Origin: a virus
IMG/VR virus record: IMGVR_UViG_3300032081_001062
Span: 1-38,534 of that record
Direction: 5' to 3' (one strand)
Length of the DNA stretch: 38,534 bases
In this document: piece by piece, positions 1-38,534 of the stretch
Layout of the letters: every line of letters starts with the position of its first letter
Position numbering within the stretch: position 1 is the stretch's first letter
Program-made: the position numbers and the translations under genes
Notes under the pieces: model-generated
Database searches by the model: none
Seen by the model: the letters and a program-made list of their open reading frames with translations, nothing else
Told to the model about the DNA's origin: nothing

Positions 1-111
1 AGGTGACCGCCTGCCGCGACGCCCTGCGCGCCGCGCAGTTTGCCGGCCGCCGCGTCTGCCCTCATTCTGCCGCCCTGGCTTCGGCCAATACCGACTAATC
101 GGCCCGCCGCC
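1..111. repeat. Terminal redundancy, left copy
   Basis: These 111 bases match the last 111 bases of the window (38424-38534) with one difference: C at 91 against T at 38514. The simplest reading is an overlap at the junction of a circular assembly, so the molecule is about 38,423 bp. A genuine direct terminal repeat of a linear phage genome is less likely, because the overlap falls inside an ordinary gene (the one starting at 38267). Confidence 0.9.
3..98 (+). CDS. 3' end of the small gene that starts at 38267 (partial)
   Basis: This is the last 31 codons and stop of the 84-residue hypothetical gene that begins at 38267, seen again because the circle is cut inside it. The single mismatch at base 91 changes the penultimate residue from Ile (38513-38515) to Thr (90-92). 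It is not a second gene. Confidence 0.9.
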   Translation: MTACRDALRAAQFAGRRVCPHSAALASANTD

Positions 112-148
112 GGCGTCGACGCCGGCGGCCTGCCCTGGAGGTTCCGCG

Positions 149-547
149 ATGTTTTCTTTTGTTCGTGACGGGTCACGCCTTGAAGGTGCGCCCGAGGATT
201 TGCCCGAAGCCTGCCGCCAGGCCCTGCGCCTGGGCGCGCAGTTGCTGGAGGATGGCGAGCCGGTCGACTGCCTGGCGGTGCTGGGCCTGGATCGCCCCGG
301 GCTGTTCCTGGCGCCGCGTCCTGAAGGCTTGCGCCCGACCGCTGAAGAGGTGCGCGCGCTGGCGTCGCTGGCGGGGTTGAGCGGTTCCCAGGTCGCGCGG
401 CTGGTCGGCAGTACGCCGCGCAAGTTCCGCGCCTGGGTTGGGGGCGAGGACGGCATGCCGTGGGCGGCCTGGCATGTGCTGGCCATCTATGTCGGCCTGG
501 CCGAGCCGGCGCGCTTCCCGCCGCCTGCGGCTATGTTTGCTAATTAG
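149..547 (+). CDS. Small helix-turn-helix DNA-binding protein
   Basis: A 132-residue protein of unknown specific role. The C-terminal half (about residues 65-125, beginning TAEEVRALASLAGLSGSQVA) has the spacing of an XRE/Cro-like helix-turn-helix: a helix, the SGSQVARLVG turn region, then a recognition helix around RKFRAWVGG. The N-terminal half looks like an unrelated alpha/beta region. The ATG is preceded by TGGAGG at a good distance. It lies just downstream of the gene crossing the window junction and probably shares its cassette promoter at 38189-38216. Codons 6-10 contain the palindrome CGTGACGGGTCACG (164-177). It is a candidate regulator of the plasmid module, perhaps of the TTAGC boxes, but that role is inference. 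Confidence 0.6.
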   Translation: MFSFVRDGSRLEGAPEDLPEACRQALRLGAQLLEDGEPVDCLAVLGLDRPGLFLAPRPEGLRPTAEEVRALASLAGLSGSQVARLVGSTPRKFRAWVGGEDGMPWAAWHVLAIYVGLAEPARFPPPAAMFAN

Positions 548-628
548 CTATTGCGCGAATTAGCGAAGCGTGTAGAATGCGGCGCACGGCCAGGCAATTC
601 CGCCCAGGCCAAGACCGGAGCCTTCCCG
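539..628 (+). promoter_or_regulatory. Promoter-leader cassette, copy 2
   Basis: A sigma70-like promoter, TTGCGC (551-556), 16-base spacer, TAGAAT (573-578). An AT-rich box GAATTAGCGAA sits inside the spacer and a second one (GCTAATTAGC, 539-548) lies just upstream. The leader carries imperfect GGCC-based dyad symmetry and ends in CCGGAG before the ATG at 629. The whole cassette of about 90 bases recurs almost unchanged at 1011-1108 and 38180-38266. The boxes in the spacer are well placed to be operators. Confidence 0.7.
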
Positions 629-964
629 ATGATCAACGTACTGACCGCCCTGAATATCGCCCCCTACGCTGCCGCCAATGATCGCGAGTTCGGCAGTTCC
701 TCGGCCCGCCTGAAGATCGGCGACTTCCGCCGCCTGGTCGACTCGCTGAACTGGACGCGCAACTGGCTGACCGGCGGCACTCGCGAAGAGTTCAAGCGCC
801 AGGACATCCCGGGGCAGTTGGGCGCCGCCATCGCCCGCCTTGAGGGTGCCTTGCCGCTGGTTCCGGCGCGCTACGCCGCCGACCTTGAATCGGCCCGCTC
901 GGCCATCGAGTACGCCCAGCGCACTATCGAGCGGTGGCACGCCGCCCCGGCGGTCACCCGCTGA
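629..964 (+). CDS. Hypothetical protein, 111 residues, mostly helical
   Basis: I do not recognise the family. The start is the ATG at 629, which sits at the same position relative to the cassette leader as the starts at 1109 and 38267; an in-frame start further upstream would lie inside the promoter. The sequence is soluble, rich in Ala, Arg and Glu, and predicted helical, with the Trp-containing stretch SLNWTRNWLTGG around residues 35-46. It has no cysteine cluster and no membrane segment. A terminator (980-1008) follows directly, so promoter, gene and terminator form a self-contained unit. Confidence 0.6.
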   Translation: MINVLTALNIAPYAAANDREFGSSSARLKIGDFRRLVDSLNWTRNWLTGGTREEFKRQDIPGQLGAAIARLEGALPLVPARYAADLESARSAIEYAQRTIERWHAAPAVTR

Positions 965-979
965 ATTCCCGCCAATCCG

Positions 980-1008
980 AAGGCCGCCAAGCGCGGCCTT
1001 TTTTATTT
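980..1008 (+). terminator. Rho-independent terminator
   Basis: A perfect 8-bp stem, AAGGCCGC (980-987) with GCGGCCTT (993-1000), a 5-base loop and then a T-rich tract (1001-1008). It ends the single-gene unit 539-964 and lies directly before the next promoter cassette. Confidence 0.85.
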
Positions 1009-1010
1009 GT

Positions 1011-1108
1011 GCTAATAAGCTAATTAGCTATTGCGCGAATTAGCGAAGCGTGTAGAATGCGACGCACGGCCAGGCAATTCCGCCCAGGCCGGAACCGGAG
1101 TAAACCCG
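1011..1108 (+). promoter_or_regulatory. Promoter-leader cassette, copy 3
   Basis: TTGCGC (1031-1036), 16 bases, TAGAAT (1053-1058), with GAATTAGCGAA in the spacer and GCTAATAAGCTAATTAGC directly upstream. It is nearly identical to copy 2 through the leader, and differs mainly in the last bases before the start codon. It drives the gene at 1109 and probably the run of genes to 3833, where the next terminator with a T-run lies. Confidence 0.7.
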
Positions 1109-1438
1109 ATGACCGCACAAGCCAAGATTCTGACCCCTGCCCAGCAAGTCGCCGAAACCATCCTTGCCCAGCTTGGCGCCCGCCGCTTCCTGGCCATGAC
1201 CGGCGCTCGCGATCTGGTGGCCACCGCCAAGGGCCTGCAATTCAAGCTGCCGGCCAACTTCGCCACCGGCGGCGTGAACATGGTTCGCGTCGAGCTGGAG
1301 CCGAGCGACACCTATACCGTTATCGTCGGCCGCTATCGCTCGCTTGAATTCAAAGAGAAGGCCCGCGAAGAGCTGGTCTATTGCGACCAACTGCAAGCCG
1401 CTTTCACCCGCCTGACCGGCCTCGATACCCACCTGTAA
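1109..1438 (+). CDS. Conserved plasmid/phage hypothetical protein
   Basis: 109 residues, starting at the ATG at 1109 by analogy with the other cassettes (CGGAG lies upstream). The body contains an LGARRFLAMTGARDL segment, an amphipathic FKLP strand and a C-terminal QLQAAFTRLTGLDTHL helix. I recall this pattern from small uncharacterised proteins of phages, plasmids and ICEs, where no function is established. The protein is soluble and has no catalytic motif that I can see. Confidence 0.65.
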   Translation: MTAQAKILTPAQQVAETILAQLGARRFLAMTGARDLVATAKGLQFKLPANFATGGVNMVRVELEPSDTYTVIVGRYRSLEFKEKAREELVYCDQLQAAFTRLTGLDTHL

Positions 1439-1446
1439 GGAAGCAA

Positions 1447-1466
1447 GCCCCGGCGAAAGCCGGGGC
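1447..1466 (+). terminator. GAAA-tetraloop hairpin between genes
   Basis: A perfect 8-bp GC stem (GCCCCGGC with GCCGGGGC) closed by a GAAA tetraloop, lying between the stop at 1438 and the ATG at 1483. No T-run follows, so it is more likely an mRNA-stabilising or processing hairpin, or a weak Rho-assisted terminator, than a true intrinsic terminator. Confidence 0.5.
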
Positions 1467-1482
1467 GTCTGGAGTGCGAACG

Positions 1483-2658
1483 ATGGCGAAGAAAAAAGCC
1501 AAGCCCCTGGAGCGCGAAGAGCGGCCCGAGTTCCTGGCCATGCTGGCCAGCCTGCCGGATGACATCGAGGCGATGCACGCCCGCGCCGGCCGCCTGCGCG
1601 CGATCTATAACGACGCGATCATCGCCGGCGACGAAGCCGCCCGCGTAGCGGCCACCCTTGAGCATGACGCCATTGTCTTCAAGCTGAACGGCGGCACGTT
1701 CTTCGGCTGCCGTGGCGACGACACCCGCCCCGGGCGCGTGCTCGATGCGCAGCATGTGGCCAAGCCTGGCCAGGTGCCGCATTGGGGGCAGGACGGCGAA
1801 TTTCTGGTCGAGGTCGACGGGGTGCGCGTGCTGGTCAAATACGAGTGCCAGGGGCTGCGCTCGGCGCCGGGCTTCGACGCGACGGCGGTGGACTTCGACA
1901 AGCCGTTTATCAGCCCGACCGGATACCAAGGCGTCTATCTGACCGTCACCGATCACATGGGCCGCACGCTTGAACAGGCGGTGCGCGCCGAGATTGCCGC
2001 GCAGATTGCGGCCGAAGGGCTGAAGCCGATCAAGAAAGAGGATTTGCGGTGGATCGAGAAGCGCCCGGCCTGGCTGGTCGACGTGCTGGCGGGCGTGACG
2101 CGTGACGGACAACTGGCCATGTTCGGCGACCAGCCCGAGCCGAAAAAGCCCTTGAGCGGTGCCGAGCGGCAGAAGCGTCGCCGCGACAGGCTGCGCGAGC
2201 TGAAGGAAAAGGAGGGGCTAAAGCCGGTCATGCTGACCGAGCTGGAGCGCCTTATGCTGTTCGCCGCGCTCGACCTTGAGCACGCCATAAAGCCGCATGA
2301 CGAACACGCCGAGCCGCTGCACCTGGCGCTGTTACAGAAGGTCTACCCCGGCGCCCGCTGGACGGATGAAGCCCGCAAGGTAGCGGCGGGCATTCTGAAG
2401 AATGACGCAAATCAGCAGGCCGCCGACCGCTGGAGGATCGAAGCCGACCGCCAGCGCGCCGAGGCCAGCCGCTGGGCGAAACGCGCCCAGGAAGCCGAAA
2501 GCACCTTGCGCAAGTCGCCCGACCTGGCTGCGCGGGTGGCCTGGCTTGAGCAGGAAAACGCCCAGGTGATCGAAGAGCGCGGCCGCGCGTTCCGTGCGGT
2601 CGAGGTGCTAACGCAACGCCTGCGCGACGCGGGCCTGTCGACGGACTATCGGGGGTGA
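1483..2658 (+). CDS. Hypothetical protein with C-terminal coiled coil
   Basis: 391 residues from the ATG at 1483, preceded by GGAG; earlier in-frame starts would overlap the gene before. Residues 1-170 look globular (with FKLNGGTFFGC and VDGVRVLVKYECQG strands). Around residues 215-245 there is a very basic stretch (ERQKRRRDRLRELKEKEG). From about 300 to the end the Ala/Glu/Arg heptad pattern suggests a long coiled coil. The basic patch plus coiled coil recalls DNA-binding plasmid proteins such as KfrA, but no helix-turn-helix is evident, so this is only a suggestion. Its stop overlaps the next start (GTGA). Confidence 0.6.
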   Translation: MAKKKAKPLEREERPEFLAMLASLPDDIEAMHARAGRLRAIYNDAIIAGDEAARVAATLEHDAIVFKLNGGTFFGCRGDDTRPGRVLDAQHVAKPGQVPHWGQDGEFLVEVDGVRVLVKYECQGLRSAPGFDATAVDFDKPFISPTGYQGVYLTVTDHMGRTLEQAVRAEIAAQIAAEGLKPIKKEDLRWIEKRPAWLVDVLAGVTRDGQLAMFGDQPEPKKPLSGAERQKRRRDRLRELKEKEGLKPVMLTELERLMLFAALDLEHAIKPHDEHAEPLHLALLQKVYPGARWTDEARKVAAGILKNDANQQAADRWRIEADRQRAEASRWAKRAQEAESTLRKSPDLAARVAWLEQENAQVIEERGRAFRAVEVLTQRLRDAGLSTDYRG

Positions 2659-2963
2659 GCGTGACGGATAACGACTTTCTACACCGCCAGTTGATTCGCC
2701 TGGGCGACATGATCGGCGACGGCCTGGCCGACGAACCGGGCGGTGCCTGGATCAAGCGCGAGTATGCGCAGACCATGCGGGCGCTGGGCATCGTTCCGAA
2801 GCGGCGCAACCGCTCGGCGCAGATTGACGAGCGCATGCGGCAGCGCGTCGCCGAGGTGAAGTGCCTGGCCTGCGCTGGCGAGCTGAAGCAAACCCGCGCG
2901 GGGTCGACCCGCGCCAAGTGCGGCGCCTGTGGTGCGCTGTTCCAACTGCTGAAACTGAAGTGA
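2655..2963 (+). CDS. Small zinc-ribbon protein
   Basis: 102 residues with a GTG start that overlaps the upstream stop, which implies translational coupling. The C-terminal third carries two CxxC pairs (CLACAGEL, then CGACGALF), a classic four-cysteine zinc ribbon. The N-terminal half contains helices around DMIGDGLADEPGGAWIKREY. Probably nucleic-acid or protein binding; the family is unknown to me. It is the first of several small cysteine-cluster proteins in this operon. Confidence 0.6.
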   Translation: MSVTDNDFLHRQLIRLGDMIGDGLADEPGGAWIKREYAQTMRALGIVPKRRNRSAQIDERMRQRVAEVKCLACAGELKQTRAGSTRAKCGACGALFQLLKLK

Positions 2964-2974
2964 GGCGACCGCCC

Positions 2975-3271
2975 ATGATCGAGCAGAACCCCGACCATCC
3001 GAACGGCACCTGTGAAGCCTGCGGCGGCCCCTGCGCTGTCTTCGGCTGCCGGCACTGCCCGGCCTGTTATGACCGCGTGAAGCGTGGGGCGCCCCTAGAG
3101 CTGGGCGACTGGATCGAAGCCGACTTTACGTTCCCGAGCCAGCACACCCGCGCCGCGCAATTGAACACGCCCGAGGCGGTGGCCTACGGCGCCGAGCTGC
3201 TGGCCGATCCGTCGAGCGGCTGGCGTCGCGCTTCCCGTGACTGGTCGGCCAAGCAAGCCGCCGCGAACTGA
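2975..3271 (+). CDS. Small cysteine-cluster protein
   Basis: 98 residues from the ATG at 2975, with GAGG upstream. The N-terminal 30 residues hold CEACGGPC...CRHCPACYD, enough cysteines and histidine for one or two zinc sites. The rest is acidic and soluble (LGDWIEADFTFPS, then a helix TPEAVAYGAELLAD). No known family is recognised. It is followed by the ribosome-binding module AAAGGAACCCGCCCCATG, which recurs at 3570-3584. Confidence 0.55.
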   Translation: MIEQNPDHPNGTCEACGGPCAVFGCRHCPACYDRVKRGAPLELGDWIEADFTFPSQHTRAAQLNTPEAVAYGAELLADPSSGWRRASRDWSAKQAAAN

Positions 3272-3285
3272 AAGGAACCCGCCCC

Positions 3286-3567
3286 ATGCGTGCCGACCTG
3301 CTAGACCGCTACATTGCCCGCCTGCAAGCCGAATCGGCGGGCCTTGATTCGCTGCATATCGACGTGCCCTATATGGCCGGGCGCAAGCGCTACGAAGCCG
3401 GCCGCCGCTGGGCAGGCATGCCCCTGGTGTACCGCGCGCAGCGCCTCGCACGCCTGGGCTATGCCGACGCCGCGCGCGGCCTGCCGGTGCGGGTGCTGCG
3501 CGATAGGGCGGCGCCGGTCACGCGCGTGACCTGGGAGTCGCCCGACCCCGTGACCGTCACGAACTGA
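3286..3567 (+). CDS. Hypothetical protein, basic, 93 residues
   Basis: It starts at the ATG at 3286 behind a clear AAAGGAA. The protein is rich in Arg and Ala, with RYIARLQAESAGLDS and RRWAGMPLVYRAQRLARLGY helices, and is probably soluble. No motif that I recognise. The bases around its start are the same as those before the gene at 3582, which suggests duplication of the translation-start region. Confidence 0.5.
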   Translation: MRADLLDRYIARLQAESAGLDSLHIDVPYMAGRKRYEAGRRWAGMPLVYRAQRLARLGYADAARGLPVRVLRDRAAPVTRVTWESPDPVTVTN

Positions 3568-3581
3568 AAGGAACCCGCCCC

Positions 3582-3833
3582 ATGACCAAGGCCGCCAGCC
3601 TGCCGCCGATCACCAGCCTGACCGCCTGCCCGCACTGCGGAGACGATGAATACACCGTGCGCGTGCAGTACCGGGGCAGCGGGTCGGTGGCCACCCGCTT
3701 CGACGGTCGCGCCGGCTTCGATAACTCGGGCATGTATGACGAGCTGGTGGCCACGCCTGGCAAGATCGCCTATTGCGCCAGTTGCGGCGTGGCCATCGGC
3801 CGCAACGACCGCCAGCACCCGGACTGCGCATAA
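3582..3833 (+). CDS. Small zinc-ribbon protein, 83 residues
   Basis: Two CxxC pairs, CPHCGDDEY near residue 14 and CASCGVAIG near residue 65, separated by about 50 residues that include a Gly-rich beta segment (RGSGSVATRFDGRAGFDNSG). This is a zinc-ribbon arrangement with a long insert. Function unknown. It is the last gene before the terminator at 3862-3887. Confidence 0.6.
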   Translation: MTKAASLPPITSLTACPHCGDDEYTVRVQYRGSGSVATRFDGRAGFDNSGMYDELVATPGKIAYCASCGVAIGRNDRQHPDCA

Positions 3834-3861
3834 CGGAGAGAAAGTTAAATAGACCCCCACA

Positions 3862-3887
3862 AAAGCCGGCCCCGTGGTCGGCTTTTT
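3862..3887 (+). terminator. Rho-independent terminator
   Basis: AAAGCCG (3862-3868) pairs with CGGCTTT (3879-3885) across a 10-base loop and runs into five T residues. It closes the operon 1109-3833. The bases between here and the ATG at 3990 presumably hold a promoter for the next operon, but I find no convincing -35/-10 pair. Confidence 0.75.
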
Positions 3888-3989
3888 ACTGCCCGCCGGC
3901 TACCAGCACCCCCGGTGCTGGTCTACCATAACCCCGCCTGCTGGTTTTACGCAGTGCCCGACCCTATGCCGAACCCTGGAGCCTTCCCC

Positions 3990-4313
3990 ATGCACGACCC
4001 CGCGCGCGAGCTAGTCGAAACCACTATCGCCGGCCTGGCCGACCTGATCAGTACCGGCGGCGAACCGCCCATCGTCGGCGGCGTCGAGCTGCCCGCCGCC
4101 ACCGCCGCTAATCTGCGCTTGCTGCTGGGGCGCCTGGACGCGGCCAAGGATGCCGCCGGCGTCGCCGTCGAAGCGGCCCGCCTCGACGGCTTCCTGATCG
4201 CCCTGGAGGCGACGCGCCAGGTCTACAGCCTGGAGGCTGGCCAGTTGCGCGGGTTCTTCGCGCGGGCCGAGGCCGACGCCCTGGAACAACTGGCCGAGGC
4301 GGTGCCGGCATGA
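3990..4313 (+). CDS. Hypothetical protein, 107 residues
   Basis: The ATG at 3990 follows GGAGCCTTCCCC, which resembles the ends of the cassette leaders at 539-628 and 38180-38266, so the translation-start region seems to have been copied from them without the promoter. The protein is acidic and alanine-rich, predicted mainly helical (TTIAGLADLISTGG, AANLRLLLGRLDAAKDAA). It overlaps the next start by four bases (ATGA). Confidence 0.55.
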   Translation: MHDPARELVETTIAGLADLISTGGEPPIVGGVELPAATAANLRLLLGRLDAAKDAAGVAVEAARLDGFLIALEATRQVYSLEAGQLRGFFARAEADALEQLAEAVPA

Positions 4314-4663
4314 CCGCCCCGCGTGCCGGTGAGGGGGTGCAGTGGGTGCGTGCGCCCGGGGCTGTTGTCGAGGTGGTCGACAGTCGGGCAATGGCGCGGC
4401 ATGGGCGCCTTTTCGAGCCTTTCACGCGTCGCCCGCTTCGCCTGGATGGCCCGGCGGTTTCGCTCTATGAGGCATTGGCGGCAGTTACGGCCCGCCGCCG
4501 CTTGGGGCCTGTTGGCTTGGCGCGTCGGTTCAAGATCACCCGCGCCCATGCCGCCGGCCTGCTGGTCGAGCTGGAAGAGCGGGGCGCCGTAATAGAGAGC
4601 CACAAGGGCGGCGTATACCGCCCGCGTCTGGCGAGTTTCCCGCCAGCTATGGCGGCACTATGA
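4310..4663 (+). CDS. Putative winged-helix DNA-binding protein
   Basis: 117 residues. The second half (about 62-108) reads LGPVGLARRFKITRAHAAGL followed by LVELEERGAVIESHKGGVYRP: a helix-turn-helix, then a beta-wing with the GAV...GGVYRP pattern typical of small winged-helix proteins. The N-terminal half is a beta-rich segment of unknown role. It is coupled by ATGA overlaps to the genes on both sides (4310-4313 and 4660-4663). Confidence 0.5.
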   Translation: MTAPRAGEGVQWVRAPGAVVEVVDSRAMARHGRLFEPFTRRPLRLDGPAVSLYEALAAVTARRRLGPVGLARRFKITRAHAAGLLVELEERGAVIESHKGGVYRPRLASFPPAMAAL

Positions 4664-4818
4664 CTGCCGCACAGCAAGCGGCCATCGCCGCGCTACAGCG
4701 TGCCGGCTTCGCCCTGGAGTACCACGGCCGCCACGTCGCCCGGCTGGCCCGTGGCAATGACTATCGGCTGGTTCGCCAGGACGGCACGCAGCAGCGCGCC
4801 AAGGGGGCGCGACGATGA
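4660..4818 (+). CDS. Very small hypothetical protein (52 residues)
   Basis: A short basic protein starting at the ATG that overlaps the upstream stop and ending inside the next start (ATGATG at 4815). The chained overlaps on both sides are the main reason for calling it. A helix (QQAAIAALQRAG) is followed by two basic strands (YHGRHVARLARG, DYRLVRQDG). This resembles a double-stranded-RNA- or DNA-binding mini-domain in outline only. Confidence 0.5.
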   Translation: MTAAQQAAIAALQRAGFALEYHGRHVARLARGNDYRLVRQDGTQQRAKGARR

Positions 4819-5138
4819 TGGTTCCCGAGCTGAAGCCGTGCCCGCGCCCCTTCTGCGATGGCGCGGCGAGCCTGCTGGACGACGAAGGCTTCCATTGGAT
4901 CGAGTGCAGCGCCTGCCGCTATCGAATGTCGGTTCGTCGTGATCCGTCACCCGCTGACCTGGCCGCCCTGGTCGCTGCCTGGAATGCTGAGCCATTGCCG
5001 CCGGCCGAGGCCCTGCCGGCGTTTCTGCGCAAGCGTGCGGCCTTTCTGTGCGGGCCTGAGCGGTTCCCGTTGCTGGACGCGGCCGAGTTTATCGAGCGGC
5101 AGGCGGCGGCCCTGGCGCAGCAGGCGGCGCGGGCATGA
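4815..5138 (+). CDS. Lar-like restriction-alleviation / zinc-finger protein
   Basis: 107 residues; the start could be 4815 or the second ATG at 4818. The N-terminal 60 residues follow the Lar pattern: LKPCPRPFCDGAASL, then FHWIECSACRYRM, then a helix ending ALVAAWN. In the Rac prophage, Lar protects unmodified DNA from type I restriction, and many Lar-fold phage proteins are annotated by this motif alone. Here the first pair is spaced CPRPFC rather than the usual CPFC, so one metal ligand may be shifted. The C-terminal extension is helical. Anti-restriction activity is inference. Confidence 0.55.
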   Translation: MMVPELKPCPRPFCDGAASLLDDEGFHWIECSACRYRMSVRRDPSPADLAALVAAWNAEPLPPAEALPAFLRKRAAFLCGPERFPLLDAAEFIERQAAALAQQAARA

Positions 5139-5371
5139 GGCAGGCTTATACCGAGGAAGCCTTGCAAGCGCTGATCGTCAGCGGCGCCGCGCGCGAGTTC
5201 CTGGCCAGGCGTGGGCCGGGTGGCCAGGGCTGGACGTTTAGCGTTCGCCTGGGCGCGCACTGGCTGCCGGTACGCTCGCGGCGCGAGCCGCTGCGCGTGT
5301 GGGCAAGCCTGACGGCCGTGGGGCGCTTCGCCGAGGGGCTGGGGGTGCGCGACTTTCGCGTCGAGCTGTAG
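5135..5371 (+). CDS. Hypothetical plasmid-type protein, 78 residues
   Basis: Overlaps the previous stop (ATGA). An N-terminal helix (TEEALQALIVSGAAREFLARR) precedes an alternating strand region (WTFSVRLGAHWLPVRSRRE) and a last helix and strand (RFAEGLGVRDFRVEL). I have seen this shape in small uncharacterised proteins of Pseudomonas and broad-host-range plasmids. Last gene of the rightward accessory operon. Confidence 0.5.
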   Translation: MRQAYTEEALQALIVSGAAREFLARRGPGGQGWTFSVRLGAHWLPVRSRREPLRVWASLTAVGRFAEGLGVRDFRVEL

Positions 5372-5372
5372 G

Positions 5373-5386
5373 CGTGACCCGTCACG
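5373..5386. repeat. Palindrome CGTGACCCGTCACG
   Basis: Perfect 6-bp arms (CGTGAC and GTCACG) around CC, placed between the stop at 5371 and the terminator at 5398. The same palindrome with GG in the centre occurs at 164-177, and near matches lie at 12917-12929, 18580-18592 and 10236-10249. Possibly a protein-binding site; its function is unknown. Confidence 0.4.
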
Positions 5387-5397
5387 CGCGCAAGAAA

Positions 5398-5420
5398 AAG
5401 CCCCGCACTTGGCGGGGCTT
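5398..5420. terminator. Bidirectional terminator between convergent operons
   Basis: A perfect 9-bp stem (AAGCCCCGC with GCGGGGCTT) and a 5-base loop. On the minus strand it is followed by TTTTTC, a good T-run, and on the plus strand by GTTCGTT, a poorer one. It serves the rightward accessory operon ending at 5371 and the leftward par operon ending at 5439. Confidence 0.8.
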
Positions 5421-5438
5421 GTTCGTTCCTGGGCGGGA

Positions 5439-5675
5439 TCAGCGCGGGGCGATTCCTGCTTCGGCGAAGGCGCGTTGCAGCTTGGCCACCGCGTCGCGCG
5501 CTTCATATGTCTCGGCTTCATCCACGGCACAGGCGCGCAGTTCGGCCCATGACAGGCGCTTGAGCAGTTGGGCGAATGCCCAGGTTTCCGCCTCGGTGAG
5601 TTCGGCTAGGCCGGTGGCGGGCTGCTGAGTGGCCTGCTGGTGATGGGTGGTCACGGTGAAATAAGGCTGAGTCAT
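5439..5675 (-). CDS. Hypothetical protein, last gene of the par operon
   Basis: 78 residues. The N-terminus is polar (TTHHQQATQQPATG), followed by an amphipathic helical pair (LTEAETWAFAQLLKRLSWAEL, then ARDAVAKLQRAFAEAGI). It overlaps the upstream gene by four bases. Family unknown to me. Its place at the end of the par operon suggests plasmid maintenance, but that is context only. Confidence 0.55.
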   Translation of the reverse strand: MTQPYFTVTTHHQQATQQPATGLAELTEAETWAFAQLLKRLSWAELRACAVDEAETYEARDAVAKLQRAFAEAGIAPR

Positions 5676-5869
5676 ACGGGCGCCCCGCTGTGCTGGTGGG
5701 TGTTGTTTGGCGTGTTGGCGGCTGCGCCTGCCTGGTGGCGGGCAACGTCCGACAGGCTGTCGAGGGCGCGGCGCATTTCTTCGGGCGTGTAGTGGCTGGC
5801 GTCGCGGGAAAGCTCGCCCAGCTTCTTGCTGAAGTAATGGTCGTCAAGACCCCATTGGTTTTTTGCCAT
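5672..5869 (-). CDS. Hypothetical protein, 65 residues
   Basis: I chose the ATG at 5869 because TAGGAG lies seven bases upstream; the longer reading from 5959 would cover the previous gene. The protein is short and hydrophilic: WGLDDHYFSKKLGELSRDAS, then YTPEEMRRALDSLSDVARH, with a His-rich tail. Probably helical. No known family. Confidence 0.55.
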   Translation of the reverse strand: MAKNQWGLDDHYFSKKLGELSRDASHYTPEEMRRALDSLSDVARHQAGAAANTPNNTHQHSGAPV

Positions 5870-5880
5870 GGTGGTTACTC

Positions 5881-6021
5881 CTACGCGGCCAGGGCCTGAT
5901 AGATCATTTCGCGGCTGATACGGCTGCAACGGTTCAGGTAGCGCGCGAGCTTCCAGCAATTGAGCTTGCGCAGTTCTTCCAGTGGCATGGCGGAAATTTC
6001 GTTATACTCGGCGTCTGACAT
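5881..6021 (-). CDS. Very small hypothetical protein (46 residues)
   Basis: Begins MSDAEYNEISAMPLEELRKL and continues as a basic helical segment with two cysteines, ending QALAA. The ATG at 6021 is preceded by AAAGGTG. It sits 11 bases upstream of the next gene in the leftward operon, which supports it despite its length. The helix pattern would fit an antitoxin or a DNA-binding peptide, but I see no toxin partner. Confidence 0.5.
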   Translation of the reverse strand: MSDAEYNEISAMPLEELRKLNCWKLARYLNRCSRISREMIYQALAA

Positions 6022-6100
6022 AGCGTTCACCTTTAGTCGGGTTTGGGCGGTGTGTTACCGGGCGCCGAGGTGGTCGAAGACCTCGGCGCTCGATCCTTTC

Positions 6101-6379
6101 TTAGTTGCTGGGTTCCCAGCCTTTTTTGCTCATGTAGTCCGCAAGCGCTTCCTTGAGTGCATCCACCTGGGCGATTTCGTGGGTGGCGCAGAAGAGCCGG
6201 AAATTCTTGCGAAACTCTGGCGACACCTTGAAGCCAAGGTCGACCAGCTTGCTGTCGCTGCCGGTGCTGGTGTTGTTGCCCACGGCTGGCGTGTCGGCGG
6301 CAGACTTCGGCGGCTCGCCCTTGCCGCGCGGCGGCTTCGGGGTCTTGATCTGCGGGGCGGTGCTGGTCTTGTTGGTCAT
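6101..6379 (-). CDS. ParG-like ribbon-helix-helix centromere-binding protein
   Basis: 92 residues, directly downstream of parA. The first 45 residues are a flexible, Lys/Pro-rich tail (TPKPPRGKGEPPK). The C-terminal half, from LVDLGFKVSPEFRKNF on, is a strand followed by two helices (FRLFCATHEI, VDALKEALADYMSKKG), the ribbon-helix-helix pattern. In type Ib partition systems (ParF/ParG of TP228, delta/omega of pSM19035) such a protein dimerises, binds repeats at the centromere and represses the operon, while its disordered tail stimulates the ParA ATPase. The surrounding TTAGC repeats (6407-6440, 7102-7190) are the obvious binding sites. The assignment rests on fold pattern and position. Confidence 0.72.
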   Translation of the reverse strand: MTNKTSTAPQIKTPKPPRGKGEPPKSAADTPAVGNNTSTGSDSKLVDLGFKVSPEFRKNFRLFCATHEIAQVDALKEALADYMSKKGWEPSN

Positions 6380-6406
6380 GCGGGCATTCCTGCGGTGAAT
6401 TCGTGC

Positions 6407-6440
6407 ATTAGCATAATAGCGATTTAGCTAAATCGCTAAT
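6407..6440. repeat. TTAGC-box cluster with a 22-bp palindrome
   Basis: The stretch between parA and the parG-like gene contains ATTAGC at 6408-6413 and a perfect 22-bp palindrome at 6417-6438, with the core AGCGATTTAGCTAAATCGCT. It is AT-rich in a GC-rich context and belongs to the same box family as the sites beside the parA promoter. It may be an operator for the parG-like gene or part of the centromere. Confidence 0.6.
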
Positions 6441-6443
6441 TTT

Positions 6444-7082
6444 TTAAATCAGTTCTTCGAATTTGGCGATGGCCGACTGTACGACCTGCATGGCCTGTTC
6501 GCGCGGCGACTTGTACGGCGTTTCGATCAGCGATTGGCCGGCGTCCAGCGCGCGGCTATAGGCGGGCTTGTGCTGGATGGAGCCGTCGAGGGTGGCAAAG
6601 CGGGTTTTGCCCAGGTACTCGCGCGCGGCCTGCACCTCGGCGGTGCTGGTGGCTTTGCACAGGGCGAAGACGATGCGGCGCGGCTCGATGCCGTGTTTGT
6701 CGGCCAGGGTGTTGGCCAGGGTCACGGTCGGTTCTAGGTCGTCGACCGACAGTCCGGTCGGCAGGATCATCAAGTCGCATGCCTTGGCGATTTCCACCGT
6801 CTCGGTGCTGGCGTGCGGGGCGCCGTCGAAGATCAACAGGTCAGCGTCGCCGGCCTTGCTGATGGCGGTGGCCACGTTGCCGAACATCTGGATGGGCACG
6901 TCTGGCGTGATGCCGTTGCGCAGTCGGCGCTGTTGCCAGGCGGTGCAGGTGCCTTGCTTGGTATCGAGGTCGGCGATTTTCACCGACCAGTCATTGGCGG
7001 CGAACGCTGTGCCGAGTGCGCGGGCGAGGGTGGATTTCCAGACGCCGCCCTTCTGCGAGCCGAAACCGATCTTGTAACCCAT
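6444..7082 (-). CDS. parA: ParA-family partition ATPase with altered Walker A
   Basis: 212 residues, the length of the short ParA/ParF class without an N-terminal HTH. Order of motifs: deviant Walker A KGGVWKST (residues 11-18), Walker A' DLDTKQGT (38-45), Walker B LLIFDGAP (about 82-89) and the late NKATSTAEV-like segment, here CKATSTAEV. ParA ATPases move plasmid copies over the nucleoid. Position 15 is Trp (TGG codon) where the P-loop Gly is nearly invariant; the signature lysines K11 and K16 are kept. The ATG at 7082 has AAAGGAG upstream. It is the first gene of the leftward operon, which runs parA, parG-like and three small genes. Confidence 0.85.
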   Translation of the reverse strand: MGYKIGFGSQKGGVWKSTLARALGTAFAANDWSVKIADLDTKQGTCTAWQQRRLRNGITPDVPIQMFGNVATAISKAGDADLLIFDGAPHASTETVEIAKACDLMILPTGLSVDDLEPTVTLANTLADKHGIEPRRIVFALCKATSTAEVQAAREYLGKTRFATLDGSIQHKPAYSRALDAGQSLIETPYKSPREQAMQVVQSAIAKFEELI

Positions 7083-7101
7083 GGGCTTAACTCCTTTGCG
7101 A

Positions 7102-7190
7102 GAATTAGCGAATTAGCTAACTGTGCGCAGAGTATAAGCGCGCGGGCGCGCAGTGCAAGCGAATTATTGAATTAGCTAATTAGCTAAATA
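7102..7190 (-). promoter_or_regulatory. parA promoter flanked by TTAGC boxes; candidate centromere
   Basis: On the minus strand, TTGCAC (7158-7153), 16 bases, TATACT (7136-7131) is a good sigma70 promoter for parA. One box cluster (GAATTAGCGAATTAGCTAA, 7102-7120) lies between the start site and the parA ribosome-binding site. A second (GAATTAGCTAATTAGCTAAA, 7169-7188) lies upstream of the -35. The arrangement suits autorepression by the ribbon-helix-helix protein and could double as parS. The upstream cluster overlaps the 3' end of the gene at 7180-7635. Confidence 0.7.
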
Positions 7191-7635
7191 TGACCAAGCC
7201 ACCCCGGGCGGCGATGCTGGTGGCGCTTGTCGTGGTGCTGCGGCTGCCGCCGCTTCTGCTGCCTGACCCGGCACGGGTTAGGCGGGTGTAGCTGGAAGGG
7301 GCGCGCGAGCGGCTGGGGGTGCGGTTGCGCACGGCGTCGAAGTCGCCTTCGGTCACGCACAGAAAGGCGAGCAGGACGCATAGGGCGCGCGGGAACAGTA
7401 CGCCGAGGGTAAAGCCCCGGGCGATCATGTGGGGGTGGGTCTTGGCGCCGAGCTTGGCCTTGATGCTGGCTTCTATGTAGCGAATCGCGACCTTGTCGGC
7501 GTTGATTGCGGCCGCGATGGTGTTGGGGTTTTCGCCATCGGCGAGGCCGACTAAGACACGCAATTCGCGCCAGGTGAGCGCTTGGCCTGGGACGCCGACA
7601 ACGTCTTCGCCCTGGATTTCCATTTCTGCCTGCAT
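7180..7635 (-). CDS. LuxR-type helix-turn-helix protein with a short hydrophobic segment
   Basis: 151 residues. Residues 18-72 (ALTWRELRVLVGLADGENPN then TIAAAINADKVAIRYIEASI and KAKLGA) follow the LuxR/FixJ DNA-binding pattern. It is followed by a hydrophobic stretch (FPRALCVLLAFLCV) and a low-complexity Ser/Arg/Thr tail. There is no receiver or autoinducer domain. The ATG at 7635 is preceded by AAGGAAGA. It is second in a two-gene leftward operon whose promoter region carries a CI-type operator (7974-7990), so it is probably silenced in the prophage state. The 3' end runs into the parA upstream boxes. Confidence 0.6.
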   Translation of the reverse strand: MQAEMEIQGEDVVGVPGQALTWRELRVLVGLADGENPNTIAAAINADKVAIRYIEASIKAKLGAKTHPHMIARGFTLGVLFPRALCVLLAFLCVTEGDFDAVRNRTPSRSRAPSSYTRLTRAGSGSRSGGSRSTTTSATSIAARGGLVIFS

Positions 7636-7661
7636 GTCTGTCTTCCTTGGTCGGTGTTGAT

Positions 7662-7943
7662 TTAGGCCGCCTGGCCTGCGGCTTTTAGCTGTCCTGCGAT
7701 GTTCGCCAGCTTCTGGAGTTCTTCGGCCAGTTCGAAGGCGACCGCCGCCGCCTGGTCGAGCACGTCGGTATCACCGGAATTGATGGCGTGCATGATCATG
7801 TGGGCGATGCCATTGGCGCCGCCGGCCTTGCGTTCCAGCTTGATGCAAAGGGCTTGCTGCACATCTTCGGTGAACGGGTGCGCGCCACTGCTGGTGGCAA
7901 TGATGGCGAGCGTGTCGAAGCGTGCGATCAAATCGGTGGTCAT
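7662..7943 (-). CDS. Hypothetical protein, first gene of the CI-controlled leftward operon
   Basis: 93 residues, acidic and helical: DLIARFDTLAIIATSSGA, LERKAGGANGIAHMIMHAIN and a C-terminal coiled segment with FELAEELQKLANIAGQL. No catalytic motif is seen. The ATG at 7943 lies 31 bases from a perfect 17-bp operator. It occupies the position of the first leftward early gene of lambdoid phages but shows no N-like arginine-rich motif. Confidence 0.5.
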   Translation of the reverse strand: MTTDLIARFDTLAIIATSSGAHPFTEDVQQALCIKLERKAGGANGIAHMIMHAINSGDTDVLDQAAAVAFELAEELQKLANIAGQLKAAGQAA

Positions 7944-7973
7944 GAGGGCGATACTACCTTGTATTCATGTTAA

Positions 7974-7990
7974 TTACACTTAAAGTGTAA
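7974..7990. promoter_or_regulatory. Perfect 17-bp operator, probable CI site
   Basis: TTACACTTAAAGTGTAA is a perfect palindrome around a central A. The site at 8739-8755 (ATACACGCAAAGTGTGA) shares its right half and centre, and 8802-8818 shares the left half TTACAC. It lies between the repressor gene terminator and the ATG at 7943, so repressor binding here would block the leftward operon. Confidence 0.75.
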
Positions 7991-8003
7991 ATTGAGTGTG
8001 CAG

Positions 8004-8022
8004 AAAAGCCCCTTTGTGGGGC
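8004..8022 (-). terminator. Terminator of the repressor gene
   Basis: On the minus strand, GCCCC pairs with GGGGC across a 5-base loop and continues into TTTT. It lies 11 bases downstream of the repressor stop at 8033, before the operator at 7974-7990. Confidence 0.65.
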
Positions 8023-8032
8023 GTTATCGTTT

Positions 8033-8692
8033 TTAGCGTATGTGGGTAATCAGCTTGACGCGGCCGAGGATTCGCAGCTTGGCCAGTTCGCCCGGGGTCA
8101 TGACCTGGTCGTCGTAGTGGTCGCGGTCTTCGGCCTGGATGCAATAGGTGCCGTCGAGCTGTTGCTTGATCCAGCGCAGCCAAGGCCGGTCGCCGACCAT
8201 GATGGCGAATATGTCGTCACGCGTCACGTTCGTAACGCTTAGGTCGAGCATGACCGGGTCGCCTTGCTCGATCACGCCGCCCATGCTGTCGTCGGGTGCG
8301 CTGATAAGCAGCATCTTGCACTTGTCTAGCTTGATTTCGTCGAGCCAGGTTATGCGCGGTGCATAGAAGTCTTCGCCCAGGTCGGCCATACCGCTGGCGG
8401 TCGGGACGGTGGACAAGGCGGGCACGGTGAAGCGCCCGGCTTCCGGTGCGGTGCCGTCGTCGTCGCTGATGGCGCCCAGGTAGGCCGGCGGCTTGCCGAA
8501 GAGCGCGCCCAGGGCGACCAGCATTTCGAGCGGTGGGGTGTTGATTGCCAATTCCCAGTTGCCGTAACGCGACGGGATGATCTTTTGCCCACTGATCGCC
8601 GACAGGTGCGCCGCCGTCTCGTTAAACGTCCAGCCTTTCGCGGCCCGGCACGACTTCAGGCGCGCGCCGATCTTCTTGCGGATGTCAGACAT
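8033..8692 (-). CDS. cI: CI/LexA-type phage repressor (HTH + S24 peptidase fold)
   Basis: 219 residues when started at the ATG at 8692, which has AGGAA upstream; a TTG at 8734 would add 14 unlikely residues. Residues 4-72 form an XRE helix-turn-helix (RLKSCRAAKGWTFNETAAHL ... SRYGNWELAIN). The C-terminal half is the S24/LexA-like domain, with nucleophile S136 in APDDSMGGVIEQGDPV and K176 about 40 residues later. This fold represses the lytic genes and in most relatives cleaves itself after DNA damage. The dipeptide at the expected cleavage distance is S100-G101, not Ala/Cys-Gly; an A85-G86 also exists but is further away. It is divergent from the Cro-like gene, with operators between. Confidence 0.87.
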   Translation of the reverse strand: MSDIRKKIGARLKSCRAAKGWTFNETAAHLSAISGQKIIPSRYGNWELAINTPPLEMLVALGALFGKPPAYLGAISDDDGTAPEAGRFTVPALSTVPTASGMADLGEDFYAPRITWLDEIKLDKCKMLLISAPDDSMGGVIEQGDPVMLDLSVTNVTRDDIFAIMVGDRPWLRWIKQQLDGTYCIQAEDRDHYDDQVMTPGELAKLRILGRVKLITHIR

Positions 8693-8735
8693 TGAGGTTC
8701 CTGAAGGGGGTTTCGGGGAAAGTAACTTAGTCAAG

Positions 8736-8818
8736 AATATACACGCAAAGTGTGAATAACACTAAAAACAGCTTGCAAATACGTGAAGCCGTGGCCAGTA
8801 TTTACACGAATACTGTTA
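8736..8818. promoter_or_regulatory. Divergent repressor/cro control region
   Basis: The leftward repressor promoter has TATATT as -10 (minus strand, 8741-8736) with a weak -35 (TTAGTG) 18 bases upstream. The operator ATACACGCAAAGTGTGA (8739-8755) sits over this promoter. A second, weaker site, TTACACGAATACTGTTA (8802-8818), lies closer to the cro-like start. A TTGCAA at 8774-8779 could be the rightward -35, but its -10 is poor. Two unequal operators are what a lysis-lysogeny switch needs. Confidence 0.65.
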
Positions 8819-8832
8819 ATAACGGATTTACT

Positions 8833-9069
8833 GTGGAACTGAACCCCTGGATTGACAGCCTTTCGACCAGCGACGGCCCCGCCGCCGCTGCCGAGCTGCT
8901 GGGGGAAAAGCGCCGGACGGTGGATTCTTGGCGCCGTTTCGAGCGGGTGCCGTCGTTTCGGTCGGCGCTGAACATCGTGAAAAAGAGCGGTGGGCGCGTC
9001 GATTTCAACGGCATCTATAACCCGTTCTGGCGGGCGCTGGAGGAAGGCCGTGCGAAGTTCAAGGCTTAG
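8833..9069 (+). CDS. Cro-like small DNA-binding protein
   Basis: I start it at the GTG at 8833 (78 residues). An in-frame GTG at 8752 would put the operators inside the gene. The core AAAAELLGEKRRTVDSWRRF reads as a helix-turn-helix with TVDSW in the recognition helix, and RVPSFRSALNIVKKSGGRVD follows, the usual Cro/YdaS-type continuation. It is the first gene of the rightward early operon and faces the CI-like gene. Its 3' end overlaps the next gene by 20 bases. Confidence 0.65.
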   Translation: MELNPWIDSLSTSDGPAAAAELLGEKRRTVDSWRRFERVPSFRSALNIVKKSGGRVDFNGIYNPFWRALEEGRAKFKA

Positions 9070-9313
9070 CCCCCAGCACTGCCGCTGTACGTCGAAGGAA
9101 TGCGGCAAGCGCTTTAAGGGTCGCCCCGGGTTCTCGCGCTGTCCGACTTGTAACCGGGTCGGGCGCCTGGATCGGTGGGCAGATGCCAAGCCTTGGCGCG
9201 CGTCGACTTGCCACTGTGACGCCTACCCGTTCCCGCATAGGGCTACAGGTGGCGTGTGCTGCTGGCCGCGTCCTGTTGTTGAGTTGCCCGGCATCGCCGG
9301 TTTGCCGTTCTGA
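9050..9313 (+). CDS. Small multi-cysteine zinc-binding protein
   Basis: 87 residues from the GTG at 9050, preceded by an excellent GGAGGAAGG; a longer reading from 8990 would overlap the cro-like gene more. Two zinc-binding groups are visible: HCRCTSKECGKRF...CPTCNRVGR near the N-terminus, and STCHCDAYPFPHR...GVCC near the middle. I recall similar uncharacterised proteins in Pseudomonas and Burkholderia prophages, next to replication genes. Probably a DNA- or RNA-binding accessory protein. Confidence 0.65.
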   Translation: MRSSRLSPQHCRCTSKECGKRFKGRPGFSRCPTCNRVGRLDRWADAKPWRASTCHCDAYPFPHRATGGVCCWPRPVVELPGIAGLPF

Positions 9314-9329
9314 TTATTGAGGGTCTGCG

Positions 9330-9920
9330 ATGCGTGGTTTCAGGGTTCCGGCCGGGCTGTCCGAGCTGGTCATTTCGAGAAAGCTGGAACAGCGCTTCGG
9401 CCTGCTGGGCTTTGCTCGCATGGTCAAGCTGGTGGAGCTGGTCGCGAACATGAGCGCGCCGGATTCGCCCACGTCTGCGGTGGTGGCCTGGGGCGATTTC
9501 ATGATCGCGGTGGGCTGCAACCAAGAAACGGCCGCCGAGTTCCTGGCTTATTGCGAGCTGGCCCGGGTTCTGAATCGCTCGAACGAAGACGGCCGCTTGC
9601 GCGTGACCCTGTTGGGCGAGCTGGCGGCCATGGTGACCAGTGAGGCCGCGCCGATTGTCGAGGGCGCCCCGGTGCTGTTCGCGACGGATAAGCAGTGGAT
9701 CAACTGGTTTATCGCTGAGCTGAATTGCCCAGCTTACCTGGCGCATGACCCGGCCACCCGGCAGCTATTCCGCCGCTGGTGTGCCACAAACGTGACTGTT
9801 GAAGAAGCTGAAGCCGCCGTAGAGCTGGCGATTAAGGCAGGCGAGGCGCCGCAACCGGCCGCCCTGCATGACCATTTGAAGACTGTGCGCAATACCAAAA
9901 TCGAGCGCGCCCGCCAGTGA
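9330..9920 (+). CDS. Replisome-organiser-like protein (N-terminal domain only)
   Basis: 196 residues. The first 90 (ISRKLEQRFGLLGFARMVKL then VELVANMSAP and WGDFMIAVGCN) match the winged-helix pattern found at the N-terminus of phage replication proteins of the Lin1244/DUF4373 and O-protein type: a helix, GLxGFxxxVxLxELVA, then a second helix. The C-terminal half is helical (VTVEEAEAAVELAIKAGEAP). It is shorter than full-length O proteins and no helicase follows it. It may bind an origin or load the host helicase. The ATG at 9330 has GAGG upstream. Confidence 0.45.
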   Translation: MRGFRVPAGLSELVISRKLEQRFGLLGFARMVKLVELVANMSAPDSPTSAVVAWGDFMIAVGCNQETAAEFLAYCELARVLNRSNEDGRLRVTLLGELAAMVTSEAAPIVEGAPVLFATDKQWINWFIAELNCPAYLAHDPATRQLFRRWCATNVTVEEAEAAVELAIKAGEAPQPAALHDHLKTVRNTKIERARQ

Positions 9921-9942
9921 GGCCCGGCGCAAGGGGAATGCT

Positions 9943-10395
9943 TTGTTATTGATTGCACTGTCTGGCGGCACTGTCGCCGAACGCGTGGCGATTGCTGATC
10001 GCCTGGTCGAGTCCGGCAAGGGTCAGCTTGTGGCGTTCGCCCAGGCGACGCCCAAGTCTGAATATGGGGCTACCCGCGCGCGCATTCTGGCCGACGCACT
10101 GGAAGGCATGGAGGATGCCCCGAACGCCCTGGGCGGGGTGGTGGTGGTTCACTGCCTGGCCGAAGAAGAGGCCGAGCTTGTGCGCAGTCGTGGCGGCGCC
10201 GTTTGGCACGTCTACGGCATGCCGTCGGGGCTGGTCGTGATCCGTCACGGCGACCCGATTGTCACGGATGGCATGGCGGGCTTCCGCCATGTACGCGAGC
10301 CGCTGGAGGCGCTTTCCGAGCTGCTGCTGGCCCGCTTGTCTGCTGGTGGTGCGCCGCTGGCCCTGGCCGCGCTGTCGAGCCTGGCCGATGGCTAG
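9943..10395 (+). CDS. Degenerate dNMP-kinase-like P-loop protein
   Basis: 150 residues from a TTG start at 9943 with AAGGGG seven bases upstream; the nearby ATG at 9938 stops after a few codons. The layout follows phage deoxynucleoside-monophosphate kinases: an N-terminal P-loop-like segment (LIALSGGTVAERVAIADRL), a middle segment, then GVVVVHCLAEEEAELVRSRG followed by GAVWHVYG, matching the VxxDVRFxNEAxxIRxxGG signature. The P-loop Lys and the Asp-Val-Arg of the signature are missing. It is therefore probably not an active kinase and may have become a regulator, decoy or inhibitor. The last two ideas are inference. Confidence 0.5.
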   Translation: MLLIALSGGTVAERVAIADRLVESGKGQLVAFAQATPKSEYGATRARILADALEGMEDAPNALGGVVVVHCLAEEEAELVRSRGGAVWHVYGMPSGLVVIRHGDPIVTDGMAGFRHVREPLEALSELLLARLSAGGAPLALAALSSLADG

Positions 10396-10603
10396 GCAGC
10401 CCAGCCAGGCGCTGCCGGGTTACGCCTACGGTGACCCGGCCAGAATCGTCGAGGCCCAGGAAATACGCGCGAAGGGCTGTTCGGTCTGCGCGCGGGCGGT
10501 GTTTATCCTGGGCTTGCCCATGTGTTCGAACAATCTGAAGTTTCCGGCCTGTCGTCAGGATCGGAAGAACGGCCACAAGCTGACGCCCGAAGCCGGCGGC
10601 TAA
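10388..10603 (+). CDS. Small cysteine-motif protein, 71 residues
   Basis: Starts at the ATG at 10388, overlapping the previous gene by eight bases. CSVCARAVFILGLPMC...ACRQ provides four cysteines, and a later His (NGHKL) is a possible further ligand. The N-terminal LPGYAYGDPARIVEAQEIRA is conserved-looking and helical. Similar small proteins occur in front of late-regulator genes in Pseudomonas phages. Function unknown. Confidence 0.55.
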   Translation: MARQPSQALPGYAYGDPARIVEAQEIRAKGCSVCARAVFILGLPMCSNNLKFPACRQDRKNGHKLTPEAGG

Positions 10604-10612
10604 GGGGGATGG

Positions 10613-11032
10613 ATGGCAAGGCGCGGACGCAACGACTTAGACGGCGCCCTTGAGCTGTGGGCGCGGTGGTGTTTTCAGGGTGGCGCCCTGGTCAGTTCGG
10701 GCCGCTCGATGCTGGCCAAGCTGATCGACAACAAGGGCGAAATTTTCTTCGGCGGTTCGGGCGGTTCCAGCGAGCCGGCGGATAGCCTGGAAGCGAAGAT
10801 CGAAGCGGCCGTCGTGGCCATGTTCGCCGTTGAACCCATGCGCGCCGACGTGCTGCGCCTGGAGTACGGCGCCGGCTGGTGGCAGGTGGCCGAGCGTCGC
10901 CGAATTGAAGGATACGACCCGCGCGGGGTGGGCCAGTTCGAAAACGCCCACGCCCTGGGGATCAGCTTGCGCACCTACCGCCGTCGGCTGGCAGAGGCGC
11001 GGGAAACCATCGAGAAGACCCTGGGGGCATGA
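10613..11032 (+). CDS. Q-like late gene regulator (candidate antiterminator)
   Basis: 139 residues. It begins basic (ARRGRNDLDGALELWARWCF), then has an aliphatic helix (SMLAKLIDNKGE), a central helix and, near the C-terminus, a sigma-like helix-turn-helix (HALGISLRTYRRRLAEARET). This pattern and its place at the end of the early operon match the small Q-type proteins annotated in Pseudomonas lambdoid phages. Downstream, a promoter followed at once by a strong terminator precedes lysis (13354-13470), the kind of target Q proteins act on. Generic helix-turn-helix activation of late genes remains possible. Confidence 0.45.
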   Translation: MARRGRNDLDGALELWARWCFQGGALVSSGRSMLAKLIDNKGEIFFGGSGGSSEPADSLEAKIEAAVVAMFAVEPMRADVLRLEYGAGWWQVAERRRIEGYDPRGVGQFENAHALGISLRTYRRRLAEARETIEKTLGA

Positions 11033-11310
11033 TGAAGATTCACCCGTTGTTTGCTGGGTTCAAGGGCGAAGACGCCTTCGCCGTGGGTGGCGCCCTGGGC
11101 TTCGACGTGCATATCGAAACCGCCGTCGGCGAGCTGCCGGCCGTGGTTCCGCCTTCGCTTGTGCGTCGAATGGGTGAGCGCGGCGACCTGGCCGGCTATG
11201 TGCCTGCTGGTGGCTGGGGCGCCCCTGGCGTGCATTGCCTGCTGTTCGTAAAGCCCAGGACTGACGCGGCCCTTGCTATGTGGCGCGCTGGGCTTTCTGT
11301 AGATCAATAA
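11029..11310 (+). CDS. Hypothetical protein, 93 residues
   Basis: The ATG at 11029 overlaps the stop of the Q-like gene; a second ATG follows at 11032. The protein is mostly beta-rich, with DAFAVGGALGFDVHIETAVG and a hydrophobic GVHCLLFVKPR strand. I do not recognise it. It is the last gene of the early operon, followed by a TTAGC-box cluster instead of a terminator. Confidence 0.5.
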   Translation: MMKIHPLFAGFKGEDAFAVGGALGFDVHIETAVGELPAVVPPSLVRRMGERGDLAGYVPAGGWGAPGVHCLLFVKPRTDAALAMWRAGLSVDQ

Positions 11311-11337
11311 ATAGCAAATTAGCGATTTAGCTAAATA
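11311..11337. repeat. TTAGC-box cluster upstream of the integrase
   Basis: ATAGCAAATTAGCGATTTAG followed by CTAAATA, the same box family as beside parA. It sits in the 119-base gap between the early operon and the integrase gene. It could be an operator for the integrase or part of the recombination site. No canonical promoter is evident beside it. Confidence 0.5.
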
Positions 11338-11429
11338 GGCGCGCCCGTGCGTCACGGGTTCGCTTTGCCTGAAGAAAGACCCACGCCGCCCGCCGGCATC
11401 GCCTGCGGGCATTTGCCGAGGCCCGCACC

Positions 11430-12710
11430 ATGCGCAAGACCCTGCAAGTCCAGTTGTCGGACGCGGCCATTAAGAAGCACGCCGCCGACGGTGATGTCGC
11501 CGAGCTGAAAGACCCCCGCCACCCGCTGCGCTTCCGTTACCGTCACGACCGCGCCCGGGGCAGTTGGTTTGTGATCCGTTACGCCAAGGGTGCGAAGTGG
11601 AAGAAGGCGGGCAACTGGCCCGACTTGAGCGCAAAGGCCATGCTCGACGGCCTGCCTAAAGTGCATGCCCGCCTGCTGGCTGATCCGCTGGCCGCCGCCA
11701 CCGTCGACGCCTGGGATACCGTCGCCCAGGTGCTGGACTGGTACGCCGAGCGGGTGAAGAGCGACCGGCACCTGTCCGGTGAGCGCAAGTCGACCAAGCT
11801 GTCGGCCATCCGTCGCCATCTGCTGCCGCGCCTGGGTGCTGTGCGCCTGGTCGACCTGAACAAGTCCGCGCTCGATGCGCTGCTATATGTGCCCCTACAA
11901 GCCGAGTACAGCCTGGCCCACGTCAAGGGCGTGTTTGGCGTGCTGAAGGTGGCTTTTCGTCGTGCCCGGCGCCTCGACCTGATCGCGACCGACCCGATTG
12001 CCGGCGTGACCTTCGGCGACTTCAGTAAGGTCAAGATCAAGCCCAAGGGCGCGCGCCTGCGTCATGTGGCCGTCGCTGAGCTGCTGGCGTCCTGGGCTGA
12101 TCAATTCCAGCAAGCCGCGCTCGATGTCGCCTTCGCCGTGCTGATGCTCGCCCACGGCACCCGGATAACCGAAACCCGCTTAGCCAAGTGGCAAAACGTC
12201 AACTTGATGGCCGGGGAGTGGTTCATTCCTGCGCGCGATACCAAGGGCAAGCGTGACCATGTGTTGCCGCTGACGCCCCAGGTCGTGGCCTTCCTGACCC
12301 GCTATCGCGAATGGCAGAAGGGCAAGGGCTATACCGGCGCCTATCTGTTCCCGTCTTCGACCCGTTCCGGTCAACCGCTGGCCCGTGGCAAAGCCTTCGA
12401 CATCTTCCAGCGCCTGGGGGCGGGGGAGTGGACAAGTCACGACCTGCGAAAGCTCGCCCGTACCCGCTGGGCCGAAATCGGTATCGACAGCCTGGTCGGC
12501 AAGCTGCTGCTGAATCACGCGCTCGGCGACCTCGATTCGACCTATGTGCAAACCCATGGCGAGGCCCTGAAGCGTGACGCCCTGACCCGCTGGCATGCCT
12601 GGCTCGACGGCCAGGGTTTCGCCGCGCTTCACGACAAGACAGCAGCAAGACGGGCGGGAGAGCCGACCGAAGCCCAGGCCGCCGACTGGCTGGTGTTTCA
12701 GCCGAAATAA
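11430..12710 (+). CDS. int: Tyrosine recombinase (phage integrase family)
   Basis: 426 residues, full length for the P4-type integrase family. The N-terminal about 85 residues resemble the arm-binding region; a SAM-like core-binding domain follows (about 95-200). All catalytic residues are visible: R in HGTRITE, K in DTKGKRDHVLPL, the HxxR box in TSHDLRKLAR, H in LLLNHALGD and the tyrosine nucleophile in LDSTYVQTH. On a plasmid prophage it may resolve dimers or allow facultative integration; no partner attachment site can be recognised from this window alone. TTAGC boxes lie just upstream. Confidence 0.92.
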   Translation: MRKTLQVQLSDAAIKKHAADGDVAELKDPRHPLRFRYRHDRARGSWFVIRYAKGAKWKKAGNWPDLSAKAMLDGLPKVHARLLADPLAAATVDAWDTVAQVLDWYAERVKSDRHLSGERKSTKLSAIRRHLLPRLGAVRLVDLNKSALDALLYVPLQAEYSLAHVKGVFGVLKVAFRRARRLDLIATDPIAGVTFGDFSKVKIKPKGARLRHVAVAELLASWADQFQQAALDVAFAVLMLAHGTRITETRLAKWQNVNLMAGEWFIPARDTKGKRDHVLPLTPQVVAFLTRYREWQKGKGYTGAYLFPSSTRSGQPLARGKAFDIFQRLGAGEWTSHDLRKLARTRWAEIGIDSLVGKLLLNHALGDLDSTYVQTHGEALKRDALTRWHAWLDGQGFAALHDKTAARRAGEPTEAQAADWLVFQPK

Positions 12711-12738
12711 GAACCTATGTCATAAGAGGATTTACTAG

Positions 12739-12915
12739 ATGCGGATTCCACGGAAAAACAGCGACACCCTGATCGTCCTGGGCGGCAAGTCGGGGGCTTT
12801 TTGGTTCGGGTTCTGGTGTGCCTTGGGGGTCATTTCCGCCGCCATGGTCGCCTTGGCCGGCTGGAGTTGGGGCCGCCGCATTGGTGAGGCGCTGGCGGCT
12901 TGGTGGGGTGCCTGA
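12739..12915 (+). CDS. Small membrane protein, 58 residues
   Basis: MRIPRKNSDTLIVLGGKSGA, then one strong hydrophobic segment (FWFGFWCALGVISAAMVALA) and an amphipathic tail ending AAWWGA. The ATG at 12739 has AGAGG upstream. Its stop is two bases from the next start. It may be an extra holin-like or exclusion protein; nothing in the sequence decides this. Confidence 0.55.
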   Translation: MRIPRKNSDTLIVLGGKSGAFWFGFWCALGVISAAMVALAGWSWGRRIGEALAAWWGA

Positions 12916-12917
12916 TC

Positions 12918-13283
12918 GTGACGGGTCACAACGAAGATAAAGGCGAAGAAATCAGCCCGGAGACGCTGCGAAAGCGCGAGCAGCGCGCCCGGGACGAAGC
13001 GGCCGGGATTGAAGCGGTCGAGGTCAGGCTGGGGCCTGTCGAGCTGGCCATGCTGCGCGAGGGCTGCGAGGTGCGCGGCGGCGTCGGCGGTGCCTACAGC
13101 CGAACCGAGTACATCGCGACCCTGATTCGCCGCGATAACGCCCTGTTGCAGCAGCAGCGGGGCGCGCTGGAAGGGCGGGTGTGCGAGAATTGCCGCAAGC
13201 CCCTACCGCGCGGCTGTGGCGGCACCTGGGGGCGTGAGTCGCTGTGCGAGTTCGCCCAGGCTGACCGCGCCTTGAAGCTGTGA
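12918..13283 (+). CDS. Hypothetical protein with C-terminal cysteine motif
   Basis: 121 residues from the GTG at 12918, close behind the previous stop. The N-terminal part (TLRKREQRARDEAAG) is a charged helix. A ribbon-helix-helix-like stretch follows (VEVRLGPVELAMLREG ... YSRTEYIATLIRRDN). The end carries CENCRKPLPRGCGG...LCE, a likely zinc knuckle. Such RHH-plus-zinc proteins in phages are usually regulators. The start codon lies inside the palindrome-like CGTGACGGGTCAC (12917-12929). Confidence 0.5.
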   Translation: MTGHNEDKGEEISPETLRKREQRARDEAAGIEAVEVRLGPVELAMLREGCEVRGGVGGAYSRTEYIATLIRRDNALLQQQRGALEGRVCENCRKPLPRGCGGTWGRESLCEFAQADRALKL

Positions 13284-13303
13284 CGGGGCACGTTAAAGGC
13301 GGG

Positions 13304-13383
13304 TTGACAGGGTTGCGGTTTTACAGGATGGCTGTTTAACAACAGCCATCCTGTTGACAGGCTTTGGCAGTTTCCCGTAGGCT
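13304..13383 (+). promoter_or_regulatory. Late/lysis promoter region with a perfect 14-bp hairpin
   Basis: Two TTGACAG elements (13304-13310 and 13354-13360) flank a perfect inverted repeat: ACAGGATGGCTGTT (13323-13336), loop TAAC, complementary arm to 13354. The second TTGACA, 18 bases and TAGGCT (13378-13383) form a usable promoter with a perfect -35. A strong terminator follows about 57 bases later. The hairpin has no T-run, so a regulator-binding site or RNA signal is more likely than termination. Confidence 0.55.
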
Positions 13384-13439
13384 TTGCCCCATCGTGGTGT
13401 TTTTGCGGACACGGCGACCATCAGCGCACACACCTTTGA

Positions 13440-13470
13440 CCCCCGGCCCTAACAGGTCGGGGGTTTTTTT
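13440..13470 (+). terminator. Strong terminator upstream of the lysis genes (tR'-like)
   Basis: CCCCCG (13440-13445) pairs with CGGGGG (13458-13463), extended by a G-U and two G-C pairs, followed by seven T residues (13464-13470). It lies between the promoter at 13354-13383 and the holin ATG at 13485. Without antitermination, transcripts from that promoter would be short leader RNAs. Confidence 0.85.
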
Positions 13471-13484
13471 ATGGGGAAAAGAAA

Positions 13485-13688
13485 GTGAACGACACGCCCG
13501 AACTGTCCGCCATTGCTGCGAAGGCGACCCCGCCGCTGGCCTACGGCGCCGCGACTCTGGCGGGCCTGACCATCGAACAATGGATCAGCGTTCTGACGGT
13601 CGTTTATCTGGTTTTTGCCATCATCACCCTGATTTTCCCGGGCTGGCGTGTGGCCGTTGTTTCGTGGTGGCGCAAATGGCGCGGGTAA
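13485..13688 (+). CDS. Class II holin, pinholin-like
   Basis: 67 residues, with a Gly/Ala-rich first hydrophobic segment (PPLAYGAATLAGLTI, about 16-30) and a strong second one (WISVLTVVYLVFAIITLIFPG, about 33-53), then a basic tail SWWRKWRG. Size and layout resemble the P21 pinholin S21, whose weak first membrane segment leaves the bilayer to trigger lysis. It depolarises the inner membrane and releases the SAR endolysin encoded next. The genes overlap by 13 bases. AAAGAAAG precedes the ATG. Confidence 0.75.
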   Translation: MNDTPELSAIAAKATPPLAYGAATLAGLTIEQWISVLTVVYLVFAIITLIFPGWRVAVVSWWRKWRG

Positions 13689-14191
13689 AGCTACCGGCCG
13701 CCATTCTTGCGGCAGTCGTGGCCGGCGGCTCGGCCCTTGAAATCATGACCGCCGCGACCCCGGTACTGGAGGGCAACCCGCTGGTTGCCTATCAGGATAT
13801 GGGCGGCGTCTGGACTATCTGCGGCGGCGTGACCAAGGGCGTCAAGCGCGGCGACGTGGAAACGGTCGAAGGCTGCGCCCGTCGCAACGCCGAGGCCATC
13901 GCCATTGGCCTGGCTGACGTTAAGCGCTGCATTGGCACCGCCGCTGTCGAGCGCTGGCCGCAAACGATGCAGGCCGGGCACGGCCTGTTTTCGTACAACA
14001 TCGGCGGCCCGAAATACTGCGGGTCGACCCCGGCCAAGGCGGCCAAGGTCGGCGACTTTGCCAGGGCCTGCGCCGGTATCAGTAAGTGGCGTTTTGTCGC
14101 CGGCAAGGATTGCGCAACCTCGGGCAGCTTCTGCCCCGGGATCATTCATCGCCGCGCCATCGAGCGCACCTTATGCGAGTGGGAGCTATGA
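13676..14191 (+). CDS. SAR-type endolysin, GH24 muramidase
   Basis: 171 residues from the ATG at 13676. Longer in-frame readings upstream overlap the holin and terminator and are unlikely. The N-terminus (LPAAILAAVVAGGSALEIMT) is a weakly hydrophobic signal-anchor-release segment. The T4-lysozyme triad has exact spacing: E32, D41 (YQDMGG) and T47 (WTICGG), as in P21 R (E-x8-D-x5-T). The enzyme cuts the MurNAc-GlcNAc bond of peptidoglycan. Several cysteines could form the disulfide shuffle that controls SAR lysozymes. Its stop overlaps the next start (ATGA). Confidence 0.85.
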   Translation: MARVKLPAAILAAVVAGGSALEIMTAATPVLEGNPLVAYQDMGGVWTICGGVTKGVKRGDVETVEGCARRNAEAIAIGLADVKRCIGTAAVERWPQTMQAGHGLFSYNIGGPKYCGSTPAKAAKVGDFARACAGISKWRFVAGKDCATSGSFCPGIIHRRAIERTLCEWEL

Positions 14192-14280
14192 GCCGTTGCC
14201 TGTTGAGTGTGGCCCTGTTCCTGCTGGCTGCTGGCCTGGCGGTGAGCGCGGCCCCGCTGGAGTTCGCCGCCATGGTGTAG
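14188..14280 (+). CDS. Tiny hydrophobic peptide (30 residues) in the lysis cassette
   Basis: MSRCLLSVALFLLAAGLAVS followed by AAPLEFAAMV: essentially one signal-peptide-like or transmembrane helix. The ATG overlaps the endolysin stop and GGGAG lies upstream. It may tune holin timing, or be a remnant of a longer secreted protein. The call rests on coupling and composition only. Confidence 0.4.
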   Translation: MSRCLLSVALFLLAAGLAVSAAPLEFAAMV

Positions 14281-14477
14281 CGCCTTGGCTTCCCCGGCCG
14301 TAAGGGGGCGATCCTATCCCCCGACCGCGAAAGAACAGGGGGCGCTTGTTCCGTCGAGAGAATAACGGAACCGGAGCGCGCCGGTACGCTGCCGGCCCCG
14401 ACAGCGGGTGACGACCCCACATAGCACGGCCCTACAGCACGGGCGCCGGAGACGTAACCGGCCCGGAGGATTCCCGC
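14281..14477 (+). other. 197-base non-coding stretch with several hairpins
   Basis: No open frame that fits. Three clear stems are present: GGGGG/CCCCC (14304-14308 with 14318-14322), GTTCCGT/ACGGAAC (14348-14354 with 14365-14371) and GCCGG/CCGGC (14380-14384 with 14392-14396). None has a T-run. This could be a structured RNA, or regulatory leader for the spanin genes, in an operon that is otherwise tightly packed. Confidence 0.4.
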
Positions 14478-14927
14478 ATGAACCTTTACGCATTGGGCGC
14501 GGCGCTGCTGATCGGCGTGCTGGCCCTGTGGCGCATTAACGCCGCCGAGAACGCCCAGGCCCTGGCCGAACAGACCGTCACGCATAACGCCGCGCTGTTG
14601 GCCAGCGAGCAGGCGCGCACCGCCGAACAGTCGGAAGTGATCGCCGCCCAGCGTGAGCAGATGGGCCGCATGACGGCCGCCGATACTGCGTTCCGCGCCC
14701 TGTCGCAGACCATCGCCCGCGACGGCGCCGCCACCCGCCAGACCCTTCAGGAGCTGAAAGAGAATGACCAAGCTGTCGCTGAGTATCTGCGCGGTGCTGT
14801 TCCTGTTGTGTACGGGGTGCAGTTCGCCCGCCCCGAAACAACCGACCCAGCCGAGTACAACCCAGGTCGAGCCGTGCCCGCTGGTGGCCTGCCGCCTGCC
14901 GGGGCGCCCCGCGATCCTGGGCAATGA
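14478..14927 (+). CDS. Rz-like inner-membrane spanin
   Basis: 149 residues. An N-terminal membrane anchor (LYALGAALLIGVLALWRI, 3-20) is followed by a periplasmic coiled coil rich in Ala, Glu and Gln (about 22-100) and a Pro/Gly-rich C-terminus. This is the i-spanin layout; with the outer-membrane partner it fuses the two membranes in the last step of lysis. GGAGG precedes the ATG. The partner gene begins inside it in the +1 frame. Confidence 0.8.
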   Translation: MNLYALGAALLIGVLALWRINAAENAQALAEQTVTHNAALLASEQARTAEQSEVIAAQREQMGRMTAADTAFRALSQTIARDGAATRQTLQELKENDQAVAEYLRGAVPVVYGVQFARPETTDPAEYNPGRAVPAGGLPPAGAPRDPGQ

Positions 14928-15090
14928 CCAGTGGGAGCCGGCCATTCTTGAGCTGGAAACCGAGCTGAAGACGTGCGCTGCCCAGGTGCTGGCGTGCATG
15001 CAGCAGCAGGCCCCGGCCTGGCATCCGCCCATGGTCGCCCCGAAGGGCATGCCGGCGGCCGCCCAGGGGGTAGGTTCCTCTGGCGGGTAA
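14764..15090 (+). CDS. Rz1-like outer-membrane spanin lipoprotein, partly nested
   Basis: 108 residues. A signal peptide ends in the lipobox LLCTGC, so Cys19 would be lipidated. A Pro-rich region follows (SSPAPKQPTQPSTTQ). It begins inside the Rz gene in another frame and shares 164 bases with it, the classic overlapping spanin arrangement. It extends well beyond the Rz stop and is longer than lambda Rz1 (60 residues); the added C-terminus carries a helix (WEPAILELETELKTCAAQVL) and further prolines. Confidence 0.8.
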   Translation: MTKLSLSICAVLFLLCTGCSSPAPKQPTQPSTTQVEPCPLVACRLPGRPAILGNDQWEPAILELETELKTCAAQVLACMQQQAPAWHPPMVAPKGMPAAAQGVGSSGG

Positions 15091-15298
15091 ATCCACCTCT
15101 ACGGTCGGCAGGCCCGCGCCGCTCGCGAATTTTTCGGTTTTCGCGAATTCGCGCCTTTCTTCCATGTATTTCGTTCAAAAAGTGAGCAGCCGACGGCGCG
15201 CAACCCTTGACATTGCTGGCGGGAGGTCGCCGGAAAAAAGGCGGCAAGGTGGACACTGACCCCCTTTTTGACGGTTTGCCATCCGAGTCGGTCGACCT
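15091..15298 (+). other. Gap before terminase; candidate cos/packaging region
   Basis: 208 bases with no convincing gene. It holds a dyad CGCGAA ... TTCGCG around 15122-15146 and then further CGCGAA repeats. TTGACA at 15207-15212 has no matching -10. In lambda-type phages cosN and cosB lie directly upstream of the Nu1-like gene, so this is the expected place for the packaging site. The cut itself cannot be recognised by eye. Confidence 0.4.
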
Positions 15299-15844
15299 AT
15301 GCCGCTGATCCTGAACAAACGCGAGTTCGCGGACGCCCGCGACGTGTCCGAACGGACGGTCACGCGCTGGCTTGCCGAGGGCCTGCCCTATGAGGGGAGC
15401 GGCAAGAAGGGCGACCCCATCCGCATCGAAATGGGCAAGGCCATTGCCTGGGAAGTACAGCGCGAGGTCGCGCGCCAGATCGGCACCGGCCGCCCGGTCG
15501 ACGGTGAGACGACGACCAAGGAACAGGAAGAGCTTATGAAGCTGCGCGCGGAGCGGAAGCTACGCGAGCACGAAGAGGGCTTGCGCGCCCTGGAGTTGGG
15601 CGAGAAGCAAAAGCGGCTTATCGACATCGACCTTGTCGAGCAGACGCTGGCCAGCGCCCTGACGCAAATGGCGATGATCCTGCGCCCGGTGGGCCGCAAG
15701 GTGATACCCAAGGTTTTCACCGCACGCAACGAAGCGGCGGGCTTGCAGATTTTCGACGACGAACTGACACGCGCCATGTCGGTCGCGGCCGACATGCTGG
15801 AGGCGCTAGACATCCATGCCGCACCGACTGAAGAGGATTCTTAA
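15299..15844 (+). CDS. Terminase small subunit, Nu1-like
   Basis: 181 residues (lambda Nu1: 181). The N-terminal 55 residues are the winged-helix DNA-binding domain (NKREFADARDVSERTVTRWL then AEGLPYEGSGKKGDPIRI). The middle is a charged coiled coil (LMKLRAERKLREHEEGLRAL). The C-terminus is helical and should contact the large subunit. It binds the packaging site and guides the terminase. It overlaps the large subunit gene by 29 bases. Confidence 0.85.
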   Translation: MPLILNKREFADARDVSERTVTRWLAEGLPYEGSGKKGDPIRIEMGKAIAWEVQREVARQIGTGRPVDGETTTKEQEELMKLRAERKLREHEEGLRALELGEKQKRLIDIDLVEQTLASALTQMAMILRPVGRKVIPKVFTARNEAAGLQIFDDELTRAMSVAADMLEALDIHAAPTEEDS

Positions 15845-17873
15845 ACGGGCGGCCAAGACCTTCAGGCCGCCGCCCCTGCGCGCCGCCTGGTCGTGGGCAA
15901 ACGACAAGCGCGTCTTGCCGCCTGGCAGTCCTGAGCCTGGCCCCTGGAACAGCAACCGGGCGCCGTGGGTGAAGGGGATCACCGAAGCCATCCGCGACCC
16001 GCTGTTCAAGATGGTCACCGGCGTGATGGGCGCGCAGATGTCGAAGACTGACGGCGTGCTGTTGAACGCCGTGGGCTGGCGGATGGATGACGACCCCGGC
16101 CCCGTGCTGTACATCGGCCCGACTCGCAAGAACGTCGAGTCGGTGAGCAAGGATCGTTTTTCGAAGCTGTTGCGTTCGGTGCCTTCGCTGTTCGAAGCGC
16201 TGGCCAAGGGCAAGAAAGACACGATCAACGAAAAGTTTATCAACGGCCAGCGCATCGGCTTCGGCTGGGCTGGCTCGGCGACCGAACTGGCGTCGCATCC
16301 GTCGCGCGACGTGTTCATCGACGAACGCGACCGCATGGGCAACAACGTCGGCGGCGAGGGTGACCCGGTCGCCCTGGCTGATGCGCGAATCAGCAACTTC
16401 ATCGACGGAAACGTGACCATCGTTTCGACGCCGACCTATGGCAGCGTCGAGACGGAAACCGACGACGACGGGGTCGAGCGCTGGAAGGTATCGGACGAAG
16501 TCAATTCGCCGGTCTGGAAGCTGTGGCAGGAAGGCACGCGGCACGAATGGGCCTGGCCGTGCCCTGGGTCGAAGTGCGGCCGTTACTTCATCCCGCGCTT
16601 TGCGAACCTGTACATACCCGACGGCGCCACGCCCAAGCAGGCGCTTGACGGCGCCCGGCTGCACTGCCCGCACTGCGCGGCGGAAATCGCCGAAGAGTCG
16701 AAAGAGTGGATGAATGACCGGGGCGTTTTCGTCGCCCCTGGCCAGCGCCTGGTCGGCTTCACCGCGTCCGGCGTCCAGATCGAACAGGGCGGCGTTACCG
16801 TCACGGTCGCGTTTGGCACCTACCTGGCACCGCTGGAAGCGGATAGCTCGGCGTCGTTTTGGGTATCGGGCTTGTGCTCGCCCTGGCAGACCTTCGGCCA
16901 GCGCGCGCGCAAGTTCGTCGTTGCCATGCAGTCGGGCGAGCCTGGCCGCATGCAGGCGGCGATAAATACCGCCTTCGGCGAGCTGTACATGGTCAAGGGC
17001 GAGGCCCCGGCCTGGCAGTCGGTCGCCGCGCTGCGTCGGCCCTATGCCTTCGGCGAGGTGCCGCGCGGGGTGCAACTGATCGTCGCCGGCGTCGACGTGC
17101 AAGGCGACCGCCTGGTCTATGTGGTGCGCGGCTTCGGTTACAACTTTTCGTCGTGGCTGATCGAGCACGGCGAGATTTGGGGCGACACCGAACAGGAACA
17201 GGTATGGCAAGACCTGGGCGAGCTGCTGGAAACGACCTACGAAGGGCGCCCGATTGCTCGCATGCTGGTCGACTCTGGCTATAAGCCAGGCGGCAAGGCT
17301 GCGCCGGTACACATGGTTTACCAGTTCTGCCGCCGCTACTACGGCCGGGCGATTCCGACCAAGGGCCGGCAGCAGCAGGATAAGCCGTACAAGTTCGCCG
17401 AGGTGGATCAGAAGGGGCACGAACGCCAGCCGCTGAAGCTGATGCACGTCCATACCGACCACTTCAAAAGCTGGGTGCATGCCCGCATCGTGTGGCCGGT
17501 CGAGCATGCCGGCGCCTGGTTTATCGCCCAGGACGCCAGCGACGACTATTGCCAGCAGGTGGTCGCCGAGGCCCGGCTTGTGACCCAGGCCGGGCGGGTG
17601 TTCTGGCACAAGCTGCGCACCGACAACCACTATTTCGACGCCGAGGTCTTGGCGGCGACGGCGGCCCATCTTGAGCAGGTTCACCGCCTGCCGCGCCTGG
17701 GGGACGAAATGCTAGACGAACCGGGCGAAGAAACGCCGGAAGCGACCGACACGCCAGCGCCGCCAGATGGCGCGCCGGTGAAACAGAAACCCAAGCCCCC
17801 ACCGGAACCGGCCCCGCCGGCGCCGAAGCGGAAGAAACGCCGCCGGGGCGCTGTGAGCGAGTGCCAGATATGA
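15816..17873 (+). CDS. Terminase large subunit, lambda gpA family
   Basis: 685 residues (lambda gpA: 641). The ATPase P-loop-like GVMGAQMSKTDG lies near residues 69-80, Walker B VFIDERDRM near 167-175, and the nuclease part begins at VAGVDVQGDRLVYVV (about 423). Together they cut and pump DNA into the procapsid. A zinc-like CPGSKCGRYF ... CPHCAAEI pair occurs around 249-290. The last about 55 residues are a Pro/Lys/Arg-rich tail (KPKPPPEPAPPAPKRKKRR) not needed for catalysis. It overlaps the neighbours at both ends. Confidence 0.92.
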   Translation: MPHRLKRILKRAAKTFRPPPLRAAWSWANDKRVLPPGSPEPGPWNSNRAPWVKGITEAIRDPLFKMVTGVMGAQMSKTDGVLLNAVGWRMDDDPGPVLYIGPTRKNVESVSKDRFSKLLRSVPSLFEALAKGKKDTINEKFINGQRIGFGWAGSATELASHPSRDVFIDERDRMGNNVGGEGDPVALADARISNFIDGNVTIVSTPTYGSVETETDDDGVERWKVSDEVNSPVWKLWQEGTRHEWAWPCPGSKCGRYFIPRFANLYIPDGATPKQALDGARLHCPHCAAEIAEESKEWMNDRGVFVAPGQRLVGFTASGVQIEQGGVTVTVAFGTYLAPLEADSSASFWVSGLCSPWQTFGQRARKFVVAMQSGEPGRMQAAINTAFGELYMVKGEAPAWQSVAALRRPYAFGEVPRGVQLIVAGVDVQGDRLVYVVRGFGYNFSSWLIEHGEIWGDTEQEQVWQDLGELLETTYEGRPIARMLVDSGYKPGGKAAPVHMVYQFCRRYYGRAIPTKGRQQQDKPYKFAEVDQKGHERQPLKLMHVHTDHFKSWVHARIVWPVEHAGAWFIAQDASDDYCQQVVAEARLVTQAGRVFWHKLRTDNHYFDAEVLAATAAHLEQVHRLPRLGDEMLDEPGEETPEATDTPAPPDGAPVKQKPKPPPEPAPPAPKRKKRRRGAVSECQI

Positions 17874-18085
17874 GCCGCAACCGACGCGCCATTCGTGCGG
17901 AAATCGACGCCATCGACCAAGCGATTTTGGCCGTCCTGCAGGGCGGTCAAAACGTCGAGGTGACGACCGCCGCCGGCACGCGAAAGGTGCAGATGGCCGA
18001 CCTTAAAACGCTGTACGCACAGCGCGACCGCCTGCGGCGCAGCCTGCGCGGTGGGCCGGTTGCACGCCAAGGGGTTCCGATATGA
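17870..18085 (+). CDS. Head-to-tail joining protein, lambda gpW-like
   Basis: 71 residues (lambda gpW: 68). Two helices, RRAIRAEIDAIDQAILAVLQ and MADLKTLYAQRDRLRRSLRG, flank a short hairpin (NVEVTTAAGTRKVQ): the gpW fold. It closes the packaged head and prepares for tail joining. Location between terminase and portal, with ATGA overlaps at both ends, is exactly as in lambda. Confidence 0.85.
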   Translation: MSRNRRAIRAEIDAIDQAILAVLQGGQNVEVTTAAGTRKVQMADLKTLYAQRDRLRRSLRGGPVARQGVPI

Positions 18086-19698
18086 GTCGAAACATCGTCG
18101 ACCGCGTGGTCGGTTTCTTTTCCGCTTCGGCGGGACTGGAGCGCGCCCGGGATCGCATGAGCCTCGACGCCCTGGATTCGTTCGCCGGTGCGTCGAAGAC
18201 ACGCCCGGCCCTGAAATCGTGGTTTACCTCGCGCAAGGATGCCGACGGCGACCTTAACCCGGAGCTGGTGACGCTGCGTTCGCGCTCGCGCGATTTGGAG
18301 CGAAACAACCCCATCGCCCATGGTGCGATGAAAACCAAGACCGTCTATGTGATCGGCACCGGGCTACGGCCGGAACCGAGCATCGACGCCGAGTTCCTGG
18401 GCCTGACTTCCGAGCAGGCCGAGGCGCTACAGGCGCAGATGCTGCGCGAGTTCAACCTGGCCGCCGACTGCCTGGAGGCCGACGCAGCCCGGCGCAAGAC
18501 CTTCTATCAAAAGCAGGCCGAGCTGTTCCATAGCGCGCGGGTCAACGGCGATTCGTTCCTGTTGCTGCCGCACTTCGACCGTGACGGGTCACCGTATGCG
18601 ACACACTTTCAGTCGGTCGAGTCCGACCGGGTGTGTAACCCGAACAACAAGCCCGACAGCGAAAACCTGTCGGGTGGTTTCGAGCTGGACGAACACGGCG
18701 CCGCCGTGGCCGTGCATGTGCTACAGGTCAACCCGACGAAGCGGTTTCTTCGCTCGAAAGCCACCTGGCAGCGCGTGCCGCTGTTCGGCGAGAAGGGCCG
18801 GCGCAATGTGCTGATTCATTCGAATCACAACATGCGGGCCAGCCAGACGCGGGGCATTCCCGACCTGGCGCCGGTTATCGAGGTGATCAAGCAGGCGGGC
18901 CGCTACATCGACGCCGAGCTGATGGCGTCGGTGATCAGTTCGAAGTTCACCGTCTTCATCAAGTCCGACCGTGACGGCGGGGGCGGTGACGCCTACGCCC
19001 CCGGCGCGGGCCTGGGCGGCGGTGCGGATGATGACGATGACGACGACCAGCCGCGCGACCTGCGCCTGGGCGACGGCCTGGTCTATGAGCTGGACGAAGG
19101 CGAGAGCATCGAGACGGCCAACCCAGGCCGCCCCAATGCGGCCTTTGACCCGTTCGTGACGGCGCTCTGGCGCATGATCGGCGGGGCGATTGGCGTGCCG
19201 TTCGAAGTGCTGATCAAGCACTTTACCGCCAGCTACTCGGCCAGCCGTGCGGCGCTGTTGCAGTTCGCCCACTACATCATGGTTGACCGGGCGAATTTCG
19301 TGGTTGACGTGTGCCAGCCGTATTACGAAACCGTGATCGCCGAGGCTGTCGCGCGTGGTCGGCTGCGCCTGCCGGGGTTCTTTCAAGACCCGCTTGTCCG
19401 GCGGGCCTACTGCCAAGCGCTTTGGCACGGGCCGAACCTGGGCGAGCTGGACGAACTGAAGGCGGCAAACGCCGCCGAGAAGCGCTTGAAAATCGGCATC
19501 ACCACGCACGAACGCGAAACGCGGCACCTGCTGGGCCAGGACTGGAACCAGATCAACAGTCGCCGCGTGATCGAGGAGCGCCGCAAGTTCCGGCAAGAGC
19601 CGCCGGCGGAAGCGCCGCCCGACGCCGACGACGAAGAAGACGACAGCCCCGAAGGCAAACGCCAACGGGGCTTTTTGTTGCCAGGGGGTAACGCATGA
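18082..19698 (+). CDS. Portal protein, lambda gpB family
   Basis: 538 residues (lambda gpB: 533). It carries the family's N-terminal region (ARDRMSLDALDSFAGASKTR) and the stretch RDLERNNPIAHGAMKTKTVY followed by VIGTGLRPE, plus GVPFEVLIKHFTASYSASRA, which is typical of this family. Twelve copies form the ring through which DNA enters. A poly-acidic insertion (GGGADDDDDDDQPRD, about residues 313-327) breaks the alignment region and is probably a surface loop. Its last codons contain a terminator-like hairpin (19645-19676). Confidence 0.92.
   Translation: MSRNIVDRVVGFFSASAGLERARDRMSLDALDSFAGASKTRPALKSWFTSRKDADGDLNPELVTLRSRSRDLERNNPIAHGAMKTKTVYVIGTGLRPEPSIDAEFLGLTSEQAEALQAQMLREFNLAADCLEADAARRKTFYQKQAELFHSARVNGDSFLLLPHFDRDGSPYATHFQSVESDRVCNPNNKPDSENLSGGFELDEHGAAVAVHVLQVNPTKRFLRSKATWQRVPLFGEKGRRNVLIHSNHNMRASQTRGIPDLAPVIEVIKQAGRYIDAELMASVISSKFTVFIKSDRDGGGGDAYAPGAGLGGGADDDDDDDQPRDLRLGDGLVYELDEGESIETANPGRPNAAFDPFVTALWRMIGGAIGVPFEVLIKHFTASYSASRAALLQFAHYIMVDRANFVVDVCQPYYETVIAEAVARGRLRLPGFFQDPLVRRAYCQALWHGPNLGELDELKAANAAEKRLKIGITTHERETRHLLGQDWNQINSRRVIEERRKFRQEPPAEAPPDADDEEDDSPEGKRQRGFLLPGGNA
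19645..19676 (+). terminator. Terminator-like hairpin inside the 3' end of the portal gene
   Basis: AGCCCCG (19645-19651) pairs with CGGGGCT (19666-19672), with an inner GGC/GCC stem, followed by TTTTTG. The structure meets the rules for an intrinsic terminator although it is translated (as ...SPEGKRQRGFLL...). Translating ribosomes should mask it, so it may act as an attenuator before the protease-scaffold gene. Confidence 0.6.
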
Positions 19699-21104
19699 AG
19701 AAGCTGATGGCCTTGCAATTCCTGGCCTCGCAAGCCTGGGCGTTGCCGCCGACGATGCTGGCCGATATGGAAGCCATCGCCCGCCGTGAGCTTCAGGCGG
19801 GCCGCTGGGAAGCCTTGACCGCCCAGGACGGCGAGTCGCTGAAGGCGGCGCCCATGGTCGAGGTTCGCGACGGTGTGGCGCTGATCAAGGTGCGCGGGGT
19901 GGTATCCCGTTACGCCAGTTGGATGCACGACATCTGTGGCGGCACCTCGACCGAGGCGCTGGCCAAGTCGCTGTCGGCGTCGATTGAAGACCCGAAAGTC
20001 CGCGCCCTGGTGCTGTGGATCGACTCGCCCGGCGGCCAGGTCAACGGCCTGAACGAACTGGCCGAAATGATCTATGCCGCCCGGGGGCGGAAAAAGATCG
20101 TCGCCTATGTCGGCGGGCAAGCGTGCTCGGCGGCGTATTGGGTGGCCTCGGCCTGTTCCGAAGTGGTGATCGACGCGACCGCCGAGCTGGGTTCTGTGGG
20201 CACCGTGGCGGGCTTTCGCATCCTGCCGCCGGTCGACGGCGAACAGCGCATCGAAATCGTGTCGAGCAATGCGCCCAACAAGCGGCTTGACCCGACCAGC
20301 AAGGAAGGCCAAGCGGCCGTCCAGATCATCGTCGACGACCTCGAAGGGGTGTTCCTCGACGCGGTCGCCCGAAACATGGCCGTGACGCGTGACAAGGTGC
20401 TGGCCGACTTCGGTCGCGGCGGCACCTACATCGGCGCCAAGGCCGTCAAGCAGGGCATGGCCCACCGCCTCGGCAGCCTGGAAGGGCTGATCGCCGAGCT
20501 GAGCGGGCGCGGGCAGTCCCGCGCATTCAACCAACCCCCGGCGAAAACCGCCGCCAAGACCAACGTAGGAGCAAGCACCATGCCTCTGACTATCGCAGAA
20601 GGGGCGACGGCGGCCGCCGTCGCTGAGGCCCTGAAGGCCCAGCACCCGGAAGCCTTCGCCACCATTGCCGCCACTGGCAGCGCCGACAAGGAAGCCGCCA
20701 TCGCGGCGGCACGCCTGGAGGCCCACGCCGCCGGCAAGCTGGAGGGCTACGCCGAAGGCCACGCCGCCGAAACCAAGCGCGTCGCCGAGGTGTTCGCCGT
20801 CAGTCTGCCAGGTCACGAAAAGCTGATTCAGGCCCTGGCCGTGGACGGCAAGACCAGTGCCGGCGAGGCCGCCGCGCAGATCATCGCCGCCGAGAAGAAG
20901 GGCGGCGCCGACTACCTCGACAGCGCGGGCAGTACCGAGGCCAACAAGGTCAAGGGCGCCCCGGAAGGCGAGGGCGGCAAGAAGTCCGTCGACCCGAAAA
21001 CGCTGGCCGCTGAAGCCCGCGCCCTGGTCGACGCCGAAGCCGCCAAGGGTAACAAGATCACCGTTTCCGCCGCTGCGCGGATGATTCAAGGGGGTAAAGC
21101 CTAA
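19695..21104 (+). CDS. Capsid maturation protease, S49 family (lambda gpC-like), with scaffold domain
   Basis: 469 residues (lambda gpC: 439). The N-terminal about 280 residues are the S49/SppA-type protease: the SPGG motif in WIDSPGGQVNG (about 115) and nucleophile S145 in GQACSAAYWVAS. The C-terminal about 175 residues are an Ala/Glu/Lys-rich scaffold. As in lambda C/Nu3, an internal start at 20580 would make the scaffold alone. The protease digests scaffold during prohead maturation. It overlaps the portal gene by four bases. Confidence 0.9.
   Translation: MKKLMALQFLASQAWALPPTMLADMEAIARRELQAGRWEALTAQDGESLKAAPMVEVRDGVALIKVRGVVSRYASWMHDICGGTSTEALAKSLSASIEDPKVRALVLWIDSPGGQVNGLNELAEMIYAARGRKKIVAYVGGQACSAAYWVASACSEVVIDATAELGSVGTVAGFRILPPVDGEQRIEIVSSNAPNKRLDPTSKEGQAAVQIIVDDLEGVFLDAVARNMAVTRDKVLADFGRGGTYIGAKAVKQGMAHRLGSLEGLIAELSGRGQSRAFNQPPAKTAAKTNVGASTMPLTIAEGATAAAVAEALKAQHPEAFATIAATGSADKEAAIAAARLEAHAAGKLEGYAEGHAAETKRVAEVFAVSLPGHEKLIQALAVDGKTSAGEAAAQIIAAEKKGGADYLDSAGSTEANKVKGAPEGEGGKKSVDPKTLAAEARALVDAEAAKGNKITVSAAARMIQGGKA
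20580..21104 (+). CDS. Internal-start scaffold protein, Nu3-like
   Basis: An in-frame ATG at 20580 is preceded by GTAGGAG at ideal spacing, deep inside the protease gene. The product (174 residues) starts MPLTIAEGATAAAVAEALKA and is almost entirely helical, Ala/Glu/Lys-rich and charged, like phage scaffolds. Lambda Nu3 is made in the same way from within gene C. Use of the start is inferred from the ribosome-binding site and composition. Confidence 0.75.
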   Translation: MPLTIAEGATAAAVAEALKAQHPEAFATIAATGSADKEAAIAAARLEAHAAGKLEGYAEGHAAETKRVAEVFAVSLPGHEKLIQALAVDGKTSAGEAAAQIIAAEKKGGADYLDSAGSTEANKVKGAPEGEGGKKSVDPKTLAAEARALVDAEAAKGNKITVSAAARMIQGGKA

Positions 21105-21475
21105 TGCGTCAGTACATCGAGAGCCGCCGCGCGGCGGCAGACGTGGCGCCGTTCCGTATCGCCGCTTACGACGACACCGAAGGCGAGTTCGCCCAGGCCG
21201 CCGGCCCGAGCGCCGCGCCGCTGATGGGCGTCACCGGCAGCCTTGGCGCTGTGGCTGGCACCGTCTGCGACGTGATCCGCAGCGGCCCGACCGAGCTGGA
21301 GTATGGCGGCGCCGTCGGTTTCGGCGACCTGCTGACGGCCGACATTGCCGGCCGTGCCGTGGTGGCGCAGCCCGGCGAAGCCTACATCGCCCGCGCTGAC
21401 GAAGCTGGCGACGAAGGCACCATCGGCCGCGTGTTCATCGAACGCGGGTTCGTGCCGGCCGCTGTGGCCCCGTAA
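21104..21475 (+). CDS. Head decoration/stabilisation protein, lambda gpD-like
   Basis: 123 residues (lambda gpD: 110), placed between protease-scaffold and major capsid genes as in lambda. Gly/Ala-rich beta structure (MGVTGSLGAVAGTVCDVIRS, VGFGDLLTADIAGRAVV). Trimers would sit on the capsid threefolds and brace the expanded shell. Could also be described as a DUF2190-type decoration protein. The start overlaps the previous stop by one base. Confidence 0.75.
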   Translation: MRQYIESRRAAADVAPFRIAAYDDTEGEFAQAAGPSAAPLMGVTGSLGAVAGTVCDVIRSGPTELEYGGAVGFGDLLTADIAGRAVVAQPGEAYIARADEAGDEGTIGRVFIERGFVPAAVAP

Positions 21476-21512
21476 TCGCGCCCCCTGACCCCATTCGAAA
21501 GGAATAGCAAAC

Positions 21513-22439
21513 ATGGCTGCACAAGCACCGTTCCCGATTGACCCTATCCGCACGGGCATCGTGATTGCCTACCGCAACGACAAGCTGATCGCCGATCAGG
21601 TGATGCCACGCAAGTCGGTCGGCGGCGAGCAATTCAAGTGGTCGGAATACGACAAAGCCGAGCGCATGACCCACGTCGACACCGAAATCAGCCGCAAGGG
21701 CGCCGCCAAGGAAGTCGAGTTCACCGCGACCGAGAAAGACGCCTCGACCGCCGACCACGGCCTGGATGACGTGGTGCCGCAAGGCGACATCGACAAGGCC
21801 GCCGGCACCGATTACGACCCGCTCGACCATGCGTCCGAAGCGCTGACCGACCTGATTCTGTTGGATCGCGAAGTGCGCGTCGCCCGTACCGTGTTCGCGG
21901 CGGCTAACCATACCTACGGCAAGGCCCTGGAGGCGGCCGAGAAGTTCAGCAACCGCGACGCCGACCTGTTGGCGTTCCTGCTGGAACAGCTCGACAAGCC
22001 GCTGATGCGCCCGAATACCCTGACCATTGGCCGCGCCGAGTGGACGCAGTTGCGCGTCAACCGCTCGATGGTGGCGGCCGCCCACGGCAACAGCGGCGAC
22101 AAGGGCGTCGTCAGCATCGCGCAGATGCTGGAGCTGCTGGAGCTGGAAAACATCTTCATCGGCGAAAGTCGCGTCAACATCGCCAAGAAGGGCAAGCCGG
22201 CCGAGGTCAAACGCGTGTGGGCCGGTCATGCCGCCTTCACCTACCTGGCCCCGAACGTCGAGATTCCGGCCGGCACCCTGACCTGGGGCGCTACTGCGCA
22301 ATACGACGACCGTTTTGCCGCCACCTGGTACGACGAAAAAGTCGGCCTGAAGGGCGGCTATCGCGTTCGCGTCGGCGAGCAGGTCAAGGAACTGGTGATC
22401 GCCAAGGAATGCGGCCTGCTGCTGCAAGCGGTGATCTAA
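21513..22439 (+). CDS. Major capsid protein, lambda gpE family
   Basis: 308 residues (lambda gpE: 341). The sequence opens PFPIDPIRTGIVIAYRNDKL and ADQVMPRKSVGGEQFKW, the pattern for this family, and has the HK97-type long spine helix region (DHASEALTDLILLDREVRVA) and a C-terminal beta segment (VRVGEQVKELVIAKECGLLL). AAAGGAA precedes the ATG. A TTAGC box and a strong terminator follow, separating head-shell genes from connector genes. Confidence 0.9.
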   Translation: MAAQAPFPIDPIRTGIVIAYRNDKLIADQVMPRKSVGGEQFKWSEYDKAERMTHVDTEISRKGAAKEVEFTATEKDASTADHGLDDVVPQGDIDKAAGTDYDPLDHASEALTDLILLDREVRVARTVFAAANHTYGKALEAAEKFSNRDADLLAFLLEQLDKPLMRPNTLTIGRAEWTQLRVNRSMVAAAHGNSGDKGVVSIAQMLELLELENIFIGESRVNIAKKGKPAEVKRVWAGHAAFTYLAPNVEIPAGTLTWGATAQYDDRFAATWYDEKVGLKGGYRVRVGEQVKELVIAKECGLLLQAVI

Positions 22440-22450
22440 AGCGCGCGAAA

Positions 22451-22495
22451 GCGCGAATTAGCGAACAGAAAAGCCCCGCCGCGTGCGGGGCTTTT
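22451..22495 (+). terminator. TTAGC box followed by a strong terminator after the capsid gene
   Basis: GCGCGAATTAGCGAA (22451-22465) is a copy of the dispersed box. It is followed directly by a perfect 11-bp stem, AAAAGCCCCGC (22469-22479) with GCGGGGCTTTT (22485-22495), with T residues at the end. A partial terminator here would make capsid protein in excess over downstream products. Confidence 0.8.
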
Positions 22496-22554
22496 CGCAG
22501 CCGAAAGCCCGCCCGCTGCTGGTGGGCTTTCGCATGCGAAAAGAGGGGTAGACC

Positions 22555-22929
22555 GTGAGCCGATTCGACATCGTCGAGCGCACCATGCTGATTTGTAAGG
22601 ACGCAACGGCCCAAGTCGTGACGGGTGACGGCGAGCGCTTCGACGTGGATGGCATCTTCGACAATGCCGAAATCGACTTCGACCACAAGCGCGAGGGCAG
22701 CAACGGCGCCGGCGGGCTGACGTTCAAGAACCGCCAGCCGGTGTTTACCACGGGCGACCGCCGCGTCGCGGGTATCAACAAGGATTGGCGGCTGACGATC
22801 AGGGGCGCGGTTTACTTCTGCGCCCAGCCCCAGGCCGACGGCGCGGGCTGGTCGACGCTCTGGCTTGCGCCGGCCCAGGACGCGGAAGGCGAGGCGGGAG
22901 GGTCGGCCGGTGGCAGCAAGTGGCGTTAG
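22555..22929 (+). CDS. Head-tail joining protein, lambda gpFII-like
   Basis: 124 residues from a GTG start (GAGGGGTAGACC upstream). The order ATAQVVTGDGERFDVDGIFD ... GDRRVAGINKDWRLTIRGAV ... GWSTLWLAP mirrors lambda gpFII: beta-barrel segments, a loop, and the final LWL strand. Length is close to gpFII (117). It caps the gpW-like connector and receives the tail. The C-terminus is Gly-rich and overlaps the next gene. Confidence 0.7.
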   Translation: MSRFDIVERTMLICKDATAQVVTGDGERFDVDGIFDNAEIDFDHKREGSNGAGGLTFKNRQPVFTTGDRRVAGINKDWRLTIRGAVYFCAQPQADGAGWSTLWLAPAQDAEGEAGGSAGGSKWR

Positions 22930-23560
22930 CTTTCAACTGAGCTTTGCCCAGGAAATCACCCGGGTTACGGCGCAGATACAGACCACGCCCGAGCAGGTGA
23001 GCAAGGCCGCCGAGCGTGCCCGCCGCAAGACCATGCGTTGGCTGTCGACGCGTATGTCGCGCGAAATCAGCCAGGCCCTACGCGTGCCGCAGAAGGGCCT
23101 AAAAAGCCGCTGGAGCATGACCACGGCCGGGCAGGGCGCCGAACAGGTCGCCATTCTGTGGTTCGGCACCTTGCCGCTTGCGGCCGAGAACGCCGGCCAG
23201 CCACGGCAGGGAAAGCGCGGAACCAGCGTCGCCGGGCGCCGCTTCGACGGTGCGTTCTATCGCGCCGTCTACGACGGCACGCCCCGGGTATGGATTCGCA
23301 AGAGCCGCGCCGAGGCGCTGGGCCTGAACCTGCCGGCCATGAGTCGGCAGAAGGGCGGCGGCAATGCGCGCTTTCTTGACCTGGGCGGCGCCAATGACAG
23401 CAGCAACCGGGGCCGCTTCCCGGTTATGCGCGTCGGCATCGAGCTGGAAGAACTGGCCGGCGAGGTGTTCCGCCGCTATGAGCGTCGCGCCCTGGCGCGC
23501 TTCGCCGAGCTGATCGAACAGGAAATCAATTACGCGGTGAATCATGAGCGAAAACGCTGA
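22910..23560 (+). CDS. Minor tail protein, lambda gpZ-like tail completion
   Basis: 216 residues from the GTG at 22910 (GGGAGGG upstream); longer readings overlap gpFII more. The pattern of a basic helix (KAAERARRKTMRWLSTRMSR), a central strand region with FYRAVYDGTPRVWIRKSRAE, and a C-terminal FRRYERRALARFAELIEQEI helix fits prophage minor-tail-Z proteins. Such proteins make the tail competent to join heads. It overlaps the next gene by 17 bases. Confidence 0.65.
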   Translation: MAASGVSFQLSFAQEITRVTAQIQTTPEQVSKAAERARRKTMRWLSTRMSREISQALRVPQKGLKSRWSMTTAGQGAEQVAILWFGTLPLAAENAGQPRQGKRGTSVAGRRFDGAFYRAVYDGTPRVWIRKSRAEALGLNLPAMSRQKGGGNARFLDLGGANDSSNRGRFPVMRVGIELEELAGEVFRRYERRALARFAELIEQEINYAVNHERKR

Positions 23561-24065
23561 AGTCACGCAGACCATCGAAGACGTGGGCCTGTTGCATGAC
23601 CAGATCGCAGCCGCGCTGCGCGAGCGCTTCGGCGCAAGCCTGAAGACGGTGGACGAATACGACCCCGTCAACGCCCAGGCGGGGGGCATCAAGACCCCGG
23701 CCGTCCTGCTGGAGCTGGTCGAGATTCGCCCCGCTGGGCGCGTCACGGGCGGCCGCACGCCGGTCGAGCTGGCTTGGTCGGCGCATTGCGTGCTGAGCGT
23801 GGCCACCGACAACGTACAGCGCGAGGTGCGCAATTTTGCGACCCAGGTGCTTTGCCTGTTCGACGGCAACCGCTTCGGCTTGGGTGAGGCGGTCGAGCGT
23901 GCCGCCGAGCTTGAGGCGTTCCCGGGCATGTTCAAGCCGGGCGACAAGGGCTTCGAAAGCTGGATTGTGAACTGGAAACAGAAAGCCCACCTCGGCGACC
24001 TCTGGCAACTGCCAGACGACCCCGTCCCGGGCGAAGTGATCATCGGCCCCGCGCCGCCAGAATAA
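23544..24065 (+). CDS. Putative tail terminator / completion protein
   Basis: 173 residues. Layout: helix (DVGLLHDQIAAALRERFG), strands (KTPAVLLELVEIRPAGRVTG, VELAWSAHCVLSVATDN), helix (VQREVRNFATQVLCLFD), strands to the end. This is the alpha/beta pattern of Mu Gp37 / DUF1834-type and gpR-type tail completion proteins, which stop tube growth and join the head. Position directly before the baseplate genes supports this. Confidence 0.5.
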   Translation: MSENAEVTQTIEDVGLLHDQIAAALRERFGASLKTVDEYDPVNAQAGGIKTPAVLLELVEIRPAGRVTGGRTPVELAWSAHCVLSVATDNVQREVRNFATQVLCLFDGNRFGLGEAVERAAELEAFPGMFKPGDKGFESWIVNWKQKAHLGDLWQLPDDPVPGEVIIGPAPPE

Positions 24066-24074
24066 GGCCCCCGC

Positions 24075-24647
24075 ATGGACATCTTGCAGCGACTGGAAGA
24101 GCTGGAACGCCGGGTCGCGCAAATGGTCGTGCGCGGCAAAATCGTCGAGGTCGACCCCGGCAAGCACGTCGCGCGGGTCGAGTACGGGCCGGGCATGACG
24201 ACCGGCTGGCTGCAATGGAAGCCGATACGCACGGGCAAGGCGATTGTCTGGTGGGCGCCCGAGGTGGGCGAGGGTGTGACGGTGATCAGCGAGGGCGACT
24301 TGGCCCTGGGCGAGATACTGCCCGGCAGCTATCACAAAGACTTCGCCGCGCCATCGAGCGACCCCGACTTGTTCCTGATCCAGTACGGCGACGGCGGTTC
24401 GACTTCCTACAACCGCAAGACCCACATGCACCGTCTCGACCTGCCCGCCGGCGGCCGCGCCGAAGTGGTCGCCCCTGGTGGCGTGAAGATCACCGGCAAT
24501 ACGGAAATCGACGGGGCGTTACGCGTCACGGGCGACATCAAGGGCGATGCCGAAATCGCCGACGCGGTGCGCGCAATGAGCGCCGACCGAGAGATTTACA
24601 ACGGCCACGGCCACCCGGGCGGCCCGCCGCCCGCACCGCAGCAGTAA
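24075..24647 (+). CDS. Baseplate spike / assembly protein, P2 gpV-like
   Basis: 190 residues (P2 gpV: 211). An N-terminal helix (LQRLEELERRVAQMV) leads into an OB-fold (IVEVDPGKHVARVEYG ... TGWLQWKPIRTGKAIVWWAP then GVTVISEG). A short beta-helix follows (GGVKITGNTEIDGALRVTGD IKGDAEI). Near the end NGHGHPGG offers the His-x-His that binds iron at the spike tip. It pierces the outer membrane as the sheath contracts. The C-terminal PPPAPQQ is unusual. Confidence 0.88.
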   Translation: MDILQRLEELERRVAQMVVRGKIVEVDPGKHVARVEYGPGMTTGWLQWKPIRTGKAIVWWAPEVGEGVTVISEGDLALGEILPGSYHKDFAAPSSDPDLFLIQYGDGGSTSYNRKTHMHRLDLPAGGRAEVVAPGGVKITGNTEIDGALRVTGDIKGDAEIADAVRAMSADREIYNGHGHPGGPPPAPQQ

Positions 24648-24656
24648 GGGCAACCC

Positions 24657-25010
24657 ATGAAACAAGGCACTGACAGGAACACGGGCCGCCTGATCAGTGG
24701 CGTTCCCTATCTGTGGCAGCGGCTTAGCGACGTGATCGCCACGCCGGTCGGTTCGCTTGTCGGGCGCCGCGACTTCGGGTCGCGCATGTTCGAAATGCTC
24801 GACCGCAACGTCGACCCGGGCTTCTACATGGACGCGTTTGTTCTTCTGGCTGAAGCCATCAACAACCCGGCCAACGGCCTGGATGACTTCAGGCTGTCGA
24901 CCATGCGCGTCGAGCGCCCGGCTGAACATCACGTCGAAATCTATCTGTCTGGCTACCTGCTGGACGGTGACGGCTCTACGCCTGTCGACCTTGAGGGGAT
25001 ACCGCTATGA
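24657..25010 (+). CDS. Baseplate wedge protein, P2 gpW-like
   Basis: 117 residues (P2 gpW: 115), gp25-like lysozyme-fold family without lysozyme activity. The characteristic run VIATPVGSLVGRRDFGSRMF lies near residues 25-45. A helical middle and beta-hairpin end (VEIYLSGYLLDGDG) follow. It joins the sheath initiator to the baseplate wedge. ATGA overlap with gpJ. Confidence 0.88.
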   Translation: MKQGTDRNTGRLISGVPYLWQRLSDVIATPVGSLVGRRDFGSRMFEMLDRNVDPGFYMDAFVLLAEAINNPANGLDDFRLSTMRVERPAEHHVEIYLSGYLLDGDGSTPVDLEGIPL

Positions 25011-25885
25011 CCGGGGTGAATCTTGCGCTGTTGCCGCCCCTTACCGTGGTGCCGCAACCCGACTTCGAAACCATCGTCGCCGAGGTGGCCGCCAAGGCTG
25101 GGCTTGAGAACGCCAGCCCATCCGACCCGGCCTTCCGGGTAGCGCTGGCGGCCGCGTACCGCGAAACGCTGGTCAGGCAGTACGCCAACGAACAGGCCAA
25201 GGCCCTGACCCTGGCGCATGCCTACGGCGCGCAATTGGATCACCTGGGGGTCACCTACTACCGCAACCCGGATAACACGCCGGTGCTGCGCCTGGAGGGC
25301 GAGAGCGACGACGACTATAAGGCGCGCTTGCAAGAGTCGCCCGAAGGTCTGTCGGTGGCCGGCCCGGAAGGGGCGTACAAGTTCCACGCGCGCAGCGCTA
25401 GCCCGTTGGTGGCTGGCGTTTCGGTCGAAAGCCCGAACCCGTGCGAAATCCTGCTAACCGTGCTGAGCAAGGAAGGCCCGCCCGAGGAAGAAGGCCCCGA
25501 GCCATACGAAGGGCCTATCGACGGCGCTGCTAGCCCCGAGCTGCTGGCCAGGGTGGCGACACACCTGTCGCCTTTTCGCCCCCTGGGCGACCGCCTGACG
25601 GTGGTTTCGGCCGAGGTGGTTTATTACCAGATCGCCGCGACCATCTACCCGGACGGCGAGCTAGACCCGGAAATGGTGATCGCCGCCGCCCAAGCTCGCG
25701 CGGAAGCGTTTGTCGCGCTTATGTGGCGCCTGGCTGGCCTGGTGGTGCTGTCGGCGGTCGACGCCGCGCTGACCACGGCGGGGGTGGAAGAGGTGGTCTT
25801 GCAGGGCTGGGAGGACGTGCGTTGTAGCAAACGCCAGGTGCCCGTCTGCAATGGCATCACGCTAACGCTTGGGGTGCGCGAATGA
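25007..25885 (+). CDS. Baseplate wedge protein, P2 gpJ-like
   Basis: 292 residues (P2 gpJ: 302). Typical start (NLALLPPLTVVPQPDFETIV) with helices around DPAFRVALAAAYRETLVRQY, the GAQLDHLGVTYYR segment, and the ARVATHLSPFRPLGDRLTVV stretch. It belongs to the gp6 / Mu gp47 family, the main wedge component. It overlaps its neighbours by four bases on each side. Confidence 0.9.
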   Translation: MTGVNLALLPPLTVVPQPDFETIVAEVAAKAGLENASPSDPAFRVALAAAYRETLVRQYANEQAKALTLAHAYGAQLDHLGVTYYRNPDNTPVLRLEGESDDDYKARLQESPEGLSVAGPEGAYKFHARSASPLVAGVSVESPNPCEILLTVLSKEGPPEEEGPEPYEGPIDGAASPELLARVATHLSPFRPLGDRLTVVSAEVVYYQIAATIYPDGELDPEMVIAAAQARAEAFVALMWRLAGLVVLSAVDAALTTAGVEEVVLQGWEDVRCSKRQVPVCNGITLTLGVRE

Positions 25886-26502
25886 CCAGCATCTTGCCGG
25901 CGAACCTGGCCGAGCTGGAGCGGGACATAGACGCTGCGCTTGATCGCCTGGGCGACATCAAGGTCGACACGGCAACGCTCTGGAATCCCTGGACGTGCCC
26001 GCCCCAGGTGCTGCCGTTCCTGGCTTGGGCGCTGTCGGTGGATCAGTGGCGCGCCGCTTGGCCTGAGCAGCAGAAACGCCGGATTGTCGCGCAGTCGCTT
26101 GACCTGCACCGCATCAAGGGCACCCGCCGCGCTGTCGACCTGGCGGTCGCCGGTTTCGGCCTGGAAGTGAAGATCACCGAATGGTTCGAAGCCGTGCCGG
26201 AAATGCCGCGCGGCACCTTTCGTGTGGACATCTATTCGACTGACCAGCCGGTTAGCGAGCGCCTGGGCGCCGAGCTACTGCGCGCGATAGAGGGCGCGAA
26301 GCGCAAGTCGCAGCACCTGGCGGGGTTCTCGCTGAACCTGCAAAGCCGAACCACGGCCCGCCTGGGCGTGGGCGCCCTGCTGGGCGAGACGGTGCGTGTG
26401 TACCCGTATCAACCGAAAGACATGCTGATCAGCGGCCCGATTCGAATGGGCGCCGGTGGGCGCACGCAAGAAGTAATCAGGATTTACCCGGGGGGTGAGT
26501 AA
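25882..26502 (+). CDS. Baseplate protein, P2 gpI-like
   Basis: 206 residues (P2 gpI: 176). Opening SILPANLAELERDIDAALDR and the family signature WNPWTCPPQVLPFLAWALSV are clear, followed by RRIVAQSLDLHRIKGTRRAV. It connects the wedge to the tail fibre. The C-terminal extension holds Arg/Gly-rich strands (IRMGAGGRTQEVIRIYPGG). One base is shared with the fibre gene. Confidence 0.9.
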   Translation: MTSILPANLAELERDIDAALDRLGDIKVDTATLWNPWTCPPQVLPFLAWALSVDQWRAAWPEQQKRRIVAQSLDLHRIKGTRRAVDLAVAGFGLEVKITEWFEAVPEMPRGTFRVDIYSTDQPVSERLGAELLRAIEGAKRKSQHLAGFSLNLQSRTTARLGVGALLGETVRVYPYQPKDMLISGPIRMGAGGRTQEVIRIYPGGE

Positions 26503-28352
26503 TGGAGTATCGGACGATTCCGACGACGCTGGGCCGTGCGAAGTTGGAGCAGGCCGCGCTGTTGCAAGTGCCGCTTGAGCTGACGCTGGTGGAGTTCGGC
26601 GACGGCAATGGCGCCGAGTACCTGCCAACGGGGCAGGAAACCGCGCTGAAGCGCAAAGTCTACGAAGCGGCGCCGAACATGCTGGCCGACGCTGAAGAGT
26701 CGGAAACCTGGGTCGAGCTGCATGCGGTGCTGCCGTTCGACGTGGGTGGCTGGTGGTTGCGTGAATTTATCGTGCGCGACGCGGCCGGCGACGCCATCTT
26801 CATCGGCAACTTGCCCGAGAGCTTCAAGCCCATCGGCTCGACGGGGGCAATCAAGGACATCGCCTTCGAACTGGTCTTCGACATCCTGAGTCCCGACAGC
26901 GTGACGCTGAAGGTCGACCCGTCGAAGGTGCTGGCCACCCGCAAGTTCGTCGAAGACTATGTCGCCCAGGAGCTGGCGAAGCTGGACGCGAAGCAGTCGG
27001 TGCGCGTCGCCACTACGGCCGCCATTGCGTTGTCCGGGCTGCTGTCTGTTGACGGGGTGCAGTTGGTCGCCGGTGACCGCGTGCTGGTCAAGAATCAGGC
27101 CAATGGCGCGCAGAATGGTATCTATGTCGCTGCTGCCGGCGCCTGGGCGCGCGCGAACGATGCAGACGCTTCGCTTGAGGTCACGCCGGGCATGCTGGTT
27201 CCTGTCGAGCAGGGCACGGTTAATGCCGACAGCGTCTGGCAGCTGGTTACGGACGCCCCGATCAATCTGGGCGCGACAGTGTTGGCTTTCGAGGTGGCGG
27301 CGGGGCCGACCGGCCTGGCGGTGGGGACATACCGGAGTATTACCGTCGACAAGCGCGGGCGTGTTATTGGCGGAAGCAACCCAGAGAGCACGGACGACTA
27401 CGGGCTAACTGATGCCATTTATCGCCGCAATCTGATTGTCGACGGCGGTTGTCGAGTGGCGCAGCTTGCCGCCAAGGCTCTAAACACTTCGGCGCAGTAC
27501 GGCGCTGTCGATATGTTTGCGGCCTGGGCTGGTGGGGCTGTTTCTGCTGGCAGCATTGCTCACAACACGTCAGGGATCGGGCGGTTTGGTACGAGCCTGC
27601 ACTTATCTGGCGTTACGCTAACGGGTTCAGGGGTGGTTTATGCGCGCCATCGCATAGAGTCGGCGATTGCTCGCGAGCTGAAAAACAAGCAGGCATCTTT
27701 GTCTGTGCTTGTGCAGCATGACGTTGGTGCTTCGATTAGCTACACCCTGACACTTCGGAAGGCAAATGCAGCAGACAATTTCTCTGCTGTAACGCTGATC
27801 GCTGCGTCAGAAGCCATTAACGTGCCTTCTGGCGCGGCGACGTTGCTACGCTTTGAAAATGTCGCGATGGGTGACTGCTCGGCTGGCATAGAGGTTGAGG
27901 TTTCGGGTAGCTGTGGCGCGGTGATCGCTAAGGGATTCCAGTTCTCTGACTGGCAGCTTGAGCAGGGCGCAAAGGCCACCCGATTCGCATGTGAGGGGCT
28001 ATCGGCGACTTTGCAAGCGGTTGAGCGTTACTTAGAGAAGAGTTACGACCTGGCGACGCTTCCGGGAACGGTAACAATGAACGGCGCGACCATCGGCGAT
28101 GCGTCTTCGGTTTCAGACATAACTGTCGATTTCAGAACAAGAAAGCGGACTGTTCCGACCGTTTCGTACTGGTCGGCGCTGACTGGATTGGCTGGGTCGA
28201 TGGCGTTTAGTAACACGATGACCTCCAGTTCGCCATCTGGAAATTTGGCTGTGTACTTCAGTCGCGCGAGCGAGATTAACCTTCAGGTTGAGAGCTTGCC
28301 CGGTGATGGGTATATGCCGATTGTTCACTTTGTTGCGGATGCGCGCCTATGA
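26502..28352 (+). CDS. Tail fibre protein, P2 gpH-like, with divergent tip
   Basis: 616 residues (P2 gpH: 669). The N-terminal about 165 residues hold the baseplate-attachment domain (LGRAKLEQAALLQVPLELTL ... GGWWLREFIVRDAAGDAIFI GNLPE). A linker with VRVATTAAIALSGLLSVDGV repeats, common in phage fibres, follows. From about residue 305 (RRNLIVDGGCRVAQ) the sequence becomes Ser/Ala/Thr-rich and the DNA visibly less GC-rich. This suggests that the receptor-binding tip was exchanged recently. It should determine host range. Confidence 0.87.
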   Translation: MEYRTIPTTLGRAKLEQAALLQVPLELTLVEFGDGNGAEYLPTGQETALKRKVYEAAPNMLADAEESETWVELHAVLPFDVGGWWLREFIVRDAAGDAIFIGNLPESFKPIGSTGAIKDIAFELVFDILSPDSVTLKVDPSKVLATRKFVEDYVAQELAKLDAKQSVRVATTAAIALSGLLSVDGVQLVAGDRVLVKNQANGAQNGIYVAAAGAWARANDADASLEVTPGMLVPVEQGTVNADSVWQLVTDAPINLGATVLAFEVAAGPTGLAVGTYRSITVDKRGRVIGGSNPESTDDYGLTDAIYRRNLIVDGGCRVAQLAAKALNTSAQYGAVDMFAAWAGGAVSAGSIAHNTSGIGRFGTSLHLSGVTLTGSGVVYARHRIESAIARELKNKQASLSVLVQHDVGASISYTLTLRKANAADNFSAVTLIAASEAINVPSGAATLLRFENVAMGDCSAGIEVEVSGSCGAVIAKGFQFSDWQLEQGAKATRFACEGLSATLQAVERYLEKSYDLATLPGTVTMNGATIGDASSVSDITVDFRTRKRTVPTVSYWSALTGLAGSMAFSNTMTSSSPSGNLAVYFSRASEINLQVESLPGDGYMPIVHFVADARL

Positions 28353-28361
28353 GGATTCAGC

Positions 28362-28730
28362 ATGTACAGAATTAACCATGGCGGCACGGTACAGCGCCTG
28401 GCTGACGGCGCTTTTTTGCAAGAGGCGCCTCTTAATCGCGACTGGCAGGAGTACACAAAGTGGCTTGCTGATGGCGGCTTGCCGGAAGCGGTCGCGCCTG
28501 ATCCTGCCGTCGAGCGGGCCTGGCGCGACGGTGAGCTGATCCGCACGGAATGGCTGATCGCACGCCACCGCGACGAAGTAGAAATGACGAACCCGACGAC
28601 GTTGTCGGCTGAGCAGTACGGCGAACTGTTGGCGTGGCGCCAGTTGCTTCGCGACTGGCCCGAGTCGGCGGCGTTTCCTGACTCTGCCGCTCGGCCGGTG
28701 CCGCCGGCCTGGCTCGCCACCGCTGCATAG
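28362..28730 (+). CDS. Tail fibre assembly protein (gpG / chaperone type)
   Basis: 122 residues, placed directly after the fibre as P2 G. The stretch NRDWQEYTKWLADGGLPEAV and the C-terminal ETNPTTLSAEQYGELLAWRQ-like region followed by LLRDWP and PVPPAWL match the small phage fibre-assembly / DUF4376-like proteins. These fold and trimerise the fibre tip. It ends just before a strong terminator. Confidence 0.7.
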   Translation: MYRINHGGTVQRLADGAFLQEAPLNRDWQEYTKWLADGGLPEAVAPDPAVERAWRDGELIRTEWLIARHRDEVEMTNPTTLSAEQYGELLAWRQLLRDWPESAAFPDSAARPVPPAWLATAA

Positions 28731-28753
28731 AAAGCCCCCGCCCTGGGGGCTTT
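28731..28753 (+). terminator. Rho-independent terminator after the fibre assembly gene
   Basis: A perfect 9-bp stem, AAAGCCCCC with GGGGGCTTT, around a 5-base loop, with CTTGTTT following. It separates the fibre genes from the membrane-protein gene at 28786. Confidence 0.85.
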
Positions 28754-28785
28754 CTTGTTTCTGATGATCCTGAAAGGGGATACCC

Positions 28786-29460
28786 ATGCTCGATAAGTTC
28801 AAGCGTGGCGCCGTCTGGTGCCTCGATCTTCTGTTCGCCCTGGTGCAATGGGCAGCGCTGGCGGTGGTTCGCCTGGTGCTGCTGCTGGTCGGCTTGCCGC
28901 TGGTGGCGGTGGCCATCCCGTTCGCGGTGCCAGGCTTCTCGCTGAGTGACGGCCGCCCCATCTACGACCTCCCGCGCTGGGCCTGGCTGTGGGGCAATGC
29001 CTTCGACGGCCTGGACGGCGATAAGCGCCTGTGGTGGGCGGCCAACTGCGACGCCCTGGTGTTGTTTGGCCTGCTGCCTTTGCTGCGTCGCCTGGGCCTG
29101 CCGTTTGCGCCGTTACCCGTCACGTCCTGGCTTGCTCGCTGGTGGTGGGCCGCCGTGCGCAACCCGGTCAATAACATGCGCCTGGTGCCCGGGGTGAGCT
29201 GTCCGGTTAGCGAATGCGCCATCGACTACCTGGGCCAGTACATCGTCGAGGACAAGCCCGGCAAAGGCGGCTGGCAGTTCGTGCGCGCCGTGCGCCGTGG
29301 CGGCGTGTCGCGCTGGTATGGCTTCTATTTCGTGCGCGAGCGCAGCGCTACCACGGCCGCCGTGGTGCGCCTGGGCTTCAAGATCAAGCCCGAGCACGAA
29401 GGCAGCCAGGAACCGGCCAAGGGCATGACCTTCAAGGTCAACCCAGCCAAGGAAATCTAG
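28786..29460 (+). CDS. Inner-membrane protein inserted in the tail operon (probable moron)
   Basis: 224 residues. Strong hydrophobic segments at about 16-50 (LFALVQWAALAVVRLVLLLV then GLPLVAVAIPFAVPG) and a shorter one at about 88-100 (ALVLFGLLPLLRRLG). The remainder is soluble, with a Trp-rich stretch (WLARWWWAAVRNPVNNMRL) and a basic, beta-rich C-terminal region (WYGFYFVRERSA). Similar uncharacterised membrane proteins occur in Pseudomonas phages (I recall DUF7338). It has its own ribosome-binding site (AAAGGGG) and lies between two terminators, so it may be expressed separately. Superinfection exclusion is a guess from context. Confidence 0.6.
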   Translation: MLDKFKRGAVWCLDLLFALVQWAALAVVRLVLLLVGLPLVAVAIPFAVPGFSLSDGRPIYDLPRWAWLWGNAFDGLDGDKRLWWAANCDALVLFGLLPLLRRLGLPFAPLPVTSWLARWWWAAVRNPVNNMRLVPGVSCPVSECAIDYLGQYIVEDKPGKGGWQFVRAVRRGGVSRWYGFYFVRERSATTAAVVRLGFKIKPEHEGSQEPAKGMTFKVNPAKEI

Positions 29461-29491
29461 CGCCGGCCCCGCCGTCGCCCCGCAACCCTTC

Positions 29492-29513
29492 AAGCCCCCG
29501 CCTTCGGGGGCTT
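29492..29513 (+). terminator. Rho-independent terminator before the sheath gene
   Basis: AAGCCCCC (29492-29499) pairs with GGGGGCTT (29506-29513) around a GCCTTC loop, and TTCTTC follows. Together with 28731-28753 it brackets the membrane-protein gene. Confidence 0.8.
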
Positions 29514-29536
29514 TCTTCTACTGGAGAGAAAAGCCA

Positions 29537-30679
29537 ATGGCAGCCGATTATCTGCACGGGGTCGAGCAATACTTCCTCGAAAACCTCGACCGTCCTATCG
29601 AAGTCCTGGCGGCGTCGACCATCGGCCTGGTGGCCACCGCCGACGATGCCGACCCGCTGGTGTTTCCGCTCAATACCCCGGTGCTGTGCAACAGCGACAA
29701 GCTGATCGCCAAGGCCGGCACCCTGGGCACCCTGCGCAACGCGCTGAAAGACATCTACCGCCAGACCGGCGCCATTGTGGTCGTGGTGCGTGTCGATACC
29801 GCCGAGACGCCGGAAGCGCAAATCGCTGACGTGCTGGGCAGCATCGACAACGAAACCGGCCAGTACACCGGCATGAAAGCCTTCCTCGCTGCCGAGTCGC
29901 TGCTGGGCGTGCGTCCGCGCCTGCTGATCGCGCCCGAGTTCAGCCACCTGCTGGGCGTCGGCGCCGAAATGGAGGCCATCGCGAAGAAGCTGAACGCTAT
30001 CCCGATCATCGACGGCAGCCAGACCGGCTATTCCGCGGTGATCGCTGAATGCGCGTTGTATCAGGAAGCGCTGTTCGTCAATTGCGGCGTCAAGCTGCTG
30101 GACGATGAAACCGGCCAGGTCGTGACCCGCAAGGCGTCGGCCACCGTGGCTGGCCATATCGTGCGCGTCGACAACGAAGAGGGCTATTGGCACAGCCCGT
30201 CGAGCCGCAAGATTTTCGGCATCCTCGGCACCGACGAAGTGATCGACCACGCCATCGGCAGCACGACCAGCAAGGCCAATCTGTACAACAGTAAGAACGT
30301 GACGGTGATCGTCAACCAGCAAGGCGGCTGGTATCTGTACGGCAACCGCCTGGCTAACAAGGTCATGCTTCCCCACCAACGCATCCGCTACATCGTGGGC
30401 GATTCGATCCTGTACGCGCACCAAGAGTTGCTCGACCGCAACGTCACCAAGGGCTATGTCGACGGCGTGAAGAACCGCGTCAACAAGCTGATTCGCCGTC
30501 TGAAGACGCGCGAGGTGATCAGCGGCGGCGAATGCTGGGTCGACAAGGAACTGAACATCGCCGCCATCGGCACCGGGCAAGTCTATTGGGACTACGACCT
30601 GGGCTTCTACGACGTGGCCGAGCGCATGACGTTCCGCCAGCACGTCAACAACAGCTACAACGAAGCCGTTTTCGAATAA
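29537..30679 (+). CDS. Tail sheath protein, P2 FI-like
   Basis: 380 residues (P2 FI: 396). The opening YLHGVEQYFLENLDRPIEVL, the segment STIGLVATADDADPLVFPLN, RPRLLIAPEFSH and the C-terminal NNSYNEAVFE are family signatures. It forms the contractile sheath whose shortening drives the spike through the envelope. GGAGAG precedes the ATG. Confidence 0.95.
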   Translation: MAADYLHGVEQYFLENLDRPIEVLAASTIGLVATADDADPLVFPLNTPVLCNSDKLIAKAGTLGTLRNALKDIYRQTGAIVVVVRVDTAETPEAQIADVLGSIDNETGQYTGMKAFLAAESLLGVRPRLLIAPEFSHLLGVGAEMEAIAKKLNAIPIIDGSQTGYSAVIAECALYQEALFVNCGVKLLDDETGQVVTRKASATVAGHIVRVDNEEGYWHSPSSRKIFGILGTDEVIDHAIGSTTSKANLYNSKNVTVIVNQQGGWYLYGNRLANKVMLPHQRIRYIVGDSILYAHQELLDRNVTKGYVDGVKNRVNKLIRRLKTREVISGGECWVDKELNIAAIGTGQVYWDYDLGFYDVAERMTFRQHVNNSYNEAVFE

Positions 30680-30690
30680 GGGGGTGATCC

Positions 30691-31203
30691 ATGGGCGCCA
30701 AGCTGCCGAGTGTGCTGGTCGATATGAATTCGTTCTTTCAGGACGAATCGTTCGCCGGCGTTTGCAATACCGTCGCGCTGCCGAAGATCGTGGTCAAGAC
30801 CATGGACGCGGCCATGGCCGGCGTCGCCGGCGACATCGAGCGCGACCTGGGCCGGCTGGAAAAGCTGGAAGCCGAGGTGACCATTTCCGACTACCCGGAG
30901 AAGGTCACCGACCTTGTCGGTTCGCGCGAGAGCCGCGACGAAGTCTTCACCATTCGCGGCGCCGTCGACCGTGACGGCTCGATTAAGACCGTGATCGTGC
31001 GAATGCAAGGCTTCTGGAAGTCGCTGGAGTTCAACGAGTGGGCGCCCGAGAAGGAAGCGACCATGAAATTCGCCATCGCGGTCGAGTTCTTCCACTTCGA
31101 AGTCGACGGCAAGGAACGCATTTACATCGACAAGATGAACAACATTTTCCGCATCAACGGCAAAGACCGTAACAAGGAAATCCGCCAGGCGCTGGCCCAA
31201 TAA
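30691..31203 (+). CDS. Tail tube protein, P2 FII-like
   Basis: 170 residues (P2 FII: 172). Typical features: LPSVLVDMNSFFQDESFAGV, a beta-sandwich with ITVRGAVDRDGS-like strands (here FTIRGAVDRDGS), and EFFHFEVDGKERIYIDKMNN. Hexameric rings stack to form the inner tube. It follows the sheath by 11 bases, and a gap with TTAGC boxes comes after it. Confidence 0.93.
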   Translation: MGAKLPSVLVDMNSFFQDESFAGVCNTVALPKIVVKTMDAAMAGVAGDIERDLGRLEKLEAEVTISDYPEKVTDLVGSRESRDEVFTIRGAVDRDGSIKTVIVRMQGFWKSLEFNEWAPEKEATMKFAIAVEFFHFEVDGKERIYIDKMNNIFRINGKDRNKEIRQALAQ

Positions 31204-31222
31204 GGGCCGGCGTTACGCGTCA

Positions 31223-31257
31223 CGAATTACCTAATTAGCGAATCAAGGATTTAGCGA
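31223..31257. repeat. TTAGC-box pair upstream of gpE
   Basis: GAATTACCTAATTAGCGAAT (31224-31243) and GGATTTAGCGAAT (31248-31260) surround the AAGGA ribosome-binding site of gpE. A protein bound here could affect tail gene expression; alternatively the boxes are partition sites in an intergenic gap. The palindrome-like GCGTTACGCGTCACG lies just upstream. Confidence 0.5.
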
Positions 31258-31509
31258 ATGACTACCCCCGTCCCCCTGAAGCGCCCGCTCAAGCGCGGCG
31301 AAACCGAAATCACCGAAGTGACCTTCCGCGAGCCTGGCGCCGGCGAGCTGCGCGGCCTGGATATGTTCGACGTGATCCGCATGAACGTCACCGCCCACCG
31401 TACCCTGGTGCCGCGCATTTCCAACATCACCGCCAATGAATTCGACGTGCTGTCGCCGAAAGACCTGATGGCGGTGCAAACGGAGGTGGTCGCTTTTTTC
31501 ATGGAGTGA
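31258..31509 (+). CDS. Tail assembly chaperone, P2 gpE-like (unshifted product)
   Basis: 83 residues (P2 E: 91). LKRPLKRGETEITEVTFREP, GAGELRGLDMFDVIRMNV and PKDLMAVQTEVVAFF are typical. It assists assembly of the tube around the tape measure. The last codons contain the slippery T TTT TTC (31494-31500) that leads to the longer E+E' product. Confidence 0.87.
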   Translation: MTTPVPLKRPLKRGETEITEVTFREPGAGELRGLDMFDVIRMNVTAHRTLVPRISNITANEFDVLSPKDLMAVQTEVVAFFME

Positions 31510-31670
31510 CCGCCGTTCCGCGCGACGTGATGGAGGCGGAAGCCGACATCTTCCTGGTCTTCACCGGCTGGGACGCGCTGACGACGGAGCGCATGACGCT
31601 CACTGAGCTTATGCGCTGGCACCGCATCGCCCTGGAGCGCTACGAACAGGGTAAGGCCGGGCAGTCCTGA
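31258..31670 (+). CDS. Tail assembly chaperone gpE+E', by -1 frameshift
   Basis: The heptamer T TTT TTC at 31494-31500 has the X XXY YYZ form in the gpE frame. After a -1 slip translation continues (HGVTAVPRDVMEAEADIFLV ... MRWHRIALERYEQG...) to the TGA at 31668-31670, giving about 137 residues. P2 makes E+E' in the same way at T TTT TTG. The downstream frame has no start with a convincing ribosome-binding site of its own, supporting the frameshift. Confidence 0.8.
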
Positions 31671-31673
31671 GAG

Positions 31674-31694
31674 GGGCCGCCCGGCCCTTTTTTT
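31674..31694 (+). terminator. Terminator-like hairpin before the tape measure gene
   Basis: GGGCC (31674-31678) pairs with GGCCC (31683-31687) across GCCC and is followed by seven T residues (31688-31694). It meets intrinsic-terminator rules and lies only 14 bases before the tape measure ATG, so it may limit synthesis of that protein. Confidence 0.65.
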
Positions 31695-31707
31695 ATGGGG
31701 TGGGGAA

Positions 31708-34248
31708 ATGTCGACCAACTCTATGCGGCTTAACCTGATCATGGGTCTGGTGGACAAAATCACCGGCCCGATTCAGAAGGTCACCAGCGAAACCACGAAG
31801 ATGGGCGACAAGATCAAGTCGACCCAAACCGAGCTGGCCAGGCTCGGCAGCACGTCCAAGGACATCGAGCACTTCAAGGCGTTGCAGGAACGCGGCGCCA
31901 AGACCGGCGACGCCCTGGCCGCCGCCCAGGCCAAGGCCAAGGCCCTGGGGCAGCAACTGGCCGCCACCGCCGAGCCGTCGCGCAAGATGACGGCCGAGTT
32001 TGAGAAGGCGACGGCCCAGGTCAAGCGCTTGCAGGCGCAGCAGCAGGCCGAGCGCCTGGAGCTGCAACAGACCGGGGCGAAGCTGAAAGAAGCGGGGGTC
32101 AATACCGGCAAGCTGGGCGAGGCGACGCGCCGAATCGAGGTGCAGACCAAGCGCTATAACGAGCAGTTGGCCAAGGAACAAAAGGCCCTTGCCGGCGTCG
32201 CCGAGCAACAGAAGCGGGTCGCCGAAATCAAGCAGCGCAACAGCGATATGCGGATGTCTGCCACCGCCGACGCCGTGGGCGTGGGTGCCACGGTGTTCGG
32301 TATCAAGCAACTGGTCGACGCCTATGGCGACGTGGCTGCCGCCCAGGGTGAAATCCGCTCGCTGAAGATCGACGACGCGGGCATCGAGGCGATCACCGCC
32401 AAGGCCAAGGCGTTTTCTGATCAGTGGGCGGGCACCACTACGGGCGACTTTATCCGCGCGTCCTACGACATCAAGTCGGGCATTGCCAGCCTGGGCGACG
32501 CGGCGGTCGGCGAGTTCACCCGAATCGCGGCCCTGACGGGCGCCGCGACGAAGTCGAGCACGGCGCAAATGACCAGCCTTTTCGCGTCGGGTTATGGCAT
32601 CTACCGCAAGCAGTTCGAAGCGTTCGGCGCCTCGACGGTCGACGGCTGGCAGAAGCTGAGCGCCGAGGAACGCGACATCAAGTTCGGCGAATACTTTTCG
32701 GCGGGGATCGCTGCCAGCGTGCGGGCGTTCAAGACTGACGGCCAGCAAATGAGCGACGCCATTTCGGCGCTGGGCGCGGCCGCAACATCATCGAATGTGC
32801 CCTTTGCTGAGCAGTTGTCGATTCTCGGCCAGTTGCAAGCGACGATGTCGGGCAGCGAAGCCGCGACCAAGTATCGGCAGTTCCTGGCCACGGCCAGCAC
32901 GGCGGCCGAAAAGCTGGGCCTCGACTTCCTCGACGCTAACGACCAACTGTTGTCGATGCCGCAGATACTGGAAGAGCTGCGCAGCAAATACGGCGACACC
33001 ATCGACGCGGTCGAGGGCGCCGAACTGAAAAAGGCTTTCGGCAGCGAAGAGGCGGTCGCGCTGATCAAGCTGCTGTATCCCGAGGTCGACGCGCTCAAGG
33101 CGAGCATCGGCGGCCTGGACGCAAGCCTGGCAGGCGGCATGACGACCACGGAAGAAATGGCCCGCGCGATTCAACAGGGGCCGGTCGCTGTGTTTGGCTT
33201 GTTCGGCCAGCGCCTGGGCAACCTGTCGGCCGCAGTCGGCAAGCTGTTCGCGCCGGCCATGGTGTTCGCCGCCGACAGCCTGGGGCAGTTGGCGGGGTTC
33301 GTCACGATGCTGACCGAGCGCTTCCCGTTCCTGTCGACCGTGGTGGCCTATGCCATCGTCGGGCTGATCGCCCTGAAGGTGGCCACCATCGGCGGCCGCT
33401 TCGCCTTCGCCTTTATGTCCGACGCGATGCTGTTGGCCAGCAAGTCGCTGGCGTTCTTCACGCTGACCAACCTGCGCGCCCAGGCGGCGTTACTGGTAAC
33501 GCGCGTTCGCGCCATGGGCGCCGCTGCTGGGGTGTTCCTGATGGGCACCGCGTCGCGGGCCTTCGCCGTGGGTGCGGCACTGATGACGGCTGCGCAGTGG
33601 GCGCTAAACGCCGCGATGATGGCCAACCCTATCGGGCTGATCATCCTGGGCATCATGGCGCTGATTGCCGTGGTCGCCCTGGTGGTGCGCTATTGGGAGC
33701 CGCTGTCGACGTTCTTTAGCGGCCTGTGGGATGGCATCAAGTCGACCTTTGTCATGGGCTGGGAAGTTATCAAGTCCCTGCTGATGTTCAGTCCGCTCGG
33801 CCTGGTGATTCAGGCATGGGAGCCGCTGACGGGGTTCTTCTCGACGCTGTGGGATGGCATCAAAAACGCCTGTGGCGCGGCTATCGACTGGATCGCCGAG
33901 AAGGTCATGGGGCCTATCGAGAAGATCAAAAACTTCGCCGGCGGGATCTTCGGCAGCGATTCGCCGGCGGTCGCTGCTGCGCCTGCTGGTGGTGGCGGCG
34001 CTGCCGGCGCCGAGGCTGGCACGGTGGGCGCTGGTGGCGTGCGCGCGGCGGCTGTTGGTGGTGTGGCGTCGCCTGCTGGTCGAGCTGCTGCACCGCAGCA
34101 GGTCAACCAGTACGGCGGGATCACCGTACAGGCTGCCCCTGGGATGTCTGAAGAGCAGGTCGCGAAGAAGGTTCGCGCCGAGCTGGACGCCCGCGACCGT
34201 CAGGCCGCGCGCGGGCAGCGGGGCCGCCTGGGCGACAACGCCGACTAG
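31708..34248 (+). CDS. Tail tape measure protein, P2 gpT-like
   Basis: 846 residues (P2 T: 815). The N-terminal about 190 residues are a long coiled coil (LQERGAKTGDALAAAQAKAK and following). A middle globular region and several hydrophobic segments follow (around 535-575 and 590-660: TVVAYAIVGLIALKVATIGG, PIGLIILGIMALIAVVALVV). The C-terminal region is Ala/Gly-rich. Its length fixes tail length. GGGGTGGGG precedes the ATG. A TTAGC box and terminator follow. Confidence 0.93.
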   Translation: MSTNSMRLNLIMGLVDKITGPIQKVTSETTKMGDKIKSTQTELARLGSTSKDIEHFKALQERGAKTGDALAAAQAKAKALGQQLAATAEPSRKMTAEFEKATAQVKRLQAQQQAERLELQQTGAKLKEAGVNTGKLGEATRRIEVQTKRYNEQLAKEQKALAGVAEQQKRVAEIKQRNSDMRMSATADAVGVGATVFGIKQLVDAYGDVAAAQGEIRSLKIDDAGIEAITAKAKAFSDQWAGTTTGDFIRASYDIKSGIASLGDAAVGEFTRIAALTGAATKSSTAQMTSLFASGYGIYRKQFEAFGASTVDGWQKLSAEERDIKFGEYFSAGIAASVRAFKTDGQQMSDAISALGAAATSSNVPFAEQLSILGQLQATMSGSEAATKYRQFLATASTAAEKLGLDFLDANDQLLSMPQILEELRSKYGDTIDAVEGAELKKAFGSEEAVALIKLLYPEVDALKASIGGLDASLAGGMTTTEEMARAIQQGPVAVFGLFGQRLGNLSAAVGKLFAPAMVFAADSLGQLAGFVTMLTERFPFLSTVVAYAIVGLIALKVATIGGRFAFAFMSDAMLLASKSLAFFTLTNLRAQAALLVTRVRAMGAAAGVFLMGTASRAFAVGAALMTAAQWALNAAMMANPIGLIILGIMALIAVVALVVRYWEPLSTFFSGLWDGIKSTFVMGWEVIKSLLMFSPLGLVIQAWEPLTGFFSTLWDGIKNACGAAIDWIAEKVMGPIEKIKNFAGGIFGSDSPAVAAAPAGGGGAAGAEAGTVGAGGVRAAAVGGVASPAGRAAAPQQVNQYGGITVQAAPGMSEEQVAKKVRAELDARDRQAARGQRGRLGDNAD

Positions 34249-34289
34249 CAATTTAGCGAAATAGCTAAGCCGCCCCCGGGCGGCTTTTT
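34247..34289 (+). terminator. TTAGC box and terminator after the tape measure gene
   Basis: CAATTTAGCGAAATAGCTAA overlaps the stop region. It merges into AAGCCGCCC (34267-34275) pairing with GGGCGGCTT (34278-34286), followed by TTTTT. The same order, box then terminator, occurs after the capsid gene (22451-22495). Confidence 0.75.
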
Positions 34290-34301
34290 CGTGGGGGCTA
34301 C

Positions 34302-34730
34302 ATGGCAGAAACGATGATGGCGCTGGGCGACTTCCGCTTCAGCGTGCGAACCGCCGAATACCAAAGCCTGGCGACCTCGATGTCGTGGCGCTGGGCGAAA
34401 AAAGACCGCTACGGGCGCAAGCCTGGAAAGCAGTTCCACGGCCCGGACAGCACGACCAAGACCCTGGAAATCACCATACACCCGGACAGCCGCGCCGACG
34501 TGGTGCTGTTCGACCGCCTGCGCGCCATGGGTGACGCCGGCGAGCCGTTGCGGCTGGTTTCCGGTGGTACGGCCCTTGTCGGCGGTGTGCTGAAGCAATC
34601 CGGCGCCGACCTGGGGCTGTGGGTGATCGACAGCCTGAGCGTGGCCGACGAGCACTTCATGCAGGACGGCACGCCCCTTGTGCGCAAGGGGTCGCTGTCC
34701 ATTTCCGAATACGGCGAAGACGAGGTCTAG
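34302..34730 (+). CDS. Tail protein, P2 gpU-like
   Basis: 142 residues (P2 U: 159). MMALGDFRFSVRTAEYQSLA, then WRWAKKDRYGRKPGKQFHGP and the C-terminal DEHFMQDGTPLVRKGSLSIS EYG match gpU. It acts late in tail assembly near the tube/baseplate hub. It comes directly before gpX and gpD, as in P2-type tails. Confidence 0.9.
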   Translation: MAETMMALGDFRFSVRTAEYQSLATSMSWRWAKKDRYGRKPGKQFHGPDSTTKTLEITIHPDSRADVVLFDRLRAMGDAGEPLRLVSGGTALVGGVLKQSGADLGLWVIDSLSVADEHFMQDGTPLVRKGSLSISEYGEDEV

Positions 34731-34732
34731 CG

Positions 34733-34936
34733 ATGCAGTACCGCACCCGACCGGGCGACATGCTCGACGCCATTTGTCACCGCTACTACGCGGGCCGCCC
34801 CGGGGCTACCGAGGCGGTTTTAGAAGCCAACCCGGGGCTTTGCCAGCTTGGCCCCGTGCTGCCCGAAGGGCGCTTGATCGAGCTGCCCGACCTGCCGGCC
34901 GCCGAAGCGCCTGGGCAGGTTTCGCTGTGGGACTAA
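34733..34936 (+). CDS. Tail protein X, LysM-like
   Basis: 67 residues, the same length as P2 gpX. YRTRPGDMLDAICHRYYAGR, then TEAVLEANPGLCQLGPVLPE and GRLIELPDL is the LysM-like tail protein pattern, in this case between gpU and gpD. It probably fixes hub proteins to the tube or contacts peptidoglycan. Confidence 0.9.
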   Translation: MQYRTRPGDMLDAICHRYYAGRPGATEAVLEANPGLCQLGPVLPEGRLIELPDLPAAEAPGQVSLWD

Positions 34937-34945
34937 GGGGGGATC

Positions 34946-35989
34946 ATGGCAAAGGCCGACTATCGAATCACGGCAAACGACAACGACATCACCGCCGCCA
35001 TCCGCAAGCGCTTCCTGAAGCTGACGCTTCAGGATTCCGCCGGCGAGGATAGCGACACGGTGGCCATCGAGCTGGACAACCGCGACAACCTGATCCGGCT
35101 GCCGCCGACCGGCGCGGAACTGAAGGTCTGGATTGGCGAGCCTGGCGCCCTGGTGTTCAAGGGGGCTTATCAGGTCGACGAGCTGGAAGAGCCGCTAGAC
35201 GATCAGGCGCTAGTGATCCACGGCAAGGCGGCGAAGATGCTGGGCGGGATCAAGGCCCCGCGCGACGCCACCTTCGACGGCATCACCATGGGCGCCCTGG
35301 TGGCCAAGATGGCCGCCGAGCATGGGTATGTTCCGGCCGTTGCGCCGGCGCTGGCCGGGCATGTGTTCACCCACATTGATCAGCGCGCGGAATCTGATAT
35401 GAACCTGCTGACGCGCCTGTCGCGCGAGCTGGGCGCGGTGGCCAAGCCGGTCGGCGGGCGCCTGGTGGTGGTGCCCAAGGGCGAAGCCAAGAGCGTGACG
35501 GGTAACGCGCTGGCGGTGACGGTGATCGACGACCCGGAGAACAGCAGCGGCCGGGTCACCATCCAAGAACGCAACGACTACCAGTCGGCGGTCGCCTATT
35601 GGTTCAGCGAGGCCGAACAGCGCAAGGTGCCGGCCGTCGCGGGGATTGTCGCCGGTGCGGTGGCCATCTTCGGCGAGGGCGCCCAGGATGCCGGCCAGGC
35701 TGTCGACGACGCCGCCAGCGTAGTCGGCCCGCGCTACATCATCCGCAAGACCTACACCGACCAGAAGAGCGCCCAGGAAGCGGCAGCGGCCAAGCTGAAG
35801 CAGTTGCAGCGCGGCAAGTCGACGATGTCGATAACTCGGCCGCTGACCCCGGGCATTGTCGCCGAGGGCCGGCTAGACGTGCGCAACCATCGAGCCAGTG
35901 CCAACCGCCTGTGGCAAGTCGAGTCGGTCACCCATGTGGTGGGCGGTGAATACGCCTATTCGTCGGCCGAGTGCGTCACGCCTTCCTGA
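34946..35989 (+). CDS. Baseplate hub protein, P2 gpD-like
   Basis: 347 residues (P2 D: 387), gp27-like hub. The opening DYRITANDNDITAAIRKRFL, the LELDNRDNLIRLPPTGAELK-type region (here IELDNRD...) and the later HIDQRAESDMNLLTRLSREL and RPLTPGIVAEG are characteristic. It links tube, spike and wedges. It is the last gene of the late operon. GGGGGG precedes the ATG. Confidence 0.92.
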   Translation: MAKADYRITANDNDITAAIRKRFLKLTLQDSAGEDSDTVAIELDNRDNLIRLPPTGAELKVWIGEPGALVFKGAYQVDELEEPLDDQALVIHGKAAKMLGGIKAPRDATFDGITMGALVAKMAAEHGYVPAVAPALAGHVFTHIDQRAESDMNLLTRLSRELGAVAKPVGGRLVVVPKGEAKSVTGNALAVTVIDDPENSSGRVTIQERNDYQSAVAYWFSEAEQRKVPAVAGIVAGAVAIFGEGAQDAGQAVDDAASVVGPRYIIRKTYTDQKSAQEAAAAKLKQLQRGKSTMSITRPLTPGIVAEGRLDVRNHRASANRLWQVESVTHVVGGEYAYSSAECVTPS

Positions 35990-36089
35990 CGAAAGGGTCA
36001 ATTTGCCACCACTGTTTATCTGTCCAGTTTTTTGGCGCGGGCGTAGAATGCTCGACCCCGCGTCAAGCAGTAGCAAGGAGGAAGGCCCA

Positions 36090-36284
36090 ATGTCACAAAA
36101 CGGAAACCCTTTGATCGGTGAGAGCAAGGGCGATACCATCGAAAGAACCTATGAGTTCGTCGAATGGCTGCTGATTCAGGCAGGCCACGGCGGGGCCACC
36201 CATCCGGGCATGGTTACCCAATTGCGCCTGGTGCTCGATGGCCTGGGCAGTTTGCGGGACGATACGGGCGGGGAAAAAAATTAA
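36090..36284 (+). CDS. Hypothetical protein, 64 residues, between tail and replication regions
   Basis: The ATG at 36090 has one of the best ribosome-binding sites in the window (AAGGAGG at 36076-36082), and a TAGAAT (36044-36049) suggests its own promoter. The protein is GDTIERTYEFVEWLLIQAGH in the middle and PGMVTQLRLVLDGLGSLRDD near the end: a small acidic helical protein. No family recognised. Its place next to repA suggests a plasmid role or a moron. Confidence 0.55.
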   Translation: MSQNGNPLIGESKGDTIERTYEFVEWLLIQAGHGGATHPGMVTQLRLVLDGLGSLRDDTGGEKN

Positions 36285-36314
36285 ACAGTTTTAGTGTTCA
36301 AGCCGTGGGGCCGG

Positions 36315-36323
36315 TGCTATGAT
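36315..36323 (+). promoter_or_regulatory. Extended -10 promoter of the rep leader
   Basis: TGCTATGAT is a near-perfect extended -10 element; the -35 is weak (TGTTCA at 36295-36300). Transcription should begin near 36330 and give a leader of about 320 bases before repA. The first hairpin of this RNA is GCCCG/CGGGC (36334-36338 with 36346-36350). Confidence 0.6.
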
Positions 36324-36377
36324 TTTGGCGCCTGCCCGGTTTGAACGGGCGGAAGAAAGAGAAAAAACAAGGGTTTA

Positions 36378-36453
36378 GAAAAAAGAAAACCCCAGGCTTG
36401 CCGGCCTAGGGTTTTCGGGGATCGGCAGCACAAAGCTCACACGACGCCAGACA
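36378..36453 (-). ncRNA. Candidate antisense RNA controlling repA (CopA/RNAI-like)
   Basis: On the minus strand TTGCTT (36488-36483), a 17-base spacer and TAAACT (36465-36460) form a promoter. A transcript from about 36453 ends in a hairpin (36415-36386: AAAACCC/GGGTTTT outer stem, AGGC/GCCT inner stem, 6-base loop) followed by a T-rich tract (CTTTTTTC, 36385-36378). The product of about 75 nt is wholly complementary to the rep leader. Size, direction and position upstream of a leader peptide match the copy-number RNAs of IncFII, IncB and IncL/M plasmids. Confidence 0.65.
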
Positions 36454-36516
36454 CGTCAGAGTTTAGCGGCCGGTCACCTTCTAAGCAAGCCCGATGCTTA
36501 GCAGGGACAGACGCTG

Positions 36517-36654
36517 ATGACCGACGCAACGCCCACGCTTGGGCGGCCTTCCGTTATGCGGGGGCACATTCCGCACCCGTACCCGGGGGAAAGCCAGGGC
36601 ACGGCCAGCCGTAAAGGCTACCCCGCCGCCCCATTCCTGGGGGCGCGCCTTTGA
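36517..36654 (+). CDS. Rep leader peptide (tap-like), overlaps the repA start
   Basis: 45 residues from the ATG at 36517 (AGGGAC upstream), or 32 from the in-frame ATG at 36556; both end at the TGA at 36652-36654. The stop overlaps the repA TTG codon as TTGA, the strict arrangement for translational coupling. A hairpin covering the repA ribosome-binding site lies just before the stop, so ribosomes finishing this peptide would open it. The peptide sequence itself (HIPHPYPGESQG) has no evident function. Confidence 0.65.
   Translation: MTDATPTLGRPSVMRGHIPHPYPGESQGTASRKGYPAAPFLGARL
36627..36645 (+). promoter_or_regulatory. Hairpin hiding the repA ribosome-binding site
   Basis: CGCCCC (36627-36632) pairs with GGGGCG (36640-36645) across a 7-base loop. 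The GGGGG at 36639-36643 is the only plausible Shine-Dalgarno for the TTG at 36651. The structure should keep repA off unless the leader peptide is translated through it. Confidence 0.65.
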
Positions 36655-37517
36655 ACCCCCGCAATTTGAGCCTTGCCGGCGCCGTCGCGGCTGCCGCATT
36701 CAACGGCCTGACCGATCACGCCCCGAAACCCCGGCTAAAGCTGGTCGACCGCTCGCCCCTGGAGCGTCGCCCGCGTGCGCTGACCGACGCGCAGCGCGGC
36801 ACCCTGCTGGGCCTGGCGGCCGAGCGTATCGCCGAGGAAGCGCAAGACCGCGCCTGCCGCTGGCTGCGCCGGCTCGACACCATCCATATTTCTGGCGTGC
36901 GCACCAAGCGGCAGCGCTGGGATGCCCTGGCCAAGATGGCCGAGCCGCTACTGGCCCGCCTCGACCTGGCCACCCTGGCCCTGGGCTGGCTGGACAGCCA
37001 GACCGGCGCCTTCAGATTGAACCGCCAGCGGGGCCTCGCCGAAGACACCGGCCTGTCGGAATGCTGCGTATCGCGCACCCTGACGGCCCTGGAGTCCGCC
37101 GGCTACCTACGCCGCCGCGTGCGCCGGATTTTCAAGCACGGCAAGCATTGGGTCAGTCGCGTGACGATCCACATTCGCCCGCGCTTCTTTATCGACCTGG
37201 GGCTAGGCCATCAACTGGCCGAAGAGCGCACCCGCAAGAAGGCCAAGCGCGACAAAGTGCTGGCCGCCCTGGGCATGCAGAAGAGCCGCGACCGCCTGCA
37301 AGCCATGGTCGAGCAGTCCGCGCGCAAGCGCAGCCACCTGAAGGCCACCCAGGCCCGCGCCAAGCAGGAAGCCGAGCAGACCGAGCAACTGCGCCAGGAT
37401 CGCGAGCGAGCCCGCGCCGCCGCCTGGGCTAGTTTCGCTGCCGAACCTGACGTGCAAGCGCAACCAAGGCGCAAGCAAATCGCACTCTTCGGCCAGCGCT
37501 TCCCCGACCTCATATAG
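36651..37517 (+). CDS. repA: RepA-type plasmid replication initiator (IncFII-like family)
   Basis: 288 residues from a TTG start, which is the only start consistent with the leader overlap; no ATG follows before well into the conserved part. The middle (LARLDLATLALGWLDSQTGA then RLAEDTGL-type winged helix SECCVSRTLTALESAGYLRR) and the following HWVSRVTIHIRPRFFIDLGL fit the IncFII/RepA1 family. The C-terminal 90 residues are a very basic helical region (KKAKRDKVLAALGMQKSRDR and on). It should bind the origin just downstream and recruit host replication proteins. The N-terminal LSLAGAVAAAAFNG is hydrophobic. Confidence 0.78.
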   Translation: MNPRNLSLAGAVAAAAFNGLTDHAPKPRLKLVDRSPLERRPRALTDAQRGTLLGLAAERIAEEAQDRACRWLRRLDTIHISGVRTKRQRWDALAKMAEPLLARLDLATLALGWLDSQTGAFRLNRQRGLAEDTGLSECCVSRTLTALESAGYLRRRVRRIFKHGKHWVSRVTIHIRPRFFIDLGLGHQLAEERTRKKAKRDKVLAALGMQKSRDRLQAMVEQSARKRSHLKATQARAKQEAEQTEQLRQDRERARAAAWASFAAEPDVQAQPRRKQIALFGQRFPDLI

Positions 37518-38180
37518 CCCCGCCATCCACATAACCGCCCCTGGCGGTGCCTTCGCACGCCTGCGCGCCGCCTGGCCGCTTTCTGACCCCTTCCCGCGTG
37601 CAAATTCCCCCATCCGCCACCCGTTCCCGTGCCCGGGATGGCCAAAAAATGGCACCGCCCGCCGCCCGCCCGAGGCGGGCTTTTTGAATAATGCAAACTT
37701 TTAGGTCGAGTGGTACCGAAGGGCTTTAAAGCAGAGCCTTTAAGATCGCAAGCCACATGCCATCGGCGCATGCCCGAACACCCTAGCAATGATGCCGCGC
37801 GCTGATTCGCGCCTTCGGCGCTGCGCGACGAAAGAGCGAGGCCCGTTCCAGTTGCTGCACGCCGAGGAAGTCCGCGCCGTGCCTGCAACGCCGTGCAACG
37901 GCGTTTCGCGCCTTCACGCGCCTGGCCTTCGGCCGCGCCGCTACGCGTCGCTAGCGAACAGGTCAGGGGGTGGGCCTTGCCTCTTTCGCTGATCCTGAAC
38001 GCCTGCGCACGCGCCTGGAGCGAGATAAGCGAAAGGCCATAGCAGCGCCGCCAGGAAGGCCGGCGCACGCTGGTGGCGTTCCTGGGCGGCTTTCTGGATG
38101 GCTGGCCAGGCTTGCCCGTTGCCGGCGCTGGCCGGGCGGTGCTCTGCCATCCGCCGGCGGCTTACCTGGGTGGCTCTATA
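37518..38180. other. Gene-free stretch after repA; probable replication origin
   Basis: No convincing gene in 663 bases. CCATCCACA (37523-37531) is a 7-of-9 match to the DnaA box, just behind the repA stop where IncFII-type origins lie. A terminator follows: GCCCGCC/GGCGGGC (37664-37670 with 37674-37680) with five T residues. Beyond it come an AT-richer stretch (37686-37745, with two TTTAA motifs) and a palindrome AACGCCGT-GCA-ACGGCGTT (37887-37905). I see no obvious iteron array. Confidence 0.5.
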
Positions 38181-38266
38181 ATTAGCTATTGCGCTAATTA
38201 GCGAAACGCGTAGAATGCGACGCACGGCCAGGCGATCCCGCCCAGGCCAAGCCCGGAGCCTTACCG
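38180..38266 (+). promoter_or_regulatory. Promoter-leader cassette, copy 1
   Basis: TTGCGC (38189-38194), 16-base spacer containing TAATTAGCGAAA, TAGAAT (38211-38216), and AATTAGC just upstream. The leader (GCACGGCCAGGCGATCCCGC ... CGGAGCC) is close to copies 2 and 3. It drives the gene at 38267 and, across the circle junction, probably the HTH gene at 149. Confidence 0.7.
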
Positions 38267-38521
38267 ATGACCAAGAAAAAGCAAATCGCCGCCCTGACTC
38301 TGAATCTGCAAGCCGCCGAAGCCGCGTTCGCCGACGCAGACCGCTTGATGGATTCGTGGACGCCTGAAGATGGCGCCGCCACTGGCGCGGAAATCGAAGC
38401 CCGCTATGACGCCGCCCGCGCCCAGGTGACCGCCTGCCGCGACGCCCTGCGCGCCGCGCAGTTTGCCGGCCGCCGCGTCTGCCCTCATTCTGCCGCCCTG
38501 GCTTCGGCCAATATCGACTAA
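38267..38521 (+). CDS. Hypothetical protein, 84 residues, spans the window junction
   Basis: MTKKKQIAALTLNLQAAEAA then FADADRLMDSWTPEDG, AEIEARYDAARAQVTACRDA and a Gly/Arg tail. Almost entirely helical, probably a coiled-coil hairpin. No family recognised. The ATG lies at the standard position behind the cassette leader (CGGAG). The same reading frame continues at bases 1-98 in the overlap. It is followed by a hairpin of the form GCCCGCCGCCGGCG... (100-129) and then the HTH gene. Confidence 0.6.
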   Translation: MTKKKQIAALTLNLQAAEAAFADADRLMDSWTPEDGAATGAEIEARYDAARAQVTACRDALRAAQFAGRRVCPHSAALASANID

Positions 38522-38534
38522 TCGGCCCGCCGCC
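38424..38534. repeat. Terminal redundancy, right copy
   Basis: Identical to bases 1-111 except T at 38514 against C at 91. It marks the join of the circular molecule. Confidence 0.9.

Follow-up and report, generated by a model that had tools for sequence, protein, structure and literature searches.

A probable antisense RNA and leader-coupled copy-control module upstream of the RepJ-type initiator gene of a phage-plasmid

The stretch of DNA analysed here (hereafter, the window) is a viral record of 38,534 bases, the first 111 of which recur at its end with 99% identity, and therefore it represents a circular molecule. The window encodes a lambda-type portal protein, a GpA-type terminase, tape-measure and GPD-like tail proteins, along with a CI-like S24 repressor, a ParA-like partition protein, an endolysin and a tyrosine integrase. 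Given that it also carries a replication initiator gene (rep; 36651-37517, plus strand), the window is best read as a complete circular phage-plasmid, and the phage seems to be kept in its host as a plasmid. It might also integrate: because a tyrosine integrase is present, integration remains an alternative to plasmid life. Elsewhere in the window, the dyad AATTAGC-N6-GCTAATT, with up to 3 mismatches, has fourteen matches compared with 0.5 expected; these sites (542-561, 1022-1041, 6406-6441, 7103-7189, 11309-11336 and 38180-38199) cluster around the parA gene and before three ORFs, and are probably either the operators of a single phage regulator or sites for partition. A unit of about 94 bp that consists of the dyad, a promoter-like stretch, a ribosome site and an ATG is present in three copies (539-632, 1019-1112 and 38180-38275), each of which precedes a small ORF.

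The rep gene codes for a RepJ-family initiator of 288 amino acids with a central winged-helix-like region. General searches with this protein gave weak helix-turn-helix and replication-initiation matches, and a sequence search of the PDB returned weak helix-turn-helix regulators only. The tblastn comparison with RepJ of plasmid pPsv48C, at about 38% identity over residues 41-244 (E about 1e-15), identifies the protein as a homolog of the RepJ initiators of pPsv48C and pA506. The matched region of the pPsv48C protein has been shown to be essential, and autonomous replication by repJ of this plasmid has been demonstrated (PMC5304414). The control module upstream of rep drives two Rep families in different relatives, RepJ and RepA-Pa (the latter scoring 71% against pP27494_2), which are at most remote relatives of each other.

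What, then, lies between the rep-mRNA promoter and the rep start? The promoter is predicted from an extended -10 element, TGCTATGAT (TGcTATGAT; 36315-36323, plus strand), with a start at approximately 36330, just where the first-pass annotation had placed it; TGNTATNNT is found at the equivalent place in close relatives. Immediately upstream is an imperfect dyad, TTAAACA-N7-TGTTCAA (36281-36301, no strand assigned), and dyads with changed arms occupy the same place in relatives, namely AACACTtttAGTGTT in locus L093 and GTTCACTcatAGTGAAC in L012. A function as a repressor operator is possible for this dyad, and its recurrence upstream of the rep promoter suggests a protein repressor acting on rep mRNA, for which CopB of plasmid R1, a protein repressor of rep mRNA, offers a parallel. 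The 5' end of the rep mRNA is predicted to fold into a hairpin (36332-36352, plus strand).

The opposite strand carries a putative promoter (36460-36488) with a -35 hexamer TTGCTT (36488-36483), a 17-bp spacer and a -10 hexamer TAAACT (36465-36460), followed by a terminator stem (36416-36385) and a T-tract. The antisense RNA predicted from these conserved elements, with its ends inferred from them, would run from 36453 to 36378 on the minus strand (about 76 nt), matching the RNA of about 75 nt that had been proposed from the window sequence. The hairpin in question, HP-I (36385-36416, with the loop UUGCCG at 36398-36403), would thus be both the antisense target on the plus strand and the terminator on the minus strand. 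A consensus scan of the window alone picked up neither promoter, and a terminator scan found one terminator compared with 1.7 expected in shuffled sequences; such simple single-sequence scans do no better than chance, and the case therefore rests on relatives. A minus-strand TTGC(NN) -35 element, a 17-bp spacer and a TA(A/G)ACT -10 element are present in all 37 aligned copies of the module, and the terminator hairpin with its T-tract is likewise kept in 37 of 37. The predicted antisense RNA alone folds with z = -3.9 relative to shuffles. The HP-I stem covaries and its loop is variable: the window and its nearest relative, the sister phage contig L013, are about 92-98% identical over most of the module and only 65% identical in the bin 36401-36450, where the loop side of HP-I and the 5' tail of the antisense RNA lie; the loop is TTGCCG in the window and CGGCAA in L013. 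Such variability of HP-I and of the antisense tail is the pattern that would be expected of an incompatibility determinant, and the short antisense RNA opposing the rep start probably sets copy number.

In the plus-strand RNA, P1, HP-I, P2 and HP-II are predicted to form a covarying three-way junction. The 5' strand of P1, GUUUAGAA (36373-36380), would pair with 36479-36486, and P2 (36417-36426 with 36469-36478) would close the arm that includes HP-II (36433-36464). In the 37-sequence alignment, which was made with MAFFT and not fitted to the structure (an earlier first set comprised 17 sequences), 81.9% of the cells of the whole junction pair. P2 and HP-I are the strongest elements: in P2, 88% of the cells are paired and 5 of 10 pairs show double-sided changes; P1, with 82% paired, is mostly conserved, its few compensations affecting two pairs. 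Altogether, there are 82 cells with double-sided changes compared with 28.7 in shuffled alignments and 15-45 in slid registers, although the slide control favours the junction because the structure was derived from those same sequences. Folding and covariation among relatives, the checks that the first-pass annotation had called for, turned out in its favour, as did the fold of the antisense RNA.

The 3' strands of P1 and P2 are predicted to be able to fold on the leader Shine-Dalgarno sequence AGGGA (36503-36507) instead, in an alternative hairpin (36473-36508, plus strand) that excludes P1 and P2 and exists as a model only. When the antisense footprint was blocked in folding calculations, predicted accessibility of the Shine-Dalgarno sequence fell by 0.14 on average, compared with a change of -0.06 when the leaders were shuffled. 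The predicted effect in the window is modest (from 0.40 to 0.15, and a change of 0.08 in a shorter construct); it is strong in L005 and zero in L016, L017 and L104. On these model calculations, a specific switch that sequesters the Shine-Dalgarno sequence is a tentative proposal, to which we give slightly less than an even chance.

The leader ORF (36517-36654, plus strand; 45 codons) and rep share the stop-start overlap TTGA (36651-36654). Both had been noted earlier and have equivalents in the relatives: each of the 24 RepJ-type loci examined has an ORF, 25-45 codons long, that begins at the ATG of the module and ends in a 4-nt overlap with the rep start, of the form RTGA or TTGA. Leader peptides of these loci are unrelated between lineages, and the overlap alone is kept. 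The GC hairpin that had been reported to cover the rep Shine-Dalgarno sequence (GGGGG, 36639-36643) is present as well, at 36625-36648 on the plus strand, with z = -1.6; similar folds are seen in L005 and L071 and are not clear in L012 and L101. RepA-Pa-type loci have no leader, and the ATG of the module itself is the rep start. The first approximately 32 codons of the window leader come from such a RepA-Pa-type rep start: 85 of 95 nucleotides are identical to the RepA-Pa rep start of L013, after which, at a recombination point in 36600-36612 (no strand assigned), identity to this contig drops from about 90% to about 40%. Because of this match and the subsequent drop, the leader is, from these alignments, best read as the truncated stump of a former RepA-Pa gene that was left when RepJ was joined to the module. 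Within 55 nt of the start codon of the leader or RepA-Pa gene (36517-36575), two possible hairpins recur in many members of the set and seem conserved on inspection; their single-sequence z values, from +0.8 to -3.2, are not significant, and hence they are not claimed. Short leaders with an (L/S)CK/SCN motif, possibly a conserved leader peptide, precede RepJ in plasmids of the pA506, pPsv48C and Azotobacter types (L132-L138). In the viral contigs L159-L161, L177 and L185, RepJ-like genes occur without the module; the gene before them is longer and shares a 4-nt overlap with the rep start.

When a covariance model of the control region built from 17 sequences was run on 83 viral loci gathered by their Rep proteins, 45 gave full-length matches (27-163 bits), all immediately upstream of rep; of these loci, a few had already served to build the model and many are close relatives of one another. 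The control region is also found in the Pseudomonas aeruginosa plasmids CP124676 and pPAC1.3b, in P. lundensis pPL-38ph, in pHN2, and in Delftia pHQS1, phage PARCL1pr, IMG/VR contigs and Azotobacter beijerinckii. Locus searches with single proteins yielded none that could be confirmed, whereas alignment-based searches succeeded, and a nucleotide search of phage and plasmid collections in 'near' mode with the whole 2.7 kb region found no match. Most matches in a pattern scan across 84,980 genomes were due to chance, three being real as judged by the promoter-plus-upstream context. The model search of 399 Pseudomonas genomes produced four matches with E < 1e-5: one strong and two diverged homologs, and L130, which was judged from its surroundings to be due to chance. 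In Rfam, nothing scored above threshold (the best sub-threshold match was rnk_pseudo, with 22.5 bits against a cut-off of 55), in agreement with the earlier impression that the sequence is unrelated to IncFII, IncB and IncL/M.

The best precedent is REx-C, a type of control module that was reported, together with its putative antisense RNA, in four plasmid families in Pseudomonas, with no mention of phage (Bardaji et al., 2017; PMC5304414). REx-C modules have a coupled leader, repI, before repJ and none before RepA-Pa or RepA-RA2; they are exchanged among rep families, and incompatibility was experimentally shown to lie in the control module (PMC5304414). REx-C of pPsv48C, pA506 and pP27494_2 has a minus-strand terminator hairpin, SaL1, and further stem-loops with a putative antisense promoter; the leader ORF is present before repJ and absent with RepA-Pa; the module is swapped among non-homologous reps; and the downstream Reps belong to the same families, RepJ and RepA-Pa. 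The window, likewise, has a predicted minus-strand antisense unit with its terminator hairpin directly upstream of rep, and its module is found before more than one non-homologous rep family, with a recombination breakpoint near 36600. In sequence, by contrast, the regions outside HP-I/SaL1 do not align: under the covariance model, the closer copies of the module reach mostly 110-165 bits, whereas REx-C reaches 12-21, nearly all of it from HP-I. Similarity to the 175-194-nt REx-C core (SaL 1-3) was not found, pPsv48C and pP27494_2 being absent among the distant blastn places, which carry the window-type module. Since alignment is limited to HP-I, the module is not the published REx-C by sequence, and the three-way junction and Shine-Dalgarno switch are proposed here only. 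Thus, the closest known system is REx-C/REx-R of Pseudomonas plasmids, not an enterobacterial one, and the two are alike by design.

In IncFII plasmids (R1/R100), the CopA-tap-repA system combines an antisense RNA against the rep-mRNA leader with a short leader ORF translationally coupled to rep; Blomberg 1992 is among the works cited in PMC5304414. The window resembles this arrangement in having a predicted antisense RNA directed against the rep leader and a short leader ORF, which may be coupled to rep; there is no CopA-like match in Rfam and no IncFII RepA match in Pfam for Rep, and, unlike IncFII, the module is predicted to function without a leader in the RepA-Pa relatives. In ColE2-type replicons, an antisense RNA, RNAI, represses Rep translation via a folded 5' UTR. 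The likeness of REx-C to this mode of control has been pointed out (PMC5304414), although both the Rep family and the sequence differ from those of the window.

On the sequence evidence, the cassette is real and conserved and is probably an antisense/leader copy-control unit of the REx type: comparison among relatives supports the conserved antisense promoter and terminator, the covarying junction and the invariant leader overlap. For transcription, the direction of regulation, the fold switch and reinitiation, we infer the following course of events. The rep mRNA, starting near 36330, would bear HP-I, the target of the constitutive antisense RNA of about 76 nt from the opposite strand. Without antisense RNA, the mRNA leader would fold as the three-way junction (P1, HP-I and P2/HP-II), in which P1 and P2 would hold GUCACCUUCUAAGCA, leaving the Shine-Dalgarno sequence of the leader ORF free. 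Ribosomes translating the 45-codon leader would then melt the hairpin over the rep Shine-Dalgarno sequence and reinitiate at the TTGA overlap, so that Rep is made. As copy number rises, the antisense RNA would pair with HP-I and the 5' strand of P2, and the freed GUCACCUUCUAAGCA would fold back on the leader Shine-Dalgarno sequence (36473-36508), stopping translation of the leader and, with it, of Rep. We consider antisense RNA and leader-coupled copy control of phage-plasmid replication likely, with good though not full confidence.

Mutually exclusive folds in a leader would also be compatible with transcriptional attenuation of the pT181/pIP501 type, in which antisense binding ends the rep mRNA early. 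This is very improbable, given that the stretch from the promoter to rep has no plus-strand intrinsic terminator, the sole terminator-like site being on the minus strand, and that the alternative hairpin lacks a following U-run and covers the Shine-Dalgarno sequence instead. Another comparison is with the IncI-alpha/B/K/L/M group (Inc RNA-repY/repZ), with an antisense RNA of about 70 nt, one main stem-loop and a leader; in the IncI-alpha/B/L/M scheme, the HP-I loop would have to form a pseudoknot close to where rep begins once the leader has been translated, and the antisense RNA would compete for this loop. Leader coupling is predicted here too, and several relatives have the loop UUGGCG, a motif that the reference list of PMC10724649 associates with the target of the ColIb-P9 Inc RNA. 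Nevertheless, we regard this scheme as most improbable: in 12 RepJ-type loci, the stretches complementary to the loop that lie between the module and rep are neither longer nor better than in shuffles, the loops vary without matching downstream change, and REx-C chimeras spoke against a pseudoknot (PMC5304414). As the loop complements are at chance level, only the IncFII-like leader coupling stays from the IncFII/IncB/IncL/M logic that the first-pass annotation had proposed; the activator pseudoknot of IncB and IncL/M does not.

The 4-nt overlap could, instead of termination and reinitiation, reflect a programmed -1 frameshift that produces a leader-Rep fusion, an idea lent some appeal by the RepA-Pa arrangement, in which Rep continues in frame from this same peptide start. 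We judge this very unlikely, as CCTTTGA at the overlap in the window is no classical heptamer and the leaders differ wholly between lineages, the overlap alone being retained. Equally unlikely in our view is that there is no functional antisense RNA, HP-I being just a terminator or a structural element of the rep mRNA and the opposing promoter a product of chance. The promoter hexamers are indeed poor by consensus and overlap bases needed for P1, so that part of their conservation has another reason; yet both hexamers with their 17-bp spacing are retained in all 37 copies, as are the terminator and the T-tract on the minus strand, and variation centres on the target loop and tail.

Returning to antisense and leader-coupled control, we tentatively entertain a broader hypothesis, which we consider somewhat less probable than its negation: the module could represent a second family of plug-in control cassettes, distinct in sequence from REx-C, in phage-plasmids of Pseudomonas, Azotobacter and Delftia, in which the antisense RNA would flip the junction to the Shine-Dalgarno hairpin and the leaders would be stumps of rep swaps. 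A swap that cuts the old rep just past its start would leave a coupled stump before the new rep, that is, a leader peptide. The idea of modular control is widened from Pseudomonas plasmids to phage-plasmids, and the module now has a searchable covariance model. The scheme offers testable accounts of how antisense binding may shut off initiation and of how coupled leader peptides may originate, and the HP-I loop sequences directly predict which phage-plasmids can coexist in one cell.
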